NCBI RefSeq assembly: GCF_018873765.1
Contig: NC_057920.1
Span: 14,397,307-14,461,306 of the forward strand
Reading direction: 5' to 3'
Origin: Telopea speciosissima
Taxonomy: Eukaryota; Streptophyta; Magnoliopsida; Proteales; Proteaceae
DNA length: 64,000 nucleotides
Within the stretch, counting starts at the first letter, position 1. Each line of letters starts with the position of its first letter. The translations under genes were made by a program, and so were the position numbers. Shown one piece after another: positions 1 through 64,000 of the stretch. The notes under the pieces were generated by a model. It worked only from the letters and a program-made list of their open reading frames with translations, had not been told where the DNA came from and made no database searches.

Positions 1-2
1 CT

Positions 3-947
3 GAAAAGCCAGATATACTGTTTCTGATGGAAGTTAAAAACAGCAGGAAGAAGGTGGATTGAATAAGGAAGATGCTCTCGGATCATTCTTTTTTCTTTGT
101 GGATCCAAAGAAATGTGCTGGTGGTTTGGCTTTGATTTGGTGGGGAGATATCCAGATTGATATTTTAGACTCTTGTCTCAACTTCATTAATGCAAAGGTT
201 CATATTAATGGCTGCCCTTCTTTCTTTTTTACGGGTATTTATGGAGATCCTAGAAAGCATAGAAGGCAAGAAGTGTGGAATGCTGTTCGCTTGTTTGGAT
301 CTATGCGGAATGAGAATTGGTTGACAATTGGTGATTTCAATGCTTACCTTTCATGGAAGGAAAAATCAGGTGGAAATATGTCCTCTTCTAAGGACTGTGA
401 AGTGTTTAGGGCTTTTATTGATGACTGTAATCTCTTGGATTTGGGATATAATGGCTCTCTTTTTACTTGGAGTAACAAAAGGAGAGGAAAGGATAATATA
501 AGAATCCGGCTTGACAGAGCTTTTGCGAACTCGGCTTGGTTACAAGATTATCCAGATTTTTCAGTTTTGGTAAAGGCAGCCTTAGGATCGGATCATGCTC
601 CCATATGCATTAATACTACAGGTGGTCTGGTTAAGAGAGCTCGGCCTTTCAGGTTTGAGGATATGTGGTTTACCCACCCTGACTGTGGTAAGGTGGTGAA
701 GGAAGGTTGGTCCATTCGCTCTTCAGAGAATCCGGCAAATTTAGTGGCAAAAAAGCTGGAGAATTCCAAAGTGGTTTTCAAAAAATGGAATAAAAATTGT
801 TTTGGAAACATTCATCTCAAAATTCAAAAGCTGAAAGAGGAGTTGGTGAACATTCAATCCCAAGATAAGGATGAGTTCTCTCAAGATAAGGAAGATGCTA
901 TTTTTGCTCAATTGGAGGCAGAATTGTTTAAAGAAGAATTATTCTAG
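3..947 (+). pseudogene. LINE endonuclease domain (fragment)
   Basis: Reading from base 3, the frame opens with a LFLMEVKN-like block that holds the catalytic Glu of the APE-type endonuclease. A TGA at 60-62 then interrupts it. From the ATG at 72 the frame stays open for 291 codons. Family motifs are visible: GDFNA, a FTWSN block, RLDRA and, near base 590, SDHAPI with the catalytic Asp-His. The domain nicks target DNA during LINE integration. The stop and the later frameshifts make this copy non-functional. Confidence 0.88.
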
Positions 948-986
948 AAACAAAAATCAAGAGTTGACTGGTTAAAGGAGGGAGAT

Positions 987-2023
987 TTGAATACTAAGTT
1001 CTTTCATGTTGTTACTCTTAGAAGGAGGCATAATAATAAAATCTTAAAGCTGAAATACCCGGATGGAACGTGGTCAAATTCTGAAGAAGAAGTCCAGAAT
1101 ATCCTTTGTGAGTACTTTAAGGAGATCTATAAGGAAGAGGCTACGAATGAGCTACTGAGGAAGTGCTAAGTGGTATCCACCCTTTGGTTAATGACGAAAT
1201 TAATGCCCAGTTGTGTAAGCTTCCAGATATGGAGGAGATCAAAAAGGCCCTGTTCTCTCTTGCTCCGCTCAAGTCTCCTGGTTTCGACGGGTTTCCTCCC
1301 AAATTTTTTCAGAAATTTTGGGAGGATATTAAAGAGGATATTTTTCAGTTTGTTATTGATTTTTTTAATTCTGGAACTCTCTCTCCTTGGCATAACCGCA
1401 CCCTCATCTGCCTTATCCCTAAATCCAAGGATGCTGACTCTGCTGACAAATTTCGACCAATCAGCTTATGCTCTGTGGTAGTGAAAATAATTACAAAATT
1501 ATTGGCAACTCGTCTGAAGCCGGTTCTGGACTCGGTTATTGATGCTTCCCAATCGGCCTTTGTTCCAGGCAGGTACATTTCCGATAATGTCCTCATTGCT
1601 CACGAGTTATTCCATTTTATTAAAAAAAGAAAAAAGAAAAGCTTATCCCAATTTATGGCTATCAAACTGGATATGCGTAAAGCATATGATAGAGTTAATT
1701 GGAACTTTATTGAAAAGATGTTGAGCAAATTGGGTTTCTCTGATTTTTTGGTCAAGCTTGTTATGTCCTGCATTCGATCGGTTTCTTATACTCTCTTGAT
1801 TAATGGATCGGAAAGTGGTGATATTTTGCCTTCCAGGGGAATTAGGCAGGGAGATCCTCTTTCTCCGGCGTTGTTCATCATTTGTGCTCAAGCTTTATCT
1901 TCTACCCTTAATGCGGCTGCAGCTAAAGGCGACATTCATGGCATTAAAATCAGAAATAGAGGAAACGCTTTCTCTCATCTCCTTTTCGCGGATGACGCCT
2001 CTTGTTTGGTAGAGCCCATATAA
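987..2023 (+). pseudogene. LINE reverse transcriptase domain (frameshifted)
   Basis: Two overlapping frames (987-1169 and 1163-2023) cover the connector and the reverse transcriptase. Diagnostic blocks are KSPGFDGFPPKFFQKFW, FRPISLC, AFVPGRYISDN, a LDMRKAYDRVNW block with the first catalytic Asp, GIRQGDPLSPALF, and LLFADDA with the catalytic Asp pair near 1985-2000. The frame then hits a stop at 2021-2023. Further coding similarity continues in shifted frames to about 2970. The enzyme copies LINE RNA at the nicked target. Confidence 0.92.
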
Positions 2024-3061
2024 ATGAAGTTCTCGCTTTGAAGAGGTGTCCGGACTGCATCTTGTCAAGCTTGGTCAAGAGATAAACTTAAAAAATCCTG
2101 CATTACTTTCAAGCAAGAATACTCATTCCAAGTTTAGAAGGTGGTTTTCTAGAATGCTTAAAATCCCTTATGGGGATGGTCTGGCTAAATACTTGGGGCT
2201 TCCCACGGATTTTGGTATCTCTAAAAATCTTCTGTTTCAAGACATTAAGGATCGGACTGTTTCAAAACTTCAAGGGTGGAAGAAAAATCTCCTGTCGTGC
2301 GGCAAAGAGGTCTTACTTAAAATGCAGCTCTCCCTATGACCAACTATGCAGTCTCGCTTTTAAACGCCTAAATCTTCTCTTGAGGATATTAAAAGGCTTC
2401 TGCGGTTTTTTTGGGATGATAATTCGATAAACATAAAATTCATTGGGTTTCTTGGGACAGGAATGTGTAAGTCAAAACAAACAGTGGTGCGGCGAGATCC
2501 AATTCTTCACAATCAAGCTTTATTGGCTAAAAATGCTTGGCGGTTGCTTTCAGAGCGAACTCTCCTTGGGCAAGAATGATGAAGAATACTTATTTTCCAA
2601 ATTGTGATTTCCTTAAAGCAAAATTGGGACATCAGCCTTCGTGGGGATGGCGTAGTATCTTGGAAGGTAGGAAGCCTTATCTATTGGTCTTTTATGGTTG
2701 GTGGGGAAGGGAGATAAAATTTCTGTTTGGAATGATAACTGGATTCCTTCGGCTAAGAATTTGAGAATCTATTCTCTCAAACCGGACAATTGTCCAATTG
2801 AGAAGGTGGAGGACTTGATTGATGCCCAATCAAGATCGTGGAAGATTGATTTGTTGGATGCTTTTTTCTACCTATTGATAAGAAGGCTATTCTTAAAATC
2901 AGCCTTAGTTTGTTCCCAAATGAAGACATTTTGGTGTGGGGTGGAGCTAAATCCGGCAAATTTTCGATGAAGTCTATGTATCATTTGCTCAAAAATAGGA
3001 AGGATTTGAAAAGCTCTAACCGTTCCTCCTCTTCCTCAACCTCTCATAAGAATATTTATCT

Positions 3062-3900
3062 ATGACAGATATCTATTGGAGAAGAATTTGGAATGCCAAG
3101 ACTTTGCCTAAAATTAAGCTGTTTTTGTGGAGAAGTTGCGCTGATGGAATCGCGATGGGTCAAGGTTTCCTTGTTAGAAGAATCCCCATCAATCCGGCTT
3201 GCTATAGATGTGGAGAGAGGGAAGAATCTGTGGGCCACGTCTTCTTACTTGTTCTTTCGCCGGGCGGTTTGGTTTGGTTCATCCTTATCCATGTTAACCA
3301 ACTTTACTTATTCCGATAAAATGAGTGATTGGTTCCATTGTTGGGATGATTTATTTGGGAAGGATAAAAAAATGGCGCAAGAGAGGTTTTCTATGGCTTC
3401 GTTCTCGATCCGGTTTATTTGGAAGGCTCGAAACCAACTCGATCTTCAACAACCTTTGTTGCTCTCCTCAGCAAGTGATCTCTATGGTGAAAGGGCTTTC
3501 AATGAATTCTCGGAGGTTTGTTTTAAGTCTAATTAGTCCCTGCTGCGTTTCAGTTCGTTCTCCTCTCCCTCCTTGCGGCTGGTCCCCTCGTTGATCCTTT
3601 TGTGAAGGTAAATTGCGATGCACGGTGAAGAAGACCAATAGAGGAGGTTTAGGAATCATTATCGGGGATCATATTGGGATTCCCCTTCATGCCTTTTTGC
3701 GGGTTTTGATGGGGTCTCAAGTCTTTTTTGAATTCGTTGTTAGAATGGGCTTCTTCAAGCGGAGAAGTGTGGTTTCTCTTCCATTGTGGTGGAGTTGGAT
3801 TGCTCAAATTTGATTAGCCAAATTAACTCTAAAAGCTTCGAATTGGAGATCGTGGGGTGGGATTTGATATCCTTCACTTCAAGGTTCCTTTCTTCGCTTG
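3062..3900 (+). pseudogene. LINE zf-RVT and RNase H-like 3' region (fragmented)
   Basis: At 3062-3240 the translation reads LPKIKLFLWRSCADGI followed by CYRCGEREESVGHVF, which matches the zf-RVT segment of plant LINEs. From about 3600, scattered frames give VKVNCDA and then GGLGIIIGDHIGIPLHAF, typical of the RNase H-like (RVT_3) tail. Stops and frame changes occur every 100-200 bases. This confirms that the 3' end of the element lies close to the poly(A) tract. Confidence 0.8.
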
Positions 3901-4090
3901 TTTTTTAGTTTAGTTCCAAGGTCGTCTAATTCGATTCTGAGACTCCTTGGCCCGGTCAGCCTTTCGGATGAGTCCCCGATTGCTTGGCCGATTACCTCTC
4001 GGTGGTGATAAATCTTTGTAATTTAGATGTCACTGCTTGTATCGACTCGGTTTCTCAATGAATTTGCTTTTTACCAAAAAAAAAAAAAAA

Positions 4091-5690
4091 TTTGGAGTGC
4101 TTGTCTAACAGCCACAGCCTCTGCCACAGTGCCATGATTACATAAGTGTATCCCACATGCTCAAAAAATCCTATAAGGAAGTTACCATAGTGATCTCTAA
4201 AAATTATGCTAGTTGGAGCACTACATTCACCTTGACCAAAATTGACTAATCAGTCATATCTCGAGGTCTCATAATTCTCCCTTACAAGATCTTAATCAAC
4301 TATAAACCTTGCATTGGCTAGGGTGTGTTTATCCTTCATAACCCAAGTGGTGTTTGTGTGCAGCTCCTGGTTTTTCGTTTTTTCCAGTCGGACCCGGTCC
4401 AACAGTGTTCCTGATAAACTTTACCTTTGAGTTGAGGAGGGTAGATTATACCGTTATAAACCATTTCAGAAATTTCATCATATGATGCAATAAATGGACC
4501 CCACTGCATGATTGCCCGTGCCTTTTGGTCTCATTGATTACCAAACAAACCTCTGCCAATGGTCCATCGGGGTTTGTGCCTCGAGATTCCCACATTCCTT
4601 ATGATTGGAGTACCACCCCCCGACGTATAAAATTCCCTACAACAACATCCGCCCAATAACATTCATGAACGATCATCAAACGGTCGAGATCAAACCATTC
4701 AAAAGAATTTTATCATCAAAGATGTTGATGATTCTTATTCGTGGGGCCATGTACCATATAGTAATGTTATGATGTTGCATAGTTTGATTTACTGCACCTG
4801 CAAATTTTGTAATTGATGGGGACAAGAGTCATAAGCTCTGCTCCCTAGCCACTCAGCCAGTATTGACTGAATAGGAATCATTGACTGTGACTAGTGCCGT
4901 GGATGTCCGAACATCCATCAACTCAACCATAGGTGATAGGATCAATGTTAATGTGAAAAAGGGGAGTATAATAAAAACGAGTTGCCGTTTTCAAGGGCAC
5001 ATGATCAGCTTCAAAGTTTCCAGATGTCACCCAATACTTAGACCAAGTAAATCAAGTGGGCCCTAATTCTCGAGTCCACAAAAAAATTGCACCAAAAAAC
5101 CCACCACTTCCCATGTGCTAAAACAGCTTTCTTCCTCTCATGTAAAAGCGGACCACGCTCCGTTCGGATGTAATCATGCGGTTCACATAGAATAATTCTT
5201 TTCTTGTCCCCTCTTCTTGGTTCCCTTTATTTATTTTCACCTACTTATTACACCCTTTTCTTTAATTTTTTCTTCGAAATACTCCCCCGATTTATCGTTT
5301 TCGTTCCATGATGGCCCTTTTCACTTGTGAGTAGTGACATTTTTGTAATTCTAGGTGGTAAACGAGGGGGTTAGATTAAATTATTAAGGAATTAGAGACA
5401 AATGTAATTATCTATCTATGCTCGGGAAGTGAAGCGGGGGAACCCACTCGTGCGGGACAAGCAGATCACGCTTCTTTATTATATTTAATTAAACCAATTA
5501 ATTAAATTACACCTTATATTATCAGATGGGTCACGAAACCCGGCGGTTTCGTCAAAGATCTTGGGTTGGACTTTTGGGACTGGGTCTGGGTCTGGGTCTG
5601 GGCCCGGGCTAGTGAGCTAGTGAAGCCCAAACCGAGGAGGAATACTACCTTTGAAGCCCAGCTTTCGCATCCTTCGAGAAGTTTGCCTGT
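4091..5690. other. Intergenic spacer and distal LAX promoter
   Basis: No supported gene is present. Short reading frames (for example 4881-5066) show no recognisable motif. The last 300 bases form the upstream region of the LAX-like gene and include a small tandem TCTGGG repeat around 5580-5606. Confidence 0.6.
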
Positions 5691-5694
5691 CCTG

Positions 5695-5702
5695 TATAAA
5701 TA
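5695..5702 (+). promoter_or_regulatory. TATA box of the LAX-like gene
   Basis: TATAAATA lies 109 bases upstream of the start codon at 5811. A purine-rich leader (AAGAAGAAGAA) lies between, which suits a transcription start near 5725-5735. Assignment is by motif and position only. Confidence 0.65.
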
Positions 5703-5810
5703 CCACACATAAGGGCTTCCTCTTCATTTCGAATCTCAAGTTCTTCAAGAATAAGAAGAAGAACACAGTGAAGATACAGTAAAGAAGAAGAAGCATTAAG
5801 GAAACCAGAT

Positions 5811-8689
5811 ATGGCGTCGGATAAGGTGGAAGAGACTGTAATGGTTGGAAGCTATCTTGAGATGGAAACGGAATGGAAGCCTAAGAACTTAAAAACTAGA
5901 TTATCAAAGTTCTTCTGGCATGGTGGTTCTGTTTATGATGCCTGGTTTAGTTGTGCTTCCAATCAGGTTATTTTCCTTTTCCCTTCTCTTGTAATGGAAA
6001 AGGTTATCTTTTTCCATTTTTATGATCCGTATCTATTTCAGGAAAGCTCAATGTAGTGATGGGTTTTCTCCCTTTTAAGTTCTTTACTTGGTTTTTTGCT
6101 GGAGAAAAACGTGAAATGGGCTTAGATGTTAACCTGTTTCTTGGGTTTTGTTTGTTTGTTTCAGGTGGCTCAGGTTCTACTGACCTTACCATATTCCTTC
6201 TCTCAGCTGGGGATGTTATCAGGCATACTCTTTCAGTTACTCTACGGCTTGATGGGTAGTTGGACTGCCTACCTCATTAGTATTCTCTACATAGAGTACA
6301 GAGCTAGAAAAGAAAGAGAGAAAGTAGATTTCAGAAACCATGTTATCCAGGTCTGTCTGTGTTTCTTTTTTTCAAGGGACTTCATTAGTTTACCCACCTC
6401 TCTGTTTTGTCCTGAGTTCTGACTCTTTTATTTAAACTGAAGTGGTTCGAAGTTCTTGATGGACTGCTTGGAAAGCATTGGAGGAACGTGGGTTTGGCCT
6501 TCAACTGCACATTTCTTTTGTTTGGATCTGTAATTCAACTAATAGCTTGTGCGAGGTATATATCAAATGTTTGTTTAAATGAGAGAGAGAGAGAAGGGGA
6601 AAGATTTGACGAGTTTATACAAATAGGTAATTTTTTTTTCCTCTCATAATTAATGGCAGCAACATCTATTACATAAATGATAATCTGGACAAGAGGACAT
6701 GGACATACATCTTTGGAGCTTGCTGTGCCACTACAGTCTTCATTCCTTCTTTCCATAACTACAGAATCTGGTCTTTCCTAGGCTTGTTAATGACTACTTA
6801 CACAGCTTGGTATCTCACCATTGCAGCCCTCATCCATGGACAGGTAAATTTTCTTCTTTTTCTTCTTTTTTAAGAGCTTTAATTTCCAATCTATCTATAT
6901 TTATTTTCTTTCTGGGGTTAATATTGAAGGTGGAAGGAGTAAAGCATTCAGGTCCGGCCAAGTTGGTTCTTTACTTCACCGGGGCTACAAACATTCTCTA
7001 CACATTCGGGGGGCACGCCGTCACTGTGTAAGACAAACCCTCCCCAAATCCTAGGGTCGCATTCGTGTCTCTTTCTTGTCATTTTACAAAATTGACCCTC
7101 ATTGTCTCCCTCATAGCTGTAATTTCTAGTGGAAAGAGAAATTACTGAAAGTGTTTGATATATATATATTTTTTTGGAAATAGGGAGATAATGCACGCGA
7201 TGTGGAAGCCACAGAAGTTTAAAGCGATATACCTGCTGGCAACGCTGTATGTGATGACACTGACGCTGCCATCGGCAGTAGCAGTGTATTGGGCCTTCGG
7301 GGACTTGCTTCTTAATCACTCCAACGCCTTTGCCCTCCTCCCGAAATCCCCCTTCAGAGACATGGCAGTCGTATTAATGCTCATCCATCAGGTATCTGAT
7401 AGTTTAAGTTCCAGCATAGATGGATTAACTTGTAGTAAATGATAAGGTACTAATTAAAAATAGATGGTGTGTTTGATGTTTTGCAGTTTATAACGTTCGG
7501 ATTCGCATGTACGCCGCTGTATTTTGTGTGGGAAAAGGCAATAGGGTTGCATGAGTGCAAGAGCCTGTGCAAGAGAGCGGCGGCGAGGTTGCCGGTGGTG
7601 ATACCCATATGGTTCTTGGCCATCGTTTTCCCTTTCTTTGGACCAATCAACTCCACCGTTGGATCTCTTCTCGTCAGCTTCACCGTCTATATCATCCCTG
7701 CTCTTGCCTACATTTTTACCTTCCGATCTGCCTCTGCTCGAGAGGTTTGTATTTCTCTTTCCTCACCCATCTTGCTTGCTGGGTCCCTTCTAAATTTTCA
7801 GCTAAGATAGGTGCCAAGTGGCATATACGAGATCTGAATCTCACCTTTTGCCACGTGGGTCATAATCAGACAACCCACATCACAACCAAGGTGATGAATT
7901 GATGATGCAATTGGTCTCGTTAGACTGAAACTTTGACTTGGACAGTTAGAATGATAGCAGTAGCGTAGTGTATGGGGACGGGATATCACTAGAAGGCAGA
8001 GCGCAACAGACAAAGCTAGTCTTAGGGTTCCTCGCTGTCGAGTTAAATTTAAAAAAAAAAATGAAAGTAAGAAAAATGCTTTTTCTGGACCGTCGGATCG
8101 CAGTGCACAAATAGGACAAAAATAAAAGAGCGGACAATGAACAGATGGGCCATTGATGTAGGAAAAAACCTTTTCTGTTTCCCTTTCCTGATGAAGAGAA
8201 AGGGCCCACCATGTATGATTTGTTCAGGTGGGCCAAGTGGGTCCAGTTGAAGGTGGGCAACCATGACAAGAAAGAAAACTAGCCCATTTACACTATTTGT
8301 TAATATTCATTTTGGTAGGATAGTTAATTAGTTATTTTGTGTTTTTTTTTTATTACTTATATATTAATCAATGGTTTTTTTTATTTGTTTTTGGGTCGGG
8401 GCAGAACGCAGTGGAGCAACCACCAAAGTTCGTTGGGAGATGGGTGGGAGCATATTCGATAAACATATGCATAGTGGTGTGGGTGTTCATCGTTGGATTC
8501 GGATTCGGCGGATGGGCCAGCATGACCAACTTCATCCATCAGATAGACACCTTTGGTCTGTTCACCAAGTGTTACCAGTGTCCTCCCCCTCCCCAACTAA
8601 ACACCACCGCCACCATCATTGCTCCTCCTCCTACGGCGGCTGCTTCCGCTCCCACTGCTTTCCATCACCACCACCTCCACAGTCCATAA
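5811..8689 (+). CDS. LAX3: Auxin influx carrier, AUX1/LAX family (LAX3-like)
   Basis: Proton-coupled auxin (IAA) importer of the plasma membrane, in the amino acid/auxin permease family. It brings auxin into cells and works with PIN exporters in directional transport. Eight exons join in frame at GT/AG sites: 5811-5966, 6165-6350, 6443-6555, 6660-6843, 6930-7027, 7184-7391, 7487-7744 and 8405-8689, giving 495 residues. Family-wide blocks are intact: FFWHGGSVYDAWFSCASNQ (about 34-52), LLTLPYSFSQLGMLSGILFQ, IYYINDNLDKRTWTYIFGA, TGATNILYTFGGHAVTVEIM, ITFGFACTPLYFVWEK and IDTFGLFTKCYQC near the C terminus. The N-terminal MASDKVEETVMVGSYLEME and the KHWRN block resemble LAX3 more than AUX1. About 10-11 membrane segments are expected. 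Intron 7 is the longest (660 bp). After the conserved CYQC the tail is long, rich in Pro/Thr/Ala and ends in a His cluster, making the protein somewhat longer than the usual 470-490 residues. The LAX3 rather than LAX2 assignment is less certain. Confidence 0.96.
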
Positions 8690-8912
8690 CTTTAACTTGG
8701 AGAATTAAAGCAGAGTCTTGCATGTCTTCACACAATGCAAAAAAAGAAGAGTTTGGCTAGACTTTGTTTAGCTTAATTACTGTCTTTGTTATGTAATTTT
8801 TTTTTTGGAGGGCAAGAAATTTTGTAAGTTGTACGTTAGTATTTCAAATTTCAATCAATCAAAGCAAATACTTTCATTAGATTTTTGTGTTATTTACTTT
8901 TTCTTCAAATCC

Positions 8913-8918
8913 AATAAA
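8913..8918 (+). terminator. Candidate polyadenylation signal for the LAX-like gene
   Basis: AATAAA lies 224 bases after the stop codon at 8689, in an AT-rich stretch. Plant signals are loose, so the true site could be any of several AT-rich positions nearby. Confidence 0.35.
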
Positions 8919-9741
8919 GAGAGAAGAGATGATGGGGATTGGCAACTTGGCAGTGAAATGATAAAGAAAAGACATAGGAAAGGTAATCACTCTTTTTTAT
9001 GCACGTAAAGAAGATCTTCAAGCTAACCTTTCTCTTGATTTTGGGAGGTAAAAGTGATGAAGACCCAAGTCCCAACTACCCCAATACAGAGAGAGAGAGA
9101 GAGAAAAGAAGAGAAATGCTGAGGTCACAAAGGGCTGGGCTTTTTGCAGGATTAGAAGCCAGACCTCATCAGACAGACAAACAAAGCTGTTGCCAATCCA
9201 TCAATGGCTTTTATGATGAAACAGTACAGTAGTGTTGATAATAAAGGAGGAAATCCGCAAAGAAGAAGAATTTCTGAAACTAAATCACACTTTTTCTACA
9301 GGGACGGGAGACCAAATCCCTTGATAAGCGCATGCGAGGAAGGCATAGAAAGTGTTGTCTCTTTCCATTTAAAACGAATAGCCTATTCACCAATATTCCA
9401 TCTATCTTACAAAATACCCTTTGTTTACTACACAACAAAACAATGAATTATGAATTCTGTGTTCCTCTGTTGTTTCATCTAACTTTATTAGCTGAGTGGG
9501 AAAAATATTAAGAGAAAGAAACTTCGGAGAAAAAACATTTATTTACAAACCCATATCTCAGAATGAATGCATCAAATATTCAAAATTCAAAATTAAACAA
9601 CCAGGACCGTTTGCACCGGCTAGGCTCATCTTGAACCAAAACCCAACCAATCTTTATTGTTAGGAAAAACAAGTCCTTCACTATGTACATGTTTACAAAT
9701 TAATGGAAGAGACAATGTTCTCTATTTGGGAGCGCACGGGG
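8919..9741. other. Intergenic spacer
   Basis: No gene is supported. A short GA run lies at 9089-9105. The last 26 bases or so (from about 9717) are the left part of a dispersed repeat interrupted by the next element. Confidence 0.55.
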
Positions 9742-9746
9742 GCGCA

Positions 9747-9981
9747 TTTGTTAAGGGAAAATGGGTAATTAGAATTCAAGGATTGATGGGTAATTTTAGG
9801 TAGGGCTTTATATAATGTAAAAGGATCGATTGTTAAAGGGCATGAATGAATATATGAAATCTCTTTCTTGTCTATCTTCTTCTTCCTTCTTCCCCTGTTT
9901 CTAGGAGGCTGCCCCCTCGAAGTGGCACTATTCCCTTCCGTTACAGCCATTTTCATAGCCAATCGATACTTGTTCGTATCA
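9747..9981 (+). repeat. Left LTR
   Basis: About 90% identical by eye to 12697-12921. It ends in TATCA and holds AGGGCTTTATATAATG, a TATA-like promoter. A short indel (CTTCTTC) separates the two copies. The first two bases before TG differ between copies, so the exact 5' edge is uncertain by 2-3 bases. Confidence 0.8.
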
Positions 9982-10953
9982 TTGGTGCTTTCATTGAACC
10001 TTCCCCTACCATTTCATTGCCCTTCCTCTTTCATTCCCTTAATCCCAATGGGTCTGTTCTCTCATTACAACAGCTTGGTCTGTTGTTTTCATTACTGGGA
10101 ACAACACGATCCAACATCTCCGCTCCTAAACTGTCTTGAAGCTGCAATCGCCGACGAGCTCAAACAAATCTACTATTTGGATCTTGGCAATGTGGGAGAT
10201 GCTGCGATTCCCAGGGAGCTCGATGATAAGATTGACGACTCAACGACTTCGATTCCCGCTACCTTGCACCAAACCCCAATGGTTTCAGTGATCATGGCAT
10301 CAGATCCGGCTCCCGGCGTCGTGAATGATGACCACCCTCATACCGTTAGCGTCTCCCACAGTCAGCAAGCGACGAACCATCTGATTCCCAGGGAGCCAGC
10401 ATCGCTTCCTTCTTCGATCCCTGCCTTGATGGACCAAATTCCAGATCAGCAGGAATCTGGGATTGATGTCGTCGTCGATCATGGAGACCAGACCTTCAAC
10501 GATGCAGCCATGGAGCAGAATCTGGTTGCTTCAACAATCGTGGCAGCAGCGCTCATCCCTTCCTTCGTCGGTCAAAATCCAATCGGAACAGAGCTCATTC
10601 CTGTCGTTGTATCTTGCCGAATGCACAAAGTCAATCTGGAAAACACCAGCGCAGTGCTAGCTCTTCGTTTCACGGTGATGGAAGAGCGGATCCAATCCAT
10701 TCCTCCCATTCCCTCCCCTGTTCTTCTTTGGAGGGAAATGAAGAAACATGAGGTAGAGGAGGATGGGAACTATTGGCCGCCACTAGAGCCTCCACCATCT
10801 CTGTGTGTATCAAGTTGCCTGCGTCTCAGCTATTGGACCAGCAAAGGTCCGGACTATATGGACACCATGGATTTCATTTTCTGTTTCTTCCCATTTCTTC
10901 AAATGCATTCTATGTCCCTTTTAGTAGTAATCACAATCCGACCATGGCAATAG
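9868..10953 (+). CDS. Unrecognised open frame inside the LTR retroelement
   Basis: A 361-codon frame that begins inside the left LTR and runs into the interior. I do not recognise a domain. The part after residue 80 is acidic to neutral and has a loosely repeated IPRE...IPA...Q-P pattern (about residues 110-190), with no zinc knuckle, protease DTG or reverse transcriptase motif. The LTR-derived N terminus is unlikely to be translated as written. It could be a degenerate gag or captured host sequence. There is no evidence of function. Confidence 0.3.
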   Translation: MSIFFFLLPLFLGGCPLEVALFPSVTAIFIANRYLFVSLVLSLNLPLPFHCPSSFIPLIPMGLFSHYNSLVCCFHYWEQHDPTSPLLNCLEAAIADELKQIYYLDLGNVGDAAIPRELDDKIDDSTTSIPATLHQTPMVSVIMASDPAPGVVNDDHPHTVSVSHSQQATNHLIPREPASLPSSIPALMDQIPDQQESGIDVVVDHGDQTFNDAAMEQNLVASTIVAAALIPSFVGQNPIGTELIPVVVSCRMHKVNLENTSAVLALRFTVMEERIQSIPPIPSPVLLWREMKKHEVEEDGNYWPPLEPPPSLCVSSCLRLSYWTSKGPDYMDTMDFIFCFFPFLQMHSMSLLVVITIRPWQ

Positions 10954-10954
10954 A

Positions 10955-11440
10955 TTCTGGATCAAGGAATTGAAGCCTGCATTACTTTAAATTCACTTGT
11001 GGTTGGCTTCAATGATTTGGACACTGCAGAGAAGATGGTTCAAGCAGTGAGAGAAGGTCGGATGGATCTCTGCAGAGTCCTAAGGGCCTTAGACGATGAT
11101 CAATCGATCCAGACTGATGCTGTTGAGGTGTTTGTGAAATTGCTCCATCCTTGTCTGCACCCACCCAACAAATACACTTACCCATTTGCAATCAAGGCAG
11201 CGCCAGAGCTCTCGGCTTTGTGCGAGGGAAGAGTGCTTTATGGCACCGTCATTATATCCTCTTGGGGTTCTGATATTTTCATCCTGAATTCTCTCATTCA
11301 TTTCTATGCTGCGTGCGGGGAATTGGATAAAGCTTTTAAGGTGTTCATGAAAACTCCCAATAGGGATGTGGTTTCTTGGAAATCTAGGATTACTGCTTAT
11401 GTACAGGCAAGAAAGAAACAGCGGTGCTCTCCGGTTGCGT
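10955..11440 (+). pseudogene. Captured PPR gene fragment (PLS-class, OTP81-like)
   Basis: The frame reads PPNKYTYPFAIKAAPELSAL, then DIFILNSLIHFYAACGELDKA, then NRDVVSWKSRITAYVQ. This matches consecutive PPR motifs of plant organelle RNA-editing factors; the VVSW(N)S(M)I block is diagnostic of the PLS class. No start, E or DYW domain is present, and the frame stops at 11440-11442 soon after the similarity ends. It is a truncated copy carried by the LTR element, not a working gene. Confidence 0.75.
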
Positions 11441-11523
11441 AGACGAGTCCTCTGGCATTTTCTTGGGTCCTAGAGTCTTCGATCTTCTTCTCAAGTCTTC
11501 TAGGTCAGCACCTACCTATCGAC

Positions 11524-11745
11524 ATGGGCCACCATGGCCTTACAACTTCTGATTTTGCTGGGGAAAGATTGTTTACTCGACTATTCGAGAGTGAAAGGAT
11601 TGTTTATTCGGCAAGTCCGTACCCATCTCAAGGAAGTAACGATAGAGGAAAAATGGTTTTCTTCGAGGAGGGGAAATCGGAGCGTTTTGAGTTGGAGGAT
11701 TTGCTTGGAGCTTCTGTAGAAATGCTGGGGAAAGATGGGCCAGGG
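11524..11745 (+). pseudogene. Captured LRR receptor-like kinase fragment (juxtamembrane to glycine loop)
   Basis: The translation gives SERIVYSASPYPSQ, RGKMVFFEEG and RFELEDLLGASVEMLGKDG. In LRR-III receptor kinases this stretch precedes the kinase core (RFELEDLLRASAEMLGKG). Similarity ends at the glycine loop. The frame then runs on for about 200 codons into unrelated Pro- and Arg-rich sequence to 12348. The kinase catalytic lobes are absent, so this is a captured fragment next to the PPR piece. Confidence 0.75.
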
Positions 11746-12696
11746 AGAGATGAGGACTGGAACCCTCGACCCCCACCGGAACCACCACCGTCTTCTCCTG
11801 CAACACCTTTTCAATGCGAATTCTGCTTTGAACCCAGCGAGAAAGATGGGGGCCACCATGGAGCTCTTTTCCTGTCCTTGTTTATTCGAAGAACTCTTCC
11901 AACGGAGAGCCTTGCCAATGATTTTGAAGAGGAAATGAATAAGCCATATGAGGTGGATAACCAAACTCCAGCCGAAGAGATGGGTGTACAGCTGAAGACA
12001 CCGCAAACACAGGCGTTGGCTAGAGAAAGGAGAGAGTGGGATCCTGGCGACCGAGACCTCAAGAACCGGCAACGTCGACCAACACCGGAGCCGCCACCTC
12101 ATTCGAGCTTCTACAGGAGCAGGAATACTGGTTCCTTTGCTGCGAGAATTTTGTTTTGTAGCTCAACAAGTCCACAGCAACTTGGATTCGGGAAACCAAA
12201 CCGCTGCAACTTGGAGCAACGAAGCCTTGGAATTCCTTCAAATTGGCACAGCTGTACAGCCAAAAAAAAACACAGCAACCGGAGAAAAGTAAGTGAGAAA
12301 TGTAAGAGAGAGGAAAGTAATAGGGAATATAAAAAAAAATTTAAATAAAACAAAAAAATAAAAAAAAAGAAAGAAGAAGGAACGTGTGGCCGTATTGCCC
12401 TTGCCACGTGTTTGTTATTGCTGGTGTTTTAAACCAGCCTTGCATCAGTTTTATAAGCCGATGGCAGAGGACTGAGTTGGGTCTGGACTCATGCATGCTC
12501 ATAGATTGGTTGAAGATGGCGCGATTTTTTTGGTGTCGATCCAGCTTTGTTTGGGCGGCTCTTCTTGGCTATGGGTTGTTTGGTCTTAGGGAAGCATGTT
12601 TGTGGTGCACCAGTTCTATGCAGCTGAACCTTGAGGACAAGGTTCTTGTGAAGCGGATGGCAATGATAAGATCATAGGCTTTAGGATATTCCCTTA

Positions 12697-12921
12697 GTTG
12701 TTAAGGGTAAATGGGTAATTAGAATTCAAAGATAGATGGGTAAATTTAGGTAGGGCTTTATATAATGTAAAGGGATCGATTGTTAAAGGGCATGAATGAA
12801 TATATGAAATCTCTTTCCTGTCTATCTTCTTCCCCTGTTTCTAAGAGGCTGCCCCCTTGAAGTGGCACTATTCCCTTCCGTTACAACCATTTTCATAGCC
12901 AGTCAATACTTGTTCGTATCA
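12697..12921 (+). repeat. Right LTR
   Basis: Direct repeat of the left LTR with about 225 bp retained; it ends in TATCA directly before GCGCA. A degraded purine-rich stretch (GAAGCGGATGG, 12650-12660) lies upstream and may be the polypurine tract. Confidence 0.8.
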
Positions 12922-13057
12922 GCGCAGCTGTGCCTAGACACATGGGGCGGGATGGCTGCGTCAATTCGATCATTTAGGGGGAACGACCAGTCATTTCGCC
13001 CACCCTATATATCTGGGCGCATGCTGCGCCCTCAATGCAAAGAACATTTTCCTTTTT
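12922..13057 (+). repeat. Dispersed repeat copy A (right part; left part 9717-9746)
   Basis: GCGCAGCTGTGCCTAGACAC, then CAGTCATTTCGCCCACC and CTGGGCGC occur in order. The left remainder, TTCTCTATTTGGGAGCGCAC, lies at 9719-9738, beyond the LTR element. Together they make one copy of the repeat family also seen near 15.9, 48.5, 48.8, 49.0, 55.0 and 55.8 kb. Confidence 0.6.
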
Positions 13058-13910
13058 AATGAAAATACATATCAATAAAATATGTATAATACGAATAATG
13101 CATATAGTCATGGAATTCAATTCATTCAAACTATAAAAGGTTACATCAATTTTTTACGTCGGAAACTCATTCAAGGTGGAAAGGAAAATCATGAGACCCA
13201 ATCCATATAAATCTTCCACTAGAAAAAAATAATGGGATTATAATCATCTTTAGTCAAACTATAAGCTATCAAGCATCAAGAGAAATAACTCACTCTTAGA
13301 TATTAGAATAATAACTTATCACAATGATAGGTGAATTTGCACAAAATGCAATACTCACACTTTAATACTAACGATGATAAATATGGGGAAAACTATCACC
13401 TTTCCTTCTCCCCTAGAGGCCTAGACAAGAAAAGCACCAACACGCTACAACCACATACGAGAAACTCAAGAGAGTACCTTATACCATAGTTTCTGACTTG
13501 ACTCGTCTTTGAGAAAAACCTGAGGACTCAGTCTTGTCAAACCCAGTTAAGGCGAGTCACGTTTTTTCTTATTTTTACTGCAATAAGTATGTATAAATTA
13601 GTAAAAAATCAGAAAAATACAAAAATATAGGAAAAACAAAAAATAAATCAAGGAAACACATATCATTGCATTTAGAGTTTATACCATTGAACAAGAGAAG
13701 AGAGACGAGGAGTTAGTTGAGGGTTTCTTACTATTTTAGAATAGAGATTTGCTGTTTTACTCAACTCAGTTACTAAGTGATTGGCTTTACGATTTTTTTA
13801 GGAACAACTAATCTCGCCAAGTCTGTTATAACTCAGGTAAAAATACTGAGTCTTATTTGACTCGGACAATTTATGGCCGAATCTCATCATTTTTTTACTT
13901 TGACCTAGTC
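13058..13910. other. AT-rich intergenic sequence with GACTCG-rich repeat
   Basis: No coding signal. Several GACTCG/CGAGTC words (13495-13560, 13815-13880) resemble those right of 14838. This suggests that the TIR element at 13914-14834 landed inside an older repeat. Confidence 0.5.
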
Positions 13911-13913
13911 TAC

Positions 13914-14834
13914 GGGCCTGCATGATAACACTTCTGTTTCTCTATTTCTCTATTTTTTTTTATCCTGGGAACCCAAAAAAGAAAAAGATAAATCCGTTTG
14001 TTAACACTAGTTCATTTTTTTGTTCCTGGGAATGAACCGAGAAAAAAAAGTTACTAAGAAATAGAAAAAAAAGAAACTCCAATTTGAAGCTTCACTATCC
14101 TAGGAAATAAAAGAAAGAAATAAGGGGGGAGTTGCTCTTTAATGAGCACATGCTTAATTTGATGGGTAAAGTAGTAATTTCATGTTTAAAATAAAACACC
14201 ACCACCACTACCATTGACGCTGCCACCACTTCCACCCTCCACCATTGCCAACACCACCGCCACTACTACCTCCACCTCCGCCACCGCACCTCTGCTACCA
14301 CCACCACTGCCATCTCTACCACCTCCACCATTGCCATCTCTACCACCTCCGCCACTGCCACCACCTCCACCACTACTGCCTCCTTGACCACCACCACCTC
14401 CACCTCCACCACTACCTCCACCCTCCACCTCCACCCACCTCCACCACCTCTACCACCACCCACCACCTCCACCTCCACCCCCCCGCCACCACCTCCACCA
14501 CTACCTCCACCACTGCCACCACCTTCACCACCACTGCCACAACCATCACCTTGGCCACCGCCTCCACCACCACCTCCACCAACACCGCCATCACATCAAC
14601 CTCCATCAAAATTTTGAGTATTTATTGGCATTTTTAAAATTTTATAGAAATTCTAGAAACAAAAATGATTGTGCATAACAAACGTGTTTCTGTTCTTTTC
14701 TGACCAAGAAATAGAAATTATTATGCATTACCAAACATATTTTTTTGCCCAATATGGCCCAATAACAGAAGTACAAAAAGGCATTTATGGATTAGAATCA
14801 TATCCTCGAAACAAAAGTGTTATCATGCAGGCCC
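13914..14834. mobile_element. Non-autonomous TIR element, PIF/Harbinger-like, 921 bp
   Basis: The left end GGGCCTGCATGATAACACTT is repeated in inverse orientation at the right end, with about 27 bases matching and one or two mismatches. TAC occurs directly outside both ends (13911-13913 and 14835-14837) and may be a 3-bp target duplication. No transposase is readable. The subterminal TTCTGTTTCT resembles the start of the 5.3 kb element at 21066, so the two may be related. The interior holds a CCA/CCT-rich block. Confidence 0.65.
14185..14620. repeat. CCA/CCT-rich imperfect trinucleotide block
   Basis: About 435 bases made almost wholly of CCA, CCT, CAC and related triplets. All six frames are open for long distances, giving poly-Pro, His/Thr-rich or Gly/Val-rich translations. 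These come from composition and are not genes. Confidence 0.9.
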
Positions 14835-14837
14835 TAC

Positions 14838-17800
14838 ACGATTCTTGACCAAGTTTTCCAAAATTTTGACTCGACTCGGGTGACTCGCCTAGTCGAAACC
14901 CAGTTTTGCTAAGTAAGCCCTTAAACAAAATGGTCATATGAAATGGTTTTTTTTTGTGACAAAAATATGTTTTCATCATAATTGACTACCTATCGTGATG
15001 GTAAGAGAGTGAGCAGTTGTCCATAACCATAAATATTATTTGAGCTTTTTATGATGGTATTTAATTTCTGTCATATATAATTAATTTATTTGCGATGACT
15101 TTTTATGTCTACCTTTAACTTCTGTCCTGAGTGAATTGATATACTTAGCACACAGGAAAACATTTTCCCTTTGTATCGAGCCTATAGTGGCAATGTTTAA
15201 TTTCTATCGTAAATGATTTCTTTATTCAATTATATATGATGTTTTTTTATTTCCATCTTACATAATTGAAATCTTTACAATGTTTATATTTCCATTTTTG
15301 AGAACCATCATCGTCAGAATCGACTCGATTAGACCGAATCGAGGGTATGAGTCTTAATGATAAAGAGTTGCCACCTAAATTGGGGTCTAGGACCTATAAA
15401 TAATTAAAAAACTAATAACTCCACTTTGAACTGGTTCAACTCAGAGGTTGAGTTCGTGTCAAATTGTGGTTTGATGAAGGTATTAGGCACCTTGGTCTAC
15501 CCAAGTAAACCAGACTACAACCCTAGGTATAGTAAACAAGTATAGATAAAAAATATCAATATAAAATTAAAGGGAGAGCGAAGAAGGATATACCTCTACC
15601 TAGCTGTGTTGCATGATTAGTATACATAATGTAAAGGAAAATATGCAAAACCCTAGGAACTAGACAATATAACAATCATCAACAACGGTTACTATCCTGT
15701 TGGGAATTATGAAAATGATATTACTCATGTGAACATGGCAATAAAATGAACTAAACATGAAAGTTAAACTTAACATCTATGTTGAAGGATATCTAACATG
15801 ACAAACAAAGAAATAACATGAAAAAATGAGGGAGAGTTTTCTATCTGAGAGTGTGGCTCCTGCACTAGTGCGGGGACCAATGAGAGCGCACGTGAAAACA
15901 TCAACATGGGTGTGATTTCTATTTTCATGGGGGTAGGAGGATCATTTCGAGGGGGACTGAGTCTGGGCACAAGAGCTACACTCTCAACAATCATTTCCCC
16001 AACAAATAGATATAATACCTAAGGCTATATTTGGAAGTCAAGAAAAAATAAATAAAAAAGTTTGAATTTGAGGAGAGATAGAAACATAAATCAATCATTT
16101 CATCACCATGATTATTGTCTCATTATGTTTTTTCTTCTTTTTTTTTCTGAGCATCCAAACATAGCCTAAAGAAATTCATGGACATGCTAAAAAGATGAAA
16201 GTACCCTTAAGCATGAATTAGCCTAGGAAAATATCCTATATGGAAAGAAAACAAATAAAAGAATTTTAAGAGCCATTTTTTTATTATGGCAAAAAAACAA
16301 TTTTTTTTCTCATTTATGGCTTTAATGCGTTCAACGTTAATGAGCATGTGTTTTTATTGCAAAAAATCAGGTGTAAGGAGGTAATTTCAATTCGCTCTTA
16401 TAAATGGGAAAATTACATGATTAGCTATTTTTGGATTTTCATTTACAAAACTATCCACCTTAGATTTGAGTTAACAAAAATAGATAAAAACAAGTTAAGG
16501 TTTACAAAATTGAACAAAATAGTGTCTCTCCCTCACACACTTATTTTTTTAGACATTTTTACCCTATCATTGTCTTCTCGCCTAGGCATCCTCTGTTCCC
16601 TGCAACCCTACCCTTGTCCCAGCCACCGCCATTCTCTGCTACCCCAAGTAAAGGAGGAAAAAAAAAGAGATTTTCAGAAGGGAACTGCTGAGGAAGGAAG
16701 GAGAGTCACTGTTTTGCTTAGGTATGTAAAACTAAATTTGTTTTTGTCAACTCAATTCCCTGTTTGCGACCTAACACTTCCCGACGGAGTCGCAGGGCAA
16801 ACTGCACACTTCCATGTTTCCATCGGAGTTCACCTGCCACAACCAGCCCATCTTACTTTCCTCTTAACACATGCCTGGAAGTCAAGGAATGTAGCTTCAA
16901 GAGACTCATGGAGAATTTCAAAAGATCCTCCGAAACCTGATAAGTAATGGCCCTTGGTTTCTTCTTCTTCTTCTTCTTCTTTTGTAACACCTGTTGTAGT
17001 GTCAAAAAACATCAATCTATACCTATGTTTTAGAAATCACTGGGTCAACTTTGGTGATGACTCAGTTCACCAAGGAAGAGGGGCCTGAATGTCTGGTTGT
17101 TTCTTATATACCTGGTACACAGTGGCTATATTTGTTCATTTTGAGAGACAGAAATGATGCTTGGGTGAATCACATGCTGAAACATGGATACTAACAGGGC
17201 TCAGTTAACTTACAATGTCATGATTTCTGTGAGATGGGTCAGTTTGATTCTGAGAATGTTAGATGAGATGGAGAGGAGAAGGACGGAGCCAGATTTGATT
17301 TCTTTTAAAAGCATTCTATGAAGGTAATAGGTTTTCTGATGGAGAGAGATTTGGGTTAAAACGGAGAACACCAATTGCGCTCCTGATAATAGTTCTACTG
17401 TGATGTTAAGAGGGGCTTTTGTGGGAGGGGGAGGGGGAGAACGTTGGACGCGGTTGAGCTAGTTAGGTATCAGTGTACAACAGTGGGCAGCTATAGGGAC
17501 GGAAGGACTGCCTTCTGCTTCTTTGAATGAAGAGAGGGGTCTTGTGCTCTAGAAGTCAATGAACAAGCCAATAGTGGAAATGACTGTGAACTCAGATTTG
17601 ATTCCTGGATTAAGAAGTAAGTTCGATGTGCTACTCCATTCCTTTAGCTTAAACCTTGCTACCATTGCTTTATGACTGGACCCTCCCTGCAACGAATAAT
17701 TTTTTGGAAATTTTTGTAACAAATTCATTTGATGCACCTCTAGAGACTAGAGTATTGGGCTTGCTTTTATAACTCAAACTGGATGTTGCAGAACCTCAAT

Positions 17801-18024
17801 TGTCTCGGGGTAATCTCTGAAATTTTTTTCTTATATGCCATGGGTTCAGAATTAGGATGTGGACTCTTGTTTTAGAATGGACTAACCTTATATTGTAGAG
17901 TTTCTGTCTAATGCATTGATATGGGACCTTTTCTTCTCAATTCCCTTTTCTCCGTACTGAGAAAATTCAGGTCTTGATGTTGATTGAGAATTTTGACCTA
18001 TAAGACTTCAATTTTTCTGTCATT
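14838..18024. other. Long intergenic region, AT-rich
   Basis: Nothing is recognised as a gene. A 199-codon frame at 16348-16947 has no family motif and mixed composition; its last part (about 16680-16945) is the most protein-like. A CTT triplet run lies at 16963-16981. A dispersed repeat copy sits at 15853-15966. The stretch around 15320-15540 (GAGTTGCCACCTAAATTGGG) resembles retrotransposon flanks, but I cannot assign it. Confidence 0.5.
15853..15966 (+). repeat. Dispersed repeat copy B
   Basis: Contains CCAATGAGAGCGCACGTG, ACATCAACATGGGTGTGAT and TTTTCATGGGGGTAGGAGGA, then ATCATTTCGA, in the same order and spacing as copy G at 55738-55868. Confidence 0.65.
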
Positions 18025-18040
18025 ATGAAATTGCTCTGAT

Positions 18041-18189
18041 CAACAATAAGGGTTGCTCCATTATGACCAAGAGGTCACTGGTTTGAGTCTTTGGAAACAG
18101 CCTCTCCGTGAAGCGGGGGTAAGGCTGCGTACATTATGACCCTCCCCAGACCCTGCAGTGGCGGGAGCCTCGTGCACTGGGTATGCCCT
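18041..18189 (+). mobile_element. Au-like SINE with target-site duplication
   Basis: The body carries the hallmark blocks of the plant Au SINE: a tRNA-type B box (GGTTTGAGTCTTTGGAAACA), then GAAGCGGGGGTAAGGCTGCG, ATTATGACCCTCCCCAGACC and GGGAGCCTCGTGCACTGGGT. The 16-bp sequence ATGAAATTGCTCTGAT (18025-18040) recurs at 18190-18205 with one mismatch, marking both ends. The element is about 149 bp and appears full or nearly full length. It has no coding capacity and depends on LINE enzymes to move. Confidence 0.93.
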
Positions 18190-18205
18190 ATGAAATTGCA
18201 CTGAT

Positions 18206-20100
18206 ACCAAATTGGTGGAGGGCTGACAAGGAAGAGGGAAATCTGAGAAGAAATAGTTACAGGGGAAGGAGAAGGGATCTCATGCACAAACTCACACACA
18301 GTTGAGCACCAACAATTTCTGATATCACTATTCAATCTCTGTTCTATGCTGGTTACAATGCAAGCATTTAAAGAGAAAAAATCAAAGACTCCTATTCCAA
18401 CTATAAAACTGACATAACAACTTGCAGTTCAAACTCTTACGTATTCAACCTAATACAAATAAAAGACATCTAAATAACTAATATACTACTTCCAACCCTT
18501 AGTGGATCAAAAACCCAAGTTGGACCTGTTCCGTCTGAGCTTGGGTCTCCAAAGCCCACCATGCTGGTCCAACCGGTCAAGTGATACTGCATCACCCCTG
18601 TCTTGTGGTTCTGCATTCATGTGTCTAACTATTTTCTTCCTTAGATGTGCAATCCATTTTGGAGAAACTAGTATCACAAACCGTTTGTTGTTAGGTTATT
18701 CAGTATAGATTTTTGTGAATGCAATGTGTTCATTGGCTTTGGTGTTGGTTTTCATAAACTCCCTCAGATGAGAATATGTAATATGATTGAGTCCAGGTCA
18801 AATGCTAGCTTTCCATTGATCTAAAGTCATAGACATATTAATGAAATATACATCTTGTTTATGGCGTTTCTAATTGTATCAGGCATTAGCTTTCTGTTGA
18901 TCTGTTGTGAGAACTCATATTAACCAATTACTTGCAATTTTCTTCCACCTAGAGGTCATGTCTTCTGGCCGAAGCAGACAAACCAAGTAAAGAAAGTGGA
19001 AGATGAATCAATGGATACAAGAAAAAACATGGGGTTCAAAAATGACTGCTTAGAAGTTGTTCCATGGGTTCCAACTCAACTTCTGCAAACTCCGGAACAG
19101 CAAGGATGTCAGAAACAGCAGTTTCAGAACAAATGGAGGCTGAAGAAATAGACTCGGTGATGATGGAGATCGAAGATGACAATGTACAGGTCACCAGAGG
19201 TCAAGCAAAGGAAATAGGTGGGATTGAGGGGGGAGGTGAAACCTGGCAGCAACAGTATTGTCTCACTCCACAGCTCCCTCAGAACGCATCTACACCCATC
19301 ATGTGGTCTTGCTAACAGACTCGTCTCTAGTGAGCCTGTGATGCCTGGGGAGAGATTGGACGAGAAGAGTATTTTGGTGAGATGGGTTCCTCCCTTACTG
19401 GTGTCAAATAACTTTGGGAAGCTTTTTGTACAAGAAATGTAGGTAGTATGAATTCTGAATGCTTTCTGGAATTGACAACTCTTGAGATGTTCTCAGCTCT
19501 TTTGGATTTTAGTTTTGTAATAGTTATTATTTCCCTTAAATAAATCCCCACAATATGGATTCTGTATCCTCTAAAATCTAGATTGTCCATTTCTAATGTA
19601 GTGCTAACAATTGACTCTTTCGGCAACCGGCCGCGTCTTCCATTGACGAAGCAGCGGAAAGGAAAGCTGTTTGAACTGTGGCACTATAGTCGTGATAGTA
19701 CTATGTATTACAAAATATATAGGAAACGACCGGTTGGCCGATAACTTAGACCATTGCTGCGGGATGTGGATTGATGAGAAAGTACGGATCCCAATTGCTC
19801 TGTCACTGTAGGCCCCTGACTTCATTACTTGGATATGGGTTATCCATTTTGCTTTAGCCTATGAAAGGGTAAAAAAGAAAAATCTGTCATGGTTCCGTTG
19901 TGTGGTCACACTGAGTGCTAATGCTAATGCTAATGCTAGGACCCACCCAAATGCACTCACACTACATGGTATCCTCCCCCCCAAAAAAAAAAAAAAAAAT
20001 TTCTGTTTGCAAAATAAAATAATGAGCTTTGGCATAGTTTTATCTTATTTCCTGTTGCTATTTTGTTGTTGTTAACTATCCATTGATACATGTTGAATTG
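18206..20100. other. Intergenic region with unassigned exon-like stretch
   Basis: No gene is assigned. Around 18957-19315 there is an acidic, Met/Glu-rich open frame (19064-19315, EAEEIDSVMMEIEDDNVQVT and then QQQYCLTPQLPQNASTPIMW) that looks like protein sequence. An overlapping open frame (from about 18954) also begins after a CTAG acceptor-like site. I do not recognise the family; it may be a lost exon of a regulatory protein. The rest is AT-rich. Confidence 0.4.
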
Positions 20101-20103
20101 CAG

Positions 20104-20310
20104 GCAATATGGAGGAGAAGTTTGATGAATTACATAAAGCAAAAGTATGGGAATCCTCCAGTCATCATCGTTGAAAATGGTAATTATCCTCTGAACCCAG
20201 CATGTCGATAGTATGACACCATTGGATATTGCTTTCTAAATCTATTATTGATGTTAACAGGGATGGATGACTCCAATAACCATTCATCTCTGTCAAAGAA
20301 TGTTAGAAAT
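20104..20310 (+). pseudogene. GH1 beta-glucosidase gene fragment (two partial exons)
   Basis: At 20104-20178 the frame reads RRSLMNYIKQKYGNPPVIIVENG; after a GT...AG intron (about 82 bp) it continues MDDSNN. This is the conserved NYIK.KYGNPP..ITENGMDD block of family 1 beta-glucosidases, which carries the catalytic nucleophile Glu, and the intron interrupts the Gly codon as in plant BGLU genes. No other exon of the family is seen within several kb, and the text after SNNHSSLSK no longer matches. It is an isolated relic. Confidence 0.7.
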
Positions 20311-20360
20311 TTTATAACAAAGCTTAAGACCACTTGTGGAAGAAAATATGCCTCACTTGA

Positions 20361-21062
20361 GGTTGGTATAAGATGAGAGTTGTTTGCGTTTGTTTTAATA
20401 CTGAATCATAAAGAACAAGAGAGTGTGAGGATTGATTTTCTCTGTTCTTTGTCTAAATTAGTGGCCATATAGGTTGTTGTCTTGCTATGTCTGAATTAAG
20501 TGGTCTTATAAGTTTCTGTAATGTTTTAATACTGAATCATAAATTGCAATCTGTTTCTCTTAATCTTGAGGTTCTGTGTAATTATTTACTTCTAATTTTC
20601 ATGGTGAAGTGGAGGGCATATACAGTTTGGGGTAAAGTCGTAAAGAATATGAAGAAGAAAATAGGATTGATGCCTCATAAAAAATAGCATGCCATGAATA
20701 TGAAATATGGTTGGTATTTTATGAGGCATTATTCCTTTTTGCAGAGATGTCCCTTGACCTCATAAAATATAGCCTTTTACTATGAATTTGTCAGTCTCAC
20801 TGCTCTTTTTCTTTCGGTGTTTAGCTCTAAGTTTTATTTGTTGCTTTCAGGCAAAATTTTCTGCAGTATCAGATGATGTAGTAATGCAACTTAGAATATG
20901 AAAGTAAATATATCCAGGAGGAGGAAGGTCATAAGGTGCTTCATTAACTAACAAGTATTCTTGTTTTTTGGTCACTATCTTTCCCATTTTTATGTGGTTT
21001 CACTCTTTCTTCCTTGTATTTTCTTAATTTTTCTGTGATGTTTCTCATATTATATGGGAAAC
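20361..21062. other. AT-rich intergenic sequence
   Basis: No gene is recognised. A short open stretch after a CAG acceptor-like site at 20850 (AKFSAVSDDVVMQLRI, then stop) could be a terminal exon of a lost gene but has no recognisable family. Confidence 0.4.
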
Positions 21063-21293
21063 TTAGGCACCGTTTGACAACGTTTTGTTTCTGCTGTTTC
21101 TGTGCCAATAATGTTCCCAGCACACAATTGGCACAGAAAAACCGTTTGATAAATCCATTTTGTTTCAAGTGTTTTTGATAACAAAAATCAAATTTTTTAA
21201 CAATTTATGCCCAAAAAAACGTTTTTGACATAACAACTATTTGTTGCTATTACCACTTTGTGGTCCAAAATCTAAAAGTGTTACCTGTGTTTT

Positions 21294-21930
21294 AAAGAAA
21301 GAGAGCCATTGAAGAAAGGTCTCCTCTCTCAACTCTCGCTCGACCTTCCCTGAAAACTCTCTCAACTCTCAGCAAAACGCCATCACCACTGCCACCAGAC
21401 CACAAAGTCTCAGCAGAGTGGGAGAAGAAAGCTGCTTTAGTATCTTCCAAGACAGACCTTACCACTCTCTTATCCGACGAGCTTCTTCTCTGGGTATTCT
21501 CCAAGCTTCCTGATTCACAACGCAACCCTAATTCGCTCGTTTGCAAGCGATGGCTGAATCTCCAAGGCCGCCTGGTTCACTCTGTCAAGCTGCTCGACTG
21601 GGATTTCCTCATCTCAGGTCGGCTTCTTTTACGTTTCCCCAACCTCAACAATGTTGATCTCGTTGCCGTCTGTATTGACTCTCCCAGGAGTTCTTGAGTT
21701 TTGTTGACCCATAAATTCTTATCGGTTCACCTTGATTCTGATTTCTCGCCTTGTGAGTTTGTCCCTGAAAAGAATTTGTTGCCACCGGCTTCGATTGATG
21801 GAGGGCTACGAGTTATTGCACAGGGATGCCCTAATTTGCGGAAACTTGTTCTTAATGCTGCCACAGAGAATGGATTGTCGAGTGTTGTGGAGGAGGTCTG
21901 CAAGACCATACGAACAAATGGCGATTGAGG
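21294..21930 (+). pseudogene. Captured F-box/LRR gene fragment
   Basis: The + frame reads [19 protein letters not shown], then [20 protein letters not shown] and [17 protein letters not shown]: an F-box motif followed by the linker of the plant F-box/LRR family typified by At5g07670. A TGA at 21695-21697 breaks it. The same gene resumes with LLPPASIDGGLRVIAQGCPN and LRKLVLNAATENGLSSV, an LRR. The sequence is uninterrupted by introns where seen and ends after the first repeats. F-box proteins select targets for SCF ubiquitin ligases; this copy cannot. Confidence 0.85.
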
Positions 21931-22004
21931 TCTGCAAGACCATATGAACACGACTGAGATGGGAACAGACACTCCTCTCTGATTTCCCCTCTCTCAGTCA
22001 CAGT

Positions 22005-22710
22005 ATGTTCGATCCTAACAGCGTTGGAGAGATCATTAAGCGTCAAAACAATGCTTTCCTGTCTTTCCGTTTCTTTCAATGGGTCTCCTCTCAGCTTGGT
22101 TTCTCTCCTGACCCTCAATTCTGCTCTGTTCTCTTTGATACCCTCGTCGAAGCCAAAGTAGCAAAAGCTGCAAAATCATTTCTTCTAAGTTTCCCTGGAT
22201 TTCAACCCCAACCACCTTCTTTGGAATCCTTCATTCAATGTCTCTGCGATGATGGAGCAATCTATGATGCTCATGATGTGTTTTCGGGGCTCAAAAATTT
22301 TCAACTTTGTGCCTTCTCTATCAGTTTGGAATTCAGCTTTTTTGGGTTCTCTACGTATTGGGAGAACTGATCTGGTTTGGGATTTGTATGCTAAGATGAT
22401 GGAATCTGGCCTCGTGGGCGATGTTGACACTATTGGGTATCTAATCCGAGCCTTCTGTAAGGATAACAAGCTCTCCAAAGCTTAAGAGCTTCTTCGGCAA
22501 GTGAATGAAGCTGGGCATACCCCTGATAATATTGCTTTCACCAAATTGATTTCTGGATTTTGCAGAGATGGGAATTACGTTAAGGTCTCAGAGCTTCTCT
22601 ATTTAATGATAGCGAAGGATCGGCTTCCTGATATCTTCACTTATCAAGAAATCATTTACACCTTCGACCCAATTCATTACTATTGCAGTATTACATCTAA
22701 TGTGAAGTGT
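22005..22710 (+). pseudogene. Captured PPR gene fragment (P-class)
   Basis: The reading begins FDPNSVGEIIKRQNNAFLSF and passes a frameshift near 22300 into PSLSVWNSAFLGSLRIGRTD. After a TAA at 22483-22485 it continues EAGHTPDNIAFTKLISGFCR and IAKDRLPDIFTYQEII. Spacing of about 35 residues between GLVGDVDTIGYLIRAFC, HTPDNIAFTKLISGFC and RLPDIFTYQEII is that of P-class pentatricopeptide repeats, which bind organellar RNA. One frameshift and one stop make it inactive. It lies about 80 bp after the F-box remnant, in the same direction. Confidence 0.85.
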
Positions 22711-23251
22711 TAATTCTCAGGTAACCTCTCTGACTTCTTTTCTCTGCTGGGCCGTTGAGTTGTAGCTTGAAGAAATCCACCCAAGGTATGGATTCTTTCC
22801 TTTTGATTTTAGTGTTATTCATTGTTCTCTGTTAATATTGATTCATATCTATGAAAGCCTATTAAACCCTGCGGCTGCTCTGTTTTTAGAGCTTGATTCA
22901 GTGCCCATCGATACATGTATGAGTTCCCTTAAAAATAGTTTCAGATTCTGTTGGTTTTTTTGGTTTGGATGTTCTGGTTTTTTGTGGGAGCTGTTGAAGT
23001 GAGTTGCAAATGTTAATGGAGTTTTGGGGCTATTTGAGATTCTGGGTTTCTAATTTTTGGAGCAAAACCTAAGCACAGTACTGTAGGAACAAATGGGCTC
23101 AAGAAAAGTGATTGGTGTTTAATCTATTAATATAATTCTTGGGGTTTGCCTCACTTCTTAGAAACCTAACCTACCATTTATGATCAACAACCTAGTAATA
23201 TTCACTGGGATCTTGTTGTTGAACAGTAACTTTGAGGAGAATTGAGAATCC

Positions 23252-24290
23252 CTACCTACTTTCTTCTTGAAAGTCTAAATTCATTGGGTTTGAAGCCAAA
23301 AGACCCATTTTTTGGAGGATTTGAATCCACCATGAGCCGTTCAGTGCTTTGATGAATCCTTCTTCCACCATATCCAAATTGGATATATATGTATATATAT
23401 ATGAGGTCTGTCCATAAGAGGTCTGTCCACAGGTGCTCATAAGAGGTCTGTTCACAGGTGAGTGCTGAACACACCACAAGGCTATCAAACAAATGCTCTT
23501 TGCTTTTCTTTTATCTTCTTCTTCTTCAATCCCAAAAAGTTCCATTAGATCCATTATCTCCCCTTTCTCATACTTTTCCCAAGTCCATCTTGGAAGCCAT
23601 TCCTGAGACTCATCATTGAAGTTTCTTCTCCTACCCACAATCTCAAATAAAAGCATACCAAAACTATAAACATCACTTATGAGTCACTGGGAATGGCAAC
23701 CATAGCTCAGGTGCAGCATACCCTGGTGTCCCTCTATAACATGTCATGGTTACATGTGTACTATCCCTATTACAAAGCTTATCTAATCCAAAATCTGCAA
23801 CTTTAGGGCATGGTTTTGAATCAAGAAGAACATTACCTGGCTTTATATCATAGTGAATTATCTGTGTTGACACTCCTCATGCAAGTAGGCAATCCCTTTT
23901 GCTGTCCCAATTGCAATCTTATGTAGCTTCTCCCACTCCATTGACCTCCTGTTCTCCTCCCCAAACAAGAAACTGTCAAGGGATCCTTTCTCCATTATCT
24001 AATTCTCCTTTATCTAATTTGCTTATTGCCAGAAGTTGGAATTATATATATAGGAGAATTAGATTATGAAGCAAGCTGAACTGGCCCTCAATTTCATTCC
24101 CCGTAGCAAGAAATAGCCCAATAACCTGTACCCAAATACCATTGCTATCAAAGCAACCACTTCCCTTTCACCGTCATCAAGTCTGAGCACTTTAATGAAA
24201 GAAGAATTGCATGACCCTGACTCAGGACCTGGATCTGAGCAACTGTACTGGATCTTAATTAGTACCAGACAGTACCATATTGTTTGCATG
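23252..24290 (-). pseudogene. Captured receptor-like kinase gene (LRK10L/PR5K type), broken
   Basis: Reading leftward from 24290: a hydrophobic segment (VVALIAMVFGYRLLGYFLL), then a block near 23990-23910 (MEKGSLDSFLFGEENRRSME). At 23873-23673 the catalytic loop reads [20 protein letters not shown], with [10 protein letters not shown] and [10 protein letters not shown]. It ends with MLLFEIVGRRRNFND and ICLIALWCVQHSPVNRP at 23656-23470. HYD instead of HRD and IKPGNVLLD are usual for the LRK10-like class. The N lobe and ectodomain are missing, several frame breaks occur, and the C terminus runs into a tandem GAGGTCTGTCCA repeat (23401-23460). Confidence 0.85.
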
Positions 24291-24521
24291 AGGGTTTGGA
24301 TTGGTCAGTTAGAGTAGGAGTTATATGGACCAGACCTTACTCATAGCTAGTTTGGTTCAATAGGAAATCACATCAGCAAGAAAGACTGGTCAAAACTGGT
24401 AGATATATAGAACCATCCAAGTATATTTTAATGGCTTCAGTTTGGTATATAGAAGAAACCAGTTGTAGTGTTGGATCACAAACATGAAACAGCCCCATTA
24501 TATAGCTGATTCAGTCAAAAC

Positions 24522-24549
24522 CAGAGAGAGAGAGAGAGAGAGAGAGAGA
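24522..24549. repeat. (AG)n microsatellite
   Basis: Fourteen AG units within the large TIR element. Confidence 0.95.
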
Positions 24550-25732
24550 CTTTATATGGATTATAGTATAACATGAAAGGCAGGCTGCTCTCAAGTCTCA
24601 ACTGATTGTTATAAGATAGCTACAGAACTTAATGTAGTCCTTGTATTGACAAAATTACCCATGCACATTGCATAAATATATCAGTATTGTTTTTATTTTC
24701 CTTTTCAAGTATTTCAACATTTTTGCCACTTACTCCCTAAGTTTTGAAGTAAGATCCACAGCTATAAAAGAGGCTCTTCTAAAAAATTGGGGGATCTACC
24801 TTAATCTGATTCTTTTGAAATGCAGTGAAGTTCCATAAACTCTCTATTTTGTGCAGTGAAGTTCCACTTATTTTTGGGTAACAATTTCTTGAAAAATCGA
24901 AAAGGAATGGAAGAGATAGCTACTGAGAGTATCTTTCTAACTACACCAAACATGGCCCAAAGATCATTAAGAAATCAAATATGATGCAAGTCCTTAGAAT
25001 TAGGATTGAGAGGCCATACCAAACTCCATTACAAGCAATAACACCTACAGCTTCCATCAAAGTAATGAATCGAGTTGATCAAAAGTCCATTCCAAAGCAA
25101 AATAGCAAATGTGATTGGGTCCCATCAGCTCCTAGGAATTTGACCATCGGCTATGTGGTTGGTTCCACAGCAATGTTTGAATGGCTTAGCTGAGGCAATA
25201 AGTGCTGTGGCACAAATAGAGTTTTATTACTCTCATTTCTCTAAGAACATGGCTAACATGGCAATGGCTCTTTTCACATTGGGTATGGCTGCAGGTAACT
25301 TGGATAGGGAGTCTCATAGTGAAGATTGTGGATGAAATTACAACGGGAGAAGGTAAGGAGAGTTGGCAATTTATTGCAAAGCAGCTTTGCTGTTGGAGGA
25401 CCTTTCTCTTGTTTGTAGCTTGAAGGTGTTATTGGTGACTGTTGAAAAATCTGAGTTGGAAATGGAACCAACCACATAGCAAATGTGATTGGGTCCCATC
25501 AGCAAAACCCCTCTATGGAGTGAAATGCTTAAATTGCATACTGGTTACACAGAAGCACAGCTTGTGTAATGTTCTTCTTCTTCTTCTTCTTCTCTTTCTC
25601 ATTGCACCAAAACTGTGTATGTGTGTTTTCATAGTAAAATGTATTTATATCCTTCTCAATTGGGTATTATCATTGAAGCATGGTTTGTGGCATGGTCTCA
25701 TGGTTACTTGTAAATTTCAAACTTTACTTGTT

Positions 25733-25822
25733 GAGTCTTTAGCTCAAATTGGTAGAGCACTTGGAACATGAGGATGTGTCAAGCATGTTCCAAGGGAATG
25801 GTGGTTTGAATCCACCATGACC
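25733..25822 (+). other. tRNA-like sequence with pol III promoter boxes
   Basis: TTAGCTCAAATTGGTAGAGC (25739-25758) fits a tRNA D arm and A box. GGTGGTTTGAATCCACC (25800-25816) fits a T arm and B box, and TTTTT follows at 25823-25827 as a pol III stop. Between them, in place of a normal anticodon arm, is a perfect 11-bp hairpin (CTTGGAACATG/CATGTTCCAAG) with a 13-base loop. Acceptor pairing is imperfect (about 5 of 7). It is probably a tRNA-derived relic or short SINE-like unit, not a working tRNA gene. Confidence 0.45.
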
Positions 25823-26395
25823 CTTTTTATTCAATTGTTCATAGAAGACAATCATGAGCATCATACAATGTTTGCTTCTCTGTGTTTTTTCTTTTCTTTT
25901 CTTTTTTTGTTGATAGTTTGAATGAATTTTGTTGCTTCTCTGGTTTTGAAGAAGCAAAAACGAATGAGACATTTCCTACTTGTATTCTTTAAAACTTTTG
26001 TATGTCTAATCGATCCATAAACTTTTATAATTTATAGTATCAATGGCATTTTTGTAATTTATAGTAACCTATTAGTGCATATCTGTCTTTTTCTTTTAAT
26101 ATACATTTTATTTAGAATTTTAATAAATTTTAATGTCCTAACATCATTGACTTTATATGTATTATATTATTAATGGCAATTTTATAATTTATATTAATCA
26201 ATACAAAACTGTTACAGAAATAGGTTTTATCAAACACCTTTCAGTATTAATAGTGTTCTGGATACGTTTCTAGAACAAGTTTATCAAACACCTTTCAGGA
26301 AGCCAGTAACGTTATTCTGGTAACAGTAACACGAAAATACGTTTTTAATCAGAAACGGCACAGAAACACTAGTAACGTTGTCAAACGGTGCCTTA

Positions 26396-27009
26396 GTATA
26401 TGCTTAATTTGTCTAAGCACAAAGCCAGCATGGTGGATCATATCAAATATAGTGTGTGTAGGACCAGAAATGTAAGATACGTAGTGGCACTAATGATACA
26501 GCGGCCCACATGCTGGGGAAACGAGCAGGAAAAGGATAGGCCAAGTCCAAGTGGATCCTAAAACCTATTCATTATTGCTTTTATGTTCCTATTATTTTTA
26601 GATGCCCTTAATCCTTTTCTGGTTTCAATTTTATGTTTCAGATTTTTATTGTACTAGGACTGAATCTAGTTTAAATTTTCCCTAGTTGCAATGGAATTAG
26701 TATGTTGTGCTCTAAGATTTCTCTCTTCTGCCATGTGCATTCATGGTGTGTGTGTGTGTTAGGCTTTCCTCAACTAGAGTTGGTTTCCAACTCACTCTCT
26801 TCTTCAATTACTTTAAATTCCAGCCTTCAGTTGAGTTTCAGAAGTTATTTGCAGGCACTTTTAGATTTCTAGCAGGTCAGTAACAGCTTTGTTAATATCA
26901 TTCCATCCCCTGTCTTCTGCTACTACCAATACTTTTGAACAAGAAGAATATTTCAGAGGCAGCAACCATATATACTTATTTCTGCATACACATTTTATAC
27001 AATGAGCGT
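26396..27009. other. Spacer between TIR element and truncated copia
   Basis: AT-rich, with a TG dinucleotide run at 26748-26758. On the minus strand, 27010-26861 continues the open frame from the copia reverse transcriptase but no longer resembles it. The left breakpoint of the copia element therefore lies near 27010. Confidence 0.5.
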
Positions 27010-27995
27010 GCTTCAATCGACAAACCTTTCCTTGGTTGCTGTCACAAGAGAACCCTGGTGGAATGTCCATGTATACTTCTTCATCGAGTTCCCCATTGAG
27101 GAAAGCATTCTTCACATCAAGCTGTTGTAAGTCCCATCCAAAATTAACTGCACAAGATAATAGTACTCTGACAGTATTTAGCTTAGCGACAGGGGCAAAG
27201 GTCTCCTGGTAGTCAATCCCATATGTCTTGAGTAAATCCTTTGGCCACAAGACGTGCCTTATACCTATCCACAGTTCCATCCACCTTCTGTTTCACCACA
27301 AACACCCACTTGCATCCAACAGTCCGTTTCCCTGGTGGAAGAGTCATAAACTCCCATGTGTTATTTTTTTTCAAGGCGTCCATTTCTTCCATCATTGCTG
27401 CCTTCCACTTTCCATCTGTAAGAGCTTCCTGCCAATTTTGAGGAATACGAATAGAAGCGAGAGAGGAAACAAATACACGAAAAGATGGAGAAAGAGAATC
27501 ATAAGAAACAACATGAGATAAAGGGTGTTGAGTGCAAGTTCTCACAGCAATGGGGAGATCCAAGGAAGAAGGATTACCAGGTGGAGAAGTAGGTTCTGGA
27601 TCCGGGGTTGGCAGTTGGACAGGAATTGGTGTCATAGTGGATTGTAGCTCCCTATGTCTGGTCCTGTGCCGTGAAAAAACCTTCAAATTTGACGTATCAA
27701 TCATCCGCTGAAATTCACCAATGGTTCTTTGGACTGGGGTGACCTCCCCTTGAGCAGGAACAGTATCTCCCCCTGAAGGAGAATGGGAAGCCTCCCCCTG
27801 TGTAGGAATCTCTCCCCCTGTCGTAGAGGGAAGGGTAGGGGTAGGCATACTCGGGACAATAGGGGTAGACTCATCATAAACATGCCGAAGAGGGGGGTCA
27901 ATGGTCAACACATCTTCACTAGGACTCTCCCCCTGAAGAGGTGGGGACGAATAATAGGAGAGAGTTTCATGAAAGATAACATCCATACTTACCAT
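27010..27995 (-). pseudogene. Copia integrase-RT linker and reverse transcriptase start
   Basis: From 27995 leftward, a Pro/Ser/Thr-rich linker leads into WQEALTDGKWKAAMMEEMDA, NNTWEFMTLPPGKRTVGCKW and [12 protein letters not shown] frame shift near 27250 is followed by [40 protein letters not shown] and YMDIPPGF. These are the standard copia RT opening blocks. The YVDD active site is absent because the element is cut off before it. Confidence 0.93.
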
Positions 27996-29157
27996 GGTAC
28001 GGCGGGCAGGAGGATAATAACATTGTACCCTTTTTGGGTGGCAGAGTAACCTAAAAAAATGCAGCGGAGGCTGCGGGGTTCAAGTTTGCCAAGAGATCTA
28101 GTATCCCTAGCATAACAGACACGCCCAAAAACCTTAGGGGGTACAATATAAGAGCCAGAGCCAGAGCCAGATAAGAGCTCAATAGGGGACTTAGAATCAA
28201 GGACCCGAGTCGGCAGCCTATTAATCAAATAGGCGGCAGTAAGGACAGCATCCCCCCAATAAAAGGAGAGAACATGACGAGCAAACATTAGGGCCCGGGC
28301 CACCTCCAAGAGATGGCGATTCTTTCTCTCAGCCACCCCATTTTGGGCGGGAGTATCAACACAACTGGTTTGATGTAAAATGCCATGGGAAGAAAGGTAT
28401 CTTTGGAATTGACATTCCATATACTCTTTCCCATTATCACTCAAAATCTTAAGAGTGCCATTAAATTGGGTTAGGATCATCTTATGAAAATGCTGAAAAC
28501 AAGAGAAGACTTCACTCTTGTTATGCATGAGATAGACCCAAGTGAAACGGGAATGACAGTCAATGAAGGTAACAAACCATCGCTGGCCATGAAGAGAGGC
28601 CTTACGACTAGGGCCCCACACATCACTATGAATTAGGTGAAATAGGGAAGAGAACTCCTTTTCTTAGATATAGGATAATTAGATCGTGTCTGTTTGGCCA
28701 AGACACATGGCTCACAAAAAAATTCTTCCTTATTGCAATTTTTAAACAAATGGGGAAATAAAAGAGATAATGTGCCCAAAGAGGGGTGTCCTAATCTAGA
28801 ATGCCATTGGTGAAGTTCAGAAGAAGAAGATGGTGGACATAACTGAGAAGGCAAAGCCTGGTGCGGTCCATCATCAAAAAGATACAATCCATTATGTAGC
28901 CTACCTGATCCAATCGTCCTCCCCGAGTCCAGTTTCTGAAAGACACAATGAGTAGGAAAAAAGGTCACTTTGCAATTCAGATTATTGGTAATACTACTAA
29001 TAGAGAGAAGATTAGTAGTAAAATTAGGAATGTGCAAAACAGAGGAAAGGGAAAGTGATGGGGAACAACTGATGGACCCCTTACCAGAAATAGAAGAGAG
29101 GGAACCATCAGCCACCCGAACTTTATCTTGCCAGAAGAAGGGGAATATGTAAAACAA
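27989..29157 (-). pseudogene. Copia GAG-pre-integrase and integrase region
   Basis: 29157-28633 carries HSRLGHPSLGTLSLLFP and CEPCVLAKQTRSNYP, the HHCC-type GAG-pre-integrase. 28621-27989 carries WFVTFIDCHSRFTWVYLM, KILSDNGKEY, TSCVDTPAQNGVAERKNRHL and GRVCYARDTRSLGKLEPRSL. These are integrase core blocks with the DDE-type residues D...D...E visible around ID.HSRF, SDNGKEY and NGVAERKNR. A stop between the two parts breaks the polyprotein. Confidence 0.9.
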
Positions 29158-29385
29158 AGATTAGAAGAACCTGTCATGTGATCAGTGGCACCGAAGTCTA
29201 TAATCCAGGGAGCGGAGACAACCGATGCACAGTGACCAGCAAAGGAAATACCTGAGCGGACAAAGTGTGAACACGATAGAGTGGAATGACCGGCAGAACA
29301 GATGTAGCAGAGGCAGCGGAAGCGTAATATATGTTGGAGAGCTTGGAATTCTTCCTGGGAGAAGTTGTCGTGGTGCGTGTTGGAG

Positions 29386-30290
29386 CTACACTTTCGGTGT
29401 GATTGGCTTTGTTTTTAGGTTTAGCACGGCCACGTTTAGCCTCAAAATCAGCAGGCTTCCCATGTAATTTCCAGCACTGGGCCTTAGTGTGATAGAGTTT
29501 ATTGCAATGGTCACACTTGACAGGCTCCCGGGTAGGGGCAGCAGCAGTAGCAGTGGCAGTAGCATTAGTATCCGATGGAGTAGCTTTAGAACCAGCAGCC
29601 TGTAGGGCTGATCTTTAGAACCAGCAGCTCGACGGGTTTCCTCAGTAAGAACAAAGGAGAAGGTCTGCTCCAATGTAGGGAATGGTACCCGACCAAGTAC
29701 TTGCACACGGATGGGATCATAATCAGCATTAAGACCAGCCAGGAAGTCATAAATGCGAAATTTGTCCACATAGGCTGAATAAGCAGTAACATCAGCAGCT
29801 GTGGTAGGCTGAAAAGGGGCATAATGGTCCAATTGTTGCCACATACTTTTGAGGACAGTATAGTACTTAGTCACGGACAGCTCCTTTTGGGAAGTAGAAG
29901 AGAGTGTTTTCCGGATGTCATATACCTGTGCATCGTTCCCCAATTGGCCATACGTGCCTTTAGCAGCAGCCCAAATTTGTGCAGTAGTATCAAGAAGAAG
30001 GTACTGGCTGGAAAGGTCCTGTGGCATGGAGTTCAAGATGAAGGACATAACCATGGCATCATTAGCAGCCCATCGAGTCTTGGCAGGCCCTTCTTCAGTA
30101 GGCAGTTTAGAAGTGCCAGTAAGATGCCCACTGAGTCCTCTACCAGCCACAGTTAAAGACAGAGATCAGGCCCATATGAGATAATTAGTGCCATCGAGCT
30201 TAATGGAGGCAGCATAAGGGAGGAATTCTGTCCGGGACTAAGAATCTCCTCCAGAGTGGGCTGTGGTAACCTCTGAGTCTCCCATATTGG
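29386..30290 (-). pseudogene. Copia gag (UBN2-type) with zinc knuckle
   Basis: At 30150-29640 the frame reads KTRWAANDAMVMSFILNSMP, IWAAAKGTYGQLGNDAQVYD and FLAGLNADYDPIRVQVLGRV, as in copia gag. In a neighbouring frame near 29520-29480 a CCHC knuckle, CDHCNKLYHTKAQC, is intact. A few residues of the N-terminal LDGTNYL block lie upstream at about 30195-30180. Gag packages element RNA; frame shifts disable this copy. Confidence 0.88.
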
Positions 30291-31028
30291 AGAGAAGAGA
30301 GCAGCAGCATAAAAAAACAGATATACAAGGCCTGATTAAGCCCTGTGGTAACAGAAGTTGGAGGACAGCAACAAACTGCCCTAAAACCAAAATCGAGAAG
30401 CAGGGTTTTTAGGAAAAAAAACCCTATAAGAGGTAATCGATTTGGTTTAGGGGTCTTCAAAGGCTGAGAACAAATTCTGCAGATATGAGGTCTTCAAATG
30501 CTGAGAAAATTCTGCAGAGATGATGCTGATTTGATGAAGTAGCTTCTCCAGAAAATCCACACAGAGAACTAGAAAAAACCAAAATCGATAAAGTGGGGGT
30601 TTTTCAAAAAACCCTGAAAGTAGATCGATTGAGGAGATGCTTCAATCTGGAGAAGAGAACCTGTGATAGCAGCTGTCCAATATAAACTGCAGGAATGGAT
30701 CCCAATAAGCAAACCAGTTTCAAATTGAGAGAGGAGACTGATCTGCAAGAGGGGAGAGCTCCAAACAAAATCGCAGAGGAATGCGCAGCAGCTATCGATC
30801 CAAAAAACCTGTTAAAGCATTAAGGGATGAGGTGATTAATTAGGGCAGCATCTAAACAACAGATCACCTCATTAGATCTGCCCTAATCCAGAAGAAGAAA
30901 CCAAAAAAATGTGAAGAAGATCGAGTGGAAGAAGGGGGGGGGGGAAGAGGGGATCGAATGGAAGAAGAAGGAGAAGAGAGAACAATGGAGGGGGGGGGGC
31001 TAATAGGCAGGCTCGATCAGAGATTACT

Positions 31029-31040
31029 GCTCTGATACCA
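31029..31040 (-). promoter_or_regulatory. Primer-binding site of copia element 1 (initiator tRNA-Met type)
   Basis: On the minus strand the bases directly after the LTR read TGGTATCAGAGC, the classic sequence complementary to the 3' end of plant initiator tRNA-Met. Confidence 0.9.
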
Positions 31041-31354
31041 TGTAAAAAGCAGTGAATATTAATGCTTGAATGATCTGAACTGATCATCCAGCCCCTTATT
31101 TATAATAATCCCAAAATACAATCAAAGTATGAATCCCCCCCCCTCCAATCCTAATCCTACTAGGAATTCCCACTACAACTAGGAATCCCAAGTAGAGATC
31201 AGATAGGAGGTTAAAACCAGAAAAGAAGATAAAAATAAAATATAAAATAACTAGAACAATAATACCAAATTACCCCTATCGGGTAAGACAGCCTATCTCA
31301 AACAGGAAAAAGACCAGAATACCCCTACGGTGGATATTCTGGTATATCTCAACA
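31041..31354 (-). repeat. 5' LTR of copia element 1
   Basis: On the minus strand it starts TGTTGAGATATACCAG (31354 leftward) and ends TTTTTACA next to the primer-binding site, a TG...CA-bounded LTR of 314 bp. No partner LTR is seen in the window, because the left end of the element is missing. Confidence 0.85.
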
Positions 31355-31706
31355 CAATGAATGAAGTACTTATCCTCCAAGCCTTGTTCTGCTTCTGACA
31401 AGGTGAAGAGGTCCCATTTTATTAGCGTTGACATGGTATAGTGTGTACTAGTCCTGAAGGATCTGACAAGGTGAAGAAGTCCCTGCCGCTAGTCCCTAAA
31501 GGATCTGAAGAAGGATCTTCTCCAAGGGCATCTGTGCTGGAGAATGGAAACAAAAACAACATTTTGTTTGATGCTGTAAGTTTAGCTGGTTGTTCATGTT
31601 TTCCCATTCATAAGCAGTTGAGAATGTTCCTTTTTGGAAGTTAAATAGTCTGAACATGGTTGTCTCTTTGAAATATATTCAGTATTACGGGATCTGGATT
31701 GGAAAC
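31355..31706. other. Host sequence between the two copia elements, exon-like
   Basis: An open + frame (31441-31560) reads SPEGSDKVKKSLPLVPKGSE and ENGNKNNILFDA, then GTAAGT. At 31678 an acceptor-like ATTCAG precedes YYGIWIG, which is cut by the second copia element; its right flank (38443) gives the rest, ending in TAA. I do not recognise the protein. It may be part of a gene broken by the insertion. Confidence 0.35.
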
Positions 31707-32646
31707 TGTAGCTGATTATAACCCTAAATAACCAGAGCCGAGAGGATGGAGAAGAGGAAGGGGGGACTGTCTAAAGATGAATAAATTGAACTAAGCAGTC
31801 CCCCCACGGTGCCTTTATTTATATACAAAACAGATTACAAGAGAGTAATGCCGAACTCGACCTCGAACTAGGGAAACCAGTGGGAGATCGGTTGTAGCAG
31901 GATCAATACAACAAAACAAACAAAATTAAATAACTAAACTCTTTTATTGCTATTTTTGGTTTACATATGAAGGAGAACTTAAAAGGATAAGTAAAAAGAA
32001 GAAGAAAGGGATATAGAAGGGGGGGATAGGATCAGCTATCTCAGCCCATCATCCTCTCAGCTAGGGCTTCTCACCACGGTATCTCACCGTTGCCGCATCT
32101 CACAGCTTCATCAATAGCTCTTTCCTCTTCAATCTTTGTCTCTTTTCTGTTCAGCCATATACATGTATTTATAATAAAACAACCCAATCCTAATCTAAGT
32201 AAAAAAAAAAAAAAACACTAATTAATAAAACCTATAAAATAGAAACTAGAATTTAACTAGTATTCTTAACAGAACTAGGATTCCCAATTAGGATTACAAC
32301 TCAAATAGGAAACTAAATCAACTCCCTAAGCCAATAGTCCATATCAACCCCCAAATCACTGTTCACATGAACAGTGTCGCGTGAACAGTACCACGAGGTA
32401 ACAGTAACTTTTTTTTTTGGGTGGCTTTCTTCATGCTTCGATCTACATCAGAAAGGACTCCTAATCCTATAAGGAATCACAAAATAAGAATCATAGTTAC
32501 AATGGAAATCAAACTAGGACTTAAACTAGGCTAACCCTAATCACAAACATAAAAGGAGACACATAGGAGGGTAGGGATCTCAATTAGAATAAGGAATATT
32601 CTAATCGAGAGCATCCACAGTCCTATATACTCGATACACTTCAACA
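31707..32646 (-). repeat. 3' LTR of copia element 2, split by an insertion
   Basis: Matches 38087-38442 over 31707-31845 and 32456-32646. The 605 bases between do not match and are bounded by GAGAG and GAAAG. Confidence 0.88.
31846..32450. mobile_element. Solo LTR-like insertion inside copia element 2's left LTR
   Basis: Comparison with the intact right LTR shows a 605-bp insertion after GAGAG (31841-31845). The sequence resumes after GAAAG (32451-32455), consistent with a 5-bp duplication carrying one change. The insert ends ACATCA, holds LTR-like features (a CATGTATTTATAATAAAAC promoter-like stretch) and has no coding region. This is what recombination between the LTRs of a later retrotransposon would leave. 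Confidence 0.7.
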
Positions 32647-32787
32647 CTGCCCCTCAAGCTGGAGCGTACAAATCACCTAGACCCAGCTTGGACCAACTTC
32701 TTCGAAAAGCAGGTCCAAACAGCGGTTTGGTAAACATATCACCAATTTGGTTAATAGTCTAAACAAATGGAGTATAAACCAACTTCT

Positions 32788-33247
32788 TCATAACAGCATC
32801 CCGAACAAAGTGACAATCAACTTCAATGTGCTTGGTCCTCTCATAAACACTGGATTGCTTGCAATATAAATAGTAGCTTGATTTTCACAAAACATCTTCA
32901 TAGGTTGAGTGATAGGAAACCCCAACTCTTGAAGTAATGAATTTATCCATATTAACTCAGCTGTAGTATGTGCCATTGCCCGAATGCCCGATACTCAGCC
33001 TTAGCACAGATCTAGCAATAGTAGTTTGTTTCTTGCTTTTCCTGGTGACTAAATTATCACCTACAAAGGTACAATAACTAGTAGTAGAACGTCTATCACC
33101 ATCAACACCAGCCCAATCAGCATTAGAAAACCCAACTAGATTAACATTTCGATTAGGTTGATAAATAACACCCTTTCCAAGTGCACATTTTAGGTAATGT
33201 AACACACGACAAAAAGCATCCCAGTGAATTTTCTTTGTTGTTTGCAT
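32788..33247 (-). pseudogene. Copia RNase H domain
   Basis: 33247-32957 reads HYLKCALGKGVIYQPNRNVN, GFSNADWAGVDGDRRSTTSY and LVTRKSKKQTTIARS. After a frame shift, 32976-32788 continues AHTTAELIWINSLLQELGFP and MFCENQATIYIASNPVF. The order matches copia RNase H (DADWAG, KSKKQ, S.AEAEY-like, D/ENQ.A). It removes RNA from hybrids during replication; here it is broken. Confidence 0.9.
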
Positions 33248-33286
33248 AAACTGATTAATAACTCCAACAGCAAAGGATATATATGG

Positions 33287-34304
33287 TCAAGTAACAGTAA
33301 GGAAAATAAGTTTCCCAACTAATCTTCTATACCGATGTACATCTGTAAAATCTTCACTCTCACTGGAACCAAGGTTTTGATGAGGATCTATGGGAGTATC
33401 TACTGGTTTGGAAGCAAGCATTTCAGTTTCAGACAGAAGGTCAAGGACATATTTCCTTTGTGATAAGCTAACTCCTTTCTTACTTCGTAAAACTTCAATA
33501 CCATGAAAATACTTGAGAACACCCAATTCTTTCATCTGAAAATGTTGACGAAGATAAGACTTAATTTGAGCAATACTAGAAGCATCATTACCAGATATAA
33601 TAATATCATCCACATAAACTACCATCACAATTACCTTTGAATTCTGGTGACGAACAAAGACGGAATGGTCAAAATAATACTGTGAGAACCCAAACTGAGT
33701 TACAATGGAGCTGAACTTATTAAACCATGCTCTTGGAGACTGTTTCAACCCATAGATTGCCTTAAGAAGCTTACATATTTTGGTGGAATTCTCCCCCTAA
33801 GCAACATACCCTGGAGGTTGCTCCATATAAACTACCTTACCTCTTGAAGACTGTTTCAACCCATAGTTTGGCTTAAGAAGTTTACATACTTTGGTGGAAT
33901 TCTCCCCCTAAGCAACATACCTTAGAGGTTGCTCCATGTAAACTACCTCTTGAAGATCACCATAGAGAAAAGCATTTTTAATATTCATATGATACGAGGG
34001 CCAATCTAAGTTTACAGCTAGAGAAATAAGAACACAAACAGAGTTTATGTGGGTGACAGGCGAGAAAGTTTCAAAATAATCTACACCATACGCTTGAGTA
34101 TAGCCTTTAGCCGCTCAACAGAACCATCCGGATTGTATTTTGATAGTATAAACCCATCGACATTTGACAAGATCTTTCCCAGTAGGTAATGGAACCAGAT
34201 CCAAGTCTTTCTAGACAATAAAACATCCATCTCTGTGTCAATTGCTGCCTTTCACCTAGGGTGAGAAAAAGCCTCATGGTGGGTTTTGGGAACATATTGC
34301 TCAA
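33287..34304 (-). pseudogene. Copia reverse transcriptase, with internal tandem duplication
   Basis: 33748-33287 carries KQSPRAWFNKFSSIVTQFGF, VIVMVVYVDDIIISGND with the YVDD active site, and RKYVLDLLSETEML. The upstream RT start (34304-33950) is in pieces. A 106-111 bp unit is tandemly duplicated (33731-33841 and 33842-33947), repeating the stretch before KQSPRAWF and shifting the frame. The enzyme is inactive. Confidence 0.9.
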
Positions 34305-35482
34305 TAAGATAAATAGTCAAGGATTTAGGGGATTTTTGAGTACAAGAGAGAATACCTTTACAAATAGCAACTGGTAAGTCGATGGAGACTTCAGCATCAG
34401 GATTAGATTCAGTGGGTGGAGGAGCGGCACCTATAGTAGTGGATGGCATCTCCGGAACACTGGTAGCAGAGGGTAATACATATGCGCATTGGTATCTGGG
34501 ATAGTAGTAGTGGAGATGGTAAGTCAATTTGTCGACGCCGGTGATAGACCTGAAACTGGTTTAGGAGATGGTATCGATATGGTAACTAGTAGGGGTAGAC
34601 CTAGAAGATCTTTATTGTTCACAAGAGACGGTAGAGAAGAGCTAGTAGAAACATAAGTAATTTAAAAAAATGTGACATCAGCACTAATAAACTGTTTATT
34701 AGAAACCGGATCAAAACATTTATACCCTTTCTATGTCCTAGAGTAACCGAGAAAAATACATTTAATAGAATGCGGAGATAATTTATCAATAGTAGGTTGA
34801 AGAATATGAACGAAACAAACACAGCCAAAGACTTGTGGTGGTGAGCCAAACAAGGAGCTATCAGGGTATAGAATTGAAAACGAATTTTGTTATTTAAAAT
34901 AGACGATGGCATACGATTAATAAGGTAACAAGCAGTAAGGACTGCATCACACCAAAAATGTTTGGGGACATTCATGTGGATCATAATAGACCAGGAAGTA
35001 AGTGCCTATTCTTGCTTTCGGCCACTCCATTTTGTTGTGGAGTGTACGAACAACTAGTTTGATAAATACTACCATGAGTGAGGCAAAAATCAGATATCTC
35101 AGTTTGAGTGTATTCAATTGTATTATCAGAATGAAATATTTTAATGGACACACCAAACTGAGTTTTTATTTCTTGATAATTTTTTTTTAACACAATAAAT
35201 TTGAGACCTGTCTTTCAATAAGTAAACCCAAGTTGAACGGGAGTAATCATCCACAAAACTAACAAAATAAGAAAAACCTAATCTAATACGGACTCGACTA
35301 GGACCCCAAATGTCAGAATGTACTAAAGAAAACAATAAAGAACTTCTAGGTGCACTACGGGTAAGGAAGGAGGCATAGTGATGTTTTCCCAGTTCACAGG
35401 CTTCACACTCAAGATGAGAGCTGGATTGGCAACTAGGAACCATTAACTGGAGCATAGTTGTCACGTCGTCACGGCGATCCAA
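34252..35482 (-). pseudogene. Copia integrase and integrase-RT linker
   Basis: 35482-35400 holds CEACELGKHHYASF. 35360-35200 holds LVHSDIWGPSRV and YFVSFVDDYSRSTWVYLL. 35193-34981 holds FHSDNTIEYTQTE and TSCSYTPQQNGVAESKNRHL, and 34984-34900 holds VPKHFWCDAVLTACYLINRM. These are copia integrase blocks in the expected order, with frame changes at about 35200, 34985 and 34900. 34527-34252 is the poorly conserved linker. The upstream GAG-pre-integrase half lies beyond the hAT-like insertion, at 36180-36340. Confidence 0.88.
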
Positions 35483-36170
35483 GTCAGTGGAGGGGTGTCA
35501 TGTCGATATATTGACATGTCGCCCGCCATGGCGATCATATCGATCATGTTTTATTTTTTATTTTCTCCATTTTTAATGTCATTTAGTATGCTATAATATA
35601 TACCCTATAACATAAAAAATTAACATGAAAGTATACTACTAATCTACTATGGTTTAATTCATGAAAGTGTAATATCCATTAGTGCATATGAAATCATGGA
35701 TTATCAAATAATTGATAGCAATAGTCTTGCTGATAATAAAGTTGAAAAATCATGAGAGTTGAGATATGATTCATATGAAAGTGACTACAAAAGTAACAAA
35801 ACAAAAAAACAATTACAAGAACGTAATTTATAGAGTGAATAAAGCTAATAAATAACCCATCTAAATAAATAAAAAAATTTGCTGATGTGAATATGTGATT
35901 GTGTATTAGTCAATAGTGTATTAGAGTTTTTTGTTTTTTTAATTTTTTTTATGTTAAGGAAAAAGCATTAAAATAAAAAATGGTTAAAAAAAATTATTGT
36001 TAAAAAATTAAGTTTTATAATTTGAAACAACCATGTTGCCCAATATGGCCATATGTTATGGCGACGACATGGACGCCATATCGGTCGATATTCTTACATC
36101 ATCCATATCGGTGGTCAATATGCCCACTTCTCCAGCGATATGACGCCATGACAACGCCATGACAACTATG
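35453..36170. mobile_element. hAT-like non-autonomous element inside copia 2 integrase
   Basis: AACTGGAG occurs directly outside both ends (35445-35452 and 36171-36178), an exact 8-bp target duplication. The ends are inverted: CATAGTTGTCA at the left, TGACAACTATG at the right, followed inward by GTC/GCC-rich subterminal repeats. The interior is AT-rich and non-coding. It splits the copia GAG-pre-integrase from the integrase core, so it is younger than copia 2. Confidence 0.85.
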
Positions 36171-36179
36171 AACTGGAGT

Positions 36180-37497
36180 TTAGATAGAGACGGATGACCA
36201 AGACATAAATGCCATTGCATGGGAGATGGTAGAGTAGTAGATGTAGCAGTAGTAGAAGGTCTGGATCCATCTAGGTAATACAACCCATCTCGCTCAAGCC
36301 TTCCACCAATCATCTTCCTTGTTTGAAGGTCCTGACACATAATAAGAAGGATAGAAGGAAATAGAACAATTAAGAGATTTAGTAAGTTGATTGATAGATA
36401 AAAGGCTTAAAGGTAATTTAGGAACATGAAGAACAGGAGAAAAGGTCATGGAGGATGTTGGAGAAACAATTCCATGACCAATTACTTGGGTAGAGGATCC
36501 ATCAACAAAGATAACATTGGAAGATGTTTGACTAGATTCATTGAAGAAAACAAACTTGACTTACCAGTCATATCACCAGTAGATTTCTCAGTAGAAGTGT
36601 CAGCCATAACAGTATTGGCTAATTGATTCGCCCACTCAGGCTTTCCATTTTTAGCCCAATAGGTATCCATGGTATGATTTGGTTTGCATAATAAGAGCAT
36701 TGGCGTGAAGACTTATCTATGGGTTGAGTACCTGTACCTCGTCCACCAGTGCCACGGCCATGACCTCTAGATTGGCCACGATCACGTCCTCGATCATGGT
36801 TGACAACAAAGGCTGAGTTGCCCTTGGGAGTAGTATCAGTTTTGGATGGATTAGTCAGACGATTGATACGAGAAAAATACTTCATTAAGAGAAGGAACCT
36901 TCTCCCTATGAGAAATTGACTCTTCACAGATTGATAGTCAGGGTGAATCCGGCTAGAAATTTTGCAACATGAAACTCAGCTCTTTGTTGTTTCAGCTGAT
37001 CCAAATTAGTAGTAAGTGGCTGACGTATCTGGAGTTCTTCAACCACACCTTTATTAACCGGCAAAATATTCACTCAAAGATTTATCCCCCTGTGTGAAAT
37101 TGAAAACTTCTCATAGAGATCATACATGCGGGAGTTATTCTTTTCTTGAGAAAAACTTTCACGTAGATTGTTCCAGACATCGGCAAGGTGGAAGCAATAG
37201 TAGGTTCAACACTGTCCATAACCATATTTTGATAATAAAATAATCACACATCCACTCATCGTAGGCTGTGGTCATGGAAGTTTCCTTTGGATCAGTAGTA
37301 GGAGGATCATCAACTATGTACTTCAGTTTTCCTTTGGCATGAATGTATGCATGTACTGCTTGGGCCCATAAGAGGTAGTTTGAAACTCCGGGGGGAGTTA
37401 ATGGTAGTAATCTGGACTTGAACATTGTCCGTTGGTGGTTTAGAATCAGCCATAAGGATAACTGATCAATCACAAGTAGTAGCAGCAGTAGTGACAC
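36180..37497 (-). pseudogene. Copia 2 gag, zinc-knuckle region and GAG-pre-integrase half
   Basis: 37497-37159 includes PGVSNYLLWAQAVHAYIHAK and GKLKYIVDDPPTTDP (gag N-terminal part). Around 36927-36619 the region is rich in RGRDRGQSRGHGRG, then a broken CCHC knuckle. 36340-36180 has LERDGLYYLDG and MQWHLCLGHPSLSKLQ, the GAG-pre-integrase start. Several stops and frame shifts occur between the parts. Confidence 0.85.
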
Positions 37498-38074
37498 AAT
37501 CGGCTCTTAAATAGAACCCGATTAGGGTTTAAAAAACCCAAAAGTAGTAGTAGCTGCAGTAACACAATCGGCAGAATTAGGGTTTGAAACCCAAATCTCA
37601 ACAAGAACCTAATTTAGGGTTAAAAACCCAAATACCAGCAGAATAGATGAGTCGAGTGCTGCACTTGAAGAAGGGAATCAGATGCTAAAAGCTCAGAGCA
37701 AATTATTGGATCGATTGGAGAAAGAAAATAACTTGATATTACACCCTCACTAAGGCACCGCAGGAAGTGAAAAAAGATACTTCGAAGAACCTGAGTGGAT
37801 TGCATCTTCAGTCTTCAAGAATAATAGTGATCCACTGATTGGATCAGAAATAGGAGTAGAAGTGGTCTTCATGAACCGCAGCTTCAAGTTGCAGATCTCC
37901 AATCGATCTTGCACTTCAGGTAAGCAGTAGAAGTAGAACACTAGTTTTCAATTGAAAACATCATCTAGGGTTTAATCTGTAGCAGTATGCAACATAGGGT
38001 GTTGCACCCCTTTAAGAAAAACTTTATAAGACCTTCAAACCAAAACTTCAAGTCAACAACAGCCTAATGGTTGT

Positions 38075-38442
38075 GCTCTGATACCATGTAGCTGATTAGA
38101 ACCCTAAATAACTAGAGCCGAGAGGATGGAGAAGAGAAGAGATGAAGAAGAGGAAGGGGGATTGTCTAGAGATGAATAAATCGAACTAAGCAGTCCCCCC
38201 CCCCCCCACACAGTGCCATTATTTATATAGGAACCAGATTACAAGTGAGAGGACTCCTAATCCTACTAGGAATCACAAAATAAGAATCATAGTTACAATA
38301 GGAATCAAACTAGGACTTAAACTAGGCTAATCCTAATCACAAACATAAAAGGAGACATATAGGAGGGTTAGGATCTCGATTAGAATAAGGAATATTCTAA
38401 TCGAGAGCACCCACAGTCCTATATGCTCGATACACTTCAACA
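38075..38442 (-). repeat. 5' LTR of copia element 2 with primer-binding site
   Basis: 38087-38442 (356 bp) is the undisturbed LTR copy. 38075-38086 is the primer-binding site (TGGTATCAGAGC on the minus strand) directly next to it. A 14-base C run lies near 38197-38210. Confidence 0.9.
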
Positions 38443-38447
38443 GAAGC

Positions 38448-41400
38448 TAACTGCACACGATCTATGGAAGAGCTTAAAGATATATTTTCAGAAGTAATAT
38501 AACTCTCTTTCTTTTGAGGATCTCATTCAAAAACTGATTGTCTTGGTTCAGTTGGTTTTATACCTATTGGATTTGATGGACGACTACGATTGTTGGAGGA
38601 CTACGTTTGTTAAATTCTTGTGATAGGTGAGTGACTGTATGCTCTGGCATCATAGGCATTTTATGGTAGTTTTTTTTTTTCCTTCTAAAAGTCAATGAAA
38701 TGCTGCTACTCATTGCATCGGATCCTCTGTTATAAGTGAATCATGGGTTAATATCCTGTAGGACATGTTGGTTTGAATCTACATAATCGATGTTACATTG
38801 TTTGGTCAGTAGAGTTTATGGGTTGAAATGGATGTTACAGAGAATACCCCACTAATGGGGCTAAAGTTCCTCAAATTAAATATGCAATCAGACCCGTCAA
38901 TCTGGCAGTTCTTGGATCACCCCAGTTCTTTTTCCCTTGTGCGTGTGTTCTAGGATCTCCATAACATTAGACTACCAAATTTCTCGAATCTGATACCGAA
39001 TCAAACCCCTTAATCTGACAGCTCCAAAACAAAGATCCATCCCTATGCCAATGACCAGTATGGAACTCCTCAACAAACCTTGTCCCAACAGCCCTATCTC
39101 AAGTTCTAACCTGAAGTTTTCTGTCAAATTCGTAGGCTCCCACTTTCTGGTTTTTCAGTACAGAAACCAAGATTTCAATTGCCCTGCCCCCCCCCCCCCC
39201 CTTCTCCTCCTTGGTTTGGGGTTTCTGTTCCTTGGAATTTTACAGTTAGAAGAATCCATTCTATAAGTAGGGTCACCTTCTAATCGCCATGTAAACACCA
39301 TGTTCCAGTGGGCTGCCAAGTCAAGAACACCACTGAGAGTGAGATATAGCCACAGGGCCCTTCCTTGTCAGGGAGTAAATCCTTATCCCTTCTCTTTCTT
39401 TTTTTAGTTTTTCTTGTTTTCTATTGTTTCTTTTGCTGCTGGTTTTGTTTTGTGTAGCTTTAGTAGGTCAGAAGACAGATTACTGATTGTATGTATGTGT
39501 TCTGTTTTTGCTTGTTGAGTGCTCCAATAAAGAGTCAATCAAAACTGCCCGGGGGGGGGATACCATGCTGGTTGTAACTTGTAATCAACTTGCTGGAGTC
39601 TCGGTGCCACCTGGGGAAAAGGAAGTTAAACTTCCAGCTGTTTGCTTCCCACTCTTGAATCATAGGCCAATTTATGTGAAACAACCTCTCTTCATCCTGT
39701 TTGGATCTCTTTTCATTCTCAGGGATACTTTGTGTGTATTTTTTTGGGTTGAACTTTGTGTTTATTTGGGTTCTTTTTTTTTTTTTCCCTTGTTCTATCT
39801 TTGTAGTTATAGTTATCACAAGAAATAATTTAATCATGTTTGATTTATCCTTTTTGTTGGCAGCATCCAAGCTTTGTTCTTTTGGGCTGTGAACTCCACA
39901 CGTGGAGACTTGAAATCATTCACATAACATTAGGGTCGAGGAAACTTTACAATATTTTAGATTTTTTTTTGGGTGTACATTGAAGGCAGCATATAAGGAT
40001 CCTAATTATCTGAAACCTAAATCCTGTATATCTGATTGCTGGACCATTAACTTTTGGTAGGAGGAATGATAAAGCAATGTGTCCTATTTTGGTTCAGGGG
40101 CTTCCCTATTTGGCTGAAATACATCTCAGGAATGTGTTTCAGAACAGACAATGAACCTTTCAATGTTGGATACTGTAATTTCTTTCCATCCCCCCCCCCC
40201 TTTTAACTATTCTATTGATTAATTCCCGTAGCCTTCTTTTTTATTGGGGGGAGGTGTTTAAGCATTGATCTTGGGTGAATATGATGAAGGCGGCAATGCA
40301 AAAATTCACGAACAAGTTGTGAAATTTCAATTATTGTGACTGGTTCTCTCTCTCCTTAAAAAGCTTGCAAACCCAATGTTTGGACAGAAAATTGGACAGG
40401 CTGGTAAGTTGTCCAATCGTACCTCCCATGTACTCCCAAAATCCCAATGATGGGCACTTCTTTTTGAAATGATCTTTTCTATTTAAGAAATCAAAACTGA
40501 CAGCTGAATTGTTCATCATCTGTTGCATGTGCAGTTTGAGGTCCAGTTCCTCACAGACCAGCAGAAGATGTGGCATTTTCAGTTGCAAGGTTTATACATA
40601 GGCATGAGAGCTTCTTATGCAGAACCAAAAGTGCTAGAGGTGAGAATTTCATATCATCAATTTACTGGTTCAAGTGGATGGTGTGACTATAAACAATTCT
40701 TGTCATTAGATACTTAGAAAATACCCCCTCCCCCTTGTCTTTAGAGGATCTCGAGGTCAAACGGATGAATGATAAGTAGTTATCTAGGGACTAAACATGA
40801 AGCCAAGTGGTGAAACAAACAGAGCCGAAGTTAATGAAATGGAAAAAAGAACCAAGATGTAAATGAACTATCATGAATGGTAGGCCAAGAGGTTCATACA
40901 AATTAACTGAGCCAATGCCTTTTGGTATATATGGCATAGAAGGACCGAATACTATTAGAAGTCAAACAATTGCTTTGTAGTGACTGGTAGGATTGCATAT
41001 CTGACAATGACATATATGCAACACCATTCATTGTGATCCTTGAGCCGGTTCTGTATAACGAATTAGGCAGTAGAGTTTTCTTTGTCTTCATTTCTTAAAT
41101 CCACTGATCCATTCTAGTTGATTATCCAGTCCAATGATTGATGGTTTCCCATTTATTCTTGATTAGGGTGCTTGATCTTCAACCAATTTATATATGATAC
41201 TAGTCATTAGGTGAGAGTTGATTGTCACACTTGGCTTCATTTCCAAATTATTATGTTTATGCCATTGAAAAAGGTTTGGCCTGTCCAAGATCTTATGGGT
41301 TTGTCATTGTTTAGGTTTATGTCATAGGAACTCACTTAGAAAGCCAAATGTGATGCCAGCATTGCTTCAGAGGCCCTCTCTTTTTTCCCGTTGGATCTCT

Positions 41401-42479
41401 ACACGGTTGCAAGTATAGGTTTATCCTGCTGAAGGGTTATTGTGTTTTAGGGCTTCTTTGTACTATCACAACCTTTCTTCTATGTAATGTTCGAGTTGGA
41501 CCCCTGAAAGGCATGACATATATCTGTAGCGGTTTGCGGAATTGCTTGGGTTCAACTCATGCATGCAGTTATGTTTGGAATACCTAGGAGCAGTCCCTTG
41601 GGTTGGGGAAGAAGAAAAGGTGGCCTCATCAGTCCTACGCCTCCAAGGTGAGTGTATGGCAATCACACAAGTTTAGGAAATGACTTCCACTCTAATTTGC
41701 CTTGTAAATTCTAACATAAAAACATATGGTGAGGGGTGGTGGGGAGGGGATACATTTGGGTATTGTTTGTATTTTTGTGTATTTGCAGGATTTTTTGTGA
41801 ATATAATTAGTGTTTTTTTACATTATGGTTATTTGCAATGGAAAATTTTTACTTCACAAAAAGCGAATCTGTAGTTTTTTAAGACAGAATATTTTGCATA
41901 CTAAAATATAGTTTTTATTGAACGGATTTTTTTCCATGGTATAAAAGAATTATTAGCGACGAAATTTGTTAAAAAAAAAACAACCTTTCCGACTAGGATA
42001 CTTTTTGCTACAGAAATTTATCGTCGCACAAAACTTTGTTGTAGGCTCTTCTTCCACTTATTGTTCATGGCAATGCGGAAGATAGGAGTTTGCTCATTCA
42101 GAACACCATAAAGGAAAGAACACAAACTTCGCATGGAAAAGAATGAGATATAGAAGTGTTTGTTTTAATTCACAGCCTCACTCCCTTGATATATGAATCT
42201 AAGCAATGAAAGTGAACAGTCCTGCCGGCAGTAGAGGATCGGGATCCATGAAAGTGTGAGAGAAACAATAACTGTTTGATCACCATCAAATCAATGTGTG
42301 GACCCCATTCCACGTGAAGTGAGGAATCTATTATAACCCCCCTTCGACTGAAGTATTAACCTTGTCAGTATAGAACTTCTCAAGTTGTATAAGCTTTGTT
42401 TCTTTTATTTTTTTATTAATGTTTTTATTTTTGGTAAATTATAAGTTTTGTTTCAAAACATATTATATCTTGATACCTT
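38448..42479. other. Long non-coding or unassigned region
   Basis: No gene is assigned. Two stretches look exon-like but are not recognised: 39556-39720 (+), with LVVTCNQLAGVSVPPGEKEV, and 40523-40639 (+), with TDQQKMWHFQLQGLYIGMRA and ASYAEPKVLE between an AG-like and a GTGAG site. Homopolymer C or G runs occur at about 39189-39201, 39550-39558 and 40190-40200. The rest is AT-rich with no repeat structure that I can see. Confidence 0.45.
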
Positions 42480-43130
42480 ACATCAATATGCTAGGTCTTG
42501 TGATGGAAATTCAGGTTCTAGTTCTTGAATAAATCACTTCATCAACAACACATCCTTGCAAGCTTCTATTGCAATAATATATTTAGCTCTATAATTGATA
42601 AGGCCACACACTTTTCCAACTTTTACTTCCATAATACTGCTTTCCTTGCAAAAGTAAACATGTGCTCCGATGTAGACTTTCTTGAGTTGATATCACTTAC
42701 TATATGCATTTGTATATCCCTGCAACACATGCTCACCACTTCCAAAACATAGACATGCATTGTATCAACCTCTGACTTGCAGACCATGTGTTCTTTGCCT
42801 TTAACCTAGAAACCTTCAGACATCCCTTCCTCCGAAATACCATGGAGAAACATTGTTTTCATATTAAATTGCTAAATTCATTTTTTTTTTTTTATCAAAC
42901 AGAACACAATTCGAATGGATGACATTTTTACTATAGGAGAGAATATTACATTAAAGTCAATACATTTCTTTGACTTGAGGAATGGTTCTCTACTTTCAAC
43001 TTCATGATTGTATTCTAAGCTGAGCACATCATCTACCATTTTAACTAAGGATAAATTTGTTTGTAACCAAACTGGTGACAATAGATTTTTGTAACCTCTC
43101 CTTACCCTTATCCACAACACTTATGTCCTC
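42480..43130 (-). pseudogene. Old Ty1/copia pol remnant
   Basis: Read leftward, 43050-42940 gives IDFNVIFSPIVKMSSIRIVF (compare the copia block ..DYNEVFSPVVKHTSIR). About 42865-42790 gives LKTMFLHGISEEGMSEGF and VKGKEHMVCK. 42650-42530 gives INYRAKYIIAIEACKDVLLM, the RNase H AEAEY block. Stops occur throughout and no LTRs are recognised. It is a heavily decayed copy unrelated in position to the two copia elements above. Confidence 0.7.
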
Positions 43131-44874
43131 ATTTAAATGAAGGGATTTTTGCAATTTCATTGTCGTCCTCCCTAATCAAATACATTTTTACTCCAGAATT
43201 GAGCTCTCTCCTCCACTTCCATCGCCGCTCTCTTCCACCACCATCGGCAGCTTCAACGAATAATGGATCTTTAACAGACAAATCGCATCAGCTGGAGAAG
43301 GATCATGGAAGAAACATAGGACATTGATTAAACTTTTGCATTTACTGTGACAGGTCTCTGATTAGAAGCGATATTTGAAGTTATGGCCGAGTCCTATTTG
43401 CAAGTAGGGTGTTAAACTGTGGTTTAAGTTAAATGGTTCGATTTAGTTCAGTTTAGTGTGTTTTGAATCATTCAATTACGGCCAAAATTTGACATTTCAT
43501 AATCTAATATTGCCTTTCTTTAGTTTTTTTTTTTTTTTTATGGTAACGCCTTTCTTTAGTTGACATAGTAAACCAATGTACAATAAAATTATAGCAAGCA
43601 AACTAGTTTGACACAAGAATACAGTTTTAAAACGGTTTTTAAACAAACAATTTATTTTTTCAAGTATGCAAGTTTCGGTATAAATGTTAAGAGTTCAATT
43701 TCAATAAACGATTTCTTCAATTTGGATGTTTAGGCACTCTTAAATGCAAGTAGCGAATTTCAAATCTGATTTCAGTATCGAAAACAGGACATGTGGAGAT
43801 CAAAACTAGAGCATTTGCCAATTATTCCAGCCAGGAAGATCTGTCTGTATTTACTCTCTCCGGGGATGATTTTTGGTATTGGGTTTTGTTTTCGGTTGCT
43901 TTTGTAGAGCCCACAAGGATTGGTTGAAATACAAGCAGTTGGCCACGACTTTACATCTCTCGTAGTGTGCAAATGAACATTGCCGGAAGGAAGTTGCAAC
44001 AGCAACCGCTTTGGTGACCAAAAATTTATGCCACCCTTCAAATAGGTAGGGCGGTGGCAATCCTCGAATAAAAAAGCAAGGGAAGAGAAGCCCATTTCCA
44101 GCCTATTCAACTCAGTTAAATTTACGTCCTCTGTCGGTCTATTACGGCCCGTCTATCTTCAACTACAATCCCAAACTTAGTGCTTGGGATGGTCTGGTTG
44201 TTGCATTGTTCGTTTGTGTTGTTGTAGATGAGGGAAACCCTCATATCTTTTATAAAAGGACAAGTTTCGGAGAAATTACACATTCAACATTTAAAATTTT
44301 ATCTTTTGTGGTAACTCATGTCGCATAAAGATGATATTTCAAGTACCTCAAGTTCCAATAATGTTCGCTTAATGTTAGTTATTTTTATTTTGCCTATTTT
44401 ACCCTTAGTGTAGAGAGCGAGAAAGGTTGTTGCAGATTAACCGGAAGTGGCGGAGACGCAAGTGAATAAGAGTGGAAGATGGGGCCAGTAAGTGAGAGTG
44501 TTGATTGCAGAAGGGACGGTGTACGTTGTGTTGGAGGAAGGATACTGTTTGTTGTGCTCAGGTATTTTCTTTCTGCCAAGTTGCTTCTTGGGGGAGGACC
44601 AGAAGAGTTCGTAGATGCAAGCTCAATTCTACAGACAAGCTGACCACCACATTAGGTTTGAGAAGAGAGAGATTCAACAAAATGGTTAGTCTATCATTTA
44701 CATAACCATACCGAAATTAGCAGAGAAGAGGAGAAGAGGAGAAGAGGAGAAGAGGAATCAAAATCATCATGTAGCAAATGGGCATCTAGGTTCTTCATCA
44801 GGGGCTTTGAAAAGAGTAGGGTGTGGTTGGAGAGGTGTTAAAGGTAAGGGTGGGTTGATGTTGCTAACGAGAGA

Positions 44875-44905
<31 letters not shown>

Positions 44906-45750
44906 GGACCTGAAGACCTCAAACTACATGATAGTCGGAGGACCTCAAGCTACATAATAAAGAACGAGTCATGGAGATAAGTGGCAACCTGGCCGAAATT
45001 CTAGGATAAGAAAGAACTGAATAACTAAGAAAGGGGTTAACTGTAACACATTGTTTAATTAAGTTGGAAAACCTGAATCGATAAAAATTCTATCAAAATT
45101 TTGATTTTTCCCAACACATTAATGGTTGTCAAAAGGTGTTATGAACCGCGTCATAGAGAATCTATGGGTGGGCCACTTAGTTTTGTCATATAGATGAGAG
45201 TCTCAGGGCTGGTCCGGCCCCATCCATGAGACCTGCTCTCATTATTTCTTAGATATCTCTCAAGCTTCGGTCTCTTCTATCGGTTCCTATTGGGCTGACT
45301 AAAGATCATAAAGTTCTTTCCTCCTCTCTTGATTTTGGCTAAGAATGAAAATGAGAGTTGCACATTGATTGTGTAGACACTGTTCAGTACAGTATTTCGC
45401 TCATCAGAAACTTGGGTGGTGTTCTTACAAAAACCAGAAATCAGAATCATTGTGTAAAGTATATGGTATTTCTCTCATCAGAAAAATGAATGTTCTACTG
45501 AAAGAAGATATTAGAATCATGGGACGAAGTGAGAATTGACACCCTAGAAGATAGCAGAAACAGGACACTGTCGATCGAGAACTTCTAGCATAATCAAACC
45601 ATAGAACAGAAGAAAAATAGACGATTTAATATATAAAATCAACAGTTACTTGCAAAAAACCTAGTAGAATTTAAATTAAAAAAAAAAAAGGGGTATGTGA
45701 TCCTTCTTAATATTGTGAACTTTTTGCAAACAACTAAGAGGGAAAAACTA
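43131..45750. other. Intergenic region
   Basis: No gene is supported. It holds a GAGAAGAG minisatellite around 44723-44755 and a GA run at 44869-44907. AT-rich text near 43405-43500 (AGGGTGTTAAACTG...TTTGACATTTC) may be a decayed hAT-type element. Frames around 43772-44110 and 44394-44705 have no family motif. Confidence 0.45.
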
Positions 45751-45984
45751 GAGCAGAGTATTCGTACTAAACAACATGAACTTTGCATAGAATAAAAACA
45801 TAGATCATCCAAGACTGAAACAAAGTTGAGATTAAACGAAACATTATAATTAATTAAAACCAAACTAGAGCAGAATATTGGTACTAAACAACATAAATTT
45901 TGCATAGAATAAAAACACAGATCATCCAAGACTGAAACAAAGTTGAGATTAAACGAAACATTATAATTAATTAAAACCAAACTA
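45751..45984. repeat. Tandem duplication, two 117-bp units
   Basis: 45751-45867 and 45868-45984 are nearly identical (about five differences by eye). Both begin GAGCAG and end ACCAAACTA. They lie about 360 bp downstream of the stop codon of the cold-shock-domain gene. A 132-codon minus-strand frame spans them but is AT-rich and repeats only because the DNA repeats. Confidence 0.9.
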
Positions 45985-46346
45985 TCAACTATTTCTATGA
46001 AAAGAGAATGCCAATTTGCCAAAATGTCAAACTTCATCCTTCATTTACACCTCCTTCCAAGAAATTAAACAAAAAAGGTAAACATTAATCATGTCTATTT
46101 AACCAAATTTAAAATGGAAAGAAGGGCAAAGGAGAAAAGAGAAGAGTTCAGTCTACTATACGACGAAGATGCCAAACAGAAGAAAAGGGATTATAAACCA
46201 CTCTCCAACAACCACTGGAACGCAAACTTGGACGGAGCCTAATAACAAAACCCTGTGCAGGAGAAAGAAGACCACACTGGGTTTACCCAGATTGAAATAG
46301 AGAAACCAAAATATAGTAAAAGAAAAGAGATAGCATTTTACTTTAT

Positions 46347-46994
46347 TCAGTTTCTGGAACCGGCATTGCTAGGGCATTCCCTCGCAAAATGACCTTGCTC
46401 CCCACAATTGTAGCAGCCACCACCACCGCCGCCGCCTCCACCACCACCACTGCCATACCTTCCGCCTCCCTGCTGACAGTCCCTTGCCAAGTGCCCAGTC
46501 TCACCGCAGTTGTAACATCCACCACCACCACCGCCGCCTCCACCGTAACCACCGGCACCACCGCCGTAACTTCCACCACCGTAACCACCTCCACCCCTTC
46601 GACCACCACCTCTACCACCCCCACCGTTATACCCGCCGTATCCACCACCTCCACCACTGTAACCACCACCACCACCTCCGCTTCCAAAACCATAACCCCC
46701 ACCACGGCTGCCCCTTCCACCACCGCCACCGAAACCATCAGACCTGCTGCTTCCTTGAACTTCAGCGCCGTTGGGACCAGTCACATCCACAGCCTTCGTC
46801 CTCCCATCTTCTCCCGTATCGACAACGAACTCCACGTTTTCCCCCTCCGCAAGGCTTCGGTATCCTTCAGACCTGATGGATGATTGATGAACGAAAAGCT
46901 CCGCGTTTCCATCATCAGGAGTGATGAATCCAAACCCTTTCTGGGCATTGAACCACTTCACCACTCCGGTAGATCTGCTGCCTCCTTGCGCCAT
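46347..46994 (-). CDS. Cold-shock-domain glycine-rich zinc-knuckle protein (CSP/GRP2-like)
   Basis: Nucleic-acid-binding RNA chaperone of the plant cold shock domain family (Arabidopsis CSP2/GRP2 and relatives), acting in nucleus and cytosol. It melts RNA or DNA secondary structure and is linked to cold tolerance and development. The protein has 215 residues in one exon. The cold shock domain (about 8-75) has the RNA-binding motifs KGFGFI and LFVHQ after VKWFNAQ. A long Gly/Arg-rich linker with RGG and GGYGG repeats follows (about 87-158). Two CCHC knuckles, [14 protein letters not shown] (160-173) and [14 protein letters not shown] (194-207), flank a second glycine run, and the protein ends SNAGSRN. 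Two knuckles match the CSP2/CSP4 subtype rather than the seven-knuckle CSP1/CSP3 type. The start is set by the family [15 protein letters not shown] opening. Telobox-like AAACCCTAA words lie in the leader (for example near 47012 and 47064), as in many growth-related plant genes. Confidence 0.96.
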
Positions 46995-47118
46995 TCCTCC
47001 TTAGATCCCAAAACCCTAATCCCAAATGGGGGAATAGGAAAACAAAACAAAGAAAACACACGAAACCCTAAACTCTCAAAACGAGTTGAGGGGATTGAGA
47101 TTTATACAACCAAATACC

Positions 47119-47127
47119 ATATATATA
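47119..47127 (-). promoter_or_regulatory. TATA box candidate of the cold-shock-domain gene
   Basis: TATATATAT on the minus strand, about 125 bases upstream of the start codon, directly above a CT-rich leader. Confidence 0.5.
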
Positions 47128-47129
47128 GA

Positions 47130-48431
47130 AGGAGAAGGAGAGAGAAAGAGAGAGAACACGAACCAAACACGGCCGCCCCCGCTTTTGTTCCTTTTTTCCC
47201 TTAGTTTCTGTTTTTATTACTCACTCTTCATCAAGGATTCCCAAAGGACTAATAATAAAAAGGACTCCTTAATATGAGAAGATGCATGTCCAGCTGGCAT
47301 CGAATACTTTGCCACGTCACCTTTAACAACTAAAAAGACAATAAAGAAGGGGGGAAAATATCTCTCTCGGCTTCTATTCCTGTTTTCCGTATCATCATCT
47401 CGGCTCACTTTTTCTTTCCTTGCGACGTTTTGGCTTTTCTTGGAATAATCCAACGGTTGGGGTTGGGTAATTCAAGGCTTAAGTAATAGTTGCCGTTGGA
47501 TATTAGGGTTTCGTAACAAGGAGTTTGGACTCTCTTTTTTTTTTTTAAATAGGTATTAAAGGGATTTTGGAAATTGGGAATAGGTAGCTGAGTTGTTCTT
47601 GGTCTTCTCCACTACTATTCTAATTAAATGCAATTACTGCTGAATTTAATGAGTTCACGAGGTTGTGTTGTACTCCTTTTCAGTTTTTAACATTTCTTGG
47701 TTTTTTTTCCTCTTTCTCTTTGTCAACGTCCGTCTGGTACGAGAAATCGCTCTTGTGGATTAGCCGGTCCAACCACAAGCAGTATACAGACCAGAAACGA
47801 ACCATTTGATTAAGGCAAAAATATAGTATCCATTGATTTGCCTTCGAAGGCTGAGTTGAGAATGACTTTCTGCTAGGTCATTTGTGCCTAAATTTCATTG
47901 AGGTAGATCCACCCTCCCCTATTCAATTGTTAATTTTGAACCAAAATGAACCGTTGCATATGACAATCAATTGGATACAAAGTGGCTAAAAACAACTCAT
48001 AGTTTGATGATGGTTGAATATTGTTTAGAAAGAAAAAAAAAAAATGTAATGCATTTTTTTAAGGGGTGTGAAGGGAACCTAGACCAGATGAGGAATAAGA
48101 GATCTTGAACTCGAAATCTCCTGGTGGCTAGGCTCTATTACAGTCCTTAATTTCTAGTACAATTGTTGGTACCTTGTCAGTAGTCAATCCAGTATAGACG
48201 TGACACATCTGATGAGATCATACGTAAAAAGGGATCAAGTTTTCCGTAAGCCGTTTACCCAAAAAAGTTTTGCTTAAGCAATGGTGAATGGGAATCCAAT
48301 CACTATGAGGCTTCAAATGCGCGTAGGAGTGTATTTTGGGAAATATACTAAAACCTTATAGGTTTTGTGAACCATAAGATGGAGTGGTAAACCGTCACCA
48401 AGCGGTAAAGGGAAATCTTATTTAAAAAAAA
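47130..48431. other. Intergenic region upstream of the cold-shock-domain gene
   Basis: No coding signal. It is AT-rich with short homopolymer runs and contains the distal promoter of the minus-strand gene. Confidence 0.5.
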
Positions 48432-48660
48432 ATGAGAAAGAACGCTACCTGGTCACGTGTGGCACATGGTTCTTGCGCCCAGAAATAGGGTCGCACGAAA
48501 TGATCGTCGCACCCCATGGAAAGGCAAAAATCTCTGAAGGTAGAAAGAACGCTACCTGGTCGTATGCGGCACATGGTTCGTGTGCCCAGAAACTAGGCCA
48601 CATGAAAATGATCGTCGTACTTCGATGGAAAGGTGGAAATCCATGAGGGCATGGTGCTAA
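48432..48660 (-). repeat. Dispersed repeat copy C (two tandem units)
   Basis: GAAAGAACGCTACCTGGTC occurs at about 48435 and again at about 48543. Each is followed by GGCACATGGTTC and then by a GAAATGATCGTC or GAAAATGATCGTC block. Reverse-complemented, that block gives the GACGATCATTTC word of the family, so these copies run opposite to B and G. Confidence 0.6.
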
Positions 48661-48714
48661 TTTCATGTAGCCCTTTGTTTGAACAACGAACTGTGCATCG
48701 CATGCGATCGGGTA

Positions 48715-49085
48715 GCATTCTCTTCCCCCTCCCTCCCCCCCTAAAAAAAAAAAGGGCAAGAGACTGGTATCTGATCATGTAGTGCCTGTAGCAGGGTCCA
48801 ATGAGACACACACATGTGCATAAACATAGATGCAATTTTTTATTTCATGGGAGGGTAGAACAATGCTTTTGCACGCTCTTGTTTAAGTGCAAGAGCAAAA
48901 AAAATATGGAAGAGAGATCATTGCTCGGCCCTCTAGAGCCTGCACGCGCACGTTGGCCAATGAGAGTGCATGTACAAACATCGTCCTTGGTAGGATTTCC
49001 GTCTTTTCATGGGACTGCACAATACTTTCAGGCGTTTCTTTGTCTAGGCGTAGGAGCCATGCTGGCGAGTTCAGGTAGTGTTCTT
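48715..49085 (+). repeat. Dispersed repeat copies D and E
   Basis: Copy D includes GGGTCCAATGAGACACACAC and ATTTCATGGGAGGGTAGAAC. Copy E includes CCAATGAGAGTGCATGTACA, ACATCGTCCTTGGTAGGATT and TTTTCATGGGACTGCA. Both follow the order of copies B and G, with more divergence. Confidence 0.55.
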
Positions 49086-50120
49086 TTCCCCCAAAAAATA
49101 TTATTCAAAAGAACAATGGTAAGGGCAAAAATTTTGCAAACCCCTCCCCTTGTAGTCTGGTACACATAACACATGTAGTATCTTATTTTATTTTTAAATT
49201 AAACAAGATGGTCACATTATGATTTTCACTTGGGGGCATATTTTGTACAACTCGATAATTAGGGCTCTCTCTTCTCTCTTTTTTTTTTAAGGTAACATTC
49301 TCTGTCCTTTAATTACTTGCAACGTAAAATTTTCTATGTCATATCTATGATAAGCTCTATTTGCTTCAACGTAAAATTTTACTTGGAATATTTTCAAGCA
49401 CTTCAAAAAAATTTATATGTAAAATTTTAAATGTTGAAAAGTGTTCTAATATTTGTTTTTTCATGAAAACAAACATTTGAAAACTTTTCAACATGTAAAA
49501 TTTGATATTTACAAATTAAAATTTATCACGTAAAAATTTATAAGTAAATTTTTATACCGAAAAAAACGGAGCCGGACTATGTGAAATCAAACAAGCAATT
49601 ATACCAATGCGTTATAATTTATAAACATAATCCAAAGCTTTATACCAAAGCCTAATTCTAATCCTTATATTTACTTGCTAAAAATAGGTATTACTTGTAT
49701 CTAGAGAATTTAGGGGAAATTATATTTTTCATCCACTAATGGATGATGGCACATCCCTTCCCAAAATCGATTGGCTAGATGGAAGGAAGCAGAAAACCAA
49801 TTTGCTTGGTTTTGTTGAGTTCCGGTTTGAACTCTAACCCAAGTTATCGTTTGGATCAGGCAATTCGTATTGAAATATGTAGAAGCTGATACTGATTTTA
49901 GGGGGAAGATTGAAGATTGGTGTATCGATACAGACCAAGAGTAAAAAATATAAAACTTCTCTATTTTTTAAGAAAAAAAAAAGGAGATAAATGCATCCGA
50001 TCCGGCCCGATTTAGAATGATCTAAAATGGTATCAGCCACCAACTACTAAAACCGTACTCCAGTTTAACCTTTAAAGATCAACATTTTTTTTAGTAGCAA
50101 GGCCTTAAGGAGGGAGGGAT
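49086..50120. other. AT-rich intergenic sequence with a foldback
   Basis: No gene. Around 49432-49496 an imperfect palindrome (TGTTGAAAAGTGTTC...AAACTTTTCAACA) can form a hairpin. GTAAAATTTT words repeat around it (49323-49560). It may be a decayed MITE. Confidence 0.4.
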
Positions 50121-50128
50121 CTCTCATC

Positions 50129-50537
50129 TAAGGGTGTCAATTTAGAATCAAATTGAATTGAAACCGAATTTAATCTCTTCAATTTTGGTTTAAAAATCAG
50201 GCATCTTTTAATGGCTTGGTTCGATTTCATTATAAACCGAATCAAATTATTCATTTCAAAGTGAATAAAAAACATGATAAATTATGTTCATTTTTAATGT
50301 TTTAATTAATGTTTATAGTAAATTTTATATTAATTCAATATTTATCAAAAAATTAGTAGATTATGACCCTAACAAACAAGGGTTTGTTGTTATAAAGATA
50401 TTAAAAGTTTACCAAAATACCGAATACAAACTAAGTCGATTTAGAAACACACACTTTTGTTAGGTTTCGGTTTGGTTCTAATTTTGAATCGAACCAAAAC
50501 CAAACCGAAAACTGAACCAATTGACATGCTTAGGTCA
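50129..50537. mobile_element. hAT-like MITE, 409 bp
   Basis: The left end is TAAGGGTGTCAATT; the right side contains AATTGACATGCTTA, its inverse with two changes, then GGTCA. CTCTCATC occurs at 50121-50128 and 50538-50545, an exact 8-bp duplication as made by hAT transposases. The interior is rich in GGTTTCGGTTTGG and AACCGAA words typical of this MITE class. It is non-coding. Confidence 0.7.
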
Positions 50538-51074
50538 CTCTCATCTGATGTCATGCTAGGTGAGGGATGAGGACCAGTTCTCTATTCTGACTTCTGACTT
50601 CTGATACTTTTACCCACTACTTATAAGTTGCCGACCACTTTTTGATATTTTATCATTAAAAAGAAAATAATTAAATACGCCTAACCTCTTAAAATGGACC
50701 TAATATTTCTCATGCACCGTTAAGGTTCTAACAATTTCACATGCATCTCATGAAAATCTCACGTACACCCCATATTTTTTAATCTTAAGGCAGTTAAGTC
50801 CATTCCATTAATTTCATACGTTAAATGCTAACATGAAACAGGTAATGTACAATTATATCCTTTTTAAGGTTTAATTACCAAAAAGCCCTTAAATTAAAAA
50901 ATATAAAACGACAGAAATTAAAAATTCAAATACCCAAATCACCCTTTCTCCCTTTCCCTTTTGCGATCGAACACTTCCTCAACCCTTGTTGGAGCTCAGA
51001 AAATTGATTGAAGTCTTCTTCCTCTTCTACTTCTCCTGCTTCTCTGAATGGTGGAAGCAGAGGAAACTGATTGA

Positions 51075-51252
51075 AGTTTTCTCCCATCAGTCTCTTGCCA
51101 TTAGTTCTCCCTCTTTCATCTTTGAGGGTCGAAAAGATCCACAGAGAGTCATAGAGCATCCTCGTCCTCTTCATCAAATTTCTAAATTGTATGAATTGGA
51201 AGGGGACAGCTGTTGGCTTCCAAGGAGGTAAGATGCTTGATCTTGCAGACAT
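51075..51252 (-). pseudogene. Captured SUVH2/9-like fragment, second piece
   Basis: The minus-strand frame reads IQFRNLMKRTRMLYDSLWIF followed by STLKDERGRTNGKR. In SUVH2 and SUVH9 the segment just before the SRA domain reads QFREHVRKTRMIYDSLRMF followed by a Lys/Arg-rich stretch. The match covers about 35 residues; the flanking residues do not match. It continues, in gene order, the piece at 51876-52235. Confidence 0.7.
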
Positions 51253-51875
51253 GGTTGGAACTGTTTTACGATGATTTTGGTTGGATGAGGAGAGCTTCTA
51301 AGGGCCTCGACCGTCAACTGATCGAAGATGGCCTCAGCAATACCATCCTCACCTTGCCTTTGCTCTAGCAATAGGAGATTTTGCTGGCTTGGTTTAATCA
51401 ATTCATCAACTTCGGTGAGAAATTTTTTTTTTTTTTTTGGAAAAAAACTCCGGTGAGAATTGCCCCAACATCCAGAGAGGGTTCGAGGTGTGGTGGAGGA
51501 GGGCTTTCTGGAAACGAAATGGTGGCTCTGAACGGCCTCCACAAATTCGAATCGCCGCTGCCTCTTCCGACCATTGAAAAAAGATTCAAAGCACGAATAT
51601 GACCCCAACAGTTTTTACCTTTCTTCTACCACTCTTCACCTTCCATCCTTTTTTTGTTTTGAATACTTCCTAAACTGCGTCCGAAGGTTTTTCCCATATT
51701 TTCTTATTAGGCATAGGCACACATCCATAACTCGTAGCAAATTCGAATTTGGGAATAATTTTGAAGGAAAAATGAAGAAAATGAATGTAATTCAATCATC
51801 AATACAATTTTTTTTTTCTTCTTGGGGTGAGGGTGAATTTGGTTATGAAAAAACTTGGTAACGGAACGAAGTAAT

Positions 51876-52235
51876 TCAGGTATTGCACAATTTCGTAGAG
51901 ACACTTTCTTCCTCAGGTTGAGGAACAATTGCAAGTGAATTCAGATCCACAACCGTCAAATCGGAATACTGTTGCATCCTCTTGGCGAAAACAGACTGGA
52001 AAAGCTCAGATGTCTGGTAGTATTGTGAGTAGACATCATTTTCGTCATTGCCAATAATGTCTGAAACCGAAGAGATTTCTTCAACAACGTCGGAACTAGG
52101 GTCAGAGTTCGGGGCTAAGAAGTATGGTTCTTCGTCAAGGGGTTCGAGCTTGGGCTCGATTTGGGGGGTAATACGTTCAGGGAGAAGATTTAGGTCTATA
52201 TACGGACTAAAGATCCCATCTTGAGGTAGAAATCT
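51876..52235 (-). pseudogene. Captured SUVH2/9-like fragment, N-terminal piece
   Basis: An open minus-strand frame of about 119 codons contains DLNLLPERITPQIEPKLEPL, NDENDVYSQYYQTSELFQSV and FAKRMQQYSDLTVVDLNSLA, then IVPQPEEE. This aligns with the N-terminal region of SUVH2/SUVH9 (IPKLEP..., ...YNTVAESARSAFAQRLQRH, VAVLDSLTGAIVPVEE). These SRA-SET proteins bind methylated DNA and help recruit RNA polymerase V in RNA-directed DNA methylation. The frame lacks a good start ATG and stops at 51876-51878. SRA and SET domains are absent. About 620 bp of unrelated sequence separates it from the second piece. Confidence 0.7.
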
Positions 52236-52736
52236 TTATAGGAAAAAAAAAAGAAAGTGATCTAGTATACAAAGGTTTCTTCCAATGAGCCCTTTCAGTG
52301 TTGGGAGTGGCAGAGCTTGGTCATGGCGAATTTGTTTTGTCCCCCTTCGCTTAGAATTAAGGAAGAAAGGGAGAAAGGGAGAAAGGGAAAGAAAGAAAGG
52401 GAAAGGGGGAAAGGACGATTTGGGTATTTTGATTTTTCAATTGTTATCGTTTTATGTTTTTTAATTTAAGGGCATTTTGGTAATTAAATCCTAAAAAGAA
52501 TATAATTGTACATTATCTATTTCATGTTAGTATTTAACGTCTGAAATTAACGGAGTGAACTTAACTAGCTTTAGCTTGAAAAATAAGAGATATATATGAA
52601 ATTTTTAAGGGGTGCGTATGAAATTATCAAAATCTTATGGGTGGAAGAATATTAGATCCATTTTAAGAGATATGCGTTTTATTTATTTATTTATTTTTTG
52701 ATGAAAGGGGTTATGCGTATTTAACCTAAAAGAAAA

Positions 52737-54220
52737 ATATGAAATCCTTAAAAAATATTAAAAAAAAGGAAATTTTAGATTTTATTTAGAGTAAGAGGAG
52801 TGTAGAGGTAGAAGTAGGTAGTCAAAGGGGTAATGGCAGTGGGACGGGACGGTCAAAGCGTGAATATGTGGGGATATGATGGGACAAAGCGATGGTGCTT
52901 TTGCTGTTCCCGATAAAGCCAAAAAGAAAGAGTTGGAATGGAAAAAAGGACCCAAAAGCAAAACCAAATAAATAATAAAGATTAAAGAGTTAAAGACCTC
53001 ATAAAAATCATATAACTATCAATCACAGAAAGGTTTAAGTTTAATTAATACATGATAGTGGAAGATGAAGTTTTTTTTTTTTGTTTTTGGGTGGGGGGAG
53101 AGGGTGAAAGGTAGATGATGCTGACATGTGCTGAACTTAAGACCTAAAACAGTCTTTTTCAATCTCACGGAACGGTCAGGATGAGCTGAATCAATCACTT
53201 CGAAATGGGATTTTGAATCATGTGAATGAATGATGTGGTAAGCTCCAATTGGTCAGTGAGAAACCCTACCCCCTCCCAAAAGAAAAAGGGGAAAGTTTTC
53301 TTCCACTGGTCCTTGGTTTCATTTTTTCTTACCTTGTTATGATTTTATGTAAAAGGTCGGGTATGAGGGTAGTTGCTTAGCATGTGTCACCCTTTATCTT
53401 CTGTTTAGAAAAGACCACCCTCTTGCCTTTCTATGTCTAGCCTTATAATTTTTGTATGTCATTAGCTTATCTAAAGCTCGTGATGTGGCCAACCTTGTCA
53501 TATATTCTTATTTATTTTTTTTAAATCTAAGGGTGTAGGTTAGTTGGCCAGGGCGCATGTCTAAATCTACACGTGTCATGAGTTTGACTCCTCTTACTTT
53601 CTTGGGGCTAGTTTCATGGCTTCTATAGTTTTCATAGGATCCAATGCTAACTCAATGCGCACGTGTAGAGGCATATACGAATGCTTGGAGAACTAGTCAG
53701 GTTGAAGATCAAGAGACCCTCATTAGTGGTGCATTACTTGTATATGTCTATGAACACCTACATTACACCAATCACTAATGTGTAATATTCCAAAGTTTCA
53801 ACTTTCCAACACTTTATTTTAGCAATTGGCTAATTCCCATTGAGCTTAAGTTTGACATGTGACTAGGGAGCCTAGGAATCTATTTGTCCATGTATACAAT
53901 AATGATGTATATTGATATTGTATGTAAGCACATTATTGACCATTGGATGAAGTGACAAACATCTTAGTCAATCGATCTAGTATCATTGAATCATCCATGA
54001 TCCACTGTCTGAATTATACACAACGCAATTCATGTCTCCCCCTCTCTGCATCTCTCTCCCCACCACCGTCAACCACAATCGCCTCCTAAGTCCTAATGTG
54101 CATTGTTGGCCTGCAGCCACCCCATCGTGAGCCCTTGTCACGGTTACTAGAGATGGGGTTAGAAGTAAAGAAACCATTAGTCGTTTGATGTATTAGTACT
54201 CATGATGGAGTTCGGTTCCT
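52737..54220. other. Intergenic region
   Basis: No gene is recognised. It is AT-rich with short T runs. Minus-strand frames at 52782-52967 and 53983-54177 are short and without motifs. Confidence 0.5.
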
Positions 54221-54366
54221 CTGCACATACCAACAGGTGAACGTACATGTGAGAGCCAATCACATTTTAATTTTGTTTTCATATAAACCCCTCCTTCCAT
54301 TGTAAATGACAAAAATAGGACAGGTGGTTGGCTCTCACATGTACGTTCACTTGTTGGTACGTGCAG
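54221..54366. repeat. 146-bp foldback element or MITE
   Basis: The first 39 bases (from CTGCACATACCAACAGGTGA) and the last 39 are inverse copies with two mismatches, separated by 68 bases. The transcript of either strand would fold into a long hairpin. No clear target duplication is seen outside. Confidence 0.85.
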
Positions 54367-54633
54367 ATGATCCATTCTCCTCATGCCGTGGGTGTGGGTG
54401 TGGGTGGGGTAGGTCGAAGATTGGGGCGAGCGACGTTCATTTGATGCATGCTTCTCACAGTTCCTCTGTGTAGAGCCAAAGATTGAATCTCTCTAATGGA
54501 TTCTCTTTTACTAATTTCCCTTTAAAATAGCTCATTCAGTTTTCAAATTTCAAAATCATCTGTATTCTTCAATCCATTTTTTTAAAAGAAAAATGAGTAT
54601 GGTTGCAGGCTCCGCGAAAATGGTTGTAGTGAG

Positions 54634-54766
<133 letters not shown>

Positions 54767-54957
54767 ATGAGTTGTAGCAGTAGAGAGATGTGGTGGATGA
54801 TTGAATGGTTTAGACGTTTTCCCTTCATCCAATGATCAAAAGATGTTGTGTAAGACTCTATTTTACAATGATAACTGATAATACCATACATATTTGTTAA
54901 TTTGTTTAAGTAAGAGTTCGTTAGTGGACTAGGTAGGAAACCTTTATTTTATTATTG

Positions 54958-55105
54958 GGCAGGAGATCGCTACTTGGTCGCATGGTCTCTATACAAGCAT
55001 TTGGGCCAATGGGGGAGCATGCGTGGGTGTCTAACCAGGGGTAGAGGCATCATTTCATGGTGCTCTACTAGAGGTTGTAGGAAACACCACCAAGCAGGGA
55101 TCTTT
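54958..55105 (+). repeat. Dispersed repeat copy F
   Basis: GGAGATCGCTACTTGGTCGC, GGGCCAATGGGGGAGCATGC and ATCATTTCATGGTGC occur in the family order. It is the most divergent copy. Confidence 0.45.
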
Positions 55106-55213
55106 TTCCCTTTATTATTTTAAGAGAGGTATTGTAGTTGACAGAGTACACAAATCAATGATTACTGAAGATAAATGGAGAGTATTTCAGACACTTCATT
55201 TGATAGAAATAAG

Positions 55214-55705
55214 TAGGGGTGCAAGTTTGGCCCTAACAGTCCGAGCCTACCCTAAGCCCGAACAGGGCCTGGACTGAGAAACCCTGGCCCTGAGGGTGGG
55301 TCAGGGGTTGTAAATTTTTAGCCCTAAGACAGGGTTGGGCCGGGCCAGGGTTGAGGCCTCGGACTGAGCCCAACCCAGCCCAGTGCTACCCTGTCTTCTT
55401 CTTCTTTTTTTTTTGTGTGTTTTTCTTCTTCTTTCTTCTGTCTTCTTCACCCCAGCATGGCCCAACCCTACATCACCCTCCCCCCCCCACCCTCAGCTTG
55501 GCCCCACCCCTACATCTCCCTTCCCCCTCCCCTTGGTCAGGGCCAATTAGGGTCAACATGGCCCGACCCTAAAAGCGGATCAAGGTTGGATTATTTTGGC
55601 CTGAGTCGGGGTCGGGCCGGGTCTGGGCCCAGCTAAAGGGACTCAACATTGGGTTAGGGTTTTAAAAAGCCCAGCCCAGCCCAACCCAACCCTGTTGTAG
55701 CCCTA
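55214..55705. mobile_element. hAT-like MITE, GC-rich, 492 bp
   Basis: Ends TAGGGGTGCAA and TTGTAGCCCTA are inverted with two mismatches. GAAATAAG (55206-55213) and CGAATAAG (55706-55713) fit an 8-bp duplication with two changes. The interior is rich in GGGCC/GGCCC words (GGGTTGGGCCGGGCCAGGG) and is unusually GC-rich for this region. Short frames inside show no motif. Confidence 0.7.
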
Positions 55706-55737
55706 CGAATAAGAGAGCTTTCTTTAGGGGGGAGGGG

Positions 55738-55868
55738 GGACAAGTTCTCTGCCCGTGAGTGACGCTCCTATGCCAGCACATGCAAATGGGAGGGCATGAT
55801 TAAACATCAACATGGGTGAGATTTCTGCCTTTCATGGGGGTGGGGCAGTCATTTCGCTCAATCTTTTG
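55738..55868 (+). repeat. Dispersed repeat copy G
   Basis: GACAAGTTCTCTGCCCGTGA, ACATCAACATGGGTGAGATT, GCCTTTCATGGGGGTGGGG and CAGTCATTTCGC occur in order. This is the best-preserved copy in the window. Confidence 0.65.
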
Positions 55869-56662
55869 TTTGCACAGGAACAATGCTCCCAAAAAGAGTT
55901 GTTTTCTCCTCCTTTGGACAAAAAAGGAGTGAGCAAAAAAAATCTTGGAAGATTACAGGATTACACAAAATCAGGTTTGCTCATATAAAATTAACCACAC
56001 TGTTTCACTTAACAAAACTACACTGTTTTGAGTTTTCAAAACAGTGTCATTCCGACGTCCCTCATCTAAGGACTTTCTTTGACAGTTTTACCCCTACTTC
56101 CTTCTCCGTTCACAATTCTTCGGCAATCCAAGCATGCCCATCCACTAATCTATAGTCCATATAGTGACTGGATGCTAGCCCATACATCATGAAAACATTA
56201 CAAGCAACACAGAAGATATCTCATAAATCTCCCATATCCTTTGATAATTATAGTCGCGTTGTAGTGAATGGAATCATTGTTTTTCGTGATAAAGTTTCCA
56301 TCCATGAATATTTGAACTACTTCCTTTATAAAGTACCACTGAACCATATCATGGTAGTAAGTTATACTAGTTTCAATGATTTAAGATCCATGTGTGCATC
56401 AAAATTATTTTAAGCTTTATGCTCGATAAATGGGATTAATATCAGCATGAGTTGAGAATGCTTACAAGAGGTTGAAGTTGGTTCACTTTACACTATATGA
56501 TCCATGATCCCTCTTTGGGTAAAACTTTTGCAGAGGCCAATACTACAGCTGCTTTATGAACAAAATTAACAGAAATCGGAAAAAGGTACCTATTTACATG
56601 GCAAAGAAGAAATTGTGGAGGGTGGTTTCTTTTGTCAGGAACACTCTTATAAAGAAGAAGCA
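55869..56662. other. Intergenic and 3' flank of the FNR gene
   Basis: No gene is recognised. Part of the right end is likely the 3' untranslated region of the minus-strand FNR gene. Confidence 0.5.
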
Positions 56663-59304
<2,642 letters not shown>

Positions 59305-59394
59305 GGTTTTGGTGAAGAAAAACAAGAGATGGAACTGAGAGGGGTAAGAGATATGAGAAGAAATGGGAGAGAGAAAGAAGGTAGGATTTGGGGG

Positions 59395-59404
59395 ATTATA
59401 AATT
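59395..59404 (-). promoter_or_regulatory. TATA-like element of the FNR gene
   Basis: AATTTATAAT on the minus strand, about 95 bases upstream of the start codon, with CCACCCAA just above it. A GGT triplet run (59432-59452) lies further upstream. Confidence 0.45.
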
Positions 59405-62400
59405 GGGTGGAGGAGATTTTAAAGCCAACCCAGTGGTGGTGGTGGTGGTGGTTATGGTAGGAGTCTTGGAGAGATTCAGATTCTTTGAGGATAAGTCTAT
59501 GTATGAATGAACCTAATAGTCCTTTGACCCTCATTGCTCTGTTTGTGCGCATCCATGAGATTTGTTTTTTTGGGTGAAAATCCACGAGATTCGCATTCAC
59601 AGAAGAGGTTTGTAAATGAGATTGGCGGGCACTATTACTAACTGTTCTTAACTCAATATGGACCGTTAAATTAGTTAACCACATCAGGAATTTGGGATAT
59701 GCAATAAGAACTGGGGCCCAGTCCATGAAAGAAAAAACATTGAGTCAATTGAGCTTGGTACCGTTGCAAGAAGCTTCTTCAACGTATCGAGCTCTCAGGC
59801 CCGGACTGCAAAATACTGCAAGATTAAGGTACTGCAGAGGATTTTTTTTCTTGTTCTGCCATGTGGCAACTTAGATGAGACAAAACTTTTGTTGATAAGT
59901 AGACTCAACAATCTTTGGATTAGGTTCCTCCCCTTGGAAGGGCATCATCCAATGAGGCATCCAATGGCTGGACTGTACTGTATACATCTCGATGGCTGAT
60001 TGGGCACATGCCGAGATGTGTGCAGCACAGCCCAGCCATCGATTGCTTCATTGGGCAATGCCCTCCAAAGAGAGGAGCTGAATCCACAGTCTCCAGCTCA
60101 TCTCATCGAAAATGCACTGATAAGCCTAGGCCATTCTTTAGCAACCCATTTTATAAGCCTTGGGCTTGGGCCTGTTGAGTATAATTTTTTTAAGAGTTTA
60201 CCATACAATTCTTCATTTTTTTGGGGGGAAAAAGATTGACACGTCGTTAGTGTGCAATTTTCTTTCACATGATTTTTTTTCACTTGTTCTGAAAATGTGG
60301 GTCCCATATGGATGATTCCTTTTTTTTAGGACACCTATTGGTGTGACATGCAGATTCCTCCTCACATTAGAGCCTGTGGAACCCTCTCCCCTTTTTTTCT
60401 TGGAAAATTTTTAGCCCCGCCACTAAGTGAGGTATTTCTTGACCACACATCTCATTTATACCATGTTGAAGGTGATGTGGTAATTCCAATATTTGAATAT
60501 CTAGAAAATGATTTGGATTCTCCACATATCACATTTTAAACTCAAATTCAATCAAACACTCTTCCTTGTAAGTCTGTTGATCTTTGTATTTTGTAGTTGT
60601 ATATATATTGGCATGCACCAACTATCCTAAATTTTTATTTTGCCACTTGGCCAACTCGGATTCTATAGAAACTTAACATGTGTAGGAGAGTTTGAGGACC
60701 AATAATTGAGCCTTAGCTGATCTACCACATGGCAGATATGCAGGCCACCAAGACAAGTTTCTGTGATGAGCCCCAAAGAGAATCTACCCCCTCCTTTTCT
60801 TTTATTTTGATCTCAGACTCAATCCTCACTTCTCTAGGAAAGAAAGTTCTTCGCCTACTTTTTTGAGATCATTAATATTTTACTTAAGTTACTTGGGCCG
60901 GATCTTAGAATCTTACATTAACCATGGGCTTACAGAATCAAGAGAATGAATGACCTTCAAGAAATTTGTTAAGACTTGAAGGACAAGCTTATGGGCCTTG
61001 AATAAAGCTGAGTCCATAACTTGAATGGGTTGGCCTCCAAACCCCTAGACAGAAATTGGACCGTCAGCAACGGTGCGCTTGCCCGTTTGACATGGACGCT
61101 GGTTTACCCATGTCAAGATAATCAAGAGTACCCGATCACCTAGATACTGGCGGTGAAGAAAGTTCCGGCTAGATTAAAATAAAAAAAAATAGGGCAACTC
61201 TGCTTTGATACCATGTTGGAGAGTTTAATCTAAAAACCAAGACTAGGTGGAGATTGCTCCTCAAAGGCACCAAGGACTTGAAGATTTGCAAGTTGTGCAT
61301 TTCTGTGTATCTTATGTCCTTTCCATAAGATGTGAAACCAATGGCATTGGAATATAGATTCAGCTTGGATCACAACTCCTGCTTAGAGTAGAGAAAATGA
61401 TGATCTTATCACCAGAATTGAAAGAGTGAGGAAAGGTTGAAATTGGGGAGAAAAGTGTTGGCAATGAGGGGACGAGATCACGATGAGCAACACATAGGGA
61501 AAGCCAGAAATGGGCTATGGGCCGTGATGGATCAGGCCCAATGCATATCTATTTTCATCAAATACATAGGGAAAGCTAGAAATGGGCCATAAGCAAAATT
61601 CTTTGTGACTGTTTGGGGGAGGTGGGGGGGAATGCCTTCACAGGGGTCCCAGAAAAGGGAAGCCACATGGCAAAATTATTATCTCCAATTTTGTTCTTTG
61701 GATGGACAGGACAAACACAGCATTAGATTCTTGAATGCTTTGTTTTATCATTTGGCCAGCTTGAATTGGGCTGAGCTTGACATGCAGGTTAGACTTTGGG
61801 TCCTAGTTATCTAAAAAATTTTAGCCCATCCAACATGCCACGTGACAACTAGTTGACATGCCATGTAACAAACTGTGTAAAAGAATGAGTTTTTGATCAT
61901 CTAGAAAGTAAATATTAAAAACACCTCATATATGAAAATTTCTTAGCTCTAGAGTTTGTTTTAGGTATCCTACATTTTATATTCAATGACAATAAAGAAA
62001 TTTTATAGATTAAATATTTAATTTTCTTATTAACACCCCTTAAGGTTTCAAATAATTTGTAAATGATCCATTTTTAACTTCCAGAGATGAATCAACCACC
62101 AGTCACTCTCCAAGTTCACAACTTGGTTTCTGAGAACAAACCAGAGAGGTCATCCAAATGAATCTGCAACTAAGCTCGTTTGTTGAGCACTCCATGGTTG
62201 GAATGAGGTTCACAAGTGCGTTGGGGCTCAAAATGTTTTAAGCCCAAAACTCATCTTTGCCCTTCATGCTTTTCCAAACCAAATCAAATTATGATCAGAA
62301 CAAAATTCCATTCAGGTTCTCAGAAGTCAGAAAGCTACTTTCTTGGCACATTTCCCCTTCATGTGATGATGATCTCCACTCTTACAGAGGGGACCCTTCT

Positions 62401-62717
62401 GCAGACTCGTTCAACCATGACATGAGCATGGAAGTGAAAAAATCAATGCATTATACTATTAAACCACAGAGAGGGAAACCCCTTCCACCTCTACGTACTT
62501 CCTCACTGGTTCCCCTATAGACTAAGCCAAACGATCACCAGGTCTCAGCCACAGACACCTAACAGACGTTACAGAAACCTAAATGTATAACAAACTCTAG
62601 AAAACCAAAAGAGAGAAGAAGAGGGAACTTTGATGTTATGGGTTTCTTTTTGACGACCCAGAAACCTAAATGCATATACACTCCATGAGAAGTGACAAAA
62701 AACAATTACAATCTTAT
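59405..62717. other. Intergenic region
   Basis: No gene is recognised. Two features stand out. TTTGATACCA at 61207-61216, followed by TGTTGGAGAG, looks like a copia primer-binding site (minus strand TGGTATCAAA) next to an LTR start. ACATAGGGAAAGC-AGAAATGGGC occurs twice (61492-61515 and 61563-61586). Neither is enough to define an element. Confidence 0.4.
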
Positions 62718-62725
62718 ACTTTGTG

Positions 62726-63524
62726 TACGGGTGTCAAACGGTGTGGTTCTGGTTATTCGGTTCGGTTGCAGTGCGGTTTACATTTTGATAAAGGTGAAAT
62801 CAAAATCGAACTAGATAGGAATCAGCCAAAATTAGAATCGTTTTGCATACGATCTGGTTTTACCTGTTTCTATTTGGTTTTTGTTATCCGATTCACAACT
62901 GGTTTACATGCGGTTTGTGTAGTGTTGTTTGGGGAAACAGTAATGAAGACAACCTTGGTTTTCAAGGCCTTTATATTCCTGTGTTTCCCCATTCTTTTCC
63001 GGTGTCCCTCACTCATCATATTTCCTATGCTTATGTAATAAAAATAAAAAACTTTTCATCTTCACCCGTCTTTTTCTTTTTCTATTCTTTGTTTTTCAAT
63101 TTTTTTTTTCTTCTCCATTCTCATATGATGAACAAACTATTTCTTTTATTAAAAAATAGAATTTTATTAATCCATTTTAATATCGTCCATAATTTTCAAT
63201 TCATACTTAAATAAATATAATATATAGTTAACCCATGGAAGTTTAATTATTTTATGTTTCATGTTGATGTAATAACTATATTTATTAAATTAATTATATG
63301 TTATTAATTAATCCAATTGATGCATGGGATAGTATTAAAGTAAGAGGTATCCATTTCTATTTGGTTTTTCCGATTTTTTATTCGGTTTAGTACCGTGGCT
63401 TTGCGGAGAAAATCAAAACCGAACCAGAAAGAGAACCTATAAAATCAAAACCGGATCATTTTTCTGCGGTGGAGTTTAGTTCGATCGTAAACGATGAGTT
63501 TCGATTCCATTTTGACATCCGTTA
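62726..63524. mobile_element. hAT-like non-autonomous element, 799 bp
   Basis: The left end TACGGGTGTCAAA and right end TTTTGACATCCGTTA are inverted with small differences. ACTTTGTG lies directly outside both (62718-62725 and 63525-63532), an exact 8-bp target duplication. Subterminal GGTTCGGTTGC and AAAACCGAACC words are typical of this class. The interior is AT-rich and non-coding. It ends only 17 bp beyond the stop codon of the next gene, so it lies in that gene's 3' flank. Confidence 0.88.
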
Positions 63525-63541
63525 ACTTTGTGCACATTGAA

Positions 63542-64000
63542 TCAATGGAATCCCCTTGAACCTCTGGATTGGTAGAGTTCCAACCTACCTTTGGCTTCCG
63601 GCAATAATGTGTCAACAGTGGGATCTTGCATCATGTACCCCTGCTTCGAAGCCCATTCGAGCACTGTAAGGACCTCCGCTTGCGCAAGTGCCTCGCTATC
63701 GGGGACATGCAACGCAATGTAGCTTAACAGAACCAATGCCGGTATCTGCACAATCTGTTCGCTAAAATACACAAGCTGAATTAGATGCTTCGCCCCTCCT
63801 GCGTTGATTATGGCCTTACAGTGGTCAACATGTAGGTAATTCTCAGTGCAGGCAAACTTAGTGAGGGCAATGGCAGCCTCCCTAGAAACATCCCCTTCTC
63901 TATCATCAAGCAATAGCACCAGTGGTCCAATTATCCTCGTCTCTGTGGCTCGGAAAGTCCTTGCCAAGTTGCCCATGGCCGTGACGCTGGGTACGAGGAG
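63542..64000 (-). CDS. ARMADILLO REPEAT ONLY (ARO) protein, C-terminal part, runs off the window
   Basis: Plant-specific armadillo-repeat protein of the ARO family, linked to actin organisation and polarised growth (root hairs, pollen tubes, trichomes). The frame is open from the right edge to the TGA at 63542-63544. It reads LLVPSVTAMGNLARTFRATE, RIIGPLVLLLDDREGDVSRE, AAIALTKFACTENYLHVDHC and AGGAKHLIQLVYFSEQIVQI, then WASKQGYMMQDPTVDTLLPE and LELYQSRGSRGFH. These helical repeats and the SRGFH end are family features. No intron is seen in the 459 bases present. A hAT element directly downstream forms or lies next to the 3' untranslated region. Which of ARO1-4 cannot be decided from this part. 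Confidence 0.93.
   Translation of the reverse strand, partial: LLVPSVTAMGNLARTFRATETRIIGPLVLLLDDREGDVSREAAIALTKFACTENYLHVDHCKAIINAGGAKHLIQLVYFSEQIVQIPALVLLSYIALHVPDSEALAQAEVLTVLEWASKQGYMMQDPTVDTLLPEAKGRLELYQSRGSRGFH

Follow-up and report, generated by a model that had tools for sequence, protein, structure and literature searches.

The locus considered here raises the question of whether a transposable element has taken up part of a gene that itself acts in silencing, and of what has become of the captured part. In Arabidopsis, SUVH2 and SUVH9 help to bring RNA polymerase V (Pol V) to methylated DNA, according to an excerpt of a review (PMC7617993). An earlier note, made from the letters alone, had placed a Mutator-like element (MULE) with pieces of a SUVH2/SUVH9-like gene at 50659..52736 of the window (the whole stretch of 64,000 nucleotides analysed, located at C5:14397307-14461306 of the searched assembly of 823 Mb and 1287 contigs). 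These outer coordinates proved exact, target duplication included, with the element proper at 50668-52727. Its termini, TAATTAAATACGCC and AGGTTAAATACGCA, are both abutted by an exact 9-bp target duplication, AAAAGAAAA (50659-50667 and 52728-52736), a length within the 9-11 bp range given for MULEs in the available part of PMC3310237. The left (294 bp) and right (332 bp) terminal inverted repeats are identical at 241 of 291 aligned positions, and BLAST of the left end against the right end of the element returned 80.5% identity over 313 columns (E 4e-76). The features of the element are as follows.

50659..50667, no strand: target site duplication, left copy, AAAAGAAAA, an exact match to 52728-52736
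50668..50961, no strand: left terminal inverted repeat, 294 bp
50962..51079, no strand: left interior, no donor assigned
51080..51193, minus strand: SUVH2/9-type fragment 2, codons 134-172 of the C7 gene, 91% to L009:4185-4298
51194..51893, plus strand: BTB/POZ-type gene 3' end from C1:83006745-83007419, last coding part and 3' flank
51894..52363, minus strand: SUVH2/9-type fragment 1, 90% to L009:3644-4110
52217..52219, minus strand: copied start codon, the ATG beginning at 52219
52364..52395, no strand: short purine-rich stretch from the SUVH 5' end to the right repeat, with a similar junction in L014 (C3)
52396..52727, no strand: right terminal inverted repeat, 332 bp
52728..52736, no strand: target site duplication, right copy, AAAAGAAAA, an exact match to the left copy

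In the four open frames searched with Pfam (109-146 aa, the 112-aa frame not among them) no transposase was recognised, and none of the MULE-domain matches listed (best 150 of 827, genome-wide) was linked to the terminal repeats of the element. The window element is very probably a non-autonomous Mutator-like element of the chimeric Pack-MULE kind, with captured pieces of host genes. Two donor genes account for most of its interior; for the stretch 50962-51079, which contains a 35-bp direct repeat (77% alike), a separate donor was not found among the matches listed in the own-genome search (best 40 of 356 candidates).

The first donor was found on C7 by searching the genome with the element itself, at a DNA identity of 90-91%. 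Its frame (L009:3784-5700; C7:16672284-16674200) runs unbroken over 638 codons and encodes SAD_SRA, Pre-SET and SET domains; among solved structures its best match is SUVH9 (E 1e-236), with SUVH6 far behind (2.3e-97). This locus is a SUVH2/9-type gene, closest to SUVH9. Fragment 1 comprises codons 1-109 of the C7 gene and the 140 bp that precede its start codon (5' UTR, judging by position); fragment 2 follows at codon 134, and the 74 bp of SUVH sequence between codons 109 and 134 are missing from the element. The capture stops at codon 172 and the SRA match covers residues 193-346, so that the methylated-DNA-binding part was not captured and the window copy lacks the SRA domain. The protein-level searches gave little, and the identity of the pieces was settled by the donor DNA: a Pfam search of four captured frames gave nothing above the cut-off, and in the PDB the second piece matched SUVH9 alone and weakly (4nj5, E 0.09), whereas the first met no SUVH among solved structures and only a weak, unrelated kinase. 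The search of both pieces against SUVH proteins that had been proposed earlier thus gave a weak match for the second piece and none for the first. The intact C7 donor upholds the proposed capture of a SUVH2/SUVH9-like gene on the minus strand, in two separate pieces from its N-terminal and pre-SRA parts. The coordinates given for the pieces needed correction, 51876-52235 being in fact 51894-52363 and 51075-51252 being 51080-51193. Neither of the outcomes named beforehand as contrary to the reading, a best match to another protein family or a parental locus devoid of DNA similarity, was encountered.

The second donor had been overlooked. The ~700 bp between the SUVH pieces (51194-51893) are not SUVH sequence and match C1:83006745-83007419 at 84% over 719 columns (BLAST span 51187-51895), where minus-strand open reading frames of the donor carry BTB (PF00651) and BTB-POZ_ANK-like (PF25553) domains. 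In the window the BTB fragment reads on the plus strand, opposite to the SUVH pieces, and the element combines two unlinked genes, with the fragment of one lodged within that of the other. A separate family of ~1.5 kb (L011:3005-4521, L012, L006, L007, L026-L028), of which L011 has 92-bp inverted arms, carries ~357 bp of the same 3' end of the BTB gene. An origin of the window fragment from this family is disfavoured, as the window copy has coding sequence that is absent from the family copies and has two small indel states in common with the C1 gene; as a counterpoint, one 9-bp state is common to the window copy and the L011 family and not to the C1 gene. The window copy, the L011 family and the C1 gene all diverge at almost the same place, to within 1-2 bases (L010 ~3745); in the flank of the C1 gene at this point, no other repeat was seen among the matches listed (best 40 of 759), except a short one at L010 2842-2992.

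Coding divergence from the donors amounts to 30 of 440 aligned sites for the SUVH part and 27 of 353 for the BTB part, with 31 of 312 in the BTB 3' flank. Because the two coding values are close, the SUVH and BTB captures are likely to be of similar age. A scheme of an old SUVH capture followed by a young BTB insert was considered and set aside, the order not being derivable from divergences as similar as these (30/440 and 27/353).

The Mutator-like assignment is further upheld by relatives with similar ends. With the left repeat as query, at least 40 places in the genome were matched (best 40 of 289 candidates, both ends of the window element included), and a second repeat in opposite orientation was present within the fetched flank at 13 of 28 other loci. 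Exact 9-bp duplications adjoin the termini at three of the 12 paired loci examined (L043, L058 and L066), some right ends among the 12 lying too near the edge of the fetched stretch for the duplication to be judged; L045 and L050 have near-copy duplications with one mismatch. Five of six loci fetched at 5 kb had no partner repeat with the window repeats as query; one of these five, L065, shows a pair with the C2 element (see below) as query. Most relatives end about GGGTTAAATACRCRTACCCC, which in L043 and L066 stands directly beside their duplications. A frame in L043, which we presume to be fasciclin-like, was given no family by Pfam. One relative, L014 (C3:54935580-54935996), has a junction between right repeat and SUVH 5' end like that of the window element, followed by a different interior, and it has changes in common with the window copy that are absent from the donor (alignment read by eye). 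Because of this junction and these common changes, the SUVH 5' capture has most likely left more than one descendant.

These features bear on whether transposon capture need be invoked at all. An ordinary duplicated pseudogene fragment could by chance have come to lie between inverted repeats, and a SUVH2/9 relic does exist on C4 (L068; 74-77%) that showed no terminal repeats over the 1.6 kb examined. At the window locus, however, long matching repeats enclose sequence from two unlinked donors, relatives of the same structure occur elsewhere, and this account is contradicted by the exact 9-bp duplication that adjoins the termini, which leaves such a coincidence with a next to negligible probability.

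Capture by a MULE, the preferred reading, is not confined to the C7 gene. The whole C7 gene as query matched C2:9658247-9658572, within an element at C2:9656924-9658900 that is bounded by GGGTTAAATACACAT ends and flanked by an exact duplication of 9 bp, TTATTTTAA; over 161 bp, the left end of this element is 73% identical to the left repeat of the window element. This C2 element contains two pieces of the SUVH2/9 gene on C3 (L020), one of 337 bp (95.0% identity) and one of 36 bp (91.7%), with ~480 bp of other sequence between them; the longer piece corresponds to codons 54-165 with a one-base deletion. Since the C2 copy is 78% identical to the C7 gene and the first piece in the window 69% to the C3 gene, the window and C2 captures are, as judged from these identities, separate events. 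With the C3 gene as genome query no further captured copy was found, the only matches besides genes being the C2 element, the window element and the C4 relic; the relic was left out of the capture count, no terminal repeats having been seen in the part read.

Two further SUVH genes (L016/L017) were taken to be SUVH1/3-like. N-terminal fragments of the SUVH1/3-like gene on C9 occur at ten dispersed places (87-95%) and look like an amplified family; one copy read, L070 (C10:30719074-30720914), lies in an element whose inverted repeats are different and end GGGTAATTTACACATACC. The 5' end of the C10 SUVH1/3-like gene occurs at four places (86-92%). Dispersed fragments were thus seen for all four SUVH-family genes tested. 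A non-SUVH control, window positions 57000-59450, matched its paralogue and, over 45-51 bases of the query, two short places, with no other dispersed fragment; another control query (61000-64000) was swamped by a high-copy repeat (best 40 of 1026), which was located at 62725-63508 (~784 bp) and is 84-90% alike elsewhere, its own place being included among those 40. A preferential capture of SUVH genes is a lead, four genes against one control being too few for a claim, and the 5' bias of the SUVH fragments may merely mirror where Pack-MULEs copy from. In the same genome, SRA-domain matches cluster at C1:65.39-65.52 Mb and C6:55.65 Mb, where genes with this domain have expanded locally; of the three matches on C1, two contain a stop codon.

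What has become of the captured coding sequence can be read from its decay. Close to its fifth codon, the copied SUVH frame has lost one base, so that reading from the native start gives MGSLVRI and then a stop. When the C3 paralogue was used as outgroup, the element lineage received 22 changes and the gene lineage five, three being unplaced. Seven of the 22 are synonymous and 15 non-synonymous, the neutral expectation being 7.0 synonymous (95% interval 3-11), and the SUVH copy is, on this pattern of substitutions, apparently decaying neutrally. A new chimeric gene, driven by a promoter in the terminal repeat and yielding a peptide from a 119-aa (51876-52235) or 146-aa (51174-51614) open frame, both on the minus strand, is exceedingly unlikely against this background: the native start leads after seven codons to a stop, the substitutions in the SUVH pieces are compatible with neutrality, and antisense BTB sequence with a poly-T tract splits the two SUVH pieces.

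The preferred view of a non-coding, decaying copy is joined by a bias in the kind of change. In the SUVH copy relative to its C7 donor, unpolarised C>T/G>A differences are found at 10 of 50 CG, 4 of 35 CHG and 4 of 120 CHH sites (CG and CHG against CHH, Fisher p 0.0018). The corresponding comparisons gave 8/84 versus 0/81 for the C2 element (p 0.007) and 13/96 versus 12/202 for the BTB fragment (p 0.04). A control of the C3 gene against the C7 gene, limited to codons 1-109, gave no excess (7/73 versus 7/79, p 1.0), and the reverse control, the C7 gene against the C3 gene, showed the opposite bias (5/82 versus 14/78, p 0.03), which implies that the influence of context within coding sequence is complex. 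The excess of C-to-T change at CG and CHG sites suggests, indirectly, past methylation of the element.

A further question is whether silencing of the element reaches the donor. One possibility, put forward as speculation in the earlier note, is that the element actively yields small RNAs which find matches in the parental SUVH2/9-type gene and reduce its output, a feedback on a silencing factor. Within the captured span, 76 of 632 24-mers and 99 of 635 21-mers of the parent are identical in the element, and the other SUVH2/9 gene, on C3, has been captured too, with 99 of 313 24-mers of the C2 element identical to it. Crosstalk of captured fragments with their donor genes through small RNAs has been reported for maize (Muyle 2021, as summarised in an excerpt of PMC13317346) and for Brassica napus (part of PMC11986588). 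Against an active role of this kind, perfect 24-mers are kept at only about an eighth of positions and the open frame of the parent gene is intact, and we consider it very unlikely. A wider form, in which N-terminal pieces of silencing genes would have been captured time and again by MULEs with related ends, and small RNAs from these copies would tune the silencing machinery as a transposon-made thermostat, appears very improbable as well.

The element is, in our view, most likely a silenced, inert relic at present, and its history may be pictured as follows. A MULE would have acquired ~655 bp of 5'-terminal sequence of the C7 SUVH2/9-type gene together with ~700 bp of 3'-terminal sequence of the C1 BTB/POZ-type gene, both copied at the DNA level, presumably through repair-type use of templates or template switching, followed by silencing. 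The BTB piece would have come to sit inside the SUVH piece in opposite orientation, where the 74 bp of SUVH sequence are missing. Transposition to the present, apparently intergenic site would have produced the 9-bp duplication, after which the SUVH copy would have lost its frame and drifted neutrally, its CG and CHG sites decaying as if methylated. The neighbouring gene is assumed to be FNR-like; Pfam gave no family for the one exon tested. Elsewhere in the window, an inverted repeat with 57-bp arms (86% complementary, 60 bp between them) is found at 54207-54380, and 10954-12345 holds a PPR fragment, with Pfam scores just below the cut-off, followed directly by another frame that presumably resembles a receptor kinase and had no Pfam match; this stretch is possibly a mosaic of gene pieces.

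What makes the case interesting is that SUVH2/9 genes have been captured repeatedly. With a donor that is itself of SUVH2/9 type, the system offers a natural test of epigenetic conflict: two unlinked elements carry pieces of different SUVH2/9 genes, with known donors and countable 24-mers, and a spillover of transposon silencing would be traceable by mapped small RNAs. Should silencing not spill over, a clear chimeric Pack-MULE with both donors identified would still remain. No report of a captured SUVH gene was found in a full-text literature search (titles and opening abstracts, with most subscription journals outside its range), and none is given in the available part of PMC8616336. MULEs and Pack-MULEs with several donors are already known from the accessible portions of PMC4858842 and PMC8903248, the former putting MULE-derived putative genes with at least two parents at 5-10% in most Oryza species. 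The window element is a striking instance of an already known sort of event, and nothing so far indicates that it has a function.

Its likeness to known systems is of three kinds. As in the Pack-MULEs of rice, maize, tomato and Arabidopsis, a non-autonomous element with inverted repeats and a duplication of the 9-bp class carries host fragments, sometimes from several donors (excerpts of PMC3310237, PMC4858842 and PMC8903248); unlike them, the window element has a donor of SUVH2/9 type and one donor fragment inside the other, and the ends of most of its relatives are about GGGTTAAATACRCRTACCCC. Vandal elements carrying KIU, with an Ulp1 domain, are similarly DNA transposons with a host-type domain in a context of transposon silencing; that domain is strongly conserved in eudicots according to the part of PMC13317346 available, whereas the window copy is a broken N-terminal fragment that carries neither SRA nor SET. 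Finally, as in the gene-capturing transposons in epigenetic conflict in maize and B. napus, the captured fragment keeps stretches of perfect identity with its donor; it differs from these in being known from sequence alone, and in that the donor is of a type that itself acts in silencing.
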